The notes under the pieces were generated by a model. The model searched no databases. It was not told the DNA's origin and saw only the letters and a list, made by a program, of their open reading frames with translations. Source: Bradyrhizobium sp. AZCC 2176 (GTDB lineage Bacteria; Pseudomonadota; Alphaproteobacteria; Rhizobiales; Xanthobacteraceae). From it: a stretch of 64,000 nt of DNA. The stretch is from the NCBI RefSeq assembly GCF_036924645.1, contig NZ_JAZHRX010000001.1, positions 6,041,501 through 6,105,500 on the forward strand. Reading direction: 5' to 3'. Position numbers and translations under genes: made by a program. Below, piece after piece: positions 1-64,000 of this stretch; positions within the stretch are counted from its first letter, which is position 1, and each line of letters opens with the position of its first letter.

Positions 1-51
1 TGAATATCCTCCGCACGGGTCTGAATGCCCCTCACACGTTTTGCGGAAAAC

Positions 52-165
52 ATGCGCAGCTACACGTTAAAGGAGAAAGCGAAGATAACTGCCGGCGCAG
101 TAACGTCACTCGTCATCGTGGCATGGCTTGCCATCATCGCACTGGCGCTGCTGTCGGGAGGATAA
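52..165 (+). CDS. Small single-pass membrane protein (37 aa)
   Basis: A short frame encodes 37 residues: a basic N-terminus (MRSYTLKEKAK) followed by one hydrophobic helix of about 22 residues rich in Val, Ala, Leu and Ile, ending in SGG. That layout is typical of small inner-membrane proteins with the N-terminus in the cytoplasm. The Shine-Dalgarno signal before the ATG is weak (GCGGAAAA). I do not recognise a family and assign no function. It lies upstream of the M20 hydrolase and is separated from it by a direct repeat. Confidence 0.35.
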   Translation: MRSYTLKEKAKITAGAVTSLVIVAWLAIIALALLSGG

Positions 166-190
166 AATAAGCGCGGCTGGCATCATCCCT

Positions 191-236
191 GGAACTTTGT
201 TCTACTCACGCGAACATTCGGAACTTTGTTCTGCTC
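191..236 (+). repeat. Tandem 17-bp direct repeat upstream of the M20 hydrolase
   Basis: GGAACTTTGTTCTACTC at 191-207 recurs as GGAACTTTGTTCTGCTC at 220-236, one mismatch, 29 bp start to start. Each unit holds an imperfect dyad (GGAAC-TTT-GTTCT). The second copy ends 34 bases before the hydrolase ATG, where an operator would sit. GGAAC also resembles the -35 element of EcfG-type sigma factors, but I see no matching CGTT -10 element at the right spacing. Confidence 0.5.
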
Positions 237-270
237 CGGAGAACTACGGACCACCAGAGGTGCGCAAGCC

Positions 271-1503
271 ATGACTGACAATCTCTCACGCGCCGACGGC
301 ACGCGCGTCCTTGCCGATCTACACGCGCTGCGCGCAATCGGCCCGTACAAGACCGGTGTTCACAAGCCGACTTTCTCGGAACCGCATCTGCGCTCGCTGG
401 CGTGGCTGGTACAGCGGCTTCCCGAGGCCCACCTCACCGGCGAGATCGACGGCATCGGCAATGTCCTCGGCACCAGCACGAAATCCGGACCGAAGCTGCT
501 GGCGGGGTCGCATCTCGAAAGCCAGAACCACGCGGGCTGGCTCGACGGGCCGCTCGGCGTCGTCTATGCGCTGGAAGCCGCCCGCGTCATCAATCGCGAT
601 CCGAATATAAGCGGCGCCGTCGAAGTTGCGTCGTGGTGCGATGAGGAAGGACATTTCGGACACTTCCTCGGCAGCCGGTCCTATGTCGGCGGCGTCACCG
701 AAGCCGATATCGACGCGGCACGCGACCGCAACAGCGACAGGAGCATGCGTGACGCGCTGCGCGACGCTGGCCTCGCCGGCCGCGCCCGCGCAGGTTACGA
801 ACGCGGCCGGCACATCGGATATCTGGAAGCCCATATCGAACAGGGCGAGACGCTCGAAAGCAGCGGTCTCGGAATCGGAATCGTCACGTCCATCGTCGGG
901 ATCTGGCAATACCGCATCACCTTCACGGGCGAACAAAACCACGCCGGCACCACGCGGATGGCCATCCGCCGGGACGCAGGCCTCGCCCTCGCCAGGTTCT
1001 GCGTCGAGATCGACAATCGCTTTCCTGCGGCCTGCGGCCCGCGCACGGTGTGGACGACGGGCCGCATCACCCTCGATCCCGGCGCGCCCAGCATCATCCC
1101 GGGAGCTGCGGAAATGCTGTTCCAGATTCGCGACGACGATCCGGCTGTGATTGCGCGGCTGGAGGATCTCCTCCGCAGCATGGCCGCGGAGGTCGATAAG
1201 CAGGGCCGCTGCAGCGTCGCGGTGGAGCGCATTCGCACCGGTGCGCCCGCGGTGATGGATGGCTCGTTCCAGCAGGCCATCGAACAAGCCAGCGCAGCCT
1301 TTGCCGGCGGCAGGTCACTCCGCATGCCGAGCGGCGCCGGTCACGACGCCCAGATTCTCGCAACCGTCATGCCGGCAGGCATGCTGTTCGTGCCCTCGAT
1401 CGGCGGCATCTCGCACCACTGGACCGAGAACACCGCCGACACCGACATCGTCACGGGGGCCGAGGTCTTTGTCGACGCGTGCCGGCGGCTGTTGTCGCGG
1501 TGA
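271..1503 (+). CDS. Zn-dependent M20-family hydrolase (N-carbamoyl amino acid amidohydrolase / allantoate amidohydrolase type)
   Basis: The 410-residue product has the order of the AllC/HyuC branch of peptidase family M20: GSHLESQNHAGWLDGPLGV near residue 80 (metal-binding His and Asp), the catalytic pair in CDEEGHFG, an EAHIEQG motif typical of carbamoylases, the dimerisation lid, and a C-terminal SGAGHDAQ with a late His pair. Known members cleave a C-N bond in carbamoyl-amino acids or ureides in the cytoplasm. A longer in-frame start exists at 226, but the ATG at 271 has AGAGG ten bases upstream and removes an unconserved extension. An MFS permease follows 20 bases downstream, which may supply the substrate. 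The substrate cannot be read from sequence; the usual Asp of the first motif is Glu here. Confidence 0.8.
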   Translation: MTDNLSRADGTRVLADLHALRAIGPYKTGVHKPTFSEPHLRSLAWLVQRLPEAHLTGEIDGIGNVLGTSTKSGPKLLAGSHLESQNHAGWLDGPLGVVYALEAARVINRDPNISGAVEVASWCDEEGHFGHFLGSRSYVGGVTEADIDAARDRNSDRSMRDALRDAGLAGRARAGYERGRHIGYLEAHIEQGETLESSGLGIGIVTSIVGIWQYRITFTGEQNHAGTTRMAIRRDAGLALARFCVEIDNRFPAACGPRTVWTTGRITLDPGAPSIIPGAAEMLFQIRDDDPAVIARLEDLLRSMAAEVDKQGRCSVAVERIRTGAPAVMDGSFQQAIEQASAAFAGGRSLRMPSGAGHDAQILATVMPAGMLFVPSIGGISHHWTENTADTDIVTGAEVFVDACRRLLSR

Positions 1504-1523
1504 GACGGCGCGTAAGGGACGAC

Positions 1524-2738
1524 ATGGCTGCCGGCACCAAGCCGACCTATTCGATCAGGAACATTCCGCCGAGCGTGTGGGTGCTCGGTTTCGTCTCGAT
1601 GCTGATGGACGTCTCGTCGGAGATGATCCACGCCCTGCTGCCGATCTACCTGGTGTCGGTGCTGGGCGCCTCGATGGTGACGGTCGGTGTCATCGAAGGC
1701 ATCGCCGAGGCGACCGCCTCCATTACGAAAATATTCTCCGGCGCGCTCTCCGACTGGCTCGGCAAGCGCAAATGGCTCGCGGCCGCGGGCTATGGTCTCG
1801 CGGCGTTCACCAAGCCGGTCTTTCCGCTGGCGCCAACCATCGCCTGGCTGGTGGCGGCGCGCTTCGTCGACCGGATCGGCAAGGGCATTCGCGGCGCCCC
1901 TCGCGACGCGCTGGTGGCAGACCTCTCGCCGGCCGAGCTGCGCGGCGCGAGCTTTGGGCTGCGTCAGTCGCTCGACACGATCGGCGCCTTCACAGGGCCT
2001 CTGCTGGCCATTGCCCTGATGTGGTGGACATCAGACAACTTCAAGGCGGTGTTCTGGGTTGCCGTGATTCCCGCCTTTCTGGCGCTGGCGCTGATCGTTT
2101 TCGCCGTGCGTGAGCCGGACCGGCCGGCAGAGCTGCGCGCCGTGCGCAATCCGATCAGCCTGGCCGAGATCAAGAACCTCGGGGCGGCCTATTGGTGGGT
2201 GGTGGCGGTGGCGAGCGTGTTCACGCTGGCGCGCTTCAGCGAGGCGTTCCTCGTTCTGCGCGCCCAGAATGTCGGGCTGCCAATCACGCTCGTGCCCGTT
2301 GTGCTGGTGGCGATGAATGTCGTCTATGCCGTCGCGGCCTATCCCGCCGGCGTCATCTCGGATCGCATCAGCCGCACGGCCGTGCTGGCGGCCGGCATGG
2401 TGTTGCTGATTGCCGCTGACATCGCGTTGGCCCTGCTGCCGTCGATCGGCGGCGTTGCGCTGGGCGTCGTTCTCTGGGGCCTGCACATGGGGCTGACGCA
2501 AGGGTTACTGGCCGCGCTCGTGGCGGATACCGCGCCGGCCGAATTGCGCGGCACGGCCTACGGGTTCTTCAACCTGCTCGGCGGTCTGGCGATGCTCGCA
2601 GCCAGCATCATTGCAGGCAGCCTCTGGGATCTCGCGGGGCCGCAGGGGGCGTTCCTGGCCGGCGCCGGCTTCGCGCTGGTTGCGCTGGCGGGGTTGCTGA
2701 TGGTGCACGGCAGGGTGGGCGGCAAGGCCGCCGCATAG
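1524..2738 (+). CDS. MFS permease
   Basis: The 404-residue protein has about 12 hydrophobic segments and a major facilitator signature loop after the second helix (SDWLGKRKW). The motif DRIGKGIRGAPRDALVAD after the fourth helix is characteristic of an MFS subgroup often annotated only as 'MFS transporter'. The chosen ATG follows TAAGGGA by five bases; an upstream in-frame start at 1479 would overlap the hydrolase gene. Only 20 bases separate it from the M20 hydrolase, so the two are probably co-transcribed, and import of the hydrolase substrate or export of its product is a reasonable guess. Confidence 0.8.
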   Translation: MAAGTKPTYSIRNIPPSVWVLGFVSMLMDVSSEMIHALLPIYLVSVLGASMVTVGVIEGIAEATASITKIFSGALSDWLGKRKWLAAAGYGLAAFTKPVFPLAPTIAWLVAARFVDRIGKGIRGAPRDALVADLSPAELRGASFGLRQSLDTIGAFTGPLLAIALMWWTSDNFKAVFWVAVIPAFLALALIVFAVREPDRPAELRAVRNPISLAEIKNLGAAYWWVVAVASVFTLARFSEAFLVLRAQNVGLPITLVPVVLVAMNVVYAVAAYPAGVISDRISRTAVLAAGMVLLIAADIALALLPSIGGVALGVVLWGLHMGLTQGLLAALVADTAPAELRGTAYGFFNLLGGLAMLAASIIAGSLWDLAGPQGAFLAGAGFALVALAGLLMVHGRVGGKAAA

Positions 2739-2866
2739 CCCCGGAAGGCCCGGATTTTCAAATTGCTCTTTCAAATTGCTCTTGGCGACAACGAGTCGCG
2801 TTCGGCTTTCTTGCAAACAACTGAATTTGCGGCCATTTGAGCGCCTGACGAGGTAATGTTTCCGAC

Positions 2867-3904
2867 ATGCTGCTGCTTCAGGCCCTCCCCACATCGATCG
2901 GCGTTGCCGCCATTGCGCCGGCGTTGTTGGTGCTTTGGCTCGTCATTGCCGCCGACGAGCGCCCTGGCCCACCCACGCGGGTATGGCTCGCTTTCGTCCT
3001 CGGAGCCGCCAGCATCTCTTTGCTGGGAATTGCGCGCGCCCCGTTTGCCGCGATCCTCGCGGTGCCGGGAAACCCCTGGATGACGCAGGGCCTGCGTTCG
3101 ATCTTCGGCGTCGCTGCGCCCGAAGAGATCGTGAAGGTCCTCGTGATCATTGCGGTATCGCTGCGGCGCCGCACGTTTGCCGATCCGATGGATACCGTGG
3201 TCTACGGCGCGGCCGCCGGCCTCGGCTTCGCGGCCTACGAAAACCTCGCTTATCTCGTGCAGCACGCCGACATGTGGCGATCGCTGGCCGCCTTGCGCAG
3301 CGTGCTGACGGTGCCGTTTCATGGCGCGCTCGGCATTATCGCCGGCGCCTATATCGCGATCGCGCGCGCAGGAACGGCGCTGGGCGCGCACCGCCATCAT
3401 CGCGACTGGGCCAGGATTTCGAGTTGGTGTCTGGCGCTGTTCGCTCCCGTCGCGCTGCATGCGGCCTTCGATTTTCCGCTGCTGACGTTGCAGAAGCATC
3501 CCGATCTCGGTCACACCACGCGAATGCTGCTCGGGGCGGCCAGCCTGCTGATCGGATTCAGTTCGATCGGATTTGCCATCCGGTTGGTGCGGCGCGTCGG
3601 CCGCCACCATGCGCCGCGCACCGAGATCGCGCGTGAGCGGCTGAGCCAGTTGCGGCGAATGTGGGCGCTGCTGCTCGTGGGCAGCGGGGCCGGCTTCGCT
3701 GGGGCTGCTTTCGTGCTGACCTCGCTCCATCACTGGTTCGTCAATCCCGACCGCAACGCGTCGCTACTTCTCGTTCCGCTCGGCCTGACCTCCATTCTGA
3801 TCGGCTTGGGATTGTTGCTGGCGACGTCGGCGGTCTATGTGTTCGGGCGCAACCGCATCAGGACGTCCTCGGAGGGATTTTCGTCCGCGCCCGAGCCAGG
3901 CTGA
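2867..3904 (+). CDS. PrsW-family intramembrane metalloprotease
   Basis: The 345-residue polytopic protein carries the four PrsW (peptidase M82) motifs: APEEIVK near residue 84, YENLAYLVQH near 123, FHGALGIIAGAY near 148 and HAAFDFPLL near 196. These supply the Glu and His residues thought to bind the metal within the membrane. Family members act as site-1 proteases on anti-sigma factors (PrsW on RsiW in Bacillus) or remain uncharacterised. The ATG at 2867 is preceded by GACGAGG at 2847-2853. No anti-sigma/sigma pair is adjacent, so the substrate is unknown. Extra helices follow the protease core, as in many alphaproteobacterial members. Confidence 0.8.
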   Translation: MLLLQALPTSIGVAAIAPALLVLWLVIAADERPGPPTRVWLAFVLGAASISLLGIARAPFAAILAVPGNPWMTQGLRSIFGVAAPEEIVKVLVIIAVSLRRRTFADPMDTVVYGAAAGLGFAAYENLAYLVQHADMWRSLAALRSVLTVPFHGALGIIAGAYIAIARAGTALGAHRHHRDWARISSWCLALFAPVALHAAFDFPLLTLQKHPDLGHTTRMLLGAASLLIGFSSIGFAIRLVRRVGRHHAPRTEIARERLSQLRRMWALLLVGSGAGFAGAAFVLTSLHHWFVNPDRNASLLLVPLGLTSILIGLGLLLATSAVYVFGRNRIRTSSEGFSSAPEPG

Positions 3905-4021
3905 ACGTCATCCTTTCGTCGTTGATCTCGCTCAAAAAGGCCGGCGAACAAATTTTACCCGCAGGCGGCACACGGGCTATATTGGATACTCGATCGGCGC
4001 GGCAGGCATCGGGAGTTTCCA

Positions 4022-4606
4022 ATGACCCTTCCCCACGATATTCCGCCAGATATCGGCAAACTGCAGTCGGAAATGAACGCCGCGGTGAAGGCGCATTGGA
4101 AGGCCTTCCTGTTCGAGGGCATCGTGCTCGCTTTGCTCGGCCTCGCTGCGATGATCGTGCCGCCGCTGGCGAGCCTTGCCGTCACGATCTTCCTCGGCTG
4201 GATGTTTCTGATCAGCGGCATTGCCGGGCTGTTTGCCACCTACTGGGCGCGGCAGATGCCGGGCTTCTGGTGGTCGCTGTTTTCCGCGGCGCTGGCCGTC
4301 CTCGCCGGCGGAATCCTGCTGGCGAGGCCGGTGCAAGGCATCCTCACGCTCACCATCGTGGTCGGCGCCTATTTTCTGGCCGAAGGCGTCGTCACCATCA
4401 TGTACGCACTGGAGCACCGCCGCGAATTGTCGGGGCGTTGGTCCTGGCTCATGTTGTCCGGGGTGATGGACCTGCTGATCGCGCTCATCATCGTGGCCGG
4501 GCTGCCGGGGTCCGCGGAATGGGCGATCGGGCTCCTCGTCGGGATCAATCTCGTGCTCGGCGGCGCGTCGCTGGTTGGCATGGCGCTCGCCGCGCGCAAA
4601 TCCTGA
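4022..4606 (+). CDS. HdeD-family (DUF308) membrane protein
   Basis: The 194-residue protein has a soluble N-terminal stretch of about 35 residues and then six hydrophobic helices in three pairs, the DUF308 repeat pattern of HdeD. Motifs such as FLGWMFLISGIAGL and LTIVVGAYFLAEGVV match that family. E. coli HdeD is linked to acid resistance at high cell density; in rhizobia the role is untested. GGGAG lies nine bases before the ATG. No terminator is visible between this gene and the aromatic leader promoter that follows. Confidence 0.8.
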   Translation: MTLPHDIPPDIGKLQSEMNAAVKAHWKAFLFEGIVLALLGLAAMIVPPLASLAVTIFLGWMFLISGIAGLFATYWARQMPGFWWSLFSAALAVLAGGILLARPVQGILTLTIVVGAYFLAEGVVTIMYALEHRRELSGRWSWLMLSGVMDLLIALIIVAGLPGSAEWAIGLLVGINLVLGGASLVGMALAARKS

Positions 4607-4623
4607 ACATCGCCGATTATGGG

Positions 4624-4652
4624 ATGACAAGCCCTGCCGGGTGCGCTATAGA
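4624..4652 (+). promoter_or_regulatory. Predicted sigma70-type promoter of the aromatic leader/DAHP synthase
   Basis: ATGACA at 4624-4629 (five of six matches to TTGACA), a 17-base spacer, and TATAGA at 4647-4652 (five of six to TATAAT). Seven bases separate the -10 element from the A of the leader ATG at 4660, so transcription should begin at or within a base of that A and give a leaderless mRNA. The same geometry is found at the Arg leader. Confidence 0.75.
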
Positions 4653-4659
4653 GCCCGCC

Positions 4660-4740
4660 ATGATCAAGATCGCTGCCAGCAACTTTTGGTATTTTAGCTA
4701 CGACAGCTCGCTGGCGGTGGGAGGATCGCGCTCAATCTGA
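4660..4740 (+). CDS. Aromatic leader peptide (26 aa, Phe/Trp/Tyr codons) of the DAHP synthase attenuator
   Basis: The frame reads MIKIAASN, then the consecutive codons TTT TGG TAT TTT AGC TAC (Phe-Trp-Tyr-Phe-Ser-Tyr, 4684-4701), then DSSLAVGGSRSI and TGA. Five of six residues are aromatic and cover all three end products of the shikimate pathway. No Shine-Dalgarno sequence is possible because the predicted transcript starts at the ATG, as known for Sinorhizobium trpL. The peptide itself probably has no needed function; its translation senses charged tRNA-Phe, tRNA-Trp and tRNA-Tyr. A terminator and the DAHP synthase gene follow. Confidence 0.85.
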   Translation: MIKIAASNFWYFSYDSSLAVGGSRSI

Positions 4741-4790
4741 CGAATTGAAGCCAAGAAGTCCGAACAGCCGCCAGACCTGGCGGCTTTTTT
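4670..4790 (+). promoter_or_regulatory. Transcription attenuator upstream of DAHP synthase
   Basis: Three mutually exclusive pairings can be drawn. Segment 1 (4670-4680, containing GCTGCCAGC) pairs with segment 2 (4710-4720, containing GCTGGCGGT), 11 pairs counting G-U. Segment 2 (4711-4718, CTGGCGGT) pairs with segment 3 (4767-4774, GCCGCCAG), eight pairs. Segment 3 pairs with segment 4 (4778-4784, TGGCGGC) to form the terminator. The aromatic codons lie between segments 1 and 2. A ribosome stalled there would cover segment 1 and free segment 2 to form the antiterminator; a ribosome reaching the TGA would cover segment 2 and allow termination. Confidence 0.8.
4767..4790 (+). terminator. Rho-independent terminator of the aromatic attenuator
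   Basis: A perfect 7-bp stem GCCGCCA/TGGCGGC with loop GACC is followed at once by six T residues (4785-4790). It stands between the leader peptide stop and the DAHP synthase start, the position expected of an attenuator hairpin. Confidence 0.85.
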
Positions 4791-4829
4791 ATTGGCCGGC
4801 AGGTTTCCTGGCAAACAGGAGCCACAGCC

Positions 4830-5918
4830 GTGTTGAGCACCACCGACGACCTTCGAATTAGCGAACTGAAAGAGCTGAGTACGCCCCACGAGGTGATGCG
4901 CGAGATACCGCGCACCTTGACCGCGACGCGCGTGGTGATGGCGGCGCGCAACGCCATCCACGCCATCCTGAACGGGACCGACGACCGCTTGCTGGTCGTC
5001 GTCGGGCCCTGCTCGGTGCACGATCCCGTGGCAGCCGTCGAGTACGCCGAGCGGCTCACCGCCTTGCGCGAAAAGCTGGCCGACCGCCTCGAGATCGTGA
5101 TGCGCGTCTATTTCGAGAAGCCGCGCACCACGGTCGGATGGAAAGGGCTGATCAACGATCCCAATCTCGACGGCTCTTTCGACATCAACAGGGGGCTCCG
5201 GCTTGCCCGCAACGTGCTGTCCGCCGTGAACAATCTCGGCTTGCCCGCCGGGACCGAATTCCTCGACATGACGACGCCGCAATACATTGCCGACCTGATG
5301 GCGTGGGCGGCGATCGGCGCGCGCACGACGGAGAGCCAGATTCATCGCGAGCTGGCTTCCGGGCTGTCGTGTCCGGTCGGCTTCAAGAACGGCACCGACG
5401 GCAATGTCCGCATCGCAGCCGATGCCGTGAAGTCGGCCTCGCATTCCCACCATTTCATGGCGGTGACCAAGGGCGGACGCTCGGCGATCGCGGCAACCAC
5501 CGGCAACGAGGACTGCCATGTCATCCTGCGCGGCGGCCACCAGCCGAACTACGACCGGGAAAGCGTCGATGCCGCGTGCCTCGAACTCGCGCGCGCCGGC
5601 GTGGCGCCGCGGATCATGATCGATACCAGCCACGCCAATAGCAACAAGAAGCCGGAGAACCAGCCGCTGGTCGTGGCCGACATCGCGCAGCAGATCTCAA
5701 GCGGCGAGCAACGCATCACCGGCGTCATGATCGAGAGCAATCTCGTCGCCGGCCGCCAGGACGTGGCGCCGGGCAAGAAGCTCGCCTACGGGCAGAGCAT
5801 CACCGACGGCTGCATCGACTGGGAGACGACGGTATCCGTCCTAAACGTGCTGGCCGATGCGGTGGCGCTGCGAAGGAATGCGCCATCGCGCAATTTCCGC
5901 GGGGAGCGTTCGGCCTAG
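4830..5918 (+). CDS. aroG: 3-deoxy-7-phosphoheptulonate (DAHP) synthase, class I
   Basis: This 362-residue enzyme joins phosphoenolpyruvate and erythrose 4-phosphate, the first step of aromatic amino-acid synthesis. Class I AroF/G/H motifs are all visible: GPCSVHDP near residue 59, KPRTTVGWKGLINDP near 97, GTEFLDMTTPQYIADL near 143, GARTTESQIHRELASGLS near 164, and GFKNGTDGN. Length matches the family (about 350). The start is GTG, with AGGAG eight bases upstream. The AroF, G and H isoforms differ in feedback inhibition by Tyr, Phe or Trp, and I cannot say which, if any, inhibits this one; the symbol is generic. Expression is likely set by the aromatic attenuator just upstream. Confidence 0.93.
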   Translation: MLSTTDDLRISELKELSTPHEVMREIPRTLTATRVVMAARNAIHAILNGTDDRLLVVVGPCSVHDPVAAVEYAERLTALREKLADRLEIVMRVYFEKPRTTVGWKGLINDPNLDGSFDINRGLRLARNVLSAVNNLGLPAGTEFLDMTTPQYIADLMAWAAIGARTTESQIHRELASGLSCPVGFKNGTDGNVRIAADAVKSASHSHHFMAVTKGGRSAIAATTGNEDCHVILRGGHQPNYDRESVDAACLELARAGVAPRIMIDTSHANSNKKPENQPLVVADIAQQISSGEQRITGVMIESNLVAGRQDVAPGKKLAYGQSITDGCIDWETTVSVLNVLADAVALRRNAPSRNFRGERSA

Positions 5919-6175
5919 CCAACCGGGCCGAAGGATGGCGAAGCAGGGCACGCAATCGGAGCGCGGCCTGCTCCCGTTTGACTTGACGCTGCAACCTCGA
6001 TCCGGAGCGTAGCCGGCATAAACCCAGGTTACTTCTCCCGCCATTGGATGATTGCCCTGGCAAGCGCACACGCCGTACACGTGGCAAAACCGACCAGCCT
6101 GTGGCGTACTTCACACCAGGAAACAGCGCGTCAGAATATTGTCTCAACGGGGCTGCTGTCTCGAACGATGCTCTC

Positions 6176-6436
6176 ATGAAACGATTTCCGAACAACCTGA
6201 GTGCAGACGACCTGCGTACCTACCGTCGGTGGACCGGCGGCTTATACCTATCCTATCTGGCCGCCATTATCGTCGCGGTTGCCCTCACTTTCGCGAACAG
6301 GCCCGCGAGCGAACTCAGGGCGTCGAACGAAATCCAGGTGGCGCGCTTGAAAGGCTCATCAGCATCTGTCGACGTTCCGGCAGCAGCCAAGCCTGTCGCC
6401 AAGCCGCAAGCCGCCGCGGGCCGACTACTCAAATAA
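6176..6436 (+). CDS. Small single-pass membrane protein (86 aa)
   Basis: The product starts MKRFPNNLSADDLRTYRRWTGG, has one hydrophobic helix (LYLSYLAAIIVAVALTFA, residues 23-40) and an Ala/Pro/Lys-rich tail ending AAAGRLLK. It looks like an inner-membrane protein with a periplasmic tail. The frame stays open back to 6044, but that extension has poor codon use and I start at the ATG at 6176. It lies 23 bases before a secreted protein and the pair may be co-transcribed. Base composition is lower in GC than the neighbours. No family recognised. Confidence 0.5.
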   Translation: MKRFPNNLSADDLRTYRRWTGGLYLSYLAAIIVAVALTFANRPASELRASNEIQVARLKGSSASVDVPAAAKPVAKPQAAAGRLLK

Positions 6437-6459
6437 CATTCATTTTTTTGGAAATAGCG

Positions 6460-6792
6460 ATGATTAAACCGATCATTCGATTGCTCTTGATTGCAGCCCT
6501 GCTCGCTCCAGGTTCGGCATTTGCCGACACCGAGCAAACCCGCGTTCAATTTTGTTGGGCGATGGGAAAATTCGACCATACCATCTACTTCGCCGAAGTT
6601 GAGAACCGCGAAGACCGGCAGGCAAGCTTCGATGATTTGCTCGAGATTTCAGGCATCGATCACCACGCAGTGAAATGCAGCACTTCCGATTCTGCAACGC
6701 ATCGCTTGGCGCGCGCGAAATTATTGAAAGATTGGCGCGAGTCCGAGTTCGAAATCGTGAACACCACGTTCTTGTCGGATCTCGATTACTAG
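6460..6792 (+). CDS. Secreted/periplasmic protein of unknown function (110 aa)
   Basis: An N-terminal signal peptide (MIKPIIRLLLIAALLAPGSAFA, cleavage probably after AFA) precedes a mature domain of about 88 residues. The mature part has two Cys (in VQFCWAMG and AVKCSTS), which could form one disulfide after export. It is acidic and rich in Asp and Glu. The ATG at 6460 is weakly supported by GGAAATAG. I do not recognise the family. GC content is lower than in flanking genes, which hints at later acquisition. Confidence 0.55.
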   Translation: MIKPIIRLLLIAALLAPGSAFADTEQTRVQFCWAMGKFDHTIYFAEVENREDRQASFDDLLEISGIDHHAVKCSTSDSATHRLARAKLLKDWRESEFEIVNTTFLSDLDY

Positions 6793-6860
6793 GGACTCAA
6801 TAAGCCCGCAGCCACTGCATGCCGCAAGATAGCGGCGACCCGCCACGCGCAAGGCGAGCC

Positions 6861-7217
6861 TTAGAACAATGGCGCCCGCGTTTCTGCAATCCCTATGGTC
6901 TTGCTTGCATGCATGCTCGGCATGGCCAATGGCCCCATGCGGGCAACCACCTCGTTCGGCACCCCGTAGACCTTTATCACGTGGTCGATTTTGTTGAGAC
7001 CGCAGGCCTCGCGCTGCACGACGAAGAGCCAAAGCGCATACCCCGCCTGTTCGACGAGACCATCGCGGATTTTTCGATCTGAATCGGCCGTCCGCGGGCA
7101 TGCGGCAAGTGCCGTCAGGGCAACCTCAAGCCGGTGTCCAAGCCGTGCGAGCGCTGATGCCCTCTCCTCGGCGATCTCGTATTCGAGAGCCGCGTATCCG
7201 GAACGAAGCAGTTGCAT
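6861..7217 (-). CDS. DUF6665-like protein (118 aa)
   Basis: The protein reads MQLLRSGYAALEYEIAEERASALARLGHRLEVALTAL and later contains LVEQAGYALWLFVVQREACGLN and YGVPNEVVARMG. As far as I can judge from memory, this pattern matches the small alphaproteobacterial family DUF6665, predicted helical and cytoplasmic, function unknown. A longer frame begins at 7244, but the ATG at 7217 has CGGAG six to seven bases upstream. It lies downstream of the LanC-like gene on the same strand with a 122-base gap. Confidence 0.55.
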   Translation of the reverse strand: MQLLRSGYAALEYEIAEERASALARLGHRLEVALTALAACPRTADSDRKIRDGLVEQAGYALWLFVVQREACGLNKIDHVIKVYGVPNEVVARMGPLAMPSMHASKTIGIAETRAPLF

Positions 7218-7339
7218 GGCACACTCCGAAAAATGGCCTGCCAATTATCTTATTGTTCGGCAAGGAGCTGTTCAAGACAAAATGCTTTTGCACTCTCGGC
7301 GCGTGTATTTGCCAGCTCTGACGTGTCACCGCGTTGGGG

Positions 7340-8533
7340 TCAGAACACGTCGATCGTCGGAAAACGAGGCTCCCCTGTGATGCAGTCCCAAAGGTAAATT
7401 GCGAGGCCGACGTCGCCGGTCCAAAGCGAATACCGTCCGCGACCAACGGCTAGCCGGGTGCCGCGATACTGGACGATGGCCGTCATGGCGAATTGGCGTG
7501 CGCGGTCGAGCCAAATCGGGTCGTTTGTGCGGCGGTAGAGCTTGAGGAACGCGTAGCCATTCCCACCCGTGCCGTGGCAAAGGTTCGAGCCCTTGGTAAG
7601 CGGTCCGGCGGTCCAGGCGAAGCGACCGGCTTCTAAAAGAAGTGCGTCAAATTCAGGGGTAGCGAAGGGCGCATCCGCAAAGGTCGTCACCATGCCAGGC
7701 GCACCGTGACAGTGCTGACATAGCGTAGGCGGCTTCTCGCGCTTGCTCCTCGCGCCCCAATTTGCGCCAGCTTCAGACTGCCACGCATTCGCCGCGAGGG
7801 ATCTCGGCACAAACTCAGCCACCTGCGCTTGCTGCGGCGGCGTCAGCCAATCCCACCTGCGCAATAGTGGGATGACATTGCCAGCGAAACCGTGAACGGG
7901 CCCGAGCCAACGGTCGTTGGCACCATAAAGATCTTGTGTCCAAAGTGGACCTTGCGGCGTGTCCTCCAGATCAGCCAACAGCCGGGCTGCCTGCATTTCG
8001 AACAGGCGGCGCCACCGAGGTTCATCTGTCATTTCGGCCATGTGGACCGCGGCCAGCATGGATCCGGGCATGCCCCACATAAGCTCCCGGATCGGCAGTC
8101 CAATATTTGCTTCTGCGCGCGTATAGACCAGATCAGCAAGGGTCGATGTGGGCGCAAGGCGCATGGCGACAAGTGCCGCACCCATGTCGCCGAAGAGCAA
8201 CGAGCCATGCTTCGAATAACCGGTCGGAGAATTGCTTTCGAAAGCGGCGCTTGTCCGCTCCAGAAGTTTCGGGAGCACAGGGCGAAAGTCTTCAGCAGCA
8301 CGGGTCGCACCGATGCGATGCAAATAGTCCAGCGCCCAGGTAACGCCGGCCGCTCCCATGTAGAAACTAGTATTCCCATCTCCCACCCCATCGTCACCAG
8401 GATGACCCGGCCAGAACCTGTCAGGATCGAAATTGGCGATGGCATCGGTCGCAATTTCTTCGATCGCAGCCCGGACAACCAACTCACTCCAGGCGTCCTG
8501 TGTAAGCGCACGATGACGACCGAGGACGATCAT
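7340..8533 (-). CDS. LanC-like (LanCL-type) zinc protein
   Basis: The 397-residue protein keeps the repeated Gly motifs and metal ligands of the LanC/LanCL alpha-toroid: GPVHGFAGN near residue 215, CQHCHGAPG near 275, SNLCHGTGGNGYAFL near 325 and a final WTGDVGLAIYLWD. The Cys and Cys-His in the last CHG motifs are the expected zinc ligands, and the CHGAPG wording resembles eukaryotic LanCL and stand-alone bacterial members more than lantibiotic cyclases. The ATG at 8533 is preceded by AGGAGG with nine bases spacing; a frame start at 8554 lacks this. No LanB, LanM or precursor peptide is visible nearby, so lantibiotic synthesis is not supported. Function is unknown. Confidence 0.8.
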   Translation of the reverse strand: MIVLGRHRALTQDAWSELVVRAAIEEIATDAIANFDPDRFWPGHPGDDGVGDGNTSFYMGAAGVTWALDYLHRIGATRAAEDFRPVLPKLLERTSAAFESNSPTGYSKHGSLLFGDMGAALVAMRLAPTSTLADLVYTRAEANIGLPIRELMWGMPGSMLAAVHMAEMTDEPRWRRLFEMQAARLLADLEDTPQGPLWTQDLYGANDRWLGPVHGFAGNVIPLLRRWDWLTPPQQAQVAEFVPRSLAANAWQSEAGANWGARSKREKPPTLCQHCHGAPGMVTTFADAPFATPEFDALLLEAGRFAWTAGPLTKGSNLCHGTGGNGYAFLKLYRRTNDPIWLDRARQFAMTAIVQYRGTRLAVGRGRYSLWTGDVGLAIYLWDCITGEPRFPTIDVF

Positions 8534-8684
8534 GCTTGAGGGCCTCCTGAGCACGATCCATCTTGTTTTTCAGACGGGGGAGTTAAGGATCGCACGATTA
8601 GACGCAACGTATCCAAAAGCACTGCGCCGCGATCGCTCGCAACATTCGAGCGGACATGCGACCTCTCATGTGAGAGTACGCGCC

Positions 8685-8930
8685 CTAGCAGCCGCGGCAG
8701 ATGCTCTTGATCTTGCGGTCGAGGGCGGCGTTTTCCTTGCTCAGCGGATCGTTCGGATCGCTCAGGTTCTTCTCATTGGGCACGTCGCTGGCGCGCGGCT
8801 GACGATGACCGACCGGGGCCTGCGGGATAGGCTTGTCCGAATTCTTCGAAACCGACGAGGAGCCTTGCGCGAACGCGTCCGCCCCGCCGATCAGAACCAT
8901 CAGCGCCGTCAAGAGGATTGTTTTTCGCAT
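8685..8930 (-). CDS. Small secreted protein (81 aa)
   Basis: A clear signal peptide (MRKTILLTALMVLIGGADAFAQ) precedes a hydrophilic Ser/Pro/Asn-rich mature part that ends ALDRKIKSICRGC, with a C-x2-C at the terminus. The ATG at 8930 has GGAG eight bases upstream; the upstream in-frame extension to 9032 is basic and unlike a protein. It is probably exported to the periplasm. Family and role not recognised. Confidence 0.55.
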   Translation of the reverse strand: MRKTILLTALMVLIGGADAFAQGSSSVSKNSDKPIPQAPVGHRQPRASDVPNEKNLSDPNDPLSKENAALDRKIKSICRGC

Positions 8931-8958
8931 TCTGGTTCTCCCGTCTTTCTGTTTCTTC

Positions 8959-9165
8959 CTATCGCACTGGCGCGTCGATCGTTGCGCAATTGCGGCGTCC
9001 CTGGGCGGCGCAGTCCTGCGCCTTTCGTACATCGGCCATGGTGCCGAGCAACCAGATTCCGGCCGCCACCAGCACCACGAAGAAGCCGAGCAGCACGGCG
9101 TTTTCGATTCCGCGATGGCCCTCGTCTTCCGGCGGCTCCCGTTTCTCCTCGCCGTCCCCCGCCAT
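8959..9165 (-). CDS. Small membrane protein downstream of epmB (68 aa)
   Basis: The product has an acidic N-terminus (MAGDGEEKREPPEDEG), one hydrophobic helix (NAVLLGFFVVLVAAGIWLLGTMA) and a short tail with two Cys. It begins six bases after the epmB stop, so it is likely translated from the same message; a GTG one codon earlier is also possible. Similar short tails follow epmB in related genomes as I recall, but I cannot name a family. It would sit in the inner membrane. Confidence 0.5.
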   Translation of the reverse strand: MAGDGEEKREPPEDEGHRGIENAVLLGFFVVLVAAGIWLLGTMADVRKAQDCAAQGRRNCATIDAPVR

Positions 9166-9171
9166 CACAGG

Positions 9172-10260
9172 TCACGGCTTTGGCGGATAGAGGTGAACGT
9201 CGCCGCAATAGTCGACGATACGATACTGCGCTTCCAAAGATAGTTCATATTCCCTGGAATTTGCATGCGACAAATAATTCGGGCCAATCGGCGCCTTTCC
9301 GTGGCCGCCGGGAATGTCGAGCACATATTCCGGCTGGCACAGGCCGGAGACGCGGCCTCGCAAACGGCGCATCAGTTCCTGGCCCTCTGCGATCGTGGTG
9401 CGCAGATGCGCGGTTCCCGGCGCAAGATCGCCATGATGCAGGTAATAGGGCTTGATCCGGTTTTCAACAAAGGCCCGCATCAGCGCTTCCAGAATAGCCG
9501 CATCGTCATTGACGCCGCGAAGCAGCACGGTCTGGCTCACCAAGGGAACACCGGCGTCGACCAACCGCGCGCAGGCCAAGCGCGCCTCGCCCGACAATTC
9601 GCGCGGATGATTGGCATGAACGGCGATCCAGGTCGTCGCGCCGCCAACCCGCAACGCCTTGATCATATCCTCGTCGATTCGCCCAGGCGCCGCCACGGGC
9701 ACGCGGGTATGGATGCGAACGATCTCGACGTGATCGATGGCTGCGAGGTCTGTTATGACCTCGGCCAGCCGCCGTGGCGACAACATCAGCGGATCGCCGC
9801 CGGTCAGGATGACTTCCCAGATTTCACGGTGATCGCGAATATAGGCCAGCGCGTCTCGATAGGCGGCCTCCGACAGCGCCGTTGCCTTGCCCGGCCCGAC
9901 CATCTCGCGGCGAAAGCAGAACCGGCAATACACCGCGCAGACATGCACCAGCTTGAACAGCACGCGGTCGGGATAGCGATGCACGATGCCGGGGACCGGC
10001 GAATGCGCGTCGTCGCCGATCGGATCGGCGTTTTCGCCCGGCGCGTTCACCAATTCCAATGCGCTCGGAATGAATTGCCGCGCGATCGGATCATCAGGGT
10101 TTTCAGTATCGATCAGGCCGGCGATATCAGGCGTCACGGCGATGGCATAGCGCGCGGCAACCCGCTCGAGGTCGGCGAGATCGGCAGGCTTCGCCAGCCC
10201 GCGCTCGACGAGATCGCCGGGCAGCCGCAGCGTTGCCAGTTTTGGATCTATCCTGTTCAT
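9172..10260 (-). CDS. epmB: EF-P-specific lysine 2,3-aminomutase (radical SAM)
   Basis: The 362-residue enzyme belongs to the KamA/YjeK branch of radical SAM proteins. The CxxxCxxC cluster is CAVYCRFC near residue 115; ILTGGDPLM and HTRVPV match the SAM and PLP environment; the C-terminal VLDIPGGHGKAP contains the PLP lysine region. EpmB converts (S)-alpha-lysine to (R)-beta-lysine for attachment to EF-P. It is shorter than catabolic KamA (about 410), as expected for EpmB. The ATG at 10260 overlaps the epmA stop (ATGA) and has AGGAG seven bases upstream. Adjacent epmA and divergent efp make the assignment firm. Confidence 0.92.
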   Translation of the reverse strand: MNRIDPKLATLRLPGDLVERGLAKPADLADLERVAARYAIAVTPDIAGLIDTENPDDPIARQFIPSALELVNAPGENADPIGDDAHSPVPGIVHRYPDRVLFKLVHVCAVYCRFCFRREMVGPGKATALSEAAYRDALAYIRDHREIWEVILTGGDPLMLSPRRLAEVITDLAAIDHVEIVRIHTRVPVAAPGRIDEDMIKALRVGGATTWIAVHANHPRELSGEARLACARLVDAGVPLVSQTVLLRGVNDDAAILEALMRAFVENRIKPYYLHHGDLAPGTAHLRTTIAEGQELMRRLRGRVSGLCQPEYVLDIPGGHGKAPIGPNYLSHANSREYELSLEAQYRIVDYCGDVHLYPPKP

Positions 10261-11309
10261 ATCTCTCCTGCCGGTGGCGTCCACACCACCTGATCGACCC
10301 GCAGCGCGCCGCTGGCCAGCATCACCAGCCGATCGAAACCGAGGGCTACGCCGCTCGATGGCGGCATCGCGGCAACCGCTGCGAGAAAATCCTCATCCAG
10401 CGGGTAGCGCTCGCCATAGCGCCGCTCCTTCTCGTCCATGTCAGCGGCGAAGCGGCGGCGCTGCTCGGCGGCATCGGTCAATTCGCCAAATCCATTGGCG
10501 AGTTCGACGCCGCAGGCATAGACCTCGAAACGTTCGACGACGCGTGGATCGGCCGCCTTCGCCCGCGCAAGAGCCGCCTCCGGCGCCGGATATTCGAACA
10601 AGACGGTCAAACGCCCCTGCCCCAGATTCGGTTCGACATGCTCGACCAGCACCTTGCTGAAAATGTCCGACCAGGTGTCGTCATCGGCGATCCGTACCCG
10701 TGCGCCCGCCGCGGCCGCAAGCGCCGCGCGATCGCCCTCGCCATTGTTGATCGTGGCCAAAAGATCGATTCCGGCAAAGCGCTCGAATGCCGCCGCCACC
10801 GTCAGCAGTTCCGGCTCGGCAAAGGGATCGGCCGTTCGGCCGCGAAACGAAAACCGGCCGATTCCGGTCGCCTGTGCAGCATGCGCGATCACGACGACGG
10901 TATCGGCCATCACAGCATCATAGCTTGCGTCGGCGCGGTACCACTCCAGCATCGTGAATTCGGGCAGATGAAGATCGCCGCGCTCGCGGTCGCGGAACAC
11001 GCGCGCGAGCTCGAATATTTTGGCCTCACCCGCGGCGAGCAGCTTTTTGGCGGCGAATTCCGGCGACGTCCGCAAATAGCGCGTCGCGCGGATGCCATCG
11101 CCGCCTGTCAGCTCGGTGCGAGGGGCATGCAGATGCGTCTCGTTGCCCGGCGATAGCTGGAGGATGGCGGTCTCGACCTCCGTAAAACCCTGCTCGTCGA
11201 ACCAGGCCCGCACCGCCCGGGTGATCGCACTTCGCGCCATCAGGAACGGCTTCCGGTCGGTGTGCCGCGCGGGCGACCACCATGGCGACGGCTGGTCGGT
11301 CCCATCCAT
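10257..11309 (-). CDS. epmA: EF-P beta-lysine ligase (GenX/PoxA, LysRS paralogue)
   Basis: The 350-residue protein resembles the catalytic core of class II lysyl-tRNA synthetase without the anticodon-binding domain. Motif 2 is seen in LRTSPEFAAKKLLAAGEAKIFELARVFRDRERGDLHLPEFTMLEW-type sequence near residue 90, and motif 3 in SGVALGFDRLVML near 325. EpmA activates (R)-beta-lysine and attaches it to the conserved EF-P lysine. I start at the ATG at 11309; a GTG at 11333 would add eight residues. The gene overlaps epmB by four bases. Confidence 0.92.
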   Translation of the reverse strand: MDGTDQPSPWWSPARHTDRKPFLMARSAITRAVRAWFDEQGFTEVETAILQLSPGNETHLHAPRTELTGGDGIRATRYLRTSPEFAAKKLLAAGEAKIFELARVFRDRERGDLHLPEFTMLEWYRADASYDAVMADTVVVIAHAAQATGIGRFSFRGRTADPFAEPELLTVAAAFERFAGIDLLATINNGEGDRAALAAAAGARVRIADDDTWSDIFSKVLVEHVEPNLGQGRLTVLFEYPAPEAALARAKAADPRVVERFEVYACGVELANGFGELTDAAEQRRRFAADMDEKERRYGERYPLDEDFLAAVAAMPPSSGVALGFDRLVMLASGALRVDQVVWTPPAGEI

Positions 11310-11437
11310 CAGCAACGGTCCCCGCTGAGGCACGGAGCGCGTTCCGCAGCGCCTAAACCACCATTCAAGGAAGCGTCAAATGCCATTGAAACTGTTCGAC
11401 TTTCTCTGTGATGCCCGCAGGCGGCAAAATTCCGTGC

Positions 11438-11728
11438 CTAATCCATATTGTCATGGCGAAACCCGTGCACCTTGTCCATTCGCTTAGAAAGCCAGGGTAA
11501 CTCGCTGAGCTTTCGGGCTTCTGCGCCTTCCTTGAAAATTTGCGTGAGGCCATCGGTATCGGCAGCCGCCGTCAAATGGACCACCCGAGTCGGCCAATAG
11601 GCCCAGCGACATAACGCCGTTTCGGCCTCCGGCGGCCCCGCCGGAACGGTAGTAAAACGGCTGGCATCGACGGGCAAAATCAGTATGTTGCAGCCCGAAA
11701 CCGCCTGATTGGCCCTGCGGACGCCCAT
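11438..11728 (-). CDS. Possible small protein between epmA and efp (96 aa)
   Basis: The 459-base gap between the epmA and efp starts contains one minus-strand frame with fairly protein-like codon use, beginning [20 protein letters not shown] and ending [14 protein letters not shown]. Its start is antisense to nothing but its upstream extension would run into efp, so the ATG at 11728 is the latest sensible start. No ribosome-binding site is obvious and no family is recognised. It may equally be a chance frame in the efp promoter region. Confidence 0.25.
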
Positions 11729-11768
11729 GTCCGGATTGGCCGAAGGCCAGAAATTCAGGAAAACAGCT

Positions 11769-12335
11769 TTGAAAGTTATCGCCAGTTCTATCCGCAAGGG
11801 CAACATCATCGAGCAGGACGGCAGGCTCTATGTCGTGCTGTCCGCGGAAAACATCCATCCCGGCAAGGGAACTCCGGTCAGCCAGATCGAAATGCGCCGC
11901 ATCGGCGACGGCGTGAAGGTGTCGGAACGCTACAAGACCACTGATCAGGTCGAGAAGGCGACCGTCGAGGACCGCAATTTCAACTACCTCTATGAGGATG
12001 CCGACGGCTTCCACTTCATGAACAACGAGACCTATGACCAGGTCCAGGTTTCGAAGGAGATCGTCGGGTCGTCCGCGCCCTATCTGCAGGAAAACATGAC
12101 CGTCAAGCTGTCGATGCACGACATGAATCCGGTCGCGATCCAGTTGCCACAGCGCGCGACGCTGGAAGTCGTGGAAACCGAGCCGGTGACCAAGGGTCAG
12201 ACCGCATCTTCCTCCTACAAACCTGCTATTCTCTCCAACGGCGTTCGCACCGCAGTCCCGCCGCACATCGGAACGGGAACGCGGATCGTGGTCATGACCG
12301 AGGACGGCTCCTACGTCGAGCGCGCAAAGGATTAG
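11769..12335 (+). CDS. efp: Translation elongation factor P
   Basis: The 188-residue protein is exactly the usual EF-P length and shows the full three-domain sequence from [11 protein letters not shown] to the C-terminal [19 protein letters not shown]. The modified lysine is in the HPGKG loop near residue 33, the site that EpmA beta-lysylates. EF-P relieves ribosome stalling at polyproline. The start codon is TTG: AGGA lies at 11757-11760, eight bases upstream, and no ATG occurs at the expected position; the in-frame ATG at 11709 would add 20 unconserved residues. It is divergent from epmA-epmB. Confidence 0.95.
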
Positions 12336-12380
12336 GATCGCGCACTGGAATTAAGGGGCACGCGCCGGGGGGCGATTGCA

Positions 12381-13967
12381 TTGAATACGATGGCTGTCCG
12401 CTTGCTCAGGCGTTGGCTGGCAGCCCTTTGTTTGCTGCCGGGCGGGCTCACCGCAGCAGCCGCCGAGTTCCGGACGCCGTCGATCACGGCCGTCCGCGTC
12501 GAATGGCGGGCGGTTGTCGACCAGTTCCGCACCGAGATCGGCACCCGCCCGTCGATCGCTTCCCGATTTACGTTCGCAGGCCAGCGGCGTGTCCCGGCAT
12601 GGGATCCGCGCTCTGCGCCCGCGCTGGTGCAACTGAACGCCATCAACGCGAGCCTGTTCACGGGGATCGGACGCAGCCCGGTGCCGGTGCTGTTGCCATT
12701 CGATACCGCAGGCTACCTCGAAGGTCAGGCCCACGGCACCCAGCTTCCGCTGTCGCGCTACCAGGCCGATTTCCGTCCCGCCGACCTGTTTCACGCAGGG
12801 CCAGCCGGCTACGACGCGGTGTTTTCGCTGCTGCCAGGCGCAGGCGCGGGTCTGCCGTCGCGTATCTTCGCCCGGCCGGTCGAAGTGCAGATCACCGGCT
12901 CGATCCTCGTCTACGACCTCGCCGATCCGCTTGGCGGCAAGGGCGAGCCGGTGAAGGCGCTGGCGGCGCAGTTCCCCGACATGCGGCGCTTCATCCGTGA
13001 AGGCTATGTGCGCTACGCCTTCACGCGCTTCGGCGTGCCCTATGTGGTGTCGATCCAGTGTCTCGACTCGGCGCCGCGGGCGCGGCGGCTGGCCTGCCGC
13101 GAAGCCTATCCGATCGCCGAGCGCTTCCTGAAAGCCTTGCGCATCGCGGGCGGACAACCGGCGCAGCCGCGCCACGACATTCCGTCCCAGATCGTCGAAC
13201 GGCCGATCGCGGTTTCGCCCGCCTTCACCTATCGCCCGGGCGGGGACATCGTCGTCCGCAACGGCGCACGCAGGCGCAGCGGAAATGCCGACTTCGCCGC
13301 CTATTCACAAATCCGTTTTCCGCTCGAGAAAGCGCCTGCGCTCGTGCGTTCGCAATCCTTCGGCAAAGCAAGGTTCGAGGAGGGCCGCGGCGTCTATCCG
13401 TGGCGGGACAATTTTTGCGAAGCCCGCAGCTTCCAGGTCGGGCAATGCGCCGCCGGCTTCGGGCATCAGGGCCAGGACATCCGCCCCGCGCCCTGCCCGC
13501 CGAACAGCAGCAGCGAAAGCAGTTGCCATCCGAGGAAGCAGGCCGTCGTGGCCGTCCGCGACGGCATCCTGATCCGCTCGCTGAAGCAACAGGCGGCGAC
13601 GCTGCAGATCAACACCCGCAACGAGCACATCCGCTTCCGCTACATGCACATGAACCCATCAGCGATGGATGCGGACGGCATTCTCAACGGTCGCCGGGTC
13701 GCCGAGGGCGAGAAGATCGGCGTGGTCTCCAACTATCTCGATTTCCCGAACGGCACCTCGTACCACCTTCACTTCGACGTACAGGTGTTCACGCGTGACG
13801 GCTGGATCTGGGTCAACCCCTACACCACCCTGATCGCGTCCTATGAACGGCTGATCCGCGGCCGCGGCCGCGAAATCGGCACCGATCCTCCGGCCGTCGC
13901 CGCTGTGGTGCATGCGTTGCCGGAGGCTATCCTTCGTCACATTGCCCGGGAAGGCAGCGAGAACTGA
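12381..13967 (+). CDS. M23-family peptidase (LytM-like), exported
   Basis: After a signal peptide (cleavage near LTAAAA-EF), the 528-residue protein has a long N-terminal region without a known domain and a C-terminal M23 metallopeptidase fold. Zinc ligands are visible in GHQGQDIRP near residue 365 and in SYHLHFDVQ near 462. Such enzymes cut peptidoglycan cross-links or regulate amidases in the periplasm. Six Cys around residues 347-387 could form disulfides. The start is TTG at 12381, with GGGGGG eight bases before; the ATG at 12390 is an alternative. It is 45 bases downstream of efp but probably independent. Confidence 0.78.
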   Translation: MNTMAVRLLRRWLAALCLLPGGLTAAAAEFRTPSITAVRVEWRAVVDQFRTEIGTRPSIASRFTFAGQRRVPAWDPRSAPALVQLNAINASLFTGIGRSPVPVLLPFDTAGYLEGQAHGTQLPLSRYQADFRPADLFHAGPAGYDAVFSLLPGAGAGLPSRIFARPVEVQITGSILVYDLADPLGGKGEPVKALAAQFPDMRRFIREGYVRYAFTRFGVPYVVSIQCLDSAPRARRLACREAYPIAERFLKALRIAGGQPAQPRHDIPSQIVERPIAVSPAFTYRPGGDIVVRNGARRRSGNADFAAYSQIRFPLEKAPALVRSQSFGKARFEEGRGVYPWRDNFCEARSFQVGQCAAGFGHQGQDIRPAPCPPNSSSESSCHPRKQAVVAVRDGILIRSLKQQAATLQINTRNEHIRFRYMHMNPSAMDADGILNGRRVAEGEKIGVVSNYLDFPNGTSYHLHFDVQVFTRDGWIWVNPYTTLIASYERLIRGRGREIGTDPPAVAAVVHALPEAILRHIAREGSEN

Positions 13968-14825
13968 TTAGCCTCGCACTGCGCTCCTGAAGGCAGCCGA
14001 AAGCGCGGCAAGCGCATCGCGCGGCCGGCCGTCCTTGACCCTTGTGTGAAGCAGAACCGGCAAGCGCGGCAAATCGGGAAGCCCGAGCCTGGGGCCGACG
14101 TCAACCGCGCCGAATGGCAGCATGCGCGGTGCCAGTGCAGCAACGCCGAGCCCGGCCATGACGGCCGCCGCGACCGCCGCAACGCCGCCGCCGACGAAGA
14201 TTTCTGTCCAGGGCACGCCTGCGGCATCGAGAAGCTGCCCGGCCATTGCACGCACGCCGCAGGGCTCGGCCATCGTGGCAAGCGGCAGGGGCTCGCCCGC
14301 GCGATGCTGCCAGCCTGGGCTTGCGAACCAGCCGAATTTTTCTTCGGTCAGAATTTCCCCATCGCTCCGCCCGGCGTGCAGGCGGACAATTACCGTATCG
14401 AGTTCGCGCCGGTCGAAGCTTTGCAGCAGGTCGCCCGACGATCCGATCCTGATTTCGATCAACAATTGCGGGTCTTGCGCGTTCATGCGCGCGATCAGTG
14501 CAGGCAGCTCCGGCCCTGCAACATGGTCGCTGATGCCGATGGTGAGGCGCTGCCGGGCTCCGGCAAACAAAGCAAGCGCGCGATCGTGTACGTCAAGGAT
14601 TTCACGGGCGTAGTCGAGGAAGGCTGCGCCTTGCGCCGAAAGCTGCACATGCCGCGGCGTCCGCTCGATGAGCCGGCAGCCGAACCTCTCTTCGAGCCGC
14701 TTCAGCTTCAAGCTAACCGCGGCCTGCGTCGTCCGCATGGCCTCAGCCGCGCGCGTGAAGCTGCCAAGTTCGGCGATGCGGATGAAAGCCTGGACGGCAT
14801 CCAGGTCGAGGGGGCGTTCAATCAT
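13968..14825 (-). CDS. LysR-family transcriptional regulator
   Basis: The 285-residue protein has the LysR N-terminal winged helix (residues 8-66: LDAVQAFIRIAELGSFTRAAEAM, then TTQAAVSLKLKRLEERFG) and a periplasmic-binding-like effector domain. It is divergent from a tautomerase gene across 95 bases that include a perfect 10-bp palindrome, the usual arrangement for a LysR regulator and its target. The effector is unknown. Its stop is immediately next to the end of the convergent M23 gene. Confidence 0.85.
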   Translation of the reverse strand: MIERPLDLDAVQAFIRIAELGSFTRAAEAMRTTQAAVSLKLKRLEERFGCRLIERTPRHVQLSAQGAAFLDYAREILDVHDRALALFAGARQRLTIGISDHVAGPELPALIARMNAQDPQLLIEIRIGSSGDLLQSFDRRELDTVIVRLHAGRSDGEILTEEKFGWFASPGWQHRAGEPLPLATMAEPCGVRAMAGQLLDAAGVPWTEIFVGGGVAAVAAAVMAGLGVAALAPRMLPFGAVDVGPRLGLPDLPRLPVLLHTRVKDGRPRDALAALSAAFRSAVRG

Positions 14826-14840
14826 TTCCCTGCATTATAG

Positions 14841-14850
14841 CTGATATCAG
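14841..14850. promoter_or_regulatory. Candidate LysR operator in the lysR/tautomerase divergent region
   Basis: CTGATATCAG is a perfect 10-bp palindrome, and a related half (GCATATCA) lies 18 bases further on. It sits 16 bases before the regulator start and 71 bases before the tautomerase start. The assignment rests only on symmetry and position. Confidence 0.4.
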
Positions 14851-14920
14851 TATCCATAGCATATCAAAATAGCCCGACGGTACCTAACGTTGGGCCAGCA
14901 CAGAATGGAAAGGACCCGCG

Positions 14921-15298
14921 ATGCCGCTGCTTCACATCTCACTGCGCACCGGAAAGCCGGAAGCCTATCGCCAGGCGATCTTCGACAGCCTTTACCGGGC
15001 GATGCGCGAAACACTGAACGTGCCCGAAGACGATCAGTTCATGACGATCACGGAGCATGACACCGCGAACTTCCGCTACGGTAATGCTTACGGCGTCGCC
15101 CGGAGTGCAGATGTCGTGTACATCCAGATCACCGTGTTCAACACCCGCACCGTGGAACAAAAAAAGGCGCTGTTCCGGCGCATCGCAGAGCTGCTCGGCG
15201 AAAATCCGGGCATCCGGCCGGAAGACGTTTTCGTGACCATTCTCGACGCCGCGAAAGAGAATTGGTCCGTCGGCCACGGCCTCGCGCAATTCGCTTGA
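14921..15298 (+). CDS. Tautomerase-superfamily protein
   Basis: The 125-residue protein begins MPLLHISLRTGK, so Pro becomes the catalytic N-terminus after Met removal. The pattern KPEAYRQAIFDSLYRAMRETLNVPEDDQF and the C-terminal GIRPEDVFVTILDAAKENWSVGHG match the longer Tautomerase_2/malonate-semialdehyde decarboxylase-like group, about twice the 4-oxalocrotonate tautomerase unit. Substrate unknown. It is the probable target of the divergent LysR regulator. AAAGGA lies six bases before the ATG. Confidence 0.8.
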   Translation: MPLLHISLRTGKPEAYRQAIFDSLYRAMRETLNVPEDDQFMTITEHDTANFRYGNAYGVARSADVVYIQITVFNTRTVEQKKALFRRIAELLGENPGIRPEDVFVTILDAAKENWSVGHGLAQFA

Positions 15299-15326
15299 GG
15301 CCGGGCCCGCGCCCCGACTCTCGTCC

Positions 15327-15806
15327 TTACGAAGCCGCCGCGCCCACAGCCTGCTTCCGCGCCGGCGGCGTCCAGCGAAACGCCGCACCGAATCTGTTCC
15401 AGACATTGATCGAGGCAACCGCGGAAGTGAGATAGGCGAGCTCCTTCTCGGAGAATTCGCGGCTCGCCTCCGCATAAACCTCGTCGCTGACGCCCTCGCC
15501 GAGCAAGGTCAGCGCCTCCGTCCAGGCCAGTGCCGCCCGCTCGCGCTGCGAGAACTGCGGTGCCTCGCGCCAGACCACCACGAGGTTGAGTTTGTCGGTG
15601 GGCACGCCGAGCTTCTCGCTCTCCAGGATGTGATACTGCACGCAGAAGGCGCAGCCGTTGATCTGCGAGGCGCGCAGCTTGATCAGCTCGAGCAACTGCT
15701 TGTCCATGCCAGCCTTGCCCGCGACCTGGCTGAGCGCCAGCACGGCCTCATAGGCGTCAGGTGTCAGCGCCATGAAGTCTCTGTATTCCTTGCGGGCGTG
15801 CGACAT
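15327..15806 (-). CDS. AhpD-like carboxymuconolactone decarboxylase-family protein
   Basis: The 159-residue helical protein has the CMD/AhpD core with the redox motif CAFC (in LRASQINGCAFCVQYHILESEKLG, residues about 48-70) and the following His, as in alkylhydroperoxidase AhpD-type proteins. Such proteins reduce peroxides with an external partner; many are uncharacterised. It is convergent with the tautomerase gene. GGAAGG lies upstream of the ATG at 15806. Confidence 0.82.
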   Translation of the reverse strand: MSHARKEYRDFMALTPDAYEAVLALSQVAGKAGMDKQLLELIKLRASQINGCAFCVQYHILESEKLGVPTDKLNLVVVWREAPQFSQRERAALAWTEALTLLGEGVSDEVYAEASREFSEKELAYLTSAVASINVWNRFGAAFRWTPPARKQAVGAAAS

Positions 15807-15971
15807 TCTTGCTGCCTTCCGTTGTCAGTACTCTGCTTGATTATAAGAGACCCCGCACCCCGTCCATGGCCAAGCGCTCCAGCAAAAATTGCCGCGGGTT
15901 CTCCCGAAAAAGCCGGTTCCCGCGGCGTCATGGCTTTTGGCGCTGGCCCGCCCCGCCGCTAGAATGCGGGC

Positions 15972-17204
15972 ATGAAACAGCCTGATTCCAAGACTGCCCC
16001 GACCCGCCGCGCCGTGCTGCAAGGCGGCCTTGGCGCCGGCGTCCTGCTCGCGACGGGACTTCCGACATTTGCAGCGCCGGCCGGCTTCGATCAGTGGCGC
16101 GACAATTTTCGCGCGCGCGCACTCGCAAAAGGCATTTCGGACGCGACCTGGACGCGGGTGATGGGCCGCATCGAGCCCGACATGAGCGTGTTCCGGCAGA
16201 TGCAGAAACAGCCGGAGTTTCACGAGCAGATCTGGCAATACATCAACCGCCGCGTCTCGGACTGGCGCATCATCAACGGCCGCGAAGCGTTGAAGAAGCA
16301 CGAGGCGCTGTTCGCGCGGATCGAGCAGGATTTTGGTGTCGAGCGCGGCACGCTGCTGGCGCTGTGGGGCGTTGAATCGGCCTATGGCGATCCGCTGGTG
16401 CAGCAGAATCATATGCGCCCGATCTTTCCCGCGCTCGCAGCATTGGCCTGGAACGAGCCGCGCCGTCGCGCCTATTGGGAAACCGAGCTGATCAACGCGC
16501 TGAAAATCGTCGACCGCGGCTGGGGCACGCCGGAGGAAATGCGCGGCTCCTGGGCCGGCGCGATGGGCCATACGCAATGGATGCCCGAAGTCTGGCTCAA
16601 TGTCGGCATGGACTACGACAAGGACGGCCGCGTCTCGCCGTTCGGCAAGCCCGACGACGCGCTCGGCTCCAGCGCGCGCTATCTGCTCAACCGCGGCAAG
16701 TATCACCGCGGCGAACACTGGGGCTATGAAGTCCGCAGCTCCGGAGGCTCTTCGAGCGGCAGCCGGACCTATGCGGCATGGACCAGCGCCGGCGTCACCC
16801 GCGCTGACGGCAAGCCGTTCCCGCAGCCGAATGCGTCGGCGCAGATGTGGGTGCCGGTCGCCGGCGGACCTTCGTTCCTGCTGGGCCCGAACTTCTATTC
16901 GGTAAAAAGCTACAATCCGTCGATGAACTACGCGCTGGCGATCTGCCATCTCGGCGACCGCATCTTGGGCGCGCCGCCCTTCATCCAGCCCTTCCCCGGC
17001 TCCGAACGCGCGCTGACGCTCGCCGAGGTGCAGGAGGTCCAGACGCGGCTGACAAAGGCCGGCTTCGACACCGGCGGCACTGACGGCCGCGTCGGCAACG
17101 ACACGATGAAGGCGGTCAAGGATTATCAGACCAAGACGGGACTATTGCCGGCGGATGGCTATGGCGGCCTGAAGGTGTTGGCGCGGTTGAGGCAGGGTGG
17201 CTAG
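15972..17204 (+). CDS. Lytic murein transglycosylase, MltB/SltB family
   Basis: The 410-residue protein starts with a twin-Arg-like signal (TRRAVLQGGLGAGVLLATGLPTFA). The SltB catalytic domain follows, with the active Glu in LLALWGVESAYG near residue 137 and the motif WAGAMGHTQWMPEVW near 196. A peptidoglycan-binding domain occupies the last 65 residues (ALTLAEVQEVQTRLTKAGFD...). It cleaves glycan strands to 1,6-anhydro-muropeptides in the periplasm. It lacks the lipobox of E. coli MltB, so it should be soluble. The stop overlaps the convergent Nudix gene by four bases. Confidence 0.87.
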   Translation: MKQPDSKTAPTRRAVLQGGLGAGVLLATGLPTFAAPAGFDQWRDNFRARALAKGISDATWTRVMGRIEPDMSVFRQMQKQPEFHEQIWQYINRRVSDWRIINGREALKKHEALFARIEQDFGVERGTLLALWGVESAYGDPLVQQNHMRPIFPALAALAWNEPRRRAYWETELINALKIVDRGWGTPEEMRGSWAGAMGHTQWMPEVWLNVGMDYDKDGRVSPFGKPDDALGSSARYLLNRGKYHRGEHWGYEVRSSGGSSSGSRTYAAWTSAGVTRADGKPFPQPNASAQMWVPVAGGPSFLLGPNFYSVKSYNPSMNYALAICHLGDRILGAPPFIQPFPGSERALTLAEVQEVQTRLTKAGFDTGGTDGRVGNDTMKAVKDYQTKTGLLPADGYGGLKVLARLRQGG

Positions 17205-17632
17205 CTCGTCGCCTCTCCCGTCAAAGCTTGGTGGGCGAACAGCGGATAATCGCAATCGACGATGTTGGTCAGCAGACGCATTTCGCTGACGCTGAACCAT
17301 TTCACCTCCGTATGTTCATCACAGATGTTGGTCGGCTCACCGCCTTTCCACTTTGTAACGGCATACACATAGTGTAGCGCGTCCCCATAAGTTTCTGGCT
17401 GCCGCTCCCGAACCATTGCGATTTGCTTGAATTCAGTTGGAGTTACGCCGACTTCTTCCTGAACCTCACGCACGAGGGCTTCATCAAGGCTCTCGCCGGC
17501 CTCAACGCGGCCGCCAATCGTATCCCAATGGCCGGGCCATACTTTCTTCCAGGGCGCCCGCAAGCCGAGAAGTACTTGGCCGTCTTCGCCGACGAACAGC
17601 GCTCCTACAGTCTGGACAATCTGGTCCTGCAT
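17201..17632 (-). CDS. Nudix hydrolase
   Basis: The 143-residue protein has a complete Nudix box, G-x5-E-x7-REVQEEVG, at residues about 41-63 (GGRVEAGESLDEALVREVQE). Nudix enzymes hydrolyse nucleoside diphosphates linked to another group; the substrate is not evident. It begins four bases after the stop of the upstream SDR gene and is probably translated from the same message. The HWDTIGGRVE wording is common in small Nudix proteins of unknown target. Confidence 0.85.
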   Translation of the reverse strand: MQDQIVQTVGALFVGEDGQVLLGLRAPWKKVWPGHWDTIGGRVEAGESLDEALVREVQEEVGVTPTEFKQIAMVRERQPETYGDALHYVYAVTKWKGGEPTNICDEHTEVKWFSVSEMRLLTNIVDCDYPLFAHQALTGEATS

Positions 17633-17636
17633 TTTT

Positions 17637-18446
17637 CTAGACCCTGCGCGCTACCCCGCCCGCGTTCATGCCGCCATCGATGACGAGTTCCGTCCCGGTC
17701 ACGTAGCGCGAGGCATCGGACGCAAGATACAACACGCCCTGAGCGATCTCGATGGCCTGCCCGGCGCGGCCGAGCGGCGTGGCAAGTTTCGCACGCTCCT
17801 CGGGATCGATCGGCGCGTTCTGCCCACTGCCCCCGGCTCCCGCCGGGATCTTGCTCCAGATCGGCGTATCGATGATGCCGGGATGCACCGAGTTGACGCG
17901 GATGCCGTCGCCAAACGTGGCGCATTCCATTGCGATCGACTTGGCGAACAGCCGGACACCGCCCTTGGTCGCGGAGTAACCGGAAAGACCGGCCGCGCCG
18001 CGCAGGCCCGCCAGCGACGACATCATGATGACGGAGCCGCCGCCGGTCTTGCGCATCGCCGGCAAGCAGTGTTTCACCGAGAGAAACACGCCGTCGAGAT
18101 TGATCGCGGTCTGCCGGCGCCAGTCCGCCAGCGACATCTCGGTGATCGACGGCACCGAGATGCCGATGCCGGCGTTCGAGACCAGCACGTCGAGCCGGCC
18201 GTAGCGCTTCACGACATCGGCCACGACCTCGATCCAGCGTTCCTCGCTGGTGACGTCGTGATGCCAAAAGCTCGCCTCCTGGCCGGCCTTCTTGATCCGC
18301 GCAACCACCTCGGGACCTTTCAAATCATCTACGTCGGTGACGGCAACCGAGGCGCCTTCGCGCGCCAGCAATTCGGAAACCGCTTCTCCAATGCCGGATG
18401 CGCCGCCCGTCACCAGCGCGACCTTGCCCTCAACCTGCCCTGCCAT
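17637..18446 (-). CDS. Short-chain dehydrogenase/reductase
   Basis: The 269-residue classical SDR has the cofactor motif TGGASGIG near residue 14, NAG near 91, catalytic Ser in MMSSLAG near 143, and YSATKGG (Tyr-x3-Lys) near 157. An Asp at the end of the second strand (VTDVDD) suggests NAD+ preference. C-terminal DGGMNAGG is typical. Substrate unknown. It forms a pair with the downstream Nudix gene. Confidence 0.87.
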   Translation of the reverse strand: MAGQVEGKVALVTGGASGIGEAVSELLAREGASVAVTDVDDLKGPEVVARIKKAGQEASFWHHDVTSEERWIEVVADVVKRYGRLDVLVSNAGIGISVPSITEMSLADWRRQTAINLDGVFLSVKHCLPAMRKTGGGSVIMMSSLAGLRGAAGLSGYSATKGGVRLFAKSIAMECATFGDGIRVNSVHPGIIDTPIWSKIPAGAGGSGQNAPIDPEERAKLATPLGRAGQAIEIAQGVLYLASDASRYVTGTELVIDGGMNAGGVARRV

Positions 18447-18480
18447 TTCTGCTCCCGCTGTTTTGTTCTTGGTTGTCGAA

Positions 18481-20322
18481 TTACCTGATCACCGCCGGCC
18501 CCGGGTCCGGCACCGCGACATCGACGACGCGCAACTGCACCCGCTCCGACCCCTGATAACGATCGACCGCGAGCGTAGCAGCCACATGCAGTGGCTGGCC
18601 GCGGTTCTGCGTCAGCGCGTGGCCGAGCTTCTGGCCGACCGATCGAAACGCGATGCCGTTGACGATGGCGCCGTCGCCCGCCTTGAAGCGCACGCGCAGA
18701 TGCGCCTGCCCGACTTCATCGGCATAGACGAGCTGATGCGCCGGCAGCGCGATCACGGGCTCCGGATTGGCGGCCCCGAACGGCCCGGCGCGGTTTAGCA
18801 TGTTGGCGAATTCCACCGTCACGCTGCGCGCGCTCACCGCGCCGTCGATGAACAGCTCGTTCTCGTGACGGGAATTGGCGACGTCTTCGGCCAGTGCGCT
18901 TTCCATGAAGGCGCGAAACTCCGCGAGCTTGTCTTTCCGCAGCGTCACGCCGGCGGCCATGGCGTGGCCGCCGCCCTTCATCAGCAGTTTTTCCTTCACC
19001 GCCTGCCGCACGGCTTTTCCGAGATCGACGCCCGAGATCGAGCGGCCCGAGCCGGTGCCGATGCCGCCCGGCTCCAGCGCAATGGCAAAGGCGGGGCGCG
19101 CAAATTTCTCCTTCAGCCGCGACGCCACCAGCCCGACGATGCCGGGATGCCAACCTTCGGACGCCGTGACGATGACCGCGCCCTTGTCTTCCAGCCCGAG
19201 CGACGCCAGCGCCTCCGCCTCGGCCTGCGCTTCCGCCGCCTGCTCGATGATGCGGCGCTCGCTGTTGAGCCGGTCGAGTTCGGCCGCGATTCGTGCCGCT
19301 TCCGAGATGTCGCCTTCCAGAAGCAGCCGCACGCCTAAATCGGCGCGCCCGATCCGGCCACCCGCATTGATGCGCGGCCCCAGCATGAAGCCGAGGTGCC
19401 AGGCTTCGGGCGGGCCGTTCAGCCGCGCCACATCCATCAGCGCGGTATGGCCGATATGGTCGCGGCGGCGCATCGCGATCAGGCCCTTGGCGACGAAGGC
19501 GCGGTTGAGCCCGGTCAGGGGCGCGACATCGGCGACGGTGCCGAGCGCCACATGGTGCAGCATGCCGAGCAAATCAGGCTCCGGCCGTTCGGCATTCCAG
19601 AAGCCGCGGCCGCGCAATTCCCGGTTCACCGCCACCAGCGTGATCAGCACGAGACCGACCGCGGCGAGATGGCCCAGCCCCGAAAGGTCGTCGGGCCGGT
19701 TCGGGTTCACCAGCGCATCGACCTCGGGCAACTCTTCCGCCGTCTGGTGGTGGTCGATGACGACGACCGACATGCCGAGCTTCCGTGCTTCCGCCAGCGG
19801 CTCGACGCTGGTGGTGCCGCAATCGACGGTCACCAGCAGCGTGGCGCCCTTCCCCGCCAGTGCACGCACCGCCTCGACGTTGGGCCCATAGCCCTCGAAG
19901 ATGCGGTCGGGAATGTGGATCAGCGGATCGAGCCCGCAATGGCGCAAATGCCAGGCGAGCAGCGCCGCCGAGGTCGCACCGTCGACGTCGTAGTCGCCGA
20001 AGATCGCGACCTTCTCGCCGCGCGTGGCCGCGTCCGCGATGCGCTTGGCCGCCGTCTCCATCGCTGTCACGGTGTGGGGATCGGGCATCAATTTGCGGAT
20101 GGTGGGATCGAGGAAATCCTCGACCTCGTCGATCCCGACCTCGCGGCCCGCCAGCACGCGCGCCAACATTTCCGGCAACTGGTAGCGCTGCGTGATCGCC
20201 AGCGCCCGCGCCGTCCCCCTGGCGTCGAGCCGATCGCGCCACAATTTGCCGGTCGCCGACCGCAACACGCCGAGAAACGCCGGCGGCAGTTCAACAGGCA
20301 GTGCGGATGCGGGAAGCGTCAT
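18481..20322 (-). CDS. recJ: Single-stranded-DNA-specific 5'-3' exonuclease RecJ
   Basis: The 613-residue protein has the DHH phosphoesterase motifs of RecJ: FGDYDVDGATS near residue 85, VTVDCGTT near 138, VVVIDHHQTAEELP near 158, and the DHHA1 motif GGGHAMAAG near 456, followed by an OB-fold tail. RecJ degrades single strands in recombination and mismatch repair. The ATG at 20322 follows AAGGA; the frame stays open to 20412 but that part is not conserved. The order aminotransferase-hom-glpX-recJ is common in rhizobia; here five genes separate glpX from recJ or interrupt the run. Confidence 0.95.
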   Translation of the reverse strand: MTLPASALPVELPPAFLGVLRSATGKLWRDRLDARGTARALAITQRYQLPEMLARVLAGREVGIDEVEDFLDPTIRKLMPDPHTVTAMETAAKRIADAATRGEKVAIFGDYDVDGATSAALLAWHLRHCGLDPLIHIPDRIFEGYGPNVEAVRALAGKGATLLVTVDCGTTSVEPLAEARKLGMSVVVIDHHQTAEELPEVDALVNPNRPDDLSGLGHLAAVGLVLITLVAVNRELRGRGFWNAERPEPDLLGMLHHVALGTVADVAPLTGLNRAFVAKGLIAMRRRDHIGHTALMDVARLNGPPEAWHLGFMLGPRINAGGRIGRADLGVRLLLEGDISEAARIAAELDRLNSERRIIEQAAEAQAEAEALASLGLEDKGAVIVTASEGWHPGIVGLVASRLKEKFARPAFAIALEPGGIGTGSGRSISGVDLGKAVRQAVKEKLLMKGGGHAMAAGVTLRKDKLAEFRAFMESALAEDVANSRHENELFIDGAVSARSVTVEFANMLNRAGPFGAANPEPVIALPAHQLVYADEVGQAHLRVRFKAGDGAIVNGIAFRSVGQKLGHALTQNRGQPLHVAATLAVDRYQGSERVQLRVVDVAVPDPGPAVIR

Positions 20323-20631
20323 GATTCCTTCGAGTGATAGGGAAAAAGCCGCCGGTCGGCAAACCGGGACCATGGCGTGGTGCGGGATTCCGCCGCGAAT
20401 TGCCGCGGCCAAGCCGACACAATCCCGGCCGCGCCGGCTTTGAGTCTATGCCGATAAAAACGACTTGCACAAAGAAGATGCAACTTGTCCCCGCAATACT
20501 ACCCGCGGGAGGCAGAAATTAAACCAATCGTTAGCCATGATCCCCGACAAAGGAGTCCAACACGCTTCCGTTGAGTCTCCGCCGATCCGCAGAAGACCGG
20601 CAACCGCACAAAGACTGAGGAATTCCCGCCA
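20323..20631. other. Divergent intergenic region recJ / chemoreceptor
   Basis: The 309 bases hold an inverted repeat TTGCA...TGCAA (20464-20482) and probably both promoters. I see no convincing -35/-10 pair, terminator or RNA gene. Confidence 0.4.
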
Positions 20632-21726
20632 ATGTCCGTCGCGCTTCGCTCTCAGACCGCAACGTTCGCCAAACAGTCGGCCAGTTCAGCGGGCACCGAG
20701 GATGAAGCCGACGTTTCCGCGCTGATCGCCAGATTGACCGCCGAGGTCAACCAGGTTGCCTGCGAGAAGACCAAGTCGATCCAGAAGATCACCAACCAGA
20801 TGAAGATGCTGGCGCTGAACGCGCTGATCGAGAGCTCGCGCGCCGGCGCCCAGGGCGCGGGCTTTGCCGTGGTGGCACAGGAAGTCCGCAATGTCGGCCA
20901 GCAGGTCGAGACCATCGCGCGCGAGCTTGAAAGCCAGCTCACCAACCGGACCGGCAATCTGATGAACTCGATCGCGCAGATGGCCGACCGCTCGCGCGGC
21001 GAGCGCATGGTCGATCTGTCGCTGAACGCCATCGAGCTGATCGACCGCAACCTCTATGAGCGCACCTGCGACGTGCGCTGGTGGGCGACCGACTCCGCCG
21101 TCGTCGATTGCGCAGCGGCGCCGGAGGCCGCGGCCGTCGCGCACGCGTCGGAACGGATGGCCGTGATCCTCGGCGCCTACACCGTCTATCTCGATCTCTG
21201 GCTGTGCGATCTCGACGGCAATGTGCGAGCCAACGGCCGCGCCGATCGCTTTGGCGTCGTGGGCCAGAATGTGGCGTCGACAAAATGGTTTCGCGCCGCG
21301 CGCGCCTTGCGCTCCGGCGACGACTACGCCGTCGGCGACGTCGAATGCCAGCCTTTGCTCGGCAACGCCCAGGTCGTGACCTATTGCGCCAGCGTTCGCG
21401 CCGATGGCAAGGCGAACGGCAAACCGACCGGCGTGCTCGCGGTTCATTTCGACTGGGAGCCGCAGGCCCGCGCCATCGTGCAAGGCGTGCGCGTCGGCGC
21501 CGCCGACAAGGCCCGCGTGCTGCTGGTCGATTCGAATTTCCGGGTGATCGCGGCATCCGACGGCCAGGGCCTGCTCACCGAGCGCGTCTCGCTTCCACTG
21601 GAAGGCCGGCGCTCCGGCTTCCATCAGGACCGCTCCGGCGCGCTGGTCGCGTTCCATGCGACGCCGGGGTACGAGACGTATAGAGGTCTCGGCTGGTTCG
21701 GTGTGATTCAGAGCGGGGCGGGATAG
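20632..21726 (+). CDS. Soluble methyl-accepting chemotaxis-like protein with reversed domain order
   Basis: The 364-residue protein has no signal peptide or membrane helix. Residues about 25-110 form a short MCP signalling coiled coil with the hairpin tip (KITNQMKMLALNALIESSRAGAQGAGFAVVAQEVRNVG), which in normal receptors lies at the C-terminus. It is followed by a Cache-like sensor domain (LIDRNLYERTCDVRWWATDSAVVD to the end), normally periplasmic. So the order is MCP then sensor, all cytoplasmic. It could couple CheA/CheW to an internal ligand. GAGG precedes the ATG. Confidence 0.75.
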   Translation: MSVALRSQTATFAKQSASSAGTEDEADVSALIARLTAEVNQVACEKTKSIQKITNQMKMLALNALIESSRAGAQGAGFAVVAQEVRNVGQQVETIARELESQLTNRTGNLMNSIAQMADRSRGERMVDLSLNAIELIDRNLYERTCDVRWWATDSAVVDCAAAPEAAAVAHASERMAVILGAYTVYLDLWLCDLDGNVRANGRADRFGVVGQNVASTKWFRAARALRSGDDYAVGDVECQPLLGNAQVVTYCASVRADGKANGKPTGVLAVHFDWEPQARAIVQGVRVGAADKARVLLVDSNFRVIAASDGQGLLTERVSLPLEGRRSGFHQDRSGALVAFHATPGYETYRGLGWFGVIQSGAG

Positions 21727-21825
21727 GCTGCGGCGGCAATGCATCGTAGCGTCAAGGCACAATAAGACGCAAACATTTCCCTTGAAATCCTTCCTTCTCG
21801 CTCGGGAAACGCCTATCTTTCAACC

Positions 21826-22053
21826 ATGACCAAACTGCTTGAACATGCGGTCGACAGCGTACGCGCTCTCCCCCCCGAGGTGCAGGACGAACTTGCGCGC
21901 CTGCTTTTACAGGTAGCCGGCGAAGAGCAACCCGTTATTCTGTTGACGTCCGAGGAACGCGCCGACCTCGCCGAAGCAGATGCCGAGATCGCGCGGGGTG
22001 AGTTCGCCACGGACGAACAGATGCGTTCGATCCTGGCAAAGCGCACTGTGTGA
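21826..22053 (+). CDS. Putative antitoxin of a ParE/RelE-type module (75 aa)
   Basis: The acidic 75-residue protein begins MTKLLEHAVDSVRALPPEVQDELARLLL, a helical N-terminus often seen in small antitoxins, and ends EQMRSILAKRTV. It overlaps the downstream toxin start by four bases (GTGA), the usual coupling in type II toxin-antitoxin operons. It should neutralise the toxin and repress the shared promoter. I cannot place it in a named antitoxin family. Confidence 0.7.
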   Translation: MTKLLEHAVDSVRALPPEVQDELARLLLQVAGEEQPVILLTSEERADLAEADAEIARGEFATDEQMRSILAKRTV

Positions 22054-22343
22054 GGTTGCGCGTCACAAGGCGCGCGGCGATGCAGATCGAGAAGGCGCTT
22101 GACTATATCGAGGCGGAATCGCCCCAAGGGGCAAACCATGTTCGCGAGCGGATTCAAGCCCTTTTCCATTTGTTGGCTCAGCATCCACACGCCGGGCAAG
22201 CGACCGACCTTCCAGGCGTGCGCCGCCTCACTCTCAGCCCTTATCCCTATCTGATCTTTTACCGCGTCACCAATGGCGAGGTAATCGTTCAGCGCATGCG
22301 CCACACATCGCGTCGATCTCGCTCCGCGTCGGGCGCGCGATAA
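22050..22343 (+). CDS. ParE/RelE-superfamily toxin (97 aa)
   Basis: The basic 97-residue protein shows the ParE pattern: RAAMQIEKALDYIEAESPQGANHVRERI, then LPGVRRLTLSPYPYLIFYRV and a basic tail. The Pro-Tyr-x-Ile-x-Tyr-Arg strand is diagnostic of the RelE/ParE fold. ParE members inhibit gyrase, RelE members cut mRNA; the target here is undetermined. Translation starts at GTG inside the antitoxin stop. Confidence 0.78.
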   Translation: MRLRVTRRAAMQIEKALDYIEAESPQGANHVRERIQALFHLLAQHPHAGQATDLPGVRRLTLSPYPYLIFYRVTNGEVIVQRMRHTSRRSRSASGAR

Positions 22344-22402
22344 CGTGCCGGCCCCGCAGTGCGTCGTGAAAAACGCTGGGCCGTGCCCGGAACTGAGCCG
22401 CC

Positions 22403-23122
22403 TCAGCACCCCAACCGATCAGCGATCCCACCAAAATCCTTGGCGACGATGTCCCAATCGCCCTTGGCCTCGAAATCATATTTCTGGTGCGGGCCATATT
22501 CGCTCGGACGCGCGACGAAGGCGGTCTTGAGGCCGAGCTTCTGTGCCGCTTTCAGATCGTTATTGTGGGCGGCGACCATCATCACCTGCTCCGGCGGCAG
22601 GCAAAGCAGTTTGGCGGCGCCGAGATAGGTTTCGGGATCGGGCTTGTAGTGCTCGAACAGTTCCGCCGACATGACGAGGTCCCACGGCAGGCCGGCGAAC
22701 TTCGCCATGTTGGTCAAGAGCGCGACGTTGCCGTTGGAGAGCGGCGAGATGATGTATTTCTTCTTCAGCCGCGTCAGGCCGGGCACGCTGTCGGGCCACG
22801 GATGCAGGCGGTGCCAACCCATGGTGAGGTGGTGCAGATCGGCGTCGCTCAAGCCTTGAATCGAAAACTGCGCCACCAGTTTTTCCAGCGATTGCCGGTG
22901 CAACGTATCCAGGATCTGATAGCCGCGTTCGGGATGCTTGCGCACTTCGTCCATCGAGGCGGCATAGACCGCACGCCAGCCATCCACCAGGGCGGTCCAG
23001 TCAGCCTCGATGCCCGATGTCTCCGACCATTTGGTGAAATCGTTGATGAGGCTGGTGCGCCAGTCGACGACGGTGCCGAACACGTCGAACACCAGCGCCT
23101 TCACTGCGGAAATGTCGGACAT
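22403..23122 (-). CDS. Haloacid dehalogenase, type II (HAD superfamily)
   Basis: The 239-residue protein has HAD motifs in order: VFDVFGTVVDW (nucleophile Asp near residue 12), SPLSNGN near 125, KPDPETYLGA near 160 and VAAHNNDLKAAQKLGLKTAFV near 183. The AAHNNDL and FVARPSEYGP wording matches type II L-2-haloacid dehalogenases, which replace the halogen with hydroxyl. True activity on haloacids is not proven by sequence. Confidence 0.82.
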   Translation of the reverse strand: MSDISAVKALVFDVFGTVVDWRTSLINDFTKWSETSGIEADWTALVDGWRAVYAASMDEVRKHPERGYQILDTLHRQSLEKLVAQFSIQGLSDADLHHLTMGWHRLHPWPDSVPGLTRLKKKYIISPLSNGNVALLTNMAKFAGLPWDLVMSAELFEHYKPDPETYLGAAKLLCLPPEQVMMVAAHNNDLKAAQKLGLKTAFVARPSEYGPHQKYDFEAKGDWDIVAKDFGGIADRLGC

Positions 23123-23139
23123 GCGAGCCTCCCGTTGCC

Positions 23140-23213
23140 GTCATTCCGGGGCGCGAAGCGAACCCGGAATCTCGAGGTTCCGGGTTCGACGCTTCGCGCC
23201 GCCCCGGAACGAC
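23140..23213. repeat. Palindromic intergenic repeat (GTCATTCCGG family)
   Basis: Arms GTCATTCCGGGGCGCGAAGC and its near complement at the other end (CTTCGCGCCGCCCCGGAACGAC) flank an inner pair AACCCGGAATC/GTTCCGGGTT. The same family recurs at 37727-37821 and 53181-53306, with a partial copy at 30058-30128. It lies between the HAD gene and glpX. Confidence 0.8.
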
Positions 23214-23225
23214 GAGGGACATCCC

Positions 23226-24224
23226 TCAATCCAGATGAAATTTATCCAACTGCCGGTGCTCGGCCTTGATGTAGCGCACCGTGCCGGTGACCGAGCGCAT
23301 CACCACCGTTTCGGTCTCGATCACATCCTTGCGAAATTTGACGCCCGTCAGCAGCGAGCCCGTGGTGACGCCGGTTGCGGCAAACAGGCAGTCGCCCCGC
23401 ACCATGTCCTCGATGCCGTAGATCATCTTCGGATCGGTCACGCCCATCTTGTGCGCGCGGTCGCGCTTCTCGTCGCTGTCGAGGATCAGCCGGCACTGCA
23501 TCTGGCCGCCGATGCAGCGCAGCGCAGCTGCGGCCAGCACGCCCTCGGGCGCGCCGCCGGTGCCGATATACATGTCGACGCCGGTGTTATCAGGATCGGC
23601 GCAATGGATCACGCCGGCCACGTCACCGTCGGTGATCAGCCGCACCGCGGCGCCGGTCGAGCGGATGCCGGCGATGATATCGGCGTGGCGCGGGCGATCG
23701 AGCACCAGCACCGTGATCGCGGCGGGCTCGACGCCCTTGGCCTTGGCAAGCCGGCGGACATTGTCGGCGGGCGACGCGTCGAGCTCGACCACGCCCTTGG
23801 TGTAGCCCGGGCCGACCGCGAGCTTCTGCATGTAGACGTCGGGCGCATGCAACAGCGTGCCGCCATCGGCCATCGCCATGGTCGCGATCGCGCCCGGCAT
23901 GTTCTTGGCGCAGAGCGTGGTGCCTTCCAGCGGGTCGACCGCGATGTCGACCTGGGGGCCTGCGTTCAGCCCGACCTTCTCGCCGATGAACAGCATCGGC
24001 GCCTCGTCGCGCTCGCCCTCGCCGATCACGACGGTGCCTTCGATCGGCAGCTTGTTCAGTTCGCGGCGCATCGCGTCGACCGCGGCCTGGTCGGCGGCCT
24101 TCTCCTGGCCGTGGCCACGCAGCCGCGCGGCCGAAACCGCCGCACGTTCCGTCACCCGCACGATTTCAAGCGTCAGAATGCGTTCAAGCAGCAATTGCGG
24201 CGGAACGGAAATATGGGTCGACAT
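23226..24224 (-). CDS. glpX: Class II fructose-1,6-bisphosphatase
   Basis: The 332-residue enzyme has the GlpX motifs GEGERDEAPMLFIGE near residue 69, VDPLEGTTLCAKNMPGAIA near 95, GTGGAPEGVLAAAALRC near 217 and IYGIEDMVRGDC near 265. It hydrolyses fructose 1,6-bisphosphate to fructose 6-phosphate in gluconeogenesis and the Calvin cycle; many GlpX proteins also act on sedoheptulose 1,7-bisphosphate. AAGGAG precedes the ATG. It follows hom by 79 bases in the same direction. Confidence 0.94.
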   Translation of the reverse strand: MSTHISVPPQLLLERILTLEIVRVTERAAVSAARLRGHGQEKAADQAAVDAMRRELNKLPIEGTVVIGEGERDEAPMLFIGEKVGLNAGPQVDIAVDPLEGTTLCAKNMPGAIATMAMADGGTLLHAPDVYMQKLAVGPGYTKGVVELDASPADNVRRLAKAKGVEPAAITVLVLDRPRHADIIAGIRSTGAAVRLITDGDVAGVIHCADPDNTGVDMYIGTGGAPEGVLAAAALRCIGGQMQCRLILDSDEKRDRAHKMGVTDPKMIYGIEDMVRGDCLFAATGVTTGSLLTGVKFRKDVIETETVVMRSVTGTVRYIKAEHRQLDKFHLD

Positions 24225-24303
24225 CGGCTTACTCCTTTAAACCTGCACGGGCCTCTCGGTCCGCAAATCAATCGTTTGGCGCGCGATCCGTTCGGATCCC
24301 GCG

Positions 24304-25623
24304 TCAGTTCTTTTCGATCCGTATCACCTGCGGCCGGCCGCTGATCACCTTGTCGCGCTGTACCGCTTCTAGCGCACGATACACCGCATCCTCTGATGTT
24401 GCGTAGGTAATCAGGATGACCGGAACCGGTGACGCTTTTTTTGTGGCGCCATTCAGGTCGACGCCCTCGGGATGGCGCTGCACGATCGATTCCAGCGAAA
24501 TCTTCTGCTCGGCGAGGCGGGTGGCGATGGTGGCGGCGGTGCCGGCGAGATCGCGCGCCATCAGGCGGATGTAATAGCCGCCCTCGTGGCGCTCCATCGG
24601 TGCCTTGGTGGTGTCGCGCAGCCGCTCCACCGGGCGTCCGAAAGGTCTGGCGCGAATGCCGCGCGCCACATCGGCGATATCCGCAACGACGGCGGAAGCG
24701 GTGGCAGCACCTCCGGCGCCGGGTCCCACCAGCGTGATCGCGGGAATGCCTTCGCCGTCGATGGTCACCGCGTTGGTGACGCCCATTACCTGCGCGATCG
24801 AGGACGATTTCGGCACCATGGTCGGATGCACGCGCTGCTCAATGCCCTTTGCCGTGCGTACCGCGACACCAAGCAACTTGACGCGGTAGCCCAGTTCTTC
24901 GGCTGCACGCAGATCTTCCGGCGCGATCGAGGAAATGCCTTCGACATAAACCGCGCTCTGCGCCACCTTGGTGCCGAAGGCGAGGCTCGCCAGAATCGCA
25001 AGCTTCTGTGCAGTGTCATGGCCATCGACGTCAAAGGACGGATTGGCTTCGGCATAGCCCAGCCGCTGCGCGTCCTTCAGGCATTCGGCAAACGACAGGC
25101 CCTCCTGCTCCATCCGGGTCAGGATGTAATTGCAGGTGCCGTTGAGGATACCGTAGACGCGGTTGACCCCGGTGCCGGAAAGCCCCTCGCGAAGGGTCTT
25201 GATGACGGGAATGGCGGCGCCGACAGCGGCCTCGTAGTTGAGCGCGCCACCATGCTTCTCGGCAGCCTTCGCCAGCCGAATTCCGTGCTTGGCGATCAGC
25301 GCCTTGTTGGCGGTTACCACCGACTTGCCGGCCTTCAGCGCAGCCTCGATTGCCGACAGCGCCGGCTCGCCGGAGCCGCCCATCAGTTCGACGAAGCAAT
25401 CGATGTTGGGATCAGAGGCCAGCGCCAGCGGGCTCTTGGCCCAGTCGACGCCGCGCAGGTCCAGCGAGCGCTTTTTCGCTTTCGAGCGCGCGGTGACGGC
25501 AACGACGCGCACGCCGCGCCCGCTGCGCTCGGACAGCATCCGCGACTGCTCTTCGATGAGGCGGACGACTTCGGCGCCAACAGTGCCGAGCCCCGCGATA
25601 CCCACTTTCAGGGGTGCGACCAT
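24304..25623 (-). CDS. hom: Homoserine dehydrogenase
   Basis: The 439-residue enzyme reduces aspartate semialdehyde to homoserine, feeding Thr and Met. It shows the nucleotide motif GIAGLGTVGAEVV at the N-terminus, the catalytic region GVNRVYGILNGTCNYILTRM near 165 and SFDVDGHDTAQKLAILASLAFG near 205, and a C-terminal ACT domain (EGGYYIRLMARDLAGTAATIATRLAE) that normally gives Thr feedback. I use the ATG at 25623; a TTG at 25641 would extend it by six residues. It follows the aminotransferase by 27 bases. Confidence 0.94.
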   Translation of the reverse strand: MVAPLKVGIAGLGTVGAEVVRLIEEQSRMLSERSGRGVRVVAVTARSKAKKRSLDLRGVDWAKSPLALASDPNIDCFVELMGGSGEPALSAIEAALKAGKSVVTANKALIAKHGIRLAKAAEKHGGALNYEAAVGAAIPVIKTLREGLSGTGVNRVYGILNGTCNYILTRMEQEGLSFAECLKDAQRLGYAEANPSFDVDGHDTAQKLAILASLAFGTKVAQSAVYVEGISSIAPEDLRAAEELGYRVKLLGVAVRTAKGIEQRVHPTMVPKSSSIAQVMGVTNAVTIDGEGIPAITLVGPGAGGAATASAVVADIADVARGIRARPFGRPVERLRDTTKAPMERHEGGYYIRLMARDLAGTAATIATRLAEQKISLESIVQRHPEGVDLNGATKKASPVPVILITYATSEDAVYRALEAVQRDKVISGRPQVIRIEKN

Positions 25624-25650
25624 GAGTGAGAGAACCTGCAATAAAAGGAA

Positions 25651-26871
25651 TTAGCGCCGGTTGGCGAGAGGAACCACGTTGTGCAACGTTTCAATGCCGC
25701 TTTCAAGGAAGCGGCGCACCCCGCGCGCGGCCTGGCGGATACGTTGCTCGTTTTCCACCATGGCGATGCGGACATAGCCTTCGCCATGCTCGCCGAAGGC
25801 GACGCCGGGCGAAACCACTACACCGGACTTCTCCACCATCAGGGTCGCGAACTGCATGCTACCGACGCTCTCGAAGGCCTTGGGCAGCGGCGCCCAGGCG
25901 AACATCGAGGCCTGCGGCGGCGGAATCTCCCAGCCCGCCCGGCCAAACGATTCGACCAGCGCGTCGCGCCGCTTACGGTAGGTGTCGCGCATTTCCTTGA
26001 TGCAATCGTCCGGGCCGTTCAATGCTGCGGTAGCGGCCACCTGAATGGGCGTGAACGCGCCGTAGTCGAGGTAGGATTTCACCCGCGCCAGGGCTGCGAT
26101 GATCCGCTCGTTGCCGACTGCAAAGCCCATGCGCCAGCCCGCCATCGAGAACGTTTTCGACATCGAGGTGAACTCGACGGTGACGTCCATCGCGCCGGGA
26201 ACCTGCAGCACCGAGGGCGGCGGATTGTTGTCGTCGAAATAGACTTCGGCATAGGCCAGATCCGACAGAATGAAGATCTCGTGCTTCTTCGCGAACGCCA
26301 CCAGATCCCTGTAGAAATCGAGGTCGGCGACATAGGCGGTCGGATTCGAGGGATAGCAGACGATCAGCGCAATCGGCTTCGGGATCGAATGGATGATCGC
26401 GCGTTCCACCGCTTCGAAAAATTGCGGCGTCGGTTCCGAAGGCACCGAGCGGATCACGCCGCCAGCCATCAGAAAGCCGAAGGCATGGATCGGATAGCTC
26501 GGATTGGGGCACAGCACGACGTCGCCGGGCGCGGTGATCGCCTGCGCCACATTGGCAAAGCCCTCCTTCGAGCCCAGCGTCGCCACGACCTGAGTGTCAG
26601 GATTGAGTTTTACGCCGAACCGCCGCCCGTAATAGGCGGCTTGCGCCTTGCGCAGGCCGTTGATGCCGCGCGAGGCCGAGTAGCGATCGGTCCGCGGTTT
26701 GCCCAGCGTCTCCTTTAGCTTCTCAAGCACATGCGGCGGCGTCGGCAGGTCCGGATTGCCCATGCCCATGTCGATGATGTCGGCGCCGGCGTTCCGCGCG
26801 GCCGCCTTGGCCTGGTTGACCTTTTCGAACACGTAAGGCGGCAGACGGCGGATGCGATAAAAATCTTCCAT
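25651..26871 (-). CDS. Class I/II PLP aminotransferase (AlaC / LL-DAP aminotransferase-like)
   Basis: The 406-residue enzyme has the PLP lysine in SMSKTFSMAGWRMGFAVGN near residue 242, the SNPTAYVADLDFY motif near 180 and the N-terminal YSASRGINGLRKAQAAYYGRRFGV. This subgroup includes AlaC (alanine-pyruvate) and LL-diaminopimelate aminotransferases and is commonly found next to hom in rhizobia. AAGGG precedes the ATG at 26871; the frame to 26964 adds unconserved sequence. The 279 bases upstream contain no leader-peptide ATG on this strand. Confidence 0.87.
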   Translation of the reverse strand: MEDFYRIRRLPPYVFEKVNQAKAAARNAGADIIDMGMGNPDLPTPPHVLEKLKETLGKPRTDRYSASRGINGLRKAQAAYYGRRFGVKLNPDTQVVATLGSKEGFANVAQAITAPGDVVLCPNPSYPIHAFGFLMAGGVIRSVPSEPTPQFFEAVERAIIHSIPKPIALIVCYPSNPTAYVADLDFYRDLVAFAKKHEIFILSDLAYAEVYFDDNNPPPSVLQVPGAMDVTVEFTSMSKTFSMAGWRMGFAVGNERIIAALARVKSYLDYGAFTPIQVAATAALNGPDDCIKEMRDTYRKRRDALVESFGRAGWEIPPPQASMFAWAPLPKAFESVGSMQFATLMVEKSGVVVSPGVAFGEHGEGYVRIAMVENEQRIRQAARGVRRFLESGIETLHNVVPLANRR

Positions 26872-27150
26872 GGGACCCTTGCTCCGACAACCGGCAGGAC
26901 AGAATCGGGGAACCTTCGCGGCTATCGAAACCGGAACCGGGCTTCGGTCAGAAGTCGCGCTCAATCAATGATTTAGAGCGAATTCAGGCGCGAGGTCCTT
27001 AAAGGCTCTGGACCCGCAATGCGGTTGAACTGGGTTCTTTTACCACGGGAGCCCGGCAGCGCCAGTTTTTATGGGTGTTTTCAGGCAAGGCCCGCGCCGG
27101 TCCAGGCCGACCGTTTCGCGCCAGAACAGCGCTTCAATACGACGGCCTTC

Positions 27151-27447
27151 TTACTTCTTGGCCGGCTTTGAAGGAGGGGTCGAGGCCGTCGCCTGACGGT
27201 CCCGGGCGGCCGTCAACTCTGACTGAATTTTAGCCAGTTCGGCCGGCTTCATCGCCTCCTCGTTGCGGTCCGGCGGCAGGTCATGCACCGGTAGATAGCC
27301 ACCGGCTTCCTTCGGACGCTCGGGCGCGCCGGCCGGCACGCCAAGGCCCGGCATGTCCGCGATCTGGGTCGAGCAGCCGCCAAGCGCAAATGCCGACGCG
27401 AACAGCGCGGCAATCGACCACAGCCTTATCGTCCGCGTGACCGGCAT
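27151..27447 (-). CDS. Small lipoprotein (98 aa)
   Basis: The product begins MPVTRTIRLWSIAALFASAFALGGCSTQ, a signal peptide with a clear lipobox (LGGC), so Cys near residue 24 should be lipidated. The mature part is Pro- and Ala-rich, with a short predicted helix (NEEAMKPAELAKIQSELTAARDRQ) and a KPAKK tail. Similar short lipoproteins are common in Bradyrhizobium; function unknown. The start at 27447 is chosen to fit the signal peptide. Confidence 0.7.
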   Translation of the reverse strand: MPVTRTIRLWSIAALFASAFALGGCSTQIADMPGLGVPAGAPERPKEAGGYLPVHDLPPDRNEEAMKPAELAKIQSELTAARDRQATASTPPSKPAKK

Positions 27448-27744
27448 CCGTTCCGAAAATCCCCAACTACCCAAGCGCAACGCGCGCAACCCGATCGCAT
27501 CTATGCGGTGGTACGAGCTTTGCAACGCCAAGCCGTCCCGCGGCGTTGATTTCGCCCCAACCGTTCAAACCATTGTCGCCCGAAACGATTAAAGCCCAAA
27601 CAGCAAATGTGACAGGTGCGGCTGCAATGTGTGCAATATGTCTGAACACGCAAACTTTATCGCAGTGCAACAGGGTTAACCCCAAACCCGCTGCCATCAA
27701 TCCACGCGGTGACGAACGCGAAACGAAGCTATAGTGTCCTTGAT

Positions 27745-29550
27745 ATGAGCGACGTCAACACCGAAACCCAGGCTCCGAAGACCTTCAACGCCGAAGCCTT
27801 CGCCATGAACATCGCCAGGGCGATGGAGACGAGCGGCCAGGCGCTCGCGGCCTATCTCAAGCCGCGCGAGAATGGCGAACCGAAGGACAAGCCGCCCAGC
27901 GAAATCGGTGAAGTCATCAAGACGTTCACCAAGGTGGCGGAATACTGGCTGACGGATCAGCAACGCGCCGAAGACCTGCAGATCCGGATGGGCAAGGCCT
28001 ATCTCGATCTCTGGGGCCAGGCGGCGCGCCGCATGGCCGGCGAAGCGGTCAAGCCCGCGATCGAGCCGTCGCCGCGCGACAAGCGTTTCAAGGATCCGGA
28101 GTGGAGATCGAACCAGTTTTTCGATTTCGTGCTGCAGCTCTATCTGCTCACCGCGCAATGGGCGCACGAACTGGTGAAGAACGCCGAAGGCGTCGACCCG
28201 CACACGCGCAAGAAGGCCGAGTTCTATGTGCAGCAGATCACCAACGCGATCGCGCCGTCGAATTTCGTTCTCACCAATCCCGAAGTGTTGCGCGAGACGC
28301 TGGCGTCCAGCGGCGACAACCTCGTGCGCGGCATGAGGATGCTGGCCGAGGACATCGAGGCCGGCCGCGGCACGCTGCGCATCCGCCAGTCCGACCCGTC
28401 GAATCTCGCTGTCGGCGTCAACATGGCGACGACGCCGGGCAAGGTGATCTTCCAGAACGAGCTGATGCAGCTTATCCAGTACACGCCGACCACGGAGACA
28501 GTGCTGCGCACCCCGCTCCTGATCGTGCCGCCCTGGATCAACAAGTTCTACATTCTCGATCTCAAGCCGGAAAAATCCTACGTCAAATGGTGCGTCGACC
28601 AGGGCATCACCGTGTTCGTGATCTCCTGGGTCAATCCGGACAAGGAGCTCGGCAAGAAAACCTTCGACGACTACATGAAGGAAGGCCCGCTCACCGCGAT
28701 GGACGTCATCGAAAAGGTGACGGGCGAGATGAAGGTGCATACCGCAGGCTACTGCGTCGGCGGCACCCTGCTCGCCTCGACGCTGGCCTGGCTCGCCGAG
28801 AAGCGGCGCCAGCGCGTGACGTCTGCGACGTTCTTTGCGGCGCAGGTCGACTTCACCCATGCCGGCGATCTCTTGGTGTTCGTCGACGAGGACCAAATCT
28901 CGACGCTGGAGCGCGAGATGGAGGAAAGGGGCGTTCTCGAAGGCAGTAAGATGGCGATGGCCTTCAACATGCTGCGCTCCAACGATTTGATCTGGTCGTA
29001 TGTCGTCAGCAACTATCTGAAGGGACAGGCGCCCTCCTCGTTCGACCTGCTGCACTGGAATTCCGACGCCACGCGGATGCCGGCGGCCAACCATTCCTAT
29101 TACTTGCGCAACTGCTATCTGGAAAACCGGCTCTCCTCCGGCAGCATGGTGCTCGACAACACGCTGCTCGACCTGTCGAAGGTCAAGGTGCCCGTCTACA
29201 ATCTGGCGACGCGCGAGGACCACATCGCGCCGGCGGACTCGGTGCTCTACGGTTCGCAGTTCTTCGGCGGCCCGGTCAAATATGTGCTGTCGGGGTCAGG
29301 CCACATCGCAGGCGTGGTCAACCCGCCGGCGGCGGGCAAGTACCAGTACTGGACCAACGACAACATCAGGGATGTCACGCTCGCCGACTGGATGAAGAAC
29401 GCGACCGAACACAAGGGGTCGTGGTGGCCCGACTGGCTGCAATGGCTTGAAGGCCTCGACGCCGAGCGCGTCCCCGCGCGCGCCGTCGGCTCCGAGGAGA
29501 TGCCGCCGATCGAGGACGCGCCCGGCAGCTACGTCAAGGTCCGCGCATAG
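27745..29550 (+). CDS. phaC: Class I poly(R)-hydroxyalkanoic acid synthase
   Basis: The 601-residue protein polymerises (R)-3-hydroxyacyl-CoA into PHB-type granules. The lipase-like box GYCVGG places the catalytic Cys at about residue 337; the catalytic Asp lies in ATREDHIAP and the His in GSGHIAGVVNPP. The PhaC N-terminal domain and family length fit class I. I use the ATG at 27745, where the family's MSD-type N-terminus begins. A TATAGT at 27730-27735 ends nine bases before the ATG, so the 5' UTR may be very short. Upstream, TGC-rich sequence around 27650-27672 could be a PhaR site, which I regard as unproven. Confidence 0.94.
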   Translation: MSDVNTETQAPKTFNAEAFAMNIARAMETSGQALAAYLKPRENGEPKDKPPSEIGEVIKTFTKVAEYWLTDQQRAEDLQIRMGKAYLDLWGQAARRMAGEAVKPAIEPSPRDKRFKDPEWRSNQFFDFVLQLYLLTAQWAHELVKNAEGVDPHTRKKAEFYVQQITNAIAPSNFVLTNPEVLRETLASSGDNLVRGMRMLAEDIEAGRGTLRIRQSDPSNLAVGVNMATTPGKVIFQNELMQLIQYTPTTETVLRTPLLIVPPWINKFYILDLKPEKSYVKWCVDQGITVFVISWVNPDKELGKKTFDDYMKEGPLTAMDVIEKVTGEMKVHTAGYCVGGTLLASTLAWLAEKRRQRVTSATFFAAQVDFTHAGDLLVFVDEDQISTLEREMEERGVLEGSKMAMAFNMLRSNDLIWSYVVSNYLKGQAPSSFDLLHWNSDATRMPAANHSYYLRNCYLENRLSSGSMVLDNTLLDLSKVKVPVYNLATREDHIAPADSVLYGSQFFGGPVKYVLSGSGHIAGVVNPPAAGKYQYWTNDNIRDVTLADWMKNATEHKGSWWPDWLQWLEGLDAERVPARAVGSEEMPPIEDAPGSYVKVRA

Positions 29551-29620
29551 CGCCGCCGCACGCGTTTCGCTATAATCAGCCGTCCCACGCCGGGATTCGA
29601 AATCGTTTGAGGGGAAACCA

Positions 29621-30019
29621 ATGACGCGTGAATTGTTCTGGCTGACGCTGACCGTGATTTTGACCGGACTGATGTGGATCCCCTACATCATCAATCGCTG
29701 TCAGGTGCGCGGCCTCACAGGCGCCATGGCCAACCCCTCGCGCAACGACAAGCCGCATGCGGACTGGGCGACGCGGCTGATGTTCGCGCATGACAACGCG
29801 GTGGAGAATCTGATCATCTTCGCGCCGCTGGTCCTGATCCTCAACGCCGTCGACTATTCCGACAAATGGACTGTCTACGCCTGTGCGGTGTATTTCTGGG
29901 CCCGCGTCGCCCATCTGATCTTCTACACGCTCGGCCTGCCGATCTTCCGCACGCTGGCCTTCACCGTCGGCTTCCTGGCGCAGGCCGTGCTGGCGCTGGC
30001 GATCTTCAAGGTGGTGTGA
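29621..30019 (+). CDS. MAPEG-family membrane protein
   Basis: The 132-residue protein has four hydrophobic helices and the MAPEG pattern AHDNAVENLIIFAPLVLI near residue 56 and FWARVAHLIFYTLGLPIFRTLAF near 95. MAPEG members include glutathione S-transferases and peroxidases of the membrane; prokaryotic ones are mostly uncharacterised. It lies 70 bases downstream of phaC and may share its transcript. Confidence 0.82.
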   Translation: MTRELFWLTLTVILTGLMWIPYIINRCQVRGLTGAMANPSRNDKPHADWATRLMFAHDNAVENLIIFAPLVLILNAVDYSDKWTVYACAVYFWARVAHLIFYTLGLPIFRTLAFTVGFLAQAVLALAIFKVV

Positions 30020-30057
30020 GGCGACTAACCTCTCGGCAATCCATCTCCCTGCATCGT

Positions 30058-30128
30058 TATCCGGGGCGCCCAAGAGCGAACTACGGTGCGCAATTGCGCA
30101 CCTGAGAATCTTGAGATTCCGGGCTGGG
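30058..30128. repeat. Degenerate copy of the CCGGGG/GGAATC palindromic repeat
   Basis: Contains ATCCGGGGCGCCC and GAGATTCCGGG arms and the perfect 18-bp palindrome GGTGCGCAATTGCGCACC at 30085-30102, which is found again at 53279-53296 inside another repeat copy. Confidence 0.7.
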
Positions 30129-30152
30129 CTATAGCGAGCACCTGAGGCGAGA

Positions 30153-31025
30153 ATGCGTATGGAATCCAACAAGGACTTTCTTGAATTCCACGGATTGCCA
30201 AAGGAAATCATCTTATCCCTCATCGATCGCGCTCGGTCGCTGGCGACAGCCTGGAACGATCGCGCCATGCCGCAGAGCTTGTCAGGCAAACGTGTTGCCC
30301 TCATTGCGGACGATAGCGGATGGAGAAATACGACTGCTTTTGATCTGGGCATACAGGCGATGGGTGGCCTCTGTGTCCAATCGCCAATCAAGTTCAACGT
30401 TCATGAAACTACGGCGGATCTAGCAAGGTACCTCGACAACTGGTTCGACATTTTGGTCATCCGCACCAAAGAGCTGTCGGTCTTGAAGGAACTCGCGTCA
30501 ATTGCCAAAGCCGCGGTGGTAAATGCGAGAACGAGGTCCAATCACCCGTGCGAAACACTTGGCGATCTCGCCTACATCCAAAGCAAGAGAGGAACGCTTG
30601 AGGGAATGAAAGTCGTCGGCGTCGCTCCGGACGCGAACATACTCCGATCATGGGTAGAAGCTTCCATCTCGATGCCTATCCAGGTGAGACAGGTCTATCC
30701 GGAAAACTGGCACGTCAAAGACGCCTCACTATCGGGTCCAAACTTCGCTGCGTGTACCGACTTCGCAGAGCTGTTGGATGCGGATGTGATCGTTACCGAC
30801 TCATGGCCAAGTGGGGCAAATGAAGAGCAGATGCTGGAATACCAGATCTCGACGTCTATTCTGGAGAAATGCCGTTCCGACGCCATTTTCCTACCCTGCC
30901 CGCCCGTTTCCAGGGGAAAGGAAGTCACCGCTGACGCAATGCGTCACCCAACTTGCCAGAGCGCCGCTGCAAAGGCTTATCTTCTGCACGCGCAAAACGC
31001 CCTGCTCGAATGGATCGTCACATAA
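30153..31025 (+). CDS. Divergent ornithine/aspartate carbamoyltransferase homologue
   Basis: The 290-residue protein follows the OTCase layout: an N-terminal carbamoyl-phosphate half, an NHPCETLGDLAYI motif near residue 128 (OTCase HPCQ.LADL), and a C-terminal LPCPPVSRGKEVTADAM near 248 (OTCase HCLPA.RG.EV). The phosphate-binding STRTR motif is changed: the aligned segment is ADDSGWRNTTAFDLG near residue 50. The ornithine-binding Cys of HCLP is shifted to LPCP. It may bind a different carbamoyl acceptor or have lost activity. No other arg or pyr gene is adjacent, and codon use is less GC-rich than neighbours. Start may be 30153 or 30159. Confidence 0.65.
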   Translation: MRMESNKDFLEFHGLPKEIILSLIDRARSLATAWNDRAMPQSLSGKRVALIADDSGWRNTTAFDLGIQAMGGLCVQSPIKFNVHETTADLARYLDNWFDILVIRTKELSVLKELASIAKAAVVNARTRSNHPCETLGDLAYIQSKRGTLEGMKVVGVAPDANILRSWVEASISMPIQVRQVYPENWHVKDASLSGPNFAACTDFAELLDADVIVTDSWPSGANEEQMLEYQISTSILEKCRSDAIFLPCPPVSRGKEVTADAMRHPTCQSAAAKAYLLHAQNALLEWIVT

Positions 31026-31137
31026 GCCTTATCCGCCTGCGGTGATGTGGCGCGTAGATCAACGACGCTCGGCCGCCGCTGTGAGGGCAACCCAGCCGCT
31101 GCCGCATATTGGCAACGGCCGTTTCGCAACATGCTCG

Positions 31138-32346
31138 TCAGATCGCCGCGGTCGCTCCGATTGCCGGACGGCGGCGGCTGAGCCAAAGCAGGATCAAGAA
31201 GGCACCACACGAACATAGCATCGCGAGGCCAAGGAGCGCGTTGCTGCCAAAATGCGTCAGCAGGCCGACGAGAATCGGAGGCGAAGCTGCGGAGATGAGA
31301 TTGAGCGGCAACGCAATGCGCGACGTCGCTTTGGCAAACTCCGCTTTGTCGTAGAACACCAGGGGTATCGTCGCACGCGCGACCGCGAAGGCGCCGCTGC
31401 CCAGGCCATACAGCAGAATGAATCCTGCGATCGTCCAATGCGATCCGCCGCTCATCATCAGAAGCAACATTGCCACAGGCAGCGCGAGGCCGGCCAACAA
31501 GCCCGTCGTGACCCCATCCCATCGTGCGCCGCCGAGAAAATCGAGAGCCCGGGCACTGACCTGAATCACGCCCAACATCGAGCCGAAGGCGACGGCCTCC
31601 GGCGGCGATAGGCCCTCGGTCTTCAGCAACTCTATCAGCACAGCGCTGAACCCAAAGGTAACGAAAGCATTCAACGCGATCGCCGATACGATCAGGTAGA
31701 ACGTGCTTTTCCGCACGGTGGCGGACTCGCTCGCCGGCGGCGCTGCCGTGCCGGCTTCATCTGTCAGTTCGGTTCGACGCGGCAATCCGAACGCGTAGAG
31801 CGGAAGGCACACGAGTAGCAGCGTACCGGCATAGACCAGACAAGTCGCACGCCAGCCCGCCGCGTCCGAAAGAAACGCGGTGGTTGGCCAAAAAATACTG
31901 CTCGAAAGGCCGGTTACCAGCATGAGAGCACCGATCGCGCTCCGTGCGTTCCGGCCCGCAATCTCATTGAGCAGGATATAGGCCGCTGTGGTCAGCGTTG
32001 CGCTGCCGGCTGTACCGAGGATGACCCATGCCGTGCAATACAGCACGGGGCCGTGTGCAAGCGACAGCAGGACGAATCCCGGTGCGCCGATAACGGTCCC
32101 GGCGATCATCACCCGGCGGGCTCCAAATCGCGTGAATGCCTTTGCCAGAATGGGAGCCCACAGGCCCATGACCACGTAAAAGATCGAGCTGCCGGCGAAT
32201 ACCGCCGCGATGTCCATGTGAAGATCGGCGGCAACTCGCGCGCCGATGACGGCAAGAAGGCCGACCGTGCCCCATCCAATGACTTGCGCGATTGCAAGGG
32301 TAAGCAGGACACCGATGATATGTTTGCCGGAATCAGGAAACCGCAT
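31138..32346 (-). CDS. MFS transporter
   Basis: The 402-residue protein has 12 hydrophobic segments, the loop-2/3 signature in AKAFTRFGARRVMIAG, and a central cytoplasmic loop near residue 190-215. The symmetrical halves and IGWGTVGLLAVIG start are typical of the anion:cation-symporter/oxalate-like MFS group, but substrate cannot be inferred. It is convergent with the carbamoyltransferase gene and about 190 bases downstream of the porin gene, separated by a terminator. Confidence 0.8.
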   Translation of the reverse strand: MRFPDSGKHIIGVLLTLAIAQVIGWGTVGLLAVIGARVAADLHMDIAAVFAGSSIFYVVMGLWAPILAKAFTRFGARRVMIAGTVIGAPGFVLLSLAHGPVLYCTAWVILGTAGSATLTTAAYILLNEIAGRNARSAIGALMLVTGLSSSIFWPTTAFLSDAAGWRATCLVYAGTLLLVCLPLYAFGLPRRTELTDEAGTAAPPASESATVRKSTFYLIVSAIALNAFVTFGFSAVLIELLKTEGLSPPEAVAFGSMLGVIQVSARALDFLGGARWDGVTTGLLAGLALPVAMLLLMMSGGSHWTIAGFILLYGLGSGAFAVARATIPLVFYDKAEFAKATSRIALPLNLISAASPPILVGLLTHFGSNALLGLAMLCSCGAFLILLWLSRRRPAIGATAAI

Positions 32347-32481
32347 TCGTTCTCCGAACTAAAATGCAACCGCGATCCCAAGCATATTTTGCATGTCAGT
32401 TTGATGACGGCGCCACCCAGGCCCTGCGGGCGCGCTACCGATCTTCAAGATTTTCTGAGGCGTCCGTCCACCTCGAAAACG

Positions 32482-32512
32482 AAAAAACCCCGGGGGCTTG
32501 ATCCCGGGGTTT
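32482..32512 (-). terminator. Rho-independent terminator of the double-barrel porin gene
   Basis: On the minus strand a perfect 10-bp stem AAACCCCGGG/CCCGGGGTTT with an 8-base loop is followed by T residues. It ends 26 bases after the porin stop. Confidence 0.85.
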
Positions 32513-32538
32513 CTTCATTCGCGCCTCTCAAACAGCGC

Positions 32539-33954
32539 TCAATACTTCGCAACGACCGGCGAATTGAAGTGATAGTTGATCCCGGTGCGGAAGACGTGCT
32601 CGGTCACGGATCGGGTGGTCGTCGCCGGGACAGCGCCGAAGACGAAGCTGTCCGACGTCGAGCCAAGGTCGACATAGAGATATTCGGTCTTGGTCGTCCA
32701 GTTCGGGCCCAGCAATCCCAGCAGGGTAAACGGCGTTTCGATGCCTGCACCCGCGGTCCAGCCCGTATTGGTGTGCGAGAACGATTGCGTCACCGGGCCG
32801 ACAAAGGAGGTCGTGGCGATCTTGGTCTTGATGCTGCCGTAGGCGAGACCACCGGTCGCATAGAACAGGGTCGAGCCGACCGAATAGCCCAGCCGCCCGC
32901 GCACCGTGCCGAACCACGGCAGCGTGGCGTCGTAGGCCGCCGTCACCCCTCCCGGTATGCAGGAGAGGACGCACGTCTTGTCGTCTTGCTGGGTGCTGCC
33001 CTGAATATCGGCCTCCAGGCCGAATACCCAATTGGCCGCCTGCCAGTTGTAGCCCGCCTGGATGCCGCCATTGATGCCGTCGGGCGCCAGGTTGAACGTC
33101 TGGAAAACGCCGATCGCCGGCAGGTTCAAAGTGCTGCGGTCCCGCCCGGTGCCGGAACCGAAATTGCCGCCGAGATAGAACCCGGCCCAGTTGGCGGCAA
33201 CGACCGGCGCATAACCCTTGCCACCGATCCGATAGTTCAGACCAACCCGGAAAATGTTCTCGCGAAGTTCGGTGTTGATCGGGGTCGCGGCACCGAGCGT
33301 GGCAATGTCGCTGTGGTTGCCGAGATTGAGGTAGAGATACTCAATCTTTCCGGTCCAGTTGCCGCCCAGCGCGGCTTCGACGCCGCTGCCAACCACCCAT
33401 CCGCCCTGCGTGCGCTCGTTCGAGAATGTGTTTGTGAAGCCGCCGAATGCCGCGCTCGCATTGGTCTTGACGCTTCCGAATGTATAGCCGGCGGTCACAT
33501 AGCTCAGCACCGGACCATTCGCGATGCCGATACGCCCGCGCGCGGTCCCGAACCAATCGAGCTTCTGGCTATAGTTTCTTGCGACGACGGCCTCGTTGAA
33601 GGTGGTGCGATCATCGCTCAGGCCAGCGCCCTGGATATCCGCCTCGACACCGAAGACGATCGGTCCGAGCGCCGAACCGGTCTGCCAATTGTAGCCGATC
33701 TGGCCGCCGCCGAAGCCGCCCTGCGGCGAGACGTAGAACGAATAGACCGATCCAACGCCGAGGACGTCGTGCTGAAAGCGATCGCGGCCGAGACCGACGC
33801 CGGCGTTGACGCCGATGTAAAAGCCGGTCCAGTCGTAGACGGCGGCCAATGCGGGGGCTTTGGTGTAAGGCCGGGCGATGAGGTCTGCGGCAAGCGTCGG
33901 GGCGGATCCCAGGCCAACGAGAGCGGTGGCCAGCAAGTACTTCTTCATCTTCAT
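32539..33954 (-). CDS. Outer-membrane beta-barrel protein with two tandem Omp25/Omp31-type barrels
   Basis: After a signal peptide (MKMKKYLLATALVGLGSAPTLAAD), the 471-residue protein contains two homologous porin units. Unit 1 starts YDWTGFYIGVNAG near residue 40 and ends ENIFRVGLNYRIGGKG near 245; unit 2 starts ANWAGFYLGGNFG near 256 and ends EHVFRTGINYHF near 462, followed by VVAKY. Each repeats the family marks GYNWQ, FGLEADIQG, WFGTVRGRLGY and TKTEYLYVDLG. The single-unit proteins at 42287 and 44485 are about 260 residues. Two barrels of eight strands each are expected. It is monocistronic with its own terminator. Confidence 0.88.
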   Translation of the reverse strand: MKMKKYLLATALVGLGSAPTLAADLIARPYTKAPALAAVYDWTGFYIGVNAGVGLGRDRFQHDVLGVGSVYSFYVSPQGGFGGGQIGYNWQTGSALGPIVFGVEADIQGAGLSDDRTTFNEAVVARNYSQKLDWFGTARGRIGIANGPVLSYVTAGYTFGSVKTNASAAFGGFTNTFSNERTQGGWVVGSGVEAALGGNWTGKIEYLYLNLGNHSDIATLGAATPINTELRENIFRVGLNYRIGGKGYAPVVAANWAGFYLGGNFGSGTGRDRSTLNLPAIGVFQTFNLAPDGINGGIQAGYNWQAANWVFGLEADIQGSTQQDDKTCVLSCIPGGVTAAYDATLPWFGTVRGRLGYSVGSTLFYATGGLAYGSIKTKIATTSFVGPVTQSFSHTNTGWTAGAGIETPFTLLGLLGPNWTTKTEYLYVDLGSTSDSFVFGAVPATTTRSVTEHVFRTGINYHFNSPVVAKY

Positions 33955-34134
33955 TTACGGCATTCCCAGTCCGGCATTCCCAGAACATCCGACACACGCG
34001 CTGTCGGTACTCGGAACGTGCTTACCGGATTCGTATCCTAAAGCTGTAGCTGGACGGCCACATCCTCCGGAGGATTTCTCGTGCGACGAACTGCGGCAAT
34101 ATGCGGGCAATATCGCAGACTTAGAAGCCGTTCT

Positions 34135-34728
34135 TCAGTCGCCTTTTCGAGCCACGACAAACAGCATCGTCGCCATCTTGTCGTCGAATCCGATGACTTC
34201 GCCGCTTTCGATCGACAACGAGTTCCAGTTCGCCGCCTCGGCATAAGTCGCGCGCAACCAGTCCGGCGACGGATAATTGTAGTAGCGATCGAGCGTGTCG
34301 CGGCCGTCGCCATCGCCTTCCTTGTAACTGGCGTAGAAGACGCCCGCAGGCTTCAGCGCGCGCCAGATCCGCGCAAGAACATCCGCAAGCTCTGTCCTCG
34401 GCACATGCAGCAGGCAGGCATTGGCCCACACGGCGTCATAGGCCTCGACCGCGTCGAGGTCATGAAACAGCAGCGTCTCGACCGTGCGGCCGAGATGCTT
34501 TGACGCGACATCAGCCATTTCCGGCGATCCGTCTGTCGCGCGCACCTCGAACCCGCGCGCCAGCATTTCCGCGGTGTCGCCGCCAGCGCCGCAGCCGAGT
34601 TCGAGAATGGACGCGCCCGGCGAAAGCTGTGCCAGAAACGCTATCAGCCGCGCCTGGCGCGAGGTGAATGTGCGCCTGGCGTAGGCCTCGGCGTTGCCGC
34701 GGTAGAACTGCAACGTCGCTTCGTCCAC
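34135..34728 (-). CDS. Class I SAM-dependent methyltransferase
   Basis: The 197-residue protein has motif I ILELGCGAGGDT near residue 41, a following acidic strand RATDGSPEM, and post-motifs LLFHDLD and GVFYASYKEG. The sequence is of the TehB/UbiE-like type; substrate unknown. It starts at GTG (34728) with GAGG seven bases upstream, 14 bases after the end of the argC gene, so it is the last gene of the paiB-argC-argC operon. Confidence 0.8.
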   Translation of the reverse strand: MDEATLQFYRGNAEAYARRTFTSRQARLIAFLAQLSPGASILELGCGAGGDTAEMLARGFEVRATDGSPEMADVASKHLGRTVETLLFHDLDAVEAYDAVWANACLLHVPRTELADVLARIWRALKPAGVFYASYKEGDGDGRDTLDRYYNYPSPDWLRATYAEAANWNSLSIESGEVIGFDDKMATMLFVVARKGD

Positions 34729-34742
34729 TGCGGCACCTCGTG

Positions 34743-35792
34743 TCAAGGGAACAGCGCGATCTGTTCCAGCCCTGCCGTCTCGGGAAGACCGAACATCAGG
34801 TTCATGTTCTGGATCGCCTGTCCAGCCGAACCCTTCACCAGATTGTCGAGCGTGGAAATGACGATCGCCCGGTTCTTGATGCGGTCGGCGACGACGCCGA
34901 TCTGCACATAGTTGGAACCGCGCACGTTCTGGGTCTGCGGCAGCACGCCTTTCCTGGTCACATGCACGAAGGGTTCGTTGGCGTAAGCCTTCTCCAGTGC
35001 GGTCCGCAGATCGTCCGGCGTCGCGCCGTTGAGCTTGACGTAAGACGTGCAGAGTTCGCCGCGCGCCATCGGGATAAGATGCGGCGTGAAGTTGACCGTC
35101 ACCGCCGAGCCGGCGGCGACGCCGATCTCCTGCTCGATCTCGGGCGCGTGCCGGTGGGTGCCGACCGAATAGGGCGACAGCCCCTCGCCCGCCTCGCTGA
35201 ACAGCGTGTTCTGCTTCAGTCCGCGCCCGGCGCCGGTGACACCCGATTTTGCATCGATGACGATGTCGTCGATGTCGATCAGTTTTGCCTTCGCCAGCGG
35301 CACCAGCGCGAGCAGCGCCGCGGTGGGATAGCAGCCGGGACAAGCGACCAGCCGCGCCGCAGCGATCTTCTCGCGATAGAACTCGGTCAGGCCATAGACG
35401 GCTTCGCCTTGCAGTTCGAGCGCCCGGTGCTCGTGGCCGTACCATTGCGCATAGGTGTCCTTGTTACGCAGCCGGAAGTCGGCCGACATGTCGAGAACCT
35501 TGATCTTCGGGTTGGCCTTGAGGACGGCGGCGATGATCTCCTGCGTGGTGCCGTGCGGCAGCCCGCAGAACACCGCATCGAGGCCGGTCCAGTCGACCTT
35601 TTCCCATTCCACCAGTTTTGGCAGGTCCAGCATGAAGAAATGCGGAAACACGTCGCCCATCGACTTTCCGGCATGGGTATTGGCGGTCAGAGCCGTGATC
35701 TCGGCATTCGGATGCCGCGCCAACAGGCGTACCGCGTCGGCCCCGGTGTAACCTGAGGCGCCGAGAATGCCGATATTCTTCTTCGAGCCCAT
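34743..35792 (-). CDS. argC: N-acetyl-gamma-glutamyl-phosphate reductase, long (type 1) form
   Basis: The 349-residue enzyme reduces N-acetylglutamyl-5-phosphate to the semialdehyde, third step of arginine synthesis. Motifs: GILGASGYTGADAVRLLARHP at the N-terminus, FCGLPHGTTQE near 87, the catalytic Cys in ACPGCYPTAALLAL near 150, GVTGAGRGLKQNT near 190 and HRHAPEIEQEIG near 214. The ATG at 35792 has AGGAA upstream and fits family length; another ATG at 35828 directly follows the previous stop. It sits next to a second, short-type argC in the same operon behind an Arg leader peptide. Confidence 0.93.
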   Translation of the reverse strand: MGSKKNIGILGASGYTGADAVRLLARHPNAEITALTANTHAGKSMGDVFPHFFMLDLPKLVEWEKVDWTGLDAVFCGLPHGTTQEIIAAVLKANPKIKVLDMSADFRLRNKDTYAQWYGHEHRALELQGEAVYGLTEFYREKIAAARLVACPGCYPTAALLALVPLAKAKLIDIDDIVIDAKSGVTGAGRGLKQNTLFSEAGEGLSPYSVGTHRHAPEIEQEIGVAAGSAVTVNFTPHLIPMARGELCTSYVKLNGATPDDLRTALEKAYANEPFVHVTRKGVLPQTQNVRGSNYVQIGVVADRIKNRAIVISTLDNLVKGSAGQAIQNMNLMFGLPETAGLEQIALFP

Positions 35793-35828
35793 CACGCGTT
35801 CCTTTCCGGCGTCATTTGCAGGCGTCAT

Positions 35829-36821
35829 CTATTTCTCGGCAACGCCCAGCATCAGCCGCATGTTCTGCACGGCGGCACCCGACGCGCCCTTGCCCAGATT
35901 GTCGAGCCGCGCGACCAGCACTGCCTGACGATGCTTGTCGCTGGCAAAGACGTAAAGCTCCAGTCTGTTGGTCTCGTTGAGCGCCTCCGGCTCGATCCGC
36001 CCGCCCTTGGCCGCCGCGTTCTCGATCGGCATCACCGCGACGTAGGTGCTGCCGGCGTAGCGCTTCGCCAGCGCGGCGTGCAAGTCGGCTCCGCTGGGTT
36101 TGCCCGTCAGCGTGTCGAGATGCAGCGGCACCGAGACCAGCATGCCCTGCCGGTAATTGCCGACCGACGGCACGAAGATCGGCCGCCGCGTCAGCTTTGA
36201 GTAAAGCTGCGTCTCCGGCAGATGCTTGTGCTCGAAGCCGAGGCCATACAATTCGAAGGACGGCGCGCTGCCATCCTCAAAACTCGCGATCATCGACTTG
36301 CCGCCGCCCGAATAGCCGCTGACCGCGTTGATGGTGACCGGATAGTCCGCAGGCATGAGACCCGCATCGACCAGCGGCCGCAGCAACGCAATCCCGCCGG
36401 TCGGATAGCAGCCGGGATTCGAAACCTTGCGCGCGCTCCGGATCTTGTCGGCCTGGTCCGGCGTGAGCTCGGGAAAGCCGTACGTCCAGTCGCTCGCCAC
36501 TCGAAAAGCCGTCGACGCGTCGAGCACCTTGGGCGCCGAAGCGCCCATGCTGTCGATCAGGGCAACGGTTTCCTTGGCGGCATCGTCAGGCAGGCAGAGG
36601 ATGACGAGATCGACCTCCTCCATCAGCGCGCGCTTGACGCCGGCATCCTTGCGCTTCTCCTCAGCGATGCTCTTCACGACGACGCCGTTCTGCAGCCGCA
36701 GGCGTTCCTGAATGCCGAGCCCCGTCGTTCCGGACGCGCCGTCAACGAACACGGCGGGCCTGGTCGCGGCGTCGGCGGTCTTGCTGCCGGTCTTGGGCTG
36801 CTGGCCATCGGTGAGGGTCAT
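35829..36821 (-). CDS. argC: N-acetyl-gamma-glutamyl-phosphate reductase, short (type 2) form
   Basis: The 330-residue protein belongs to the other AGPR family (TIGR01851-type). Motifs: VFVDGASGTTGLGIQERL near residue 24, ILCLPDDAAKETV near 74, the catalytic Cys in VSNPGCYPTGGIALL near 132, and AVSGYSGGGKSMI near 164. It catalyses the same step as the neighbouring long-form ArgC but is not closely similar in sequence. The ATG overlaps the paiB-like stop by four bases (ATGA). Having both types in one operon is unusual. Confidence 0.92.
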   Translation of the reverse strand: MTLTDGQQPKTGSKTADAATRPAVFVDGASGTTGLGIQERLRLQNGVVVKSIAEEKRKDAGVKRALMEEVDLVILCLPDDAAKETVALIDSMGASAPKVLDASTAFRVASDWTYGFPELTPDQADKIRSARKVSNPGCYPTGGIALLRPLVDAGLMPADYPVTINAVSGYSGGGKSMIASFEDGSAPSFELYGLGFEHKHLPETQLYSKLTRRPIFVPSVGNYRQGMLVSVPLHLDTLTGKPSGADLHAALAKRYAGSTYVAVMPIENAAAKGGRIEPEALNETNRLELYVFASDKHRQAVLVARLDNLGKGASGAAVQNMRLMLGVAEK

Positions 36822-37486
36822 GGCTCGCTCCTCTCGAGCTGGTTGGTTTCGTCGGCAAAGGCCTGCGGCCGCGCCTCTTTCATCAAATGCGCAATCTGCT
36901 GCGCGCCGGCATCGGCCCGCGCGGCAAGCGACCCTGCAACCGCCGCATAGTCGGTCTCGGATTTGTGCTGGTTCAGCTTGAAGCTGCCCTCGACCTCTTC
37001 AACCGTCATCTCAAGGCCCACGATCGCTTTCTTCATCGCTTCCAGCCGCCCGGCTGTCATCTTCGACGACAGCCACGGCTTTTTCGGCAACAGCCGCGCT
37101 TCGAACTTGGCGCTGAGCGCCTCGATCTGCGCGGCGAGTTCGTCGTCGGACATCGCCCGCACCGGGCCCGTCAGATGTACCGCCTGATAGAGCCAGGTCG
37201 GCACCTGGTCTGGCGAGACGTACCAGTCCGGCGACACATAGGCATCCGCGCCAGTGACGGCCAGCAGCCACGACGTCGTCCCGTCCGCGAGCTTTACCAG
37301 CGGATTGTGACGTGCAACGTGAAAGGCCGCGCGCGGCGTGCCGTCATTGGCCGAAGTCAGATAGAACGGCAGCGACGAGGCGACCGGCTTGTTGCCGTCC
37401 CATGCGCAGGCCAGCCCAAATCCGCGCGCTTCCGCGAACGCCAGGCTCGCGGCGCGGTCGGACTTGAACGGTGGAGGCGTATACAT
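36818..37486 (-). CDS. FMN-binding PaiB-family protein
   Basis: The 222-residue protein begins MYTPPPFKSDRAASLAFAEARGFGLA and contains ASSLPFYL, HVARHNPLV and PDWYVSPDQVPTWLYQAVHLTG, all marks of the PaiB/FMN-binding split-barrel family. Bacillus PaiB was described as a negative regulator of sporulation and protease genes; biochemical roles are unclear. It is first in the operon with the two argC genes, with AGGAG seven bases before the ATG and an Arg attenuator upstream. A link to arginine or polyamine metabolism is inferred from that context. Confidence 0.85.
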   Translation of the reverse strand: MYTPPPFKSDRAASLAFAEARGFGLACAWDGNKPVASSLPFYLTSANDGTPRAAFHVARHNPLVKLADGTTSWLLAVTGADAYVSPDWYVSPDQVPTWLYQAVHLTGPVRAMSDDELAAQIEALSAKFEARLLPKKPWLSSKMTAGRLEAMKKAIVGLEMTVEEVEGSFKLNQHKSETDYAAVAGSLAARADAGAQQIAHLMKEARPQAFADETNQLERSEP

Positions 37487-37537
37487 CTCAAACTCCTGCT
37501 TGACGTAGGAGCCGCCAGTTCAGACCGCGTTTTCTGG

Positions 37538-37571
37538 AAAAGGAAGAAGCCGCGGGACCCGATCCGGCGGC
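37538..37571 (-). terminator. Attenuator terminator before paiB-argC-argC
   Basis: On the minus strand GCCGC (37571-37567) pairs with GCGGC (37553-37549), then one C/C mismatch and a GGA/TCC inner stem with a five-base loop; TTCTTCCTTTT follows. It is weaker than the aromatic one but lies between the leader stop and the paiB start. Its 5' arm is also part of the competing antiterminator segment. Confidence 0.6.
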
Positions 37572-37630
37572 AGGGGCGACGATCTCAAACGCAGACGTCC
37601 GCCCATACCGCTGACATGCGGCGGCGGCGA
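37567..37630 (-). promoter_or_regulatory. Arginine attenuator: competing RNA pairings
   Basis: Segment 1, the end of the Arg codon run (37622-37618, GCCGC), can pair with segment 2 (37611-37607, GCGGT) around a six-base loop. Segment 2 extended (37611-37602, GCGGTATGGG) can instead pair with segment 3 (37576-37567, CCCCTGCCGC), nine of ten positions, which removes the 5' arm of the terminator. A ribosome halted on the Arg codons would favour the second pairing and so read-through. Confidence 0.65.
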
Positions 37631-37659
37631 GCGATGGTCATGGTCGCGGCGATAGTCAT
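37585..37659 (-). CDS. Arg-rich leader peptide (24 aa) of the argC operon
   Basis: The frame reads MTIAATMTIA, then four consecutive CGC Arg codons (37629-37618), then MSAVWADVCV and TGA. The ATG lies exactly seven bases after a predicted -10 element, so the message should begin at the ATG, as for the aromatic leader at 4660. A terminator and then paiB, argC and argC follow. I take it as a sensor of charged tRNA-Arg. An internal ATG (37641) could also start translation. Confidence 0.7.
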   Translation of the reverse strand: MTIAATMTIARRRRMSAVWADVCV

Positions 37660-37666
37660 GGGCGCG

Positions 37667-37695
37667 GCTATAAGGCCGCGCCCGCCACACGTCAA
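37667..37695 (-). promoter_or_regulatory. Predicted sigma70-type promoter of the Arg leader operon
   Basis: Reading the minus strand: TTGACG (37695-37690, five of six), a 17-base spacer, and TATAGC (37672-37667, four of six). The leader ATG at 37659 starts seven bases after the -10 element, giving a leaderless transcript. Spacing and layout equal those of the aromatic leader promoter. Confidence 0.7.
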
Positions 37696-37726
37696 GTTAT
37701 GACTGCCATTCCGGAAGTTATGGGAG

Positions 37727-37821
37727 GTCATTCCGGGGCGTGCGCAATGCGCGCGAACCCGGAATCTCGTGCTCGAAAACCTCTGGATTCCGGGTTCGCG
37801 CTGCGCGCGCCCTGGAATGAC
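37727..37821. repeat. Palindromic intergenic repeat (GTCATTCCGG family)
   Basis: Outer arms GTCATTCCGGGGCG and CGCCCTGGAATGAC, inner arms GAACCCGGAATC and GGATTCCGGGTTC. It lies just upstream of the Arg leader promoter and may end transcription from the MBL gene or insulate the leader operon. Confidence 0.8.
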
Positions 37822-37829
37822 ACTTGGGA

Positions 37830-38819
37830 TCAGATCACCGGATTCCACGGCGCCGGGATCAGCCGGTAACCATTGCCGTCTTTCTCGACGAAGCCATTGG
37901 CCGGGAACGGATAGTGGAAGCCCTGGACCCGCATTTTGTCGGCGACCAGCATGTCGTAGACCCGGCGCCGGGTCTTTTCCGCCAGCGCTGGATCCTGGTC
38001 GAACATCAGGTGCCAGCCCGGATTGGCGACGAACAGCGCCGGCAGATTGGTGACGTCGGACTGGATGAACACCTTGTCTGAGCCCGAGGCGAGAACGTAG
38101 GAGGTGTGCCCCGGCGTGTGGCCGATGGTTTCCATCGCCGTCAGTCCGGGAGCGACTTCCTTGCCCCACTCATAGGGCGTCACCTTCTTTTTCAGCCCCG
38201 CCTCGAACACGCGGCGGGCGTTCTTGAACACGGTCTGCATCCGCCCTTCGGGCGCACGGCTCATCTCGCCGTCGTCCATGAAGTACTTCCACTCCGTCGC
38301 GGGAACGAGCACCTCGGCGTTGGGGAATGCGAGCGTGTTCTCGGCGGTCAGCAGGCCGTTGATGTGGTCGCCATGGAAGTGCGAGATCACGACGATGTCG
38401 ACCGCCTTGGGATCGAAGCCGGCGGCGACCATGTTGGCGCCGAACTGGCCGACATTGCCCTTGCTCGATGCAAAGGCGGCGGCGCCGTTGCCGGTGTCGA
38501 CCACCACCAGCTTGCCGCCGGTGTTGATGACCAGCGGCGCGAACTGGATCGACATCTTGTCCTTCGGCATGAAGGCCTTTTCGAGCGCCGCGTTGACTTC
38601 GTCCTTCTTGGCGTTGAGCACGAACGTGTCGGGCAGCGCGAAATTGTTGACGCCGTCGGAGATCGCCGTCACCTGGGCGTCGCCCACCTTGTAGCGATAA
38701 AAACTCGGCGCCTGCTTGTCCGCCGCCGGCGCGGCGGCCTTGGCGGGTGCTTGCGGCAGCAAGGGCGTAGCGGCGAGCGCAGCGGCTCCGGCGAGTGCGT
38801 GACGACGTGTTAATTCCAT
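37830..38819 (-). CDS. Exported MBL-fold metallohydrolase
   Basis: The 329-residue protein starts MELTRRHALAGAAALAATPLL, a twin-Arg-type signal with cleavage near AKAA. The metallo-beta-lactamase fold shows SHFHGDHINGL near residue 143 and GHTPGHTSYVL near 233, with a later Asp in FIQSDVTNLPA. These bind two metal ions. The substrate is unknown (lactonase, sulfatase and others use this fold). GGGAGGA precedes the ATG at 38819; the longer frame to 38918 lacks this. Confidence 0.85.
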   Translation of the reverse strand: MELTRRHALAGAAALAATPLLPQAPAKAAAPAADKQAPSFYRYKVGDAQVTAISDGVNNFALPDTFVLNAKKDEVNAALEKAFMPKDKMSIQFAPLVINTGGKLVVVDTGNGAAAFASSKGNVGQFGANMVAAGFDPKAVDIVVISHFHGDHINGLLTAENTLAFPNAEVLVPATEWKYFMDDGEMSRAPEGRMQTVFKNARRVFEAGLKKKVTPYEWGKEVAPGLTAMETIGHTPGHTSYVLASGSDKVFIQSDVTNLPALFVANPGWHLMFDQDPALAEKTRRRVYDMLVADKMRVQGFHYPFPANGFVEKDGNGYRLIPAPWNPVI

Positions 38820-38960
38820 GTGATGTCCTCCCAGTGAAACGATGGATCTATCAGCGCTTCTGCGAACGCGCGACGACGGCTTCGCGACGGCAACGCGAAG
38901 ATGCTCCGGTCTACGCATGTTGGGCTAACACCCCCGTCATCAGCTTATTCCGGCCAGCCC

Positions 38961-39491
38961 CTACGCCGCCCGCCATAGCCATTCGGCGAGCTTGCCCATC
39001 ACATCGCCGACCAGCAGCAGGACGGCCGACCAGATCAGCGCCGAGACGAAATTGGCGATCTGGAACGGCCAGTAGGACATCTCGAAAATGCCGGCCGCGA
39101 GCGGCACTGAGGCCCGCAGCGGCCCGAAGAAGCGGCCGATGAAGATCGAGGGCACGCCCCATTTTTTCACGAACTCCTCGCCGCGCGGCAGGATCTCGGG
39201 ATAGCGCGACAGCGGCCACATCTCGGCGACGTGCTCCTTGTAGCGGTAGCCGAACCAGTAGGAGACCCAGTCGCCGAGCGCAGCACCCAGCCCGCCGGCC
39301 AGCCAGACCGGCCAGAAGCTGATGCCGCTGACGCCGATCAGCGCGCCGATCGCGACCAGTGCGCCCCAGGCCGGCACCAGCAGCGAGATGAAGGCCAGCG
39401 ATTCGCCGAACGCCAGCAACAGGACGATTGGGACGGCCCAGGCCTGATTGTCGCGCACGAAATCAGCCAGAGCACGCACATAATCATCCAT
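38961..39491 (-). CDS. DedA-family membrane protein
   Basis: The 176-residue protein has the DedA (SNARE-associated) motifs GESLAFISLLVPAWGAL, GGLGAALGDWVSYWFGYRY near residue 68 and FIGRFFGPLRASVPLAAGI near 118. DedA proteins are flippase/transport-like membrane proteins needed for envelope homeostasis, some for undecaprenyl phosphate recycling. It is slightly shorter than E. coli YqjA/YghB (about 220). Confidence 0.85.
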   Translation of the reverse strand: MDDYVRALADFVRDNQAWAVPIVLLLAFGESLAFISLLVPAWGALVAIGALIGVSGISFWPVWLAGGLGAALGDWVSYWFGYRYKEHVAEMWPLSRYPEILPRGEEFVKKWGVPSIFIGRFFGPLRASVPLAAGIFEMSYWPFQIANFVSALIWSAVLLLVGDVMGKLAEWLWRAA

Positions 39492-39709
39492 TCCGAGCCC
39501 TTTCCGCCCCGATTCCTGTCTTTGAACCTTTCTACCGGTTCCGCCGGGAAGAACAGGTAAGCCGGCCGCTTCCGCGACATCAAGTCACAAAGGCGGACAT
39601 GGATTGTGATCCACGGGCGGCTTGCCCCGGGGCCGGATGGCACCGCGCTGCATATCTCGCCAAGACCTGAGTCGAGAAACCCGCCACTTCGAATCATCCG
39701 CGAATGCAG

Positions 39710-39793
39710 TCAGCTCTGCGGCGCGACCGGTTGCAGGGGCAAACCGACACACGGTGCCGCGATCGCGGCAGTCAGCAATAGTCTGATGATCAT
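39710..39793 (-). CDS. Possible secreted micropeptide (27 aa)
   Basis: In the 507-base gap between the DedA gene and parE, a minus-strand ATG at 39793 follows a strong GGGGGAG with five bases spacing. The frame reads MIIRLLLTAAIAAPCVGLPL and ends QPVAPQS. It looks like a signal sequence with almost no mature part, with a Cys inside the hydrophobic run. It may be a real micropeptide or the start of a broken gene. The rest of the gap (39794-39998) shows no other feature. Confidence 0.3.
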   Translation of the reverse strand: MIIRLLLTAAIAAPCVGLPLQPVAPQS

Positions 39794-39998
39794 GTACGCT
39801 CCCCCACCCGCCAAAACATTCGGGCAACCCTAACGCGAACGCAAGGGGAAGCCCTCGCTGGCATTGAGATACTGTTAACCCTCCGGTCCCGCCCGGCCGC
39901 GAGGCTTTCCAGCCCAGCCGTCACTTTTTGAGCCCATCCATGGCATAGTCAGCGTAACCGATTCGGCACGCCATGCTGCGTGCAACACACAAAGAGCC

Positions 39999-42053
39999 AT
40001 GTCCAAGCCATTGAAATCAGCTACAAAAGCCAAATCCGCCAACGATCTTTTTGGAACGGAACCGAAGGGCCGCGTTGTGCCCAAGGCCGCGTCGCGGGCG
40101 GCCAGCGCCGAGGCCGGCTATACCGCGGCCGACATCGAAGTGCTGGAAGGACTGGAGCCGGTGCGCCGCCGCCCCGGCATGTATATCGGCGGCACCGACG
40201 AAAAGGCGCTGCATCATCTGTTCGCCGAAGTCATCGACAACGCCATGGACGAGGCGCTGGCCGGGCACGCCTCGTTCATCGAGGTGGAACTGAGCGCCGA
40301 CGGATTTTTGACCGTGACCGACAACGGCCGCGGCATCCCGGTCGATCCGCATCCGAAATTTCCGAAGAAGTCCGCGCTCGAAGTCATCATGTGCACGCTG
40401 CATTCCGGCGGCAAGTTCGACTCCAAGGTCTATGAGACCTCGGGCGGCCTGCACGGCGTCGGCGTCTCCGTGGTCAACGCCCTCTCCTCGCGGCTCGAGG
40501 TCGAGGTCGCGCGCAGCCAAAAACTCTACCGGATGAGCTTTGAGCGCGGCCACCCCAAGGGCAAGCTGGAGGATCTCGGCAAGATCAACAACCGCCGCGG
40601 CACCCGCATCCGCTTCAAGCCGGACACCGACATCTTCGGCGCCAAGGCAAGCTTCAAGCCGCAGCGCCTGTTCAAGATGACGCGCTCGAAAGCCTACCTG
40701 TTCGGCGGCGTCGAGATCCGCTGGCGCTGCGATCCCGCGCTGTTGAAGGGCATCGAGGACGTGCCCGCCGAGGATAGTTTCCACTTCCCCGGCGGCCTGA
40801 AGGATTATCTCGGTGCCGCCATCCACGCCGACACGCTGGTGCATCCGGATATCTTCTCCGGTAAATCGGGACGCAACGGCGCCCATGGCGCCTGCGAATG
40901 GGCGGTGGCGTGGACCGCGGATGCCGACGGCTTCCTCTCCTCCTATTGCAACACGGTGCCGACGCCCGACGGCGGCACCCATGAATCCGGCATGCGCAGC
41001 GCGATGCTGCGCGGCCTGAAGGATCACGCCGAGCGCATCGGCCAGGGCAAGCGCGCTGCACCCGTCACCTCGGAAGACGTCATGGTCGGCGCCGCCGTCA
41101 TGCTCTCGGTGTTCGTGCGTGAGCCGGAATTCCAGGGCCAGACCAAGGATCGGCTCGCCACCGCCGAAGCCCAGAAGATCGTCGAACAGGCGATCAAGGA
41201 CCCGTTCGATCATTGGCTGTCGGGTAATCCGCTGCAGGCCAACAAGCTGCTGGATTTCGTCATCGAGCGCGCCGACGAGCGGCTGCGCCGCCGCGCCGAA
41301 AAGGAGACCTCGCGCAAGACCGCGGTGAAGAAGCTGCGCCTGCCCGGCAAGCTCGCCGACTGCACCAACACCGCAACCGAAGGCTCCGAGCTCTTCATCG
41401 TCGAGGGCGACTCGGCCGGCGGCAGCGCCAAGCAGGCGCGCGACCGCAAGACCCAGGCCGTGCTGCCCCTGCGCGGAAAAATCCTCAACGTCGCCTCCGC
41501 CGGCAAGGACAAGCTGACCGCGAATGCACAGCTCGCCGACCTGATGCAGGCGATCGGCTGCGGGACGCTGGCGCATTATCGCGAAGAGGATCTGCGCTAT
41601 TCGCGCATCATCATCATGACCGACGCCGACGTCGACGGCGCGCATATCGCATCATTGCTGATCACGTTCTTCTACCGCCAGACCCCGCGCCTGATCGACG
41701 AAGGGCATCTCTATCTCGCAGTGCCGCCGCTCTACAAACTGACCCACGGCAGCAAGTCGGTCTATGCACGCAACGATGCACACAAGGATGTGCTCTTGAA
41801 GAGCGAGTTCAACGCCAACGCCAAGGTCGAGGTCAACCGCTTCAAAGGCCTTGGCGAAATGATGCCGGCGCAGCTCAAGGAGACCACCATGGACCCCGCC
41901 AAGCGCACGCTGCTCCGCGTGGTGCTTTTGGCCGACGATCGCGACGGTACCGCCGATTCGGTCGAGCGGCTGATGGGAACCAAGGCCGAAGCCAGATTCG
42001 CCTTCATCTCCGACAAGGCGGAATTCGCCAGCGACGACCTGCTGGACGTGTGA
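39999..42053 (+). CDS. parE: DNA topoisomerase IV subunit B
   Basis: The 684-residue protein has the GHKL ATPase motifs (EVIDNAMDEALAG near 76, VTDNGRGIPVDPHPK near 107, SGGLHGVGVSVVNALS near 148), the transducer, and the TOPRIM metal-binding motifs IVEGDSAGGSAKQARD near 467 and MTDADVDGAHIASLL near 541. The GGKFDSKVYETSGG wording and the short C-terminus distinguish alphaproteobacterial ParE from GyrB. With ParC it decatenates chromosomes. AAAGAG lies just before the ATG. Confidence 0.95.
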   Translation: MSKPLKSATKAKSANDLFGTEPKGRVVPKAASRAASAEAGYTAADIEVLEGLEPVRRRPGMYIGGTDEKALHHLFAEVIDNAMDEALAGHASFIEVELSADGFLTVTDNGRGIPVDPHPKFPKKSALEVIMCTLHSGGKFDSKVYETSGGLHGVGVSVVNALSSRLEVEVARSQKLYRMSFERGHPKGKLEDLGKINNRRGTRIRFKPDTDIFGAKASFKPQRLFKMTRSKAYLFGGVEIRWRCDPALLKGIEDVPAEDSFHFPGGLKDYLGAAIHADTLVHPDIFSGKSGRNGAHGACEWAVAWTADADGFLSSYCNTVPTPDGGTHESGMRSAMLRGLKDHAERIGQGKRAAPVTSEDVMVGAAVMLSVFVREPEFQGQTKDRLATAEAQKIVEQAIKDPFDHWLSGNPLQANKLLDFVIERADERLRRRAEKETSRKTAVKKLRLPGKLADCTNTATEGSELFIVEGDSAGGSAKQARDRKTQAVLPLRGKILNVASAGKDKLTANAQLADLMQAIGCGTLAHYREEDLRYSRIIIMTDADVDGAHIASLLITFFYRQTPRLIDEGHLYLAVPPLYKLTHGSKSVYARNDAHKDVLLKSEFNANAKVEVNRFKGLGEMMPAQLKETTMDPAKRTLLRVVLLADDRDGTADSVERLMGTKAEARFAFISDKAEFASDDLLDV

Positions 42054-42085
42054 TTTTACCGGTAGTGACGAATTTCGGGCGATTT

Positions 42086-42102
42086 CCGGCCCTCTGGGCC
42101 GG
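42086..42102 (+). terminator. Possible terminator hairpin after parE
   Basis: A perfect 7-bp stem CCGGCCC/GGGCCGG with a three-base loop lies 33 bases after the parE stop. Only two T residues follow at once, so it may be a weak or Rho-assisted stop. Confidence 0.35.
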
Positions 42103-42286
42103 TTAACGCCGGAATCTGCCCGTTTTTGAGGCTTTTCTCCGTACTTCGTTTTCGGACTGGTGTGTTCCCCCCGCAACAGCTTTTTGGGCGGAACTGCGTA
42201 TAGTCACGACACTGGGTTTTGGGAATCGGGTGCTCGCGCATCGTTAGAGCGATCAGATTTGACGCTTCTGGACTGAGGGATTGAAA

Positions 42287-43081
42287 ATGAAAAAGGTACT
42301 GCTCGCTCTGACCGCGCTGGCGGCATTCACCGGATCGGCCTCGGCCGCCGACCTCGGCGCCCGTCCTTACACCAAGGCGCCTGCGCCGGTCGCTGCGGCC
42401 TACAACTGGACCGGCTTCTACATCTTCGGCGGTGGCGGCGGCGGATTGTGGAATGCCGACAGCAACGTGCAGACCTTCCCCGGAGCCGTTGCCATCACCC
42501 GAGATCAGCGTCTGGGTGGCAGCGGCTGGTTCGGTACGGTTGGTATCGGCTACGACTGGCAATTCGGTGGCCGGTGGGTGGCTGGTATCTTCGGTGACGG
42601 ACAATTCGGAGACATCCGTGGCTCGCTGAGCGATCCGGACTTCGATATCGAAGGCCGCGAGAAGCTCAAGACCAGCTACGCTGCTGGCGTGAGAGTTGGT
42701 TACTTGGTTGCTCCGAACGTGTTGTCCTACGTGAACGGCGGTTACTCGGGCTCGGAGTGGTCGGGCACGAATATGTCGACGATGGCTGCGGGCGGCGGTC
42801 CGACTGTTGCCACCACGGGCTCCTTCCAACGTAATGGCTGGTTCATTGGCGGCGGCGTCGAAAACAATCTCGACATCTTTGGTATCTCCGCACCTGGCTG
42901 GTTCATGAAGACCGAATATCGGTCGGCGTTTTATGACCGGATCTCTCTTCCGGAGACGGCTACCGCGACCGGTCTTCCGACCGGTAACGCCGTCACCTTC
43001 AAGCCCTGGACACAGACCATCAGCACCTCGCTGGTCTACCGCTTCAACTGGGGCGGCGCTCCGATCCAGGCCAAGTACTGA
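42287..43081 (+). CDS. Omp25/Omp31-type outer-membrane beta-barrel protein
   Basis: The 264-residue porin has a signal peptide (KKVLLALTALAAFTGSASA), the DLGARPYTKAPAP linker, YNWTGFYIFGGGGGG at the barrel start, and ends YRFNWGGAPIQAKY with a terminal aromatic. Such proteins are abundant surface proteins in Rhizobiales. The ATG at 42287 has GAGGGA six bases upstream. A strong terminator follows. It is related to one unit of the double barrel at 32539 and to 44485. Confidence 0.88.
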   Translation: MKKVLLALTALAAFTGSASAADLGARPYTKAPAPVAAAYNWTGFYIFGGGGGGLWNADSNVQTFPGAVAITRDQRLGGSGWFGTVGIGYDWQFGGRWVAGIFGDGQFGDIRGSLSDPDFDIEGREKLKTSYAAGVRVGYLVAPNVLSYVNGGYSGSEWSGTNMSTMAAGGGPTVATTGSFQRNGWFIGGGVENNLDIFGISAPGWFMKTEYRSAFYDRISLPETATATGLPTGNAVTFKPWTQTISTSLVYRFNWGGAPIQAKY

Positions 43082-43101
43082 TCTCTGCTGACTAGCAGCC
43101 T

Positions 43102-43131
43102 AAAAGCCCCGGCATCGTCCGGGGCTTTTTT
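43102..43131 (+). terminator. Rho-independent terminator of the porin at 42287
   Basis: AAAAGCCCCGG/CCGGGGCTTTT stem with a six-base loop, followed by further T residues, 20 bases after the stop. Confidence 0.9.
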
Positions 43132-43301
43132 GTTGTCTGGATCTGGTTTCACTCCTCTCGACTCTCCCCTTCGGCGCGACTCTGGCCTTGCGGCACTGAC
43201 CGGCATTGTATTGGATCGCAAGGCATGGCCGCCGCTGGCAATCGTCCAGTGGACCAGCTCTCGGGGAGCCAACGGCCGCAAGCGGCGACGGGAGGACATC
43301 C

Positions 43302-43487
43302 ATGGCCAGATCGCTTTCGATCATCGGCTTTCTGGCGCTTGCCATCGGCCTGTTGTGGATCGGTCAGGGCATCGGCGTCATCCGCTGGCCGCCATCGAGC
43401 TTCATGATCAATCAACTGCAATGGGCGGGATATGGCGCCGTGCTCGGCGCCGTCGGCCTGATCCTGATCTGGCAGGGCAACCGCTAA
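43302..43487 (+). CDS. Small two-helix membrane protein (61 aa)
   Basis: The product MARSLSIIGFLALAIGLLWIGQGIG... has two hydrophobic helices separated by a short loop (WPPSSFMINQLQW). GGGAGGA lies seven bases before the ATG. Similar short proteins with the WIGQG motif are widespread in rhizobia, usually listed as hypothetical. It lies between a porin terminator and a palindromic repeat, so it is probably transcribed alone. Confidence 0.65.
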   Translation: MARSLSIIGFLALAIGLLWIGQGIGVIRWPPSSFMINQLQWAGYGAVLGAVGLILIWQGNR

Positions 43488-43517
43488 ATGGTACTGGGAC
43501 GGTCGCAGATGAGAATC

Positions 43518-43604
43518 GTCATGCCCGGCCTTGTGCCGGGCATCCACGTCTTCCCTTCTGCTCACCGTTAAGACGTGGATGGCCGGGACCAGCCCGGCCA
43601 TGAC
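43518..43604. repeat. Palindromic intergenic repeat (GTCATGCCCGG family)
   Basis: Outer arms GTCATGCCCGG and CCCGGCCATGAC, inner perfect arms ATCCACGTCTT and AAGACGTGGAT. A second repeat family, distinct from the GTCATTCCGG type. Confidence 0.8.
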
Positions 43605-43621
43605 GCGGAGGGAGGAAATCA

Positions 43622-44392
43622 ATGAACACAAAGCTATTCGATCTCTCAGGCAAGGTCGCCATCGTCACCGGCGGCAATGGCGGCATCGGGCTCGGCATGG
43701 CCCGGGGCCTCGCACAGGCCGGCGCGGCGGTTGCCATCATTGGCCGCAACGAGGCCAAATCAGCCGCCGCGGTCGCAGAGTTGGCGCAAGGCGGCGCCAG
43801 GGCGATTGCGGTCGCGGCTGACGTCACCGACAAGGCCGCTGTCGCCGCCATGGCTGACCGCGTCGCCGGCGAGCTCGGCCGGATCGACATCCTCGTCAAC
43901 AATGCCGGCATCAATATTCGCAAGCCGCCGCACGCGCTCGATATCGCCGAGTGGAACAGCGTGATCCAGACCAACCTCACCAGCGCCTTCCTGTGCTCGC
44001 AGGCGGTCTATCCCGCCATGAAGGCGGCCGGCGGCGGCAAGATCATCAATATCGGCTCGATGATGTCGATCTTCGGCGCCAGCTTCACGCCGGCCTATGC
44101 CGCCAGCAAAGGCGGCATCGTGCAGTTCACACGATCCTGCGCCTGCGCCTGGGCCGCCGACAACATCCAGGCCAACGCCGTGCTGCCGGGCTGGATCGAC
44201 ACGGATTTGACCAAGCGCGCCCGCACGGAGATCGACGGCCTGCACGACCGGGTGCTGGCGCGCACGCCCGCGGCGCGCTGGGGCACCATCGATGATTTTG
44301 CCGGGATCGCGATCTTCCTCGCCTCGCCCGCGTCCGATTTTGTCACCGGCACCGCGATTCCCGTCGATGGCGGGTATTCCGTCATGGGGTAA
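43622..44392 (+). CDS. Short-chain dehydrogenase/reductase (KduD-like)
   Basis: The 256-residue classical SDR has TGGNGGIG near residue 17, NNAG near 92, the catalytic Ser in NIGSMMSIFG and YAASKGG near 157, and the PGWIDTDLTKR segment after it. The start MNTKLFDLSGKVAIVTGGNGGIG resembles 2-deoxy-D-gluconate 3-dehydrogenase (KduD), but the family is broad. The Arg in IIGRNE after the second strand suggests NADP+. GGAGG lies before the ATG. It ends at a two-way terminator shared with the convergent porin gene. Confidence 0.87.
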   Translation: MNTKLFDLSGKVAIVTGGNGGIGLGMARGLAQAGAAVAIIGRNEAKSAAAVAELAQGGARAIAVAADVTDKAAVAAMADRVAGELGRIDILVNNAGINIRKPPHALDIAEWNSVIQTNLTSAFLCSQAVYPAMKAAGGGKIINIGSMMSIFGASFTPAYAASKGGIVQFTRSCACAWAADNIQANAVLPGWIDTDLTKRARTEIDGLHDRVLARTPAARWGTIDDFAGIAIFLASPASDFVTGTAIPVDGGYSVMG

Positions 44393-44424
44393 TCAAAAGG
44401 ACTTGCCGGATCCTCGCCTCCACG

Positions 44425-44453
44425 AAAAAGCCCCGGCCAAGGCCGGGGCTTTT
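44425..44453. terminator. Bidirectional terminator between SDR and porin genes
   Basis: A long stem AAAAGCCCCGGCC/GGCCGGGGCTTTT is symmetrical, with A residues on one side and T residues on the other, so it can act for the plus-strand SDR and the minus-strand porin. Confidence 0.85.
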
Positions 44454-44484
44454 CCATCGTCTCAGGTTTTGAGTACTACCTGGA

Positions 44485-45267
44485 TCAGTACCTCGCCACG
44501 ACCGGCCCGGTCGGCCACGGATTGAACTTGTAGCTCACCCGAGCCATCACAGCGTCGACATCCGCATCGACGTTGCGGAAGGTCACCCCTCCAGGAGTGC
44601 AGGTCACCAACGCCAGATTACAATTGTGCTGCTTGCTGTCGAACTCGTAGTGCTTGTAGTCGATGCCAAGAATCAGGTTGTCGAGAACGGCGTATTCGGC
44701 ACCAACGCCGGCATACCAACCGCCATGCGTGGCGCCGGCATGGTCCGACGTAATGCCGGTTGCGTTGGCGAGGATCTGGGTGTCGATGTCAGCCTGCGCG
44801 TAGCCGCCCTGGCCATACACCATGAAGCGGTTCCAGGCATAACCGACCCGCCCACCGATATACCAGATGTTGTTGATGCGGCTTTGGCAGGAAAAGCCAA
44901 CGAGCAAGTTGCAGGAGCCGAGGACGCCAGTGCCGGCGGTGGTGTTAAAGCCGTTGTCGAGGGCGTTGTAACCGCCTTCGATACCGAGGACGAAATTGCC
45001 CCACTGCTTCTGGATTCCGGCAAAGCCGCCGTAAATCAAAGCGGCGTCGCTGTTACCGGTGCTCCAGAGGAAGGGAGTATTGAAGAAGTTTCCGGCGGTA
45101 TCGTGCCAGGCGCCGCCAACCGCGCCGCCGACATAGATACCGGACCAATCATAGGTAACGACCGGGGGTACCACGGGCGCCTTCGCGATGCGTGCCGGCA
45201 TGTCGGCGGCGAACGCGTTCACCGCGCTGGCGGCAAGGATGGAAGCAGCGACTACCAGTTTCTTCAT
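44485..45267 (-). CDS. Omp25/Omp31-type outer-membrane beta-barrel protein
   Basis: The 260-residue porin has a signal peptide (MKKLVVAASILAASAVNAFAAD), YDWSGIYVGGAVGGAW at the barrel start, GGRVGYAWNRFMVYGQGGYA in the middle and ends VSYKFNPWPTGPVVARY. Four Cys (in GSCNLLVGFSCQS and HNCNLALVTC) could form extracellular-loop disulfides. The ATG at 45267 has GGGGGGA seven bases upstream; an ATG at 45273 is too close to it. Confidence 0.86.
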   Translation of the reverse strand: MKKLVVAASILAASAVNAFAADMPARIAKAPVVPPVVTYDWSGIYVGGAVGGAWHDTAGNFFNTPFLWSTGNSDAALIYGGFAGIQKQWGNFVLGIEGGYNALDNGFNTTAGTGVLGSCNLLVGFSCQSRINNIWYIGGRVGYAWNRFMVYGQGGYAQADIDTQILANATGITSDHAGATHGGWYAGVGAEYAVLDNLILGIDYKHYEFDSKQHNCNLALVTCTPGGVTFRNVDADVDAVMARVSYKFNPWPTGPVVARY

Positions 45268-45490
45268 TGTCATTCCCCCCTGTAAGTTGCGCCGGCGACA
45301 TGCGCGGATGGAGCATCGAACTGCGGATGAAGTATCGAAAGCCTGATCAAAATTTATCCGGATTCTGGCTCAAAAACTGTCACCCGGTTGCGACAGTTGC
45401 GAGCAATGTGAGACGACCACACGGAACCGGTTGTATGCAAAATGCCTTCCCAAGATCGCTTGCCCAAGATCGCCTGCCTGTTGCCATCAG

Positions 45491-46696
45491 CTAACTGCCG
45501 GATCGCACATGCTCAGGCCGCACACCCAAGCCTACAAACCGCGCCGTGATGCCCTGCAGCCAGGGCACCGCCGTGAGCAGCCGCATGACGAACGGGACCT
45601 TCAGCGGCTGCTGACCCGGCTTCAGTGCGGCGTTGACGATATTGTTCTGCACCACGACCTGCATCCGCTGCGTCATTTTCACCGGGAATTCGCGGCGGCG
45701 GCGCACAGCGTCGAGCTCGTCCTCCGATGGACATCCATGCACCAGCTTCGCTGCCAGCAAGTTCGCGGTCGCGACCGCATCCTGCACCGCGAGGTTCACG
45801 CCGACGCCGCCGATCGGCGACATCGCATGCGCGGCGTCGCCGATGCACAACAGCCCCGGCCGCGTCCAGCGCTTCAGCCGGTTGACCGCAACCGTCAGCA
45901 GCTTCACGTCATCCCAGCTCTTCACCTCTGATAGCCCCGATTTCAGGATCGGCGCCATCCGCGCGATGTCGTCGAGCAGCGCTGGCAGTCCCCTCGCCCT
46001 CACCGCGTCGTACTGCCCCTTGGGAATGACGAACGCGCATTGCCAATAGTCGCCGCGATCGAAGGTCACCATCATCTTGCCGGGATCGACCCGCGCGAAC
46101 AGGTTTTCGTTTTCGCCTTCCCGCTTGCCGGCGCGAAACCACAGCACATCCATCGGCGCGCCGATTTCCTCGACTTCGAGGCCCGCGCGTTCGCGCATCA
46201 GCGAATGGCGGCCGTCGCAGGCGACGGTCAGATCGGCCTCGATATCGATCACGCCGTCCAGCGTCTCCGCCTTCACGCCCGTGACGCGCTCGCCGCCACG
46301 AACGAGATCGACCGCTTCCGCCGACATCATGACTTTCAGCGACGCGAACCGCTTGCCGCTCTCGCGCAGGAAATTGAGAAAGTCCCACTGCGGCATGAAG
46401 GCGATGAACGGATATTTGACGTTGAGACGGCTCAGATCGGCGATCCGCACCGTCTCGCCGCCGAACATCCCCTCCATCTTCTGCAGACGCTGATGCGGCA
46501 GTTTGAGAAATCCGTCGATCAGCCCGAGTTCGTCCATCACCTGCAGCGTGGAGGGATGCACGGTGTCGCCGCGAAAATCGCGGAAGAAGTCGGCGTGCTT
46601 TTCCAGCACCACAACGTCGATGCCGGCGCGTCCGAGCAGGTAGCCCAGCATCATGCCGGCGGGCCCGCCGCCGACGATACAGCACCGCGTTTGCAT
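45491..46696 (-). CDS. FAD-dependent monooxygenase/oxidoreductase
   Basis: The 401-residue protein is of the PobA/UbiH-type flavoprotein group: N-terminal CCIVGGGPAGMMLGYLLGRAGIDVVVLEK (dinucleotide fold), the middle VACDGRHSLMRE (DG motif near residue 165), and LLCIGDAAHAMSPIGGVGVNLAVQDA (GD motif near 285). It hydroxylates or oxidises a small substrate with NAD(P)H and O2. GGAG lies before the ATG at 46696. It lies 61 bases downstream of the ABC permease on the same strand, and a remnant of a paralogue is found at 52918. Confidence 0.85.
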   Translation of the reverse strand: MQTRCCIVGGGPAGMMLGYLLGRAGIDVVVLEKHADFFRDFRGDTVHPSTLQVMDELGLIDGFLKLPHQRLQKMEGMFGGETVRIADLSRLNVKYPFIAFMPQWDFLNFLRESGKRFASLKVMMSAEAVDLVRGGERVTGVKAETLDGVIDIEADLTVACDGRHSLMRERAGLEVEEIGAPMDVLWFRAGKREGENENLFARVDPGKMMVTFDRGDYWQCAFVIPKGQYDAVRARGLPALLDDIARMAPILKSGLSEVKSWDDVKLLTVAVNRLKRWTRPGLLCIGDAAHAMSPIGGVGVNLAVQDAVATANLLAAKLVHGCPSEDELDAVRRRREFPVKMTQRMQVVVQNNIVNAALKPGQQPLKVPFVMRLLTAVPWLQGITARFVGLGVRPEHVRSGS

Positions 46697-46757
46697 CGCT
46701 CGCTCCGTCGCATCGGTAGAGCCAGGCCTTCCATCAAGCCTGTTCGACCACCCCAGC

Positions 46758-47630
46758 CTACTCAACCATATTGTGCTGCTGCCAGCGTAATAGATGGGCC
46801 TGCAGCCGCCAGATCATGGCCGAAAGCGCCACCCCCACCAGCATCAGCACGATCACCGCGACCATCATCCCCGAGGCTTCCGCCCGTGCCTCGGACTCGA
46901 TGATCAGGCGGCCGATGCCGCGCTCCGCGCCGATGAATTCGCCGACGATGACGCCGATCAGCGCAAAGGAGATCGCCGGCGAGAGCGAGGCAAACACCCA
47001 GGCCATGGTCGAGGGGATCACGACGGTGCGGGTGATCTGCCATTCGCTCGCGCCCAGCAGCCGCGCGGCATTGATGAATCCCTCGTCGATCGAACGGGCG
47101 CCCTCGAACGTATTGAAGAACACCAGGAACACCACCACGATCCACGAGGTCACGATTTTCGAGGTATCGCCGATCCCGAATGCCAACACGATGATCGGCG
47201 CCAGCGCGATCCGGGGTATGGAATTCACCGCCGTAATGAAAGGCTGAAAGATCGCGCTGAGCCGGTCCGAACGCCCCAGAACAAGCCCTGCGACAAAGCC
47301 GCTCGACACCCCCGTGACAAACCCGAAGAACGTGTTCTTCAGCGTGATCGCGGTCGCGATCCAGAGATTGTTCTCGTTGCGCACCATGCACTTGGCAAAG
47401 TCGCCGTTGAACCAGCCGTTGAAGGCGCCGAGCTTGGATTTGAGGCAGCTCAGGATCAGGAAGTGCTCGAAGATCTGCGACGGCTTTGAAACGAAATAGG
47501 GATCGAGCAGGTCCGGCACCAGCCACGGCACCTTGGCATGGAGGTCATATCCCCATTGCCAGATCGACAGTACCGCCACGCAGATCAACACCTGCCAGGC
47601 CAGCGTATTGCCGATGCGACGTGTCCTCAT
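46758..47630 (-). CDS. ABC transporter permease, NitT/TauT type
   Basis: The 290-residue inner-membrane protein has about six helices and the cytoplasmic EAA loop (GASEWQITRTVVIPSTMAWVFASLSPAISFALIGVIVGEFIGAE), typical of SsuC/TauC-like permeases. An unusual insertion of about 45 residues after the first helix (FLILSCLKSKLGAFNGWFNGDFAKCMVRNENN) contains two Cys. It overlaps the ATPase gene by four bases (ATGA). Confidence 0.87.
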   Translation of the reverse strand: MRTRRIGNTLAWQVLICVAVLSIWQWGYDLHAKVPWLVPDLLDPYFVSKPSQIFEHFLILSCLKSKLGAFNGWFNGDFAKCMVRNENNLWIATAITLKNTFFGFVTGVSSGFVAGLVLGRSDRLSAIFQPFITAVNSIPRIALAPIIVLAFGIGDTSKIVTSWIVVVFLVFFNTFEGARSIDEGFINAARLLGASEWQITRTVVIPSTMAWVFASLSPAISFALIGVIVGEFIGAERGIGRLIIESEARAEASGMMVAVIVLMLVGVALSAMIWRLQAHLLRWQQHNMVE

Positions 47631-48460
47631 GGGTGGCGCCCCTTGACGAACTCTTCCCCGAGCGAGTGCCAGATGTGCTGGAACAGCTCGGCATAGCGCG
47701 GCGTCTCGCGCACCTTGACCGCATCGCGCGGTCGCGCGAAGTCGACCTCGAACATGTCCTTGATCCGGCCGGGACGCGCCGAGAACAGGATGATGCGGTC
47801 GGCCAGCGTCAGGGCTTCGCCGAGGTCGTGGGTCACGAACAGAACGGTTTGCTGCTCGCGCTCCCAGATCCTGAGCAGCACCTCATGCATGTCGATCTTG
47901 GTGTGGGTATCGAGCGCGCCGAACGGCTCGTCCATCAGCAAGATCTGCGGCTCCACCACCAGCGTTCGCATCAGCGCCGCACGCTGGCGCATGCCGCCCG
48001 ACAGCGCCGAGGGATAAGCGTGTTCGAAGCCTTGCAGACCGGCCTGCGCCACGCAGGCCGCGATGCGTTCCTTGCGCGCCGCCTGGGGAAAGCCCGCCAG
48101 CTCGAGGCCGTAGCCGATATTGTCGGCGACCGTGCGCCACGGAAACAGCGTATCGCGCTGGAAGATGTAGCCGACATTGGGCGTCGCCCTGCCTGCAACG
48201 ACCGGCACGCCGTCAATCAGGATCTGACCGCTGCTCGGCTTGATCAGTGTCGCGATCATGTTGAGAACGGTGCTCTTGCCGGAGCCGGACGGCCCCAGAA
48301 GCGCAACGAACTCGCCGCGGCGGACGCCGAAGGAAACGTCCCGCACCGCCTCGATCGCGGTCCCGGCAAGCTGAAACGATTTGCTCAGTCCCCTGACCTC
48401 AATACGCTGGACACTGGATTGTCCATCCGGCAGCGGCGTGGAAAGGTTCTGGACGTTCAA
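47627..48460 (-). CDS. ABC transporter ATP-binding protein, NitT/TauT type
   Basis: The 277-residue ATPase has Walker A GPSGSGKST near residue 57, the Q-loop FQRDTLFPW near 97, signature LSGGMRQRAAL near 148, Walker B ILLMDEPFGALD near 169 and the switch His in FVTHDLGEA. It energises the adjacent permease. The only plausible start is TTG at 48460, which overlaps the stop of the binding-protein gene. Confidence 0.89.
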   Translation of the reverse strand: MNVQNLSTPLPDGQSSVQRIEVRGLSKSFQLAGTAIEAVRDVSFGVRRGEFVALLGPSGSGKSTVLNMIATLIKPSSGQILIDGVPVVAGRATPNVGYIFQRDTLFPWRTVADNIGYGLELAGFPQAARKERIAACVAQAGLQGFEHAYPSALSGGMRQRAALMRTLVVEPQILLMDEPFGALDTHTKIDMHEVLLRIWEREQQTVLFVTHDLGEALTLADRIILFSARPGRIKDMFEVDFARPRDAVKVRETPRYAELFQHIWHSLGEEFVKGRHP

Positions 48461-49502
48461 GCCGGATACGCCTTTCGTGCTGCCTCGATGAAGGTCGGGC
48501 TGACCAGATCGGCCGGCGTCAGCGGCTTGATGCCGGTCATTTCCCGGAACCAGACCTTCTCGCCGCGGGCAAAGGCCGCCGCATCAATCGACGCATCGTA
48601 ATCGACGACCTTTTGCAGCGCGGTGATCTCGAGGATGTTGGCCGCGCGCGAGGTACTGCCGACATAGGGTTCGATCGTGTCGTGTATTTCGTCGGGCGAA
48701 TGCTTCTTGATCCATTGCGTCGCGCGCCAGATCGCCGTGACGAAGGCCTGCATCTTGGCCGGGTCCTTGTCGATGGTCGCCTGCAGCGTGAAATGCGCCG
48801 TCACCGGCACCTTGCCGCCGATATACTTGTTCCAGATCGTCTCATCGGTGCCGTCGAACAGCAGCGCGCCCCACCCTTGTTCCTTCGAATCGTTGAGCAG
48901 CGACAGCGAACTGACGAGCACGTCGACCTGCCTGGTCTTCAGGGAGCCCAGCATGGTGTCGACATTGCCGGTACCGATCCAGGTGACTTTCTGGTCGAGC
49001 CCCATCGTCTCCATGTAATAGGATGACCAGACGTGATTGGTGCCGCCGAGCGACGACACCGAGACGATCGGCTTGCGCCCGTCGGGCCGCTTCCATTCCG
49101 TCAACTTCTCGAGCGAGGTGATGCCCTGGTCCCAAAGATCCTTGCGGATGATGAACATCACCGAAGAGGAGCGGGTATCGACCGGCATCAGCACGCGGCC
49201 ATTGCGGCCGCGATTAGAGAGCTGCATCGGATGCGTGATATCGCCGATGCCGATGTCGCCCTGCGCGGAGGCGATGATTTCGCGCGTCTTAACGCCGCTG
49301 CCGCCCTGGATCAGCTTGCAGTCGAGACCGGCCTCCTTGAAATATCCCAATCTGTCGGCGACGAAGTGCGTCTGATAGACCGGCACCGCGACGGGATAGA
49401 TCACGCGGCCGGGCTTGTCCTCGGCCCATACCCTGCCAGAGGCGATCGAGGCGCCGCCGGCCGCGATGATTGTCAGCGCCGAACGTCTGGTGAAATGTGC
49501 CA

Positions 49503-49503
<1 letters not shown>
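48457..49503 (-). CDS. ABC transporter substrate-binding protein, NMT1/SsuA-like
   Basis: The 348-residue protein starts MAHFTRRSALTIIAAGGASIASGRVWAE, a twin-Arg-like signal, then a type 2 periplasmic-binding fold (THFVADRLGYFKEAGLDCKLIQGG, typical of NMT1/THI5-like proteins that bind sulfonates, nitrate, pyrimidines or aromatics). The ligand is not evident. Its ATG shares one base with the leuB stop (TGATG), with AAGGAG inside leuB, so it is translationally coupled to leuB. This ties the importer to the LeuCDB enzymes. Confidence 0.87.
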
Positions 49504-50650
<1,147 letters not shown>

Positions 50651-50654
<4 letters not shown>

Positions 50655-51298
50655 GCCGCGTTCCCCGCTGTTGTTCTTGCGAAATGGATCCAGGGCCGTT
50701 CCGCCCGGTCGGCCGCCTGAAAGGCGCGGATTTCATCATCGCGCTGCAACGTCAGCGCGACTTCATCGAGACCTTCCAGCAGCCCGGCGCGACGGCGCGG
50801 ATCGATTGCAAACTCGTGCCGCTGTCCCGAAGGCGAGATGATCGTCTGCTGCTGCAGGTCGATGCTGATACGCCCGGCGCCCTGGGTCTGCTGCACCTCG
50901 CTAGCCAAGCCATCGACGATCGCCTTGTCGACGACGATCGGCAGGATGCCGTTCTGGAAGCAATTGGCAAAGAAGATGTCGCCAAAGCTCGAGCCGATGA
51001 CGGCGCGGATGCCCATTTCCTGCAACGACCACACCGCGCCTTCACGCGAGGAGCCGCAACCGAAATTCGGACCGGTAATGAGGATTTCCGCACTTCGATA
51101 GGGCTCGCGGTTCAGGGTGAATTCAGGGTTTTCCGAACCGTCGGGCAGATAGCGAAGTGCGCCGAACGCCCATTTGCCGAGCGTTCCGCGAATGGAGTTT
51201 CCGACCAGCCGCTCGATGCGGATGATGACGTCAGTATCGATGTTGCCGCGCATGATGGGGGCGGCAATCGCCGTCAGTGTGGTGAACGGTTTCGGCAT
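50651..51298 (-). CDS. leuD: 3-isopropylmalate dehydratase small-subunit-family protein
   Basis: The 215-residue protein has the swivel domain pattern of LeuD: NIDTDVIIRIERL near residue 19, PNFGCGSSREGAVWSLQEMGIRAVIGSSFGDIFFANCFQNGILPI near 70-115. With LeuC it forms the hydro-lyase that isomerises 2- and 3-isopropylmalate. It is coupled to leuC by a one-base gap. The usual IIPARFL loop after DTD is IIRIERLVG here, which is a change in the substrate-recognition region. Confidence 0.87.
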
Positions 51299-51299
51299 G

Positions 51300-52709
51300 T
51301 CAGCGCCCCATCGTTCGCACGTCGGCGATGGCGCCGGCGATGGCCGCCGCGGCCGCACTTGCCGGGCTTGCCAGATGGGTACGCGCCCGCGGGCCCTGGC
51401 GGCCGACAAAATTGCGGTTCGAGGTCGAAACCGAGCGCTGGCCGGGGGCTACGGTTTCACCGTTGGCGGCAAGGCACATCGAGCATCCAGGCTCGCGCCA
51501 TTCGAAGCCGGCATCGGTAAAGATCTTGTCCAGCCCTTCGGCGACGGCATCGCGCTTGACGGTCTCCGAACCCGGCACGACCCAGGCACGAACGTGAGAG
51601 GCGACCTTTCGGCCGCGCGCGACCTCGGCGGCGGCCCGCAAATCACTGAGCCGGCTGTTGGTGCATGATCCGATGAAAACCCAATCGACCGGCGTACCGG
51701 CGATCGGCGCGCCGGGTACCAGACCCATATAGTCAAGCGCCGTCTCGATCGCTGCGCGACGCGCGGGGTCAGTGACCGCGTCCGGATCGGGCACGCGGCC
51801 ATCGACGCCGATCACGTGTTCCGGACTGATGCCCCAGGTCACCTGCGGAATGATCTTCTCGACATCGATGACGACTTCGCGGTCGAACACCGCATCGGGA
51901 TCGCTTGGCAATTTCCGCCACGCCGCAACGGCCTGCTCCCACATGTCGCCCTGCGGCGCATAAGGACGCCCGCGCAGATATTCGAAAGTTTTCTCGTCCG
52001 GCGCGATCAAGCCCATTTTGGCGCCGAGTTCGATCGACAGATTGCAGATGGTAAGCCGGCCCTCGACCGGCAGATCGCGAATGGCGCTCCCGGCATACTC
52101 GACCGCATAACCTGTGCCGGCCGCAGCGCCGACATGCCCGATCAGGGCGAGGATCAGGTCCTTGGCCGTGACGCCGGGCGGCAGCCGGCCTTCGAACCGC
52201 ACCCGCATGGTTTTCGGCCGTCGCTGAATCAACGCTTGCGTCGCGAGCACATGGGTCAACTCGCTGGAGCCGATGCCGAACGCCAGCGCGCCCAGCCCGC
52301 CATGGGTGCAGGTATGGCTGTCGCCGCAGACGATCAGACAGCCGGGAAGACTGAGGCCAAGCTCAGGTCCGATCACATGGACGATGCCCTGCCCGGGTTC
52401 GTCGACATCGAACATCCGGATGCCGGTCGCCGACGTCTCGGCCCGCAGGCCCGCCAGAAGCTCCTGTCCGACCTTGCTGGTGCCGGCCCGTCCGCGCGCC
52501 GTCGAAATTGCATGATCCGGCGTTGCGAACGTCAGTTCCGGATTATGCACTGGCAGGTTACGATTCCTGAGATCGAGCAGGCCGCGCGAGCCGCCTAGAT
52601 CGTGCAGCAGATGACGGTCGACGTGAAGCAGATCGGTGTCATCGCTGACGCGAACGATGACGTGCTGGTCCCAGATCTTGGCCAGCAAGGTTCGGGCGGG
52701 CGTTTGCAC
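51300..52709 (-). CDS. leuC: 3-isopropylmalate dehydratase large-subunit-family protein
   Basis: The 469-residue protein matches LeuC length when started at the GTG at 52709, which has GGGAGG eight bases upstream; the frame also runs to an ATG at 52784 without support. Aconitase-type motifs: CGDSHTCTHGGLGALAFGIGSSE near residue 128, and Fe-S ligands in FIGSCTNSRLSDL near 346 and GCSMCLAANGE near 407-410. It is first in the run leuC-leuD-leuB-binding protein-ATPase-permease. It may be a paralogue dedicated to an imported compound rather than leucine synthesis, as argued in the findings. Confidence 0.88.
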   Translation of the reverse strand: MQTPARTLLAKIWDQHVIVRVSDDTDLLHVDRHLLHDLGGSRGLLDLRNRNLPVHNPELTFATPDHAISTARGRAGTSKVGQELLAGLRAETSATGIRMFDVDEPGQGIVHVIGPELGLSLPGCLIVCGDSHTCTHGGLGALAFGIGSSELTHVLATQALIQRRPKTMRVRFEGRLPPGVTAKDLILALIGHVGAAAGTGYAVEYAGSAIRDLPVEGRLTICNLSIELGAKMGLIAPDEKTFEYLRGRPYAPQGDMWEQAVAAWRKLPSDPDAVFDREVVIDVEKIIPQVTWGISPEHVIGVDGRVPDPDAVTDPARRAAIETALDYMGLVPGAPIAGTPVDWVFIGSCTNSRLSDLRAAAEVARGRKVASHVRAWVVPGSETVKRDAVAEGLDKIFTDAGFEWREPGCSMCLAANGETVAPGQRSVSTSNRNFVGRQGPRARTHLASPASAAAAAIAGAIADVRTMGR

Positions 52710-52737
52710 TGCCGTATCCTCCCGTTTTTCTTCTTCT

Positions 52738-52784
52738 ATGGCAGCTTGATGCACCGCCACCGGCCGTTTTGCCCGGCCTGCCAT
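52738..52784 (-). promoter_or_regulatory. Structured 5' untranslated region before leuC
   Basis: On the minus strand ATGGCAG (52784-52778) can pair with CTGCCAT (52744-52738), enclosing an inner GGCCG/CGGCC hairpin. The base of the structure ends 15 bases before the leuC Shine-Dalgarno sequence. No T-run follows, so it is not a simple terminator. Function unknown. Confidence 0.35.
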
Positions 52785-52917
52785 TCAGGTCTCTGCCCGA
52801 ACACGCTTCCGATTATCAAAACATATCGGAGCCCGTCGGCCAACGTCTCATTTGGTGGGCCAGCTCCCACACCGGCGCGGGACTCCGCCTGATCGAAGCG
52901 ACACCAAATCCATCCCA

Positions 52918-52996
52918 TCCATCCGCTGCAGGCACAGATGGGCCGTTTTAGAAAGCCTTCGATCGGCCCGAGTTCATCCATCACTTTGCAGGGGCA
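52918..52996 (-). pseudogene. Remnant of an FAD monooxygenase paralogue
   Basis: The minus strand encodes VMDELGPIEGFLKRPICACSG, which aligns base by base with VMDELGLIDGFLKLPHQRLQK of the intact monooxygenase at 45491-46696 (about three quarters of some 65 bases identical in the same register). Homology stops at a palindromic repeat on one side and fades towards leuC on the other. No start or catalytic region remains. Confidence 0.75.
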
Positions 52997-53001
52997 AGGG
53001 C

Positions 53002-53108
53002 GCAGGGAATGCCGGAGTGCTCCGGCTGTACCTGTATGCTCGTGTGCGTTCTCTTTGCACCATTTGCACACGAGACCGCGGGTGCAGCAAGCACCCGGCA
53101 TTCCCTGC
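53002..53108. repeat. Palindromic repeat (GCAGGGAATGCCGG family)
   Basis: Perfect 14-bp outer arms GCAGGGAATGCCGG (53002-53015) and CCGGCATTCCCTGC (53095-53108), and perfect 9-bp inner arms CTCGTGTGC (53039-53047) and GCACACGAG (53066-53074). A third repeat family, first of three consecutive repeats. Confidence 0.85.
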
Positions 53109-53180
53109 TCCCTCTATTGGGAGATAAGTCATGCAAACCTCGGGCGCTTGCGTCGCGAGAACGCGAACGCATATTCGGTC

Positions 53181-53306
53181 GTCATTCCGGGGCGCGCGTA
53201 GCGCGAACCCGGAATCCATCAGGCGGCATCGAAAGTGGCACAATGGATTCCGGGCCTGCGCCTAGCGGCGCATCCTCAGGTGCGCAATTGCGCACCGGGG
53301 AATGAC
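53181..53306. repeat. Palindromic repeat (GTCATTCCGG family)
   Basis: Outer arms GTCATTCCGGGG and CGGGGAATGAC, inner arms CCCGGAATCCAT and ATGGATTCCGGG, plus the 18-bp palindrome GGTGCGCAATTGCGCACC at 53279-53296 that also occurs at 30085-30102. Confidence 0.85.
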
Positions 53307-53336
53307 GAAAGTAGAGAGCGAGCCATGACGTACGCC

Positions 53337-53450
53337 GTCATTGCGGGGAACGAATCACGACTTGTCCGCCGTGGCTCGAAGAGCGAACGCGGAAGCAATC
53401 CATCTCTCCACTTGCGGCGCGATGGATTGCTTCGCTTCGCTCGCGATGAC
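53337..53450. repeat. Palindromic repeat (GAAGCAATCCATC family)
   Basis: Perfect 13-bp inner arms GAAGCAATCCATC (53392-53404) and GATGGATTGCTTC (53421-53433), with outer GTCATTGCGGGG and CGCGATGAC ends. A fourth family, last of the three-repeat cluster. Confidence 0.85.
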
Positions 53451-53473
53451 GCGGATAGATCGCCGCGTAGATG

Positions 53474-54976
53474 CTACCGCCGAAAACTCTTGATCTCCGA
53501 AACGCTGCCGTCGCGGTAGGTCAATTCCACCGAGACCGACTTGGTCGCGGGCGCGAGCTTCAAGTACGGCGTCGCGTCATGCGGAATGACGCTGGGATCC
53601 CGGGGATCGCACGGCGGCATTTTCAGCACCTTGTCGGGCACCGTGCTGTCGATGCCGACGCGCACTTCGCGGATCGCGCAGCGATACGACATCAGATGCG
53701 TGTAATAGACCAGCAGGCCGTTGAATTCGCGGAACGACAGCCAGCTCGTCGCGGTCATGTCGAGGATCTTGCGCTGGTCGCGGATCAGTGCGGCCTCGGG
53801 GTCGAAGCGGATCGGGAATGGCCCCTGCAACTCGCCATTGGTGTCGACATAGCGCACCTGGATGACGGCCGCCGGCGCATCGGCCGGCAGTTCGACCGAC
53901 GGGTTGGGCATCCGCTTGCGGGTTCGCGGATCGAGCGTATCCATGAAGCCGGTTTCGCGGAAATTGCCGCTGTCCCCCAGCCGCCAGGAAATGCCGAGCG
54001 TCGGGTCGGCGATCGAGAACACCACGGTCCAGCCGCCATTGTGGCGCGAGAACATCGCGATCGGCGCATTGACGGAATCGTTCTGCGGCTTGAGTTGCTG
54101 CACCGGCGGCAACGCTGCCAGCTTCTGCAACGACTCGGCAGGCTTCGCCGCCGCTTCCGGCTGCGCCGTGCTCGCTATGCCATTCAGAAATACGTCGTCG
54201 ACCATCTGGTCGAAATAGACCGGGATCTGCTTGTGACGCACGGTCTCCGCCAGTTCGCTGACCAGCCGCCGCGTGCGCTGTGCGACCTGAACGAGATTCG
54301 CGCCGGGCTGCGTCAGCTCCTTGGCGAAGGTGCGTGTGAACACCGAATTGGGATTGGCGTCGTCGTTGGAGAGCCGGTCGAGCGCCGTCTGCCGCGGCCC
54401 GGCCGAGAAGATCGAGAACACGCCTTCCGGCAATTGCGTCATCGGCGCAAGGCCGCCGCCGCCGGCAACCGCCCGCGTGCCGGCACGCTCGAACGGATTG
54501 TTGCGGCAGGCGTCGAACACCAGAATGGCGGTGCGCACCTTGCGGTTCTGCATCCGCTCGATGATGCGGTCGGCCAAAATCGAGGCGTCGCGCACCAGCT
54601 CTTCCTGGCCTTCGGTCGCCGCCGGCACGTCGGTCGGCAGCAGGAAATTCTGGCCGGCGATTTCAAAGCCATGACCGGCATAGAAGAAGAACGCGGTGTC
54701 GCCGGCGTCGACCGCCTTGTCGAACGCCAGCAGCGTCTGGCTGAACGCCTGCCGGTTCTGATTTTCCGCCACCATCACCGTGAAGCCGAGTTGCTTCAGC
54801 GTGTCGCCCATGGTGCGGGCATCGTTGACCGCCTTCTGCAGCTTGGGCACGTTCCGGTAGTCGTTGTTGCCGACCACCAGCGCGATGCGCTTTTCGGCAT
54901 AAGCGGGGGCGGCAAGAGCCGCCATGCAAGCTGCAAGGCCCGTCACCGCGAGCAATCTGGAAAGCCACCCCTTCAT
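53474..54976 (-). CDS. Exported caspase-family (C14) protein
   Basis: The 500-residue protein has a signal peptide (LLAVTGLAACMAALAAPAYA) and a p20-like caspase domain at residues 28-260: RIALVVGNNDYRNVPKL, catalytic His in FFYAGHGFEI near 100, and catalytic Cys in LVFDACRNNPF near 156. The C-terminal half has no domain I can name but is all-beta in appearance. Bacterial exported caspase homologues are common in Bradyrhizobium; substrates are mostly unknown. It is divergent from the DEAD-box helicase over 384 bases. Confidence 0.85.
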   Translation of the reverse strand: MKGWLSRLLAVTGLAACMAALAAPAYAEKRIALVVGNNDYRNVPKLQKAVNDARTMGDTLKQLGFTVMVAENQNRQAFSQTLLAFDKAVDAGDTAFFFYAGHGFEIAGQNFLLPTDVPAATEGQEELVRDASILADRIIERMQNRKVRTAILVFDACRNNPFERAGTRAVAGGGGLAPMTQLPEGVFSIFSAGPRQTALDRLSNDDANPNSVFTRTFAKELTQPGANLVQVAQRTRRLVSELAETVRHKQIPVYFDQMVDDVFLNGIASTAQPEAAAKPAESLQKLAALPPVQQLKPQNDSVNAPIAMFSRHNGGWTVVFSIADPTLGISWRLGDSGNFRETGFMDTLDPRTRKRMPNPSVELPADAPAAVIQVRYVDTNGELQGPFPIRFDPEAALIRDQRKILDMTATSWLSFREFNGLLVYYTHLMSYRCAIREVRVGIDSTVPDKVLKMPPCDPRDPSVIPHDATPYLKLAPATKSVSVELTYRDGSVSEIKSFRR

Positions 54977-55174
54977 CGAAATCCCCCAGCGCGCGAATGG
55001 TCCTGGTTTAGGCCCTGCAAAGCCGCTTCATGCCATAGTCGGCATCCCGATGCCCACGGTTCAACGGCCACGGTTGATAGGAATACAGCGGCGCGATTTG
55101 ACGGCCAAATGACGGTTTCGGCCGTTATTTGTGCGAAAACGTTAAGCTTTTTCGGCCAAATTGCTGTTCCCAGA

Positions 55175-55202
55175 TTGACTTTGGCCATTTCGACCCTATG
55201 TT
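55175..55202 (+). promoter_or_regulatory. Candidate promoter of the DEAD-box helicase
   Basis: TTGACT (55175-55180), 16-base spacer, TATGTT (55197-55202). Transcription would start near 55209 and leave a 5' UTR of about 150 bases, long enough for cold-dependent control as seen for other RNA helicase genes. The rest of the 384-base gap shows nothing else I recognise. Confidence 0.4.
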
Positions 55203-55360
55203 CGCGCTCAACGCGGCCTTGGATCGAAACGCGATTCCTTAGGTTAGCCGCTCGTCTGCGTAAGTCAGAGCCCCCAGCTTTTCAAAGCGCGCCGTTTCGG
55301 GGCGAAACGCGACAGCCTTTTTACCCTCGATTCCGAACGGCGGTGTCGACTAGAGGCTCA

Positions 55361-56872
55361 ATGTCTTTTTCCCATCTCGGCCTTTCCGATAAGGTCCTCG
55401 CCGCAGTTGCGGCCACCGGCTACACCACCCCTACCCCCATCCAGGAACAGGCAATTCCGCACGTTCTGGCCCGCCGCGACGTCCTCGGCATCGCCCAGAC
55501 CGGCACCGGCAAGACCGCTGCTTTCGTCCTGCCCATGCTCACACTTCTGGAAAAGGGCCGCGCCCGGGCACGGATGCCCCGCACCCTGATCCTCGAACCG
55601 ACCCGCGAACTCGCGGCCCAGGTGAAAGAGAATTTCGACAAATACGGCGCCGGCCAGAAACTCAACGTCGCGCTCCTGATCGGCGGCGTCTCGTTCGGCG
55701 ACCAGGACAGCAAACTGACCCGCGGCGTCGACGTCCTGATTGCAACCCCCGGCCGCCTGCTCGACCACACCGAACGCGGCGGTCTCCTGCTGACCGGCGT
55801 CGAACTGCTCGTCATCGACGAAGCCGACCGCATGCTGGACATGGGCTTCATTCCCGACATCGAACGCATCTGCAAGCTGGTGCCGTTCACGCGGCAAACG
55901 CTGTTCTTCACCGCAACGATGCCGCCGGAAATCAGCCGCATCACCGAAGCCTTCCTGCACAATCCCGCGCGGATCGAAGTCTCGAAGCCGGCGACCACAG
56001 CGGTGGGCGTGTCGCAATTTCAGGTCCCCGCCGGACGCGAGGTACACGAGAAGCGCGAGATCCTGCGCCGCCTGCTGCGCGACGCCAAGGATCTTCAGAA
56101 CGCGATCATCTTCTGCAATCGCAAGCGCGAAGTCGCCGTCGTTTACAAATCGCTGCAGAAACACGGCTTCAGTGTCGGCGCCCTGCATGGCGACATGGAC
56201 CAGTCGGCGCGCACTGCGGCGCTTGATCAGTTCCGCAAGGGCGAGATCCCGTTGTTGGTCGCCTCCGATGTCGCGGCCCGCGGCCTCGACATTCCCGCCG
56301 TCAGCCACGTCTTCAATTTCGATGTGCCGCATCATGCCGACGACTACGTGCATCGCATCGGCCGTACCGGACGCGCTGGACGCGCCGGCACCGCGATCTC
56401 GATCGTCAGCCCGCTCGACAACAAATCGATTGCTGCGATCGAACGGCTGATCGGGCAAGCCATTCCCACCGCCGAGGGCGATTACACCGTGCACTCGGAT
56501 GCGTCCGAGGCGAGCGATCAGCCGCGCGAGCATCGCTCACGCGAGGGATCGCGGGAAGGTTCACGCGGCGGCCGCAAGCCACGGCGCGAACGCGAACCGC
56601 GCGCCGAACGCGAGCCGCGGCAGGCCAGGGGCACGGACAAGCGCAGCGACATGGGCAGCGATCGCGAACCGCGGCATGCCAAGGGCGCAGGCCGCAGTGC
56701 CGCTCCGCAGCCGGCGGCTGACTTCGCGCCGCCTGCCCCTGCACAGCCGTCACGCGTGCCCTCGATCGGCCGGCCCGAACCGCGCCGCGCCCACCGCGAG
56801 GTCGAATCCGAGCCCGCCGATCACTCGCACCTTCCCGCATTCCTGTTGCGGCCGGTTCGCGCCCGCGTCTGA
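55361..56872 (+). CDS. rhlE: DEAD-box ATP-dependent RNA helicase, RhlE type
   Basis: The 503-residue protein starts MSFSHLGLSDKVLAAVAATGY and has all helicase motifs: Q motif PTPIQEQAIP, AQTGTGKTAAF (I), PTRELAAQV (Ia), TPGRLLDH (Ib), VIDEADRMLD (II), FTATMP (III), then IIFCNRK, VASDVAARGLD (V) and HRIGRTGRAG (VI). The last 120 residues are low complexity, rich in Arg, Glu and Pro with repeated REPRxER units, likely an RNA-binding tail. It unwinds structured RNA. The open frame reaches back to 53471, but that stretch is antisense to the caspase gene. Confidence 0.92.
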   Translation: MSFSHLGLSDKVLAAVAATGYTTPTPIQEQAIPHVLARRDVLGIAQTGTGKTAAFVLPMLTLLEKGRARARMPRTLILEPTRELAAQVKENFDKYGAGQKLNVALLIGGVSFGDQDSKLTRGVDVLIATPGRLLDHTERGGLLLTGVELLVIDEADRMLDMGFIPDIERICKLVPFTRQTLFFTATMPPEISRITEAFLHNPARIEVSKPATTAVGVSQFQVPAGREVHEKREILRRLLRDAKDLQNAIIFCNRKREVAVVYKSLQKHGFSVGALHGDMDQSARTAALDQFRKGEIPLLVASDVAARGLDIPAVSHVFNFDVPHHADDYVHRIGRTGRAGRAGTAISIVSPLDNKSIAAIERLIGQAIPTAEGDYTVHSDASEASDQPREHRSREGSREGSRGGRKPRREREPRAEREPRQARGTDKRSDMGSDREPRHAKGAGRSAAPQPAADFAPPAPAQPSRVPSIGRPEPRRAHREVESEPADHSHLPAFLLRPVRARV

Positions 56873-57011
56873 AACGGCGTCGATATCGACGTCGATCCTT
56901 GCGGCCGGAAGCGTTTACCGGCCGTTCATCCTCCTCCATTAACTTGCCGCCGATAATTTAATCATTGCGGCACGGCAACGAGCGGCGCTGCTCGATATTG
57001 GGGACGGATCA

Positions 57012-58079
57012 GTGGTCAAGCTGCTGGACGAACACGAACGCACGATGGCGTTCGCCGAAGTGGCGTTGGGCCAGATCAAATCCCTCCGGCAGACCGCAGT
57101 CCCGCGCAATTACGAAATCTGGTACGTCTACGCGACCGGATACAACGCCCCCCTCAACAAGATCATCAACGAGACGCTGGCGCGCAACGGCAGGTTGAGC
57201 GAGTCGGATCTTGAACAGATCTACGAAACCTATCTCTCCCACATCAAGACCTCCGACCGCATCGACAAGGTCGGCGCGCGCGTGATCGGCGAAATCGACG
57301 ACGTGATGGCCCTGATCACGGACGCGCTTGGCATGTCGCAGAGCTACGACGCCAAGCTGAATGGAGCGAACGAGAAGCTCAGGAACGCGAAGAACCGCGA
57401 TCAGATCAAGGCGGTCGTCGACGGCCTGGTGAGATCGACCCGCGAGATGCAAGAGACCAACAAGGCGCTGGAAAACCGGCTGTCGCTGTCGAAAACCGAG
57501 ATCAGCAATCTGCAACACAGCCTCGAGGCGATCCGCGCCGAGAGCCTGACCGACCCGCTGACCGGATTGGGCAACCGCAAATATTTCGACCGCTCGATCG
57601 AGATGGCGGTACGGGCTGCGCTGGCAAGCGGCGAGCCGCTGTCGCTCATGATGTTCGACATCGACCATTTCAAATCGTTCAACGATTCCTACGGCCACCT
57701 CACCGGCGATCAGGTGCTGCGGCTGGTTGCGATGTCGCTGAAGCAGACCATCAAGGGCCAGGACATCACCGCCCGTTACGGCGGCGAGGAATTTGCGGTG
57801 GTGCTGCCCAACACGGCGCTGCGCCAGGCCCTAACGGTCGCCGACCATATCCGCCGCGCCGTGATGGCGAAGGAGTTGAAGAAGAAATCGACCGGCGAAA
57901 TTCTCGGCCGCGTCACCATCTCCGTCGGCGTCTCCATGCTGAAACCGGACGACGACACGGATTCGCTGATCGAGCGCGCCGACGCGTGCCTCTACGCTGC
58001 TAAGCGTAACGGCCGCAACCGCGTGATCTGCGAAGTCGATCCCGAATACGCCGCCGAGAGCCGCAGCCAGGTCGCGTAG
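57012..58079 (+). CDS. Diguanylate cyclase (GGDEF)
   Basis: The 355-residue protein has an N-terminal helical region (residues 1-175, coiled-coil near 120-180) without membrane segments and a C-terminal GGDEF domain with LTDPLTGLGNRKYFD, MMFDIDHFKSFNDSYGH and the active GGEEF near residue 258. It makes cyclic di-GMP from GTP. The inhibitory I-site RxxD, expected just before GGEEF, reads KGQD, so product inhibition may be weak. The start is GTG with GGGGACGG upstream. This N-terminal region is typical of a Rhizobiales group of cytoplasmic cyclases. Confidence 0.88.
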   Translation: MVKLLDEHERTMAFAEVALGQIKSLRQTAVPRNYEIWYVYATGYNAPLNKIINETLARNGRLSESDLEQIYETYLSHIKTSDRIDKVGARVIGEIDDVMALITDALGMSQSYDAKLNGANEKLRNAKNRDQIKAVVDGLVRSTREMQETNKALENRLSLSKTEISNLQHSLEAIRAESLTDPLTGLGNRKYFDRSIEMAVRAALASGEPLSLMMFDIDHFKSFNDSYGHLTGDQVLRLVAMSLKQTIKGQDITARYGGEEFAVVLPNTALRQALTVADHIRRAVMAKELKKKSTGEILGRVTISVGVSMLKPDDDTDSLIERADACLYAAKRNGRNRVICEVDPEYAAESRSQVA

Positions 58080-58085
58080 CGCCAA

Positions 58086-58523
58086 TTACCGGCGCGTCGC
58101 CTTCCTCGCCTTCGCTGCCCGCCGCTTCGCCGGCGGCTTGCGGCCAACAGCTGGCTCGGCCGCAACCTTCGGCTGGGCCGCCTTGCGCGCCTTCGGCCGC
58201 TTGCGCAGCGCCGCGCGTTGCGCTGCGGCCAGCGCCGCCCGCTCCCACTCAGCCAGTTCCTCGGAGTCGTCGAACAGGCGTGCCGGCAACTGCCAGTACG
58301 AGTTCACCGTGACCGTCTTGACCCGGGTCTGATACTGAAACGGCTGCGACCCCTCCGCTTCGAATTGCGGAATCGTCTGGTCGTCAGCACGGAAATAGAG
58401 GCCGGCCCGCAGCGCGAGCGCGAAGTTGGTGCCGTCGGCGGAAATGCCGTAGCCGGAGAACATCTTGCGGATGGTGACGGGGCCGAAATCAGCAAACAGG
58501 TCGATCAGGAAATCGCGATCCAT
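58086..58523 (-). CDS. TfoX N-terminal-domain protein
   Basis: The 145-residue protein begins with the TfoX N-domain (FADFGPVTIRKMFSGYGISADGTNFALAL, residues 10-90) and ends in a tail of about 50 residues very rich in Lys, Arg and Ala, resembling histone H1-like DNA-binding tails. E. coli TfoX/Sxy acts in competence regulation, but the isolated N-domain proteins of rhizobia are uncharacterised. It is convergent with the cyclase gene. Confidence 0.8.
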   Translation of the reverse strand: MDRDFLIDLFADFGPVTIRKMFSGYGISADGTNFALALRAGLYFRADDQTIPQFEAEGSQPFQYQTRVKTVTVNSYWQLPARLFDDSEELAEWERAALAAAQRAALRKRPKARKAAQPKVAAEPAVGRKPPAKRRAAKARKATRR

Positions 58524-58549
58524 CGCTCACCGCCCCGGCGATGCGGTCG

Positions 58550-58951
58550 TTAAACCTTCGCCGGCGTCAGTTGCACCGACTCGCCGCAGCCGCAGGCGGA
58601 GACCTGGTTCGGATTGTTGAAGATGAACTGGGCCTGCAGCTTGTCGGCCTTGTAGTCCATCTCGGTGCCGAGCAGGAACAACACCGCCTTGGGATCGACC
58701 AGGATCTTCACGCCCCGGTCCTCGACCACTTCGTCGGTCGGGCGGATCTCATGGGCATATTCCACCGTGTAGGACTGGCCGGCGCAGCCGCCGTTCTTGA
58801 TCCCGACGCGAAGTCCAACGATCTCGGAATCGGCGCGCTTGGTCAGTTCCGTAATCCGCTGCGCCGCCGCTTCGGTCAGTTTCATGACCTGCGGGCGGGG
58901 CCGCGGCTTCGGCTTGGCCGTCGTGGGTGAAGCGGGTGTCATGCTAGCCAT
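58550..58951 (-). CDS. A-type Fe-S carrier (SufA/IscA/ErpA family)
   Basis: The 133-residue protein has the A-type core VMKLTEAAAQRITELTKR, the first cluster Cys in NGGCAGQSY near residue 56 and the second pair in SACGCGESV near 121. It accepts Fe-S clusters from SufBCD and passes them to apo-enzymes. A Pro/Lys-rich extension of about 20 residues precedes the core. It is the last gene of the suf operon here, 67 bases after sufT. Confidence 0.88.
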   Translation of the reverse strand: MASMTPASPTTAKPKPRPRPQVMKLTEAAAQRITELTKRADSEIVGLRVGIKNGGCAGQSYTVEYAHEIRPTDEVVEDRGVKILVDPKAVLFLLGTEMDYKADKLQAQFIFNNPNQVSACGCGESVQLTPAKV

Positions 58952-59018
58952 GTCGTCATTCCCAACGGCAAATCAATGCCTGTGATCTTCCAGTAAAGCG
59001 GTTAAATCCTCACGCAAC

Positions 59019-59390
59019 TCACCACATATTCAGCACGAGGCGAGCCTCGTCGGACATACGATCCGGCGTCCAGGCCGGATCCCACACCAGGTTGACGTTG
59101 ACGACGCCGACGCCTGGAACGCTGGCGATCGCGTTCTCGACCATGGTCGGCAGTTCGCCGGCCGCCGGACAGTTCGGCGTGGTCAGCGTCATCGTCACAT
59201 CGACGGCACGGTCATCCTTGAGATCGACCTTGTAGATCAGGCCGAGCTCGTAGATATCGGCCGGAATTTCCGGGTCGAACACCGTCTTCAGCGCGGCGAC
59301 GATTTCGGTCCCAAGCCGCTCGGTTTCCTCCGGCGGCAGCGCCGAGTTGGTTTCCATATTAGCTGACTTGACTTCGGCCGTGTCACTCAT
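59019..59390 (-). CDS. sufT: SufT, DUF59/MIP18-family Fe-S assembly factor
   Basis: The 123-residue protein has the DUF59 pattern LKTVFDPEIPADIYELGLIYKV near residue 35 and MTLTTPNCPAAGELP with the conserved Cys near 73. SufT acts in Fe-S protein maturation. It overlaps the sufS stop by four bases (ATGA). Confidence 0.9.
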   Translation of the reverse strand: MSDTAEVKSANMETNSALPPEETERLGTEIVAALKTVFDPEIPADIYELGLIYKVDLKDDRAVDVTMTLTTPNCPAAGELPTMVENAIASVPGVGVVNVNLVWDPAWTPDRMSDEARLVLNMW

Positions 59391-60634
59391 GCGAACAAAT
59401 CCCGCGCCTTGATCAGCGCCTGTGCCAGATGGTCGACTTCTTCACGGGTATTATACATTCCAAACGACGCGCGGCAGGTGGCTGTGACATTGAACCGCTC
59501 TAAAAGCGGCATCACGCAATGGGTGCCGGCGCGCACGGCGATCCCCTGCCGGTCGATCACGGTCGCGACGTCGTGGGCATGCGCCCCCTTCATCTCGAAG
59601 GAAATCACCGGTCCCTTGCCGCGCGCAGTGCCGATCAGGCGCAACGAATTGATTTCGCGCAGCCGTTCCTGGGCGTAATTCAAAATATCGTGCTCGTGGG
59701 CGGCGATGCGTTCCTTGCCGATCGAATTGACGTAGTCGATCGCAGCACCCAGCCCGATCGCCTCAACGATCGGCGGCGTCCCGGCCTCGAACTTGTGCGG
59801 CGGGTCGCCATAGGTGACCCAATCCTTGGCCACCTCGCGGATCATCTCGCCACCGCCGTTATAGGGCCGCATCGCCACCAGGTGCTCATGCTTGGCATAG
59901 AGCGCGCCAATTCCGGTCGGGCCATAGACCTTGTGGCCGGTGAAGGCATAGAAATCGCAATCGAGGTCCTGCACGTCGATGGGCAGATGTACCGCGCCCT
60001 GCGCGCCATCGACCAGCACCGGAATGCCGCGGTCATGGGCGAGCTTCACGACCTCCTTGATCGGAACGAAAGTGCCGAGCGCATTCGACATCTGGGTGAT
60101 GGCGACGAGCTTGGTGCGCGGCGTCAGCAGTTTCTCGAATTCCTCGATCAGGAAATTGCCGTCGTCGTCAACCGGCGCCCATTTGATCACCGCGCCATGG
60201 CGCTCGCGCAGGAAGTGCCAGGGCACGATGTTGGAGTGGTGCTCCATGATCGAGAGCACAATCTCGTCGCCCTGCTTGATGTTGGGCTCGCCCCAGGACG
60301 ATGCCACGAGGTTGATGGCCTCGGTGACATTGCGGGTGAAGATGATTTCCTCACTTCGCGTCGCATTGATGAACTTCGCTACCTTGCCGCGCGCGCCCTC
60401 GTAAGCCTCGGTCGCAGCATTGGCGAGATAATGCAGGCCGCGATGCACGTTGGCATATTCGCTTTTGTAAGCCTCCGTCATGCGGTCGAGCACGGCGGTC
60501 GGCTTCTGCGCGGAAGCGGCATTATCGAGATAGACCAGCGGCTTGCCATAGACCTTCATCGCCAGCGCGGGGAAATCCTCCCGCACGCGGGCCACGTCAT
60601 AGGCGCCATTCTTCACCGCCGGATGCTGGGTCAT
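59387..60634 (-). CDS. sufS: Cysteine desulfurase SufS
   Basis: The 415-residue PLP enzyme (group II) has the PLP lysine in AFTGHKVYGPTGIGALY near residue 228, and the active-site Cys in VRAGTHCVMPLLERF near 375. It mobilises sulfur from cysteine for the SufBCD scaffold, usually with SufE or SufU, neither of which is in this window. It overlaps sufD and sufT by four bases each. Confidence 0.94.
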   Translation of the reverse strand: MTQHPAVKNGAYDVARVREDFPALAMKVYGKPLVYLDNAASAQKPTAVLDRMTEAYKSEYANVHRGLHYLANAATEAYEGARGKVAKFINATRSEEIIFTRNVTEAINLVASSWGEPNIKQGDEIVLSIMEHHSNIVPWHFLRERHGAVIKWAPVDDDGNFLIEEFEKLLTPRTKLVAITQMSNALGTFVPIKEVVKLAHDRGIPVLVDGAQGAVHLPIDVQDLDCDFYAFTGHKVYGPTGIGALYAKHEHLVAMRPYNGGGEMIREVAKDWVTYGDPPHKFEAGTPPIVEAIGLGAAIDYVNSIGKERIAAHEHDILNYAQERLREINSLRLIGTARGKGPVISFEMKGAHAHDVATVIDRQGIAVRAGTHCVMPLLERFNVTATCRASFGMYNTREEVDHLAQALIKARDLFA

Positions 60635-61956
60635 GACCGCGCCTCCAGCCAGCGCTGCGCGGCCGCAATCGCAAGCTCGCGCAGGTCGTCGTTGACGATG
60701 GATTCAATGGCCTCGCCCACGAAAGCCTGGATCAGCAACGCCTGGGCTTGCTTTTCGGACAAGCCGCGGGCGCGCAAATAGAACAGCAGGCTCTCGTCGA
60801 GCGCGCCGGTGGTGGCGCCGTGGCCGCAGGTGACGTCGTCGGCGAAGATCTCGAGCTCCGGCTTGTTGTCGGCCTCGGCCTCGTCAGACAGCAGCAGCGC
60901 CCGCGTCATCATCTTGGCGTCGGTCTTCTGCGCATCGGGGCGCACGATGATGCGGCCCTGGAACACCGAGTGGGCGCGGTCGTCGGCAACGGCGCGGAAC
61001 ACTTCGCGGCTGGCGCAATGCGGCACCGCGTGGTCCATGAACAGCGTGGTGTCGGCGTGCTGGCGGCCATTGAGCAGATTGACGCCGTTGGTCTCGACCC
61101 GCGAACCCTCGCCGGCGAACGCAATCGTCGCCTGGTAGCGGCTGACGGCAGCGCCCGAGGTCATGCCGAAGGTGTTGAAGTGGGCATGCGCACCCAGCGT
61201 CAGCACGGCGGAGGAAATGTTGAAGGCCTCGCGGCTGTCCTCGACCAGGCGGACGTGGTCGAGCCGCGAATTGTCGCCGATCGCGACGACCAGCGAGTCG
61301 TGGGCCTGATAGGTCTTCGCGCCATCGGCTGCGACGTAGCTTTCGACCAGCGTCACGCCGACATCCTTGCCGAGCCGCAGCAGCGAGCGTGTGAACATCG
61401 CCGTAGGAGTGGTACCCGTCGCGACATGAATGATTTGCAGCGGCTGCGTCAGCACGACGCCATTGGCGATCTGGATCACCACGCCGTCGGTCATCATCGC
61501 ACTGTTGAGCGCGACCATCGGATTGGCGCTGTCGAGCGTAAAGAGTTGGGCCTGCAGGGCGGCTTCGCCGGATTCCAGAACGCCGCGCAGGGTGCCGACC
61601 GCAACGCCCTTCTCCAGCCCGTCCAGCTCGGAAAGTTTTGGCGCAAACACGCCGTCCACCAGCACGAGCCGGCGCGCGCCCTTGATCGCCTGCAGCTTCA
61701 CCGCCGCCGCAGCCCGCGTCAGCGCGTCAGCATCCGGCGCAGGCGCCAGCGGCAGCACTTCGCGCATCAGCGCGCGCAGATCGGTGTACTTCCAGTCCTC
61801 GATTCGCCGGTGCGGCAGGCCCACACGATCATAGGCCTCGAAGGCGGCACTTCGCGCCTCGGCGACCCTGCCGGTGCCCGGCAGCCGGTCGCGCGCGACG
61901 GCAAAGCTGTCGCTCAGCGCACGTCCCGTCTCGTTCTTTGCCAAAGCCAAATTCAT
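60631..61956 (-). CDS. sufD: Fe-S scaffold component SufD
   Basis: The 441-residue protein carries the SufBD beta-helix core. The C-terminal part CGHGATTGALDESLLFYLRARGLSEKQAQALLIQAFVGE contains the conserved His of SufD at the SufB-SufD interface. I start at ATG 61956; a GTG precedes it by one codon. It lies 11 bases after sufC. Confidence 0.92.
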   Translation of the reverse strand: MNLALAKNETGRALSDSFAVARDRLPGTGRVAEARSAAFEAYDRVGLPHRRIEDWKYTDLRALMREVLPLAPAPDADALTRAAAAVKLQAIKGARRLVLVDGVFAPKLSELDGLEKGVAVGTLRGVLESGEAALQAQLFTLDSANPMVALNSAMMTDGVVIQIANGVVLTQPLQIIHVATGTTPTAMFTRSLLRLGKDVGVTLVESYVAADGAKTYQAHDSLVVAIGDNSRLDHVRLVEDSREAFNISSAVLTLGAHAHFNTFGMTSGAAVSRYQATIAFAGEGSRVETNGVNLLNGRQHADTTLFMDHAVPHCASREVFRAVADDRAHSVFQGRIIVRPDAQKTDAKMMTRALLLSDEAEADNKPELEIFADDVTCGHGATTGALDESLLFYLRARGLSEKQAQALLIQAFVGEAIESIVNDDLRELAIAAAQRWLEARS

Positions 61957-61967
61957 CACGATACCTG

Positions 61968-62720
61968 TCAGGCTGCGTCTTCGAACTGGGTGTAGCCGGA
62001 AGCCTCGAGCTCCAGCGCCAGATCCTTGCCGCCGCTTTTGACGACCCGGCCCTTCGACATCACGTGCACGAAATCAGGCACGATGTAGTTGAGGAGCCGC
62101 TGGTAGTGGGTGATGACCACCATGGCACGATCAGGCGAACGCAGCGCGTTGACGCCATCGGCCGCGACGCGGAGCGCATCGATGTCGAGGCCGGAATCCA
62201 TTTCGTCGAGGATGCAGACGGCAGGCTCGAACAGCGCCATCTGCAGAATCTCGTTGCGCTTCTTCTCGCCGCCGGAAAAGCCGACATTGACACCGCGCTT
62301 GAGCATGTCCTGCGGAATGTTGAGCGACTTTGCGACCGCACGGACCTTCTTGAGAAACTCCGGAGAGGTAAGCTGGCTTTCACCGCGCGCCTTGCGCTGG
62401 GCGTTCAGCGCGGTGTGCAGGAAGTTCCAGGTGGTGACGCCAGGGATTTCGACCGGATACTGGAACGCCAGGAACAAGCCCTTGGCGGCGCGCTCGTCCG
62501 GCTCCATTTCGAGAAGATCCTCGCCCCTAAACAGGATCTCGCCGTCGGTGACTTCATAGCCCGGCTTGCCGGCGATGACGTGCGACAGCGTCGATTTGCC
62601 GGAGCCGTTCGGCCCCATGATCGCGTGCACCTCGCCCGGGTTTACGGTGAGCGTCAGTCCGTGGAGAATTTCGTTATCCTCAACACGCACCTTCAGGTTT
62701 TTGACTTCGAGTAATGGCAT
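61968..62720 (-). CDS. sufC: Fe-S assembly ATPase SufC
   Basis: The 250-residue ABC-type ATPase has Walker A MGPNGSGKST near residue 36, Q-loop FQYPVEIPGV near 87, signature FSGGEKKRNEI near 148, Walker B CILDEMDSGLD near 168 and the switch His in ITHYQRLL. It drives conformational change in SufBD. Confidence 0.95.
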   Translation of the reverse strand: MPLLEVKNLKVRVEDNEILHGLTLTVNPGEVHAIMGPNGSGKSTLSHVIAGKPGYEVTDGEILFRGEDLLEMEPDERAAKGLFLAFQYPVEIPGVTTWNFLHTALNAQRKARGESQLTSPEFLKKVRAVAKSLNIPQDMLKRGVNVGFSGGEKKRNEILQMALFEPAVCILDEMDSGLDIDALRVAADGVNALRSPDRAMVVITHYQRLLNYIVPDFVHVMSKGRVVKSGGKDLALELEASGYTQFEDAA

Positions 62721-62743
62721 GGCTTTCCCTTGTCGAAATTCGT

Positions 62744-63073
62744 TTAGTGGCGCTGCCGAATCGGGCGCTCATAGGCGACAATCGCGGCATCCGGGCACGC
62801 ATTTTCCAGACTTACGATCTCGTCAAGCTTGGCCGCATCGAGCTCCACCGCTGCGATCAAATTGCAAAGTCCGTCGCCGACACCCGCACGGCAGTTCGCC
62901 CGATAGGCCATCAGATAAACACCCATCCTGTCGGCGGCGGCCTCAAGGCGGCGCGCCTGCGCGGCGTTTGGCCGGAACCACTCTGAACTGTCGAGCCGCG
63001 ACAAACTGGTTTCGTCGATCTCGTTCAAGATCGGCAACAGCGTGCGCATCTCGCTGATATCAAGCGTGATCAT
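62744..63073 (-). CDS. Uncharacterised protein encoded between sufB and sufC (109 aa)
   Basis: The protein begins [30 protein letters not shown], is mainly helical, acidic, and has three Cys at about residues 61, 70 and 93 (in NCRAG, GLCNL and NACPD). Its ATG overlaps the sufB stop by four bases (ATGA), and it ends 23 bases before sufC, so it is translated as part of the suf operon. It is not SufE, SufU, SufA or a regulator such as IscR. I do not recognise a family. Position and cysteines suggest a role with the Suf machinery, which is inference. Confidence 0.8.
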
Positions 63074-64000
63074 CCCACGCTGCCCTCCAGCGAGATGGAG
63101 ATCAGCTTCTGCGCTTCCACCGCGAATTCCATCGGCAGTTGCTGCAGCACGTCCTTCACGAAGCCGTTGACGACGAGGCCGACGGCTTCTTCCTGGCTGA
63201 GGCCGCGCTGGACACAGTAGAACAACACATCCTCGGAAATCTTCGACGTCGTCGCTTCGTGCTCGAAGGTAGCCGACGAGTTCTTCGCCTCGACGTAGGG
63301 CACGGTGTGCGCACCGCATTTGTCGCCGATCAGCAGCGAGTCGCAGGCGGTATAGTTGCGCGCCCCGGTCGCCTTGCGATGCGCGGTAACGAGGCCACGA
63401 TAGGTGTTCTGCGAAGCGCCCGCGGCAATGCCCTTGGAGATGATCCGGCTGGTCGTGTTCTTGCCGAGATGAAGCATCTTGGTGCCAGAATCGACCTGCT
63501 GGTAACCGTTCGAGATCGCGATCGAGTAGAACTCGCCGCGCGAATTGTCGCCGCGCAGGATGCAGCTCGGATATTTCCAGGTGATCGCCGACCCGGTCTC
63601 GACTTGGGTCCATGAGATTTTTGAATGGTTGCCGCGGCAGTCGCCACGCTTGGTGACGAAATTGTAGATGCCGCCGACGCCTTCCGAGTTGCCGGGATAC
63701 CAGTTCTGCACCGTCGAATATTTGATCTCGGCGTCATCGAGCGCGACCAGTTCAACGACGGCGGCGTGCAACTGGTTTTCGTCGCGCTGCGGCGCGGTGC
63801 AGCCTTCGAGATAGCTGACGTAGGACCCCTTGTCGGCGATGATCAGCGTGCGCTCGAACTGGCCGGTGTTGCGCTCGTTGATGCGGAAATAGGTTGACAG
63901 CTCCATCGGGCAGCGCACGCCAGCCGGCACATAGACGAACGAGCCGTCGGAGAACACCGCCGAGTTCAGCGTCGCGAAGTAATTGTCCGAGGTCGGCACG
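63070..64000 (-). CDS. sufB: Fe-S scaffold component SufB (C-terminal part; start outside window)
   Basis: The last 309 or so residues of SufB are present, against a family length near 480-490; the gene continues beyond the window edge. Visible motifs: [72 protein letters not shown] core strands, [11 protein letters not shown] and [23 protein letters not shown] (conserved His, Glu and Cys for cluster assembly). It should be the upstream gene of the operon seen here. Confidence 0.95.

Follow-up and report, generated by a model that had tools for sequence, protein, structure and literature searches.

A predicted ribosome-mediated attenuator with arginine control codons ahead of argC in Bradyrhizobium and its relatives

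Described attenuators and arginine control

The attenuators of the enteric trp, his and pheA genes carry their control codons in arm 1 of the leader RNA, with arms 2 and 3 pairing as the antiterminator and arms 3 and 4 as the terminator, and their leaders begin behind a ribosome-binding site. The element described here, which lies ahead of argC in Bradyrhizobium, follows the same four-arm logic, whereas the amino acids of the enteric systems are different ones. Short upstream frames that respond to arginine are known from the fungal arginine attenuator peptide, which acts on translation, and reportedly from the bacterial speF leader with its Arg codons; unlike the gene behind the arginine leader, speF is a polyamine gene.

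The passages of PMC7298713 and PMC10117765 on the trpL RNA of Sinorhizobium meliloti place its 5' end on the leader ATG, which makes this RNA leaderless. The rhizobial trp attenuator (trpL, rnTrpL, peTrpL) resembles the arginine leader, as we interpret it, in being a ribosome-dependent and leaderless transcription attenuator from the same order, and differs from it in its control codons, which are Trp, and its genes, which are trpE(G). Roles in trans of its RNA and peptide are reported, while none is known for the arginine leader. The part of PMC8632094 on the uORFC-8-2 motif, found before cysS in Rhodobacterales, likewise presents a predicted alphaproteobacterial upstream-frame attenuator that senses its own amino acid, but its codons are Cys, its gene is that of a tRNA synthetase and its order is another.

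In ArgR-controlled arg genes arginine synthesis also follows arginine status; ArgR, in contrast to an attenuator, is a DNA-binding repressor. According to the relevant section of PMC5343134, a paper in which enteric-type attenuators of trp, his and pheA receive a passing mention, ArgR is conserved in gammaproteobacteria and absent in other proteobacterial classes. The ArgR profile (PF01316) exceeded its cut-off in none of the 31 genomes that we searched, with one sub-threshold match (G010); the same search in 14 control genomes detected ArgR in nine, in eight of them over the cut-off. Within 500 nt upstream of argG, argF and argJ of the source genome we found no comparable leader, and a GTG frame of 44 codons, some of them Arg, that lies 313 nt ahead of argJ was judged by eye not to be one.

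We consider it highly probable that the element is a ribosome-mediated transcription attenuator, with Arg control codons and a leaderless leader mRNA, that controls argC. For alphaproteobacteria without ArgR, such an attenuator would offer a concrete and testable answer to how arginine synthesis is adjusted, for which we found no earlier answer. The group concerned is large and includes Bradyrhizobium and Afipia, and ribosome-mediated attenuation would thereby be extended to arginine. Our search, which covered the open-access literature, yielded no description of an arginine attenuator of this kind.

Architecture of the locus

The features of the locus are given below with their positions in the window, by which we mean the whole stretch of 64,000 nucleotides that was analysed.

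37690..37695, minus strand: -35 hexamer TTGACG; TTGAC at 90 of 90 family loci, a count that includes two TTGCGC accepted by the script
37667..37672, minus strand: -10 hexamer TATAGC, 7 bases 5' of the leader ATG
37585..37659, minus strand: leader ORF MTIAATMTIARRRRMSAVWADVCV, 24 codons plus stop
37618..37629, minus strand: four CGC Arg codons, the putative control codons and arm 1
37596..37611, minus strand: arm 2, partner of arm 1 or arm 3
37567..37584, minus strand: arm 3 as antiterminator partner of arm 2, from pairing tests and folds
37561..37572, minus strand: arm 3 as 5' side of the predicted terminator and partner of arm 4, TGCCGCCGGATC, from alignment and sequence
37549..37556, minus strand: arm 4, CCCGCGGC, the 3' strand of the predicted terminator, from alignment and sequence
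37536..37548, minus strand: T-rich tract TTCTTCCTTTTCC behind the hairpin, from sequence; weak in the window
37507..37521, minus strand: segment 5, GAACTGGCGGCTCCT, shortly before the paiB ribosome-binding site; arm 3 might pair with it as a third partner
37493..37497, minus strand: AGGAG, ribosome-binding site of paiB; AGGAG in 30 of 30 genus sequences
36818..37486, minus strand: paiB-like gene (FMN_bind_2, PF04299), by profile match
35829..36821, minus strand: argC type 2 (TIGR01851), by profile match
34743..35828, minus strand: argC type 1 (TIGR01850), by profile match

An earlier sequence-only reading of this DNA had proposed that arginine synthesis is controlled here by ribosome-mediated attenuation. 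Its promoter, with a spacer of 17 nt between TTGACG and TATAGC, is found exactly where it was placed, as are the seven bases that separate it from the ATG at 37659 and the 24-codon frame with four successive Arg codons, whose stop lies at 37587-37585. The hairpin and T-rich run that it described are also present, with an imperfect T tract (8 T of 13). The feature of an intrinsic terminator, that is, the 3:4 hairpin followed by a T run, is thus weak in the window as far as the T tract is concerned, and clear at locus L080 and in all 12 genomes of a second family, f20, that is treated below. The pairing in nine of ten positions between 37611-37602 and 37576-37567 holds, but it covers only part of the 2:3 duplex, which in the fold joins 37611-37596 with 37584-37567. 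Together the four arms define mutually exclusive pairings, all of which cannot form at once.

The order of genes behind the leader is paiB, argC type 2 and argC type 1. The first two overlap by 4 nt and argC type 1 begins directly after argC type 2. The two arginine-biosynthesis reductases recognized in the earlier reading correspond to the TIGR01851 and TIGR01850 matches, so the window holds adjacent N-acetyl-gamma-glutamyl-phosphate reductases of two different classes; in relatives, one or both argC classes stand behind the leader, in either order. As to a promoter located downstream of the leader, which had been named as evidence against the proposal, a generic promoter and terminator scan found none, but the same scan reported neither the leader's own promoter nor its predicted terminator.

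Conservation of the leader and its association with argC

A close paiB homologue (73-95% identity) occurs in all 35 relatives from the same genus. Thirty loci obtained from 36 genomes, the source genome included, form our genus set, and every one of them has the promoter and the Arg-run leader (e.g. MINAATILFARRRRRSLAVWAVDRV). A first covariance model, built from the alignment of these loci (A1), matched 143 of 296 family genomes and 25 of 47 genera; 60 of these matches, taken from high to low score with all 25 genera covered, were added to the 30 genus loci for the counts that follow.

The -35/-10 pair is present at 90 of 90 loci, with a spacer of 17 nt in 88 and 18 nt in two, and is followed 6-9 nt downstream of the -10 by the leader ATG in each case; as a control, the promoter motif without the ATG condition was sought in the next 60 nt upstream and occurred at 0 of 90 loci. 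The frame has 21-26 codons throughout. Its longest Arg run is 4 or 5 in 72 loci, 3 in 13, 2 in four and 1 in one, so that the run of Arg codons, whose presence in relatives had been suggested as a check, is kept with a length of at least 3 in 85 of the 90 leaders. Arg makes up 21.6% of the leader residues at these loci versus 4.8% in the PaiB and ArgC proteins of the window. A codon tally of 217 CGC, 32 other Arg and 21 non-Arg codons has anchor slips in it and was set aside.

With the ATG only 6-9 nt behind the -10, transcription should start at or beside it, and the leader frame is therefore probably the start of a leaderless mRNA, as judged from the promoter spacing. Leaderless mRNAs are reported for Bradyrhizobium japonicum in the part of PMC4842269 on transcription starts, which counts 320 start sites 0-10 nt upstream of start codons.

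Of the 60 family loci, 59 have argC within the stretch that was fetched; at the last one, where this stretch is short, it holds paiB only. The gene contents of the stretches fetched were ArgC1 alone (23), PaiB-ArgC2 (18), PaiB-ArgC1 (17), PaiB-ArgC2-ArgC1 (1) and PaiB alone (1). The 23 loci that have no paiB match within the fetched stretch keep the leader in front of argC. In 22 of them the distance from the start of the leader to the first argC alignment is 151-253 nt, and in the other (L077) it is 618 nt. The leader therefore follows argC and not paiB, and these gene neighbourhoods tie it to arginine synthesis rather than to PaiB. It has remained with argC whether or not paiB stands between them and whether the enzyme is of type 1 or type 2, so a single putative RNA switch has been retained across exchanges of the genes that it precedes.

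A second covariance model, R2, built from 74 sequences, matched 185 of 296 family genomes and 35 of 47 genera, numbers that include its own training sequences. For this reason ten matches outside the training set were read, and all ten have an Arg-run leader with argC type 1 directly behind it; at one locus (L310) the ATG, called by eye, lies 15 nt upstream of the model start. Three loci of genus g49 (L307, L312 and L313, where the leader begins at position 201 of the oriented stretch) have a leader cut to 16 codons, with its stop just 5' of arm 2, as in f20. In three family genomes (G060, G081 and G102) a screen for Arg-run ORFs upstream of argC showed no leader; G060 has a weak R2 match elsewhere in the genome.

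When R2 was run against 397 genomes of the order it gave 20 matches, 17 from the same family and three from outside it. Two of the latter are real and both belong to family f20; the third (L141) looks false. A diverged version of the element is present in 12 of 12 f20 genomes, with TTGACA, a 16-codon leader (e.g. MNTISTSTRRRSLILR), a hairpin with a long T run, and argC. At least three successive Arg residues occur in 10 of these leaders and RxRR in the other two. The nucleotide sequence differs from that of the Bradyrhizobium element while the architecture is identical. We also screened 30 genomes for Arg-run ORFs within 420 nt upstream of an argC type 1 match (three of these loci, L156, L162 and L164, may be off register). 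Several ORFs were flagged, and the arrangement of promoter, leader and argC was seen in only three genomes, all of f20; it was not seen in the other families among the 30, in a set where 7 of the 30 argC matches are weak and fall short of the gene start.

A scan of named genomes for arms 2-3-4 returned at least 118 stretches, 80 of which were examined. Among the stretches listed, 52 of 80 have an Arg-run leader and 51 the promoter motif. Bradyrhizobium and Afipia account for these 52 together with related MAGs and a single record that bears the name Frankia, and the genes found within 2.5 kb in the listed stretches are PaiB-ArgC2 (24), PaiB-ArgC2-ArgC1 (9), PaiB-ArgC1 (8), PaiB alone (5), PaiB-ArgC1-ArgC2 (4) and ArgC1 (2). 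No Arg-run leader was found in the other 28 of the 80 listed, which are mostly from other phyla or classes and include L201, a stretch that ends beside the match. The record labelled Frankia sp. RB7 (L210, JAUEPE010000003.1) has a Bradyrhizobium-type leader with paiB-argC and is probably mislabelled.

Rfam 15, with its riboswitch and T-box families, gave 0 matches at the gathering score in the window. At five related loci the single match was sub-threshold, to MIR8622 (30 bits versus 197), at L001, where it overlaps a GC-rich inverted-repeat-like region upstream of the leader promoter.

Competing pairings, predicted ribosome states and other readings

The pairings between arms were evaluated in the alignment of 74 sequences with fixed columns and 500 shuffles. 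Arms 1 and 2 pair in 91.0% of the cells, with a covariation score reached by 0 of 500 shuffles. Arms 3 and 4 pair in 86.4%, and here covariation score and paired cells were both reached by 0 of 500 shuffles, while pairs with two-sided changes were reached by 356 and pair types by 364, so that two of the five measures are no better than shuffles. For arms 2 and 3, which pair in 82.5% of the cells, the covariation score was reached by 91 and the paired cells by 42 of the 500 shuffles. Because the register of 2:3 varies between clades, we used a test that does not depend on columns, in which the duplex energy of a locus's own arms is compared with that of arms exchanged between genera (one sequence per genus, 25 genera). 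Own arms were better by 1.99 kcal/mol for 2:3 (mean permutation p 0.000 to three decimals), by 0.88 kcal/mol for 3:4 (p 0.006) and by 0.60 kcal/mol for 1:2 (p 0.040).

The effect of a translating ribosome was predicted for the 74 leaders by hiding the RNA beneath it from folding. Before arm 4 has been made, 2:3 is predicted to form, with 6 or more expected pairs, in all 74 leaders when the ribosome is on the first Arg codon, in 73 when it is on the second and in 72 when it is on the third. If the codons behind the Arg run are shuffled, the first of these values falls to 43 of 74. A ribosome placed at the stop codon gives 3:4 in all 74, and without any ribosome 3:4 forms in 60. For the window leader, a stalled ribosome yields 15.8 expected pairs of 2:3, and one at the stop codon 8.0 of 3:4; when untranslated this leader leans to read-through, with 2:3 at 0.86 in the ensemble, although its minimum-energy fold is 1:2 plus 3:4. 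The alternative pairing, whose loss in relatives the earlier reading had named as a refutation, is thus also kept there. When arm 4 is included and full equilibrium is assumed, 3:4 stays ahead in 33 of 74 leaders in spite of a ribosome on the first Arg codon; of the 12 f20 leaders only four have 2:3 ahead, yet in 12 of 12 it forms before arm 4. The switch must therefore depend on 2:3 being in place before arm 4.

Three features of the trp type come together here: a frame with an Arg run behind its own promoter, genes for synthesis of the same amino acid behind it, and exclusive pairings that a ribosome is predicted to switch. By analogy, the arginine attenuator most likely works like that of trp. 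Transcription would start at or beside the leader ATG, and the leader mRNA would be leaderless. Under a shortage of arginyl-tRNA, the ribosome would wait on the Arg run and cover arm 1, so that 2:3 pairs, the 3:4 terminator is prevented and paiB-argC is transcribed; when arginyl-tRNA is plentiful, the ribosome would reach the stop codon and block arm 2, whereupon the 3:4 terminator would form and transcription stop. The conservation of the Arg run and of the pairings, the state folds and the link to argC support the attenuation that was proposed from the window alone.

One other reading is that the Arg-rich nascent peptide stalls the ribosome on a different signal, such as a drug, a polyamine or free arginine, and that the RNA switch reads this stall. 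It would account for the conservation of leader residues beyond the Arg run, which form a MINAATI-like N-terminal and an AVWAxxxV-like C-terminal stretch. The latter, however, is encoded by arm 2, and its conservation can therefore be explained by RNA pairing. Moreover, the f20 leader is shorter and has little in common with the family leader beyond the Arg run, and the gene behind the leader is argC throughout, all of which makes stalling by the peptide improbable in our judgement.

Even less probable is that the leader controls translation of the first gene and not transcription, by opening or closing the ribosome-binding site, partly through pairing of arm 3 with segment 5. In a fold of 178 nt, from the leader up to paiB, arm 3 pairs with segment 5 instead, which is a point against the attenuator model. 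All 30 Bradyrhizobium sequences keep this 3:5 pairing, in which the only changes are one-sided, and in the swap test (82 loci, 21 genera) own partners are 1.02 kcal/mol better (mean p 0.001). Against this, the two ribosome states hardly differ in how accessible the ribosome-binding site is predicted to be, access being higher when stalled in 28 and lower in 19 of the 82 loci, and the hairpin is followed by a long T run in 12 of 12 f20 genomes. Nor do we claim that 3:5 adds a further layer of control at the ribosome-binding site, because the predicted shift in access is inconsistent, though the pairing itself is kept.

The idea that both the Arg run and the pairings arose by chance in GC-rich DNA deserves almost no credence. 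CGC repeats and GC-rich pairings are indeed easily obtained, and the window leader taken singly folds no better than its composition would lead one to expect (z -1.22, with 26 of 200 shuffles doing equally well), but the idea is contradicted by the conservation of frame, promoter spacing, Arg run and arms across many genera and again, with a different sequence, in f20.

If the leader is an attenuator of transcription, the terminated leaderless RNA (about 110-125 nt) and the Arg-rich peptide might also act in trans, as do rnTrpL and peTrpL of Sinorhizobium, giving a signal of arginine status beyond argC, with segment 5 offering arm 3 a third state after read-through. We regard this extension, drawn by analogy, as rather unlikely though worth stating.

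Some further features of the window lie close to the locus. A GC-rich, inverted-repeat-like stretch, noticed by eye, occupies 37825-37725 and separates the leader promoter from the metallo-hydrolase gene upstream. Behind argC type 1, on the same strand, a methyltransferase-domain frame (34135-34740, minus strand) could share the transcript. On the plus strand, at 30171-31019 (G000:C1:6071671-6072519), there is a carbamoyltransferase-like gene whose match, at 120.7 bits, is below the argF cut-off.
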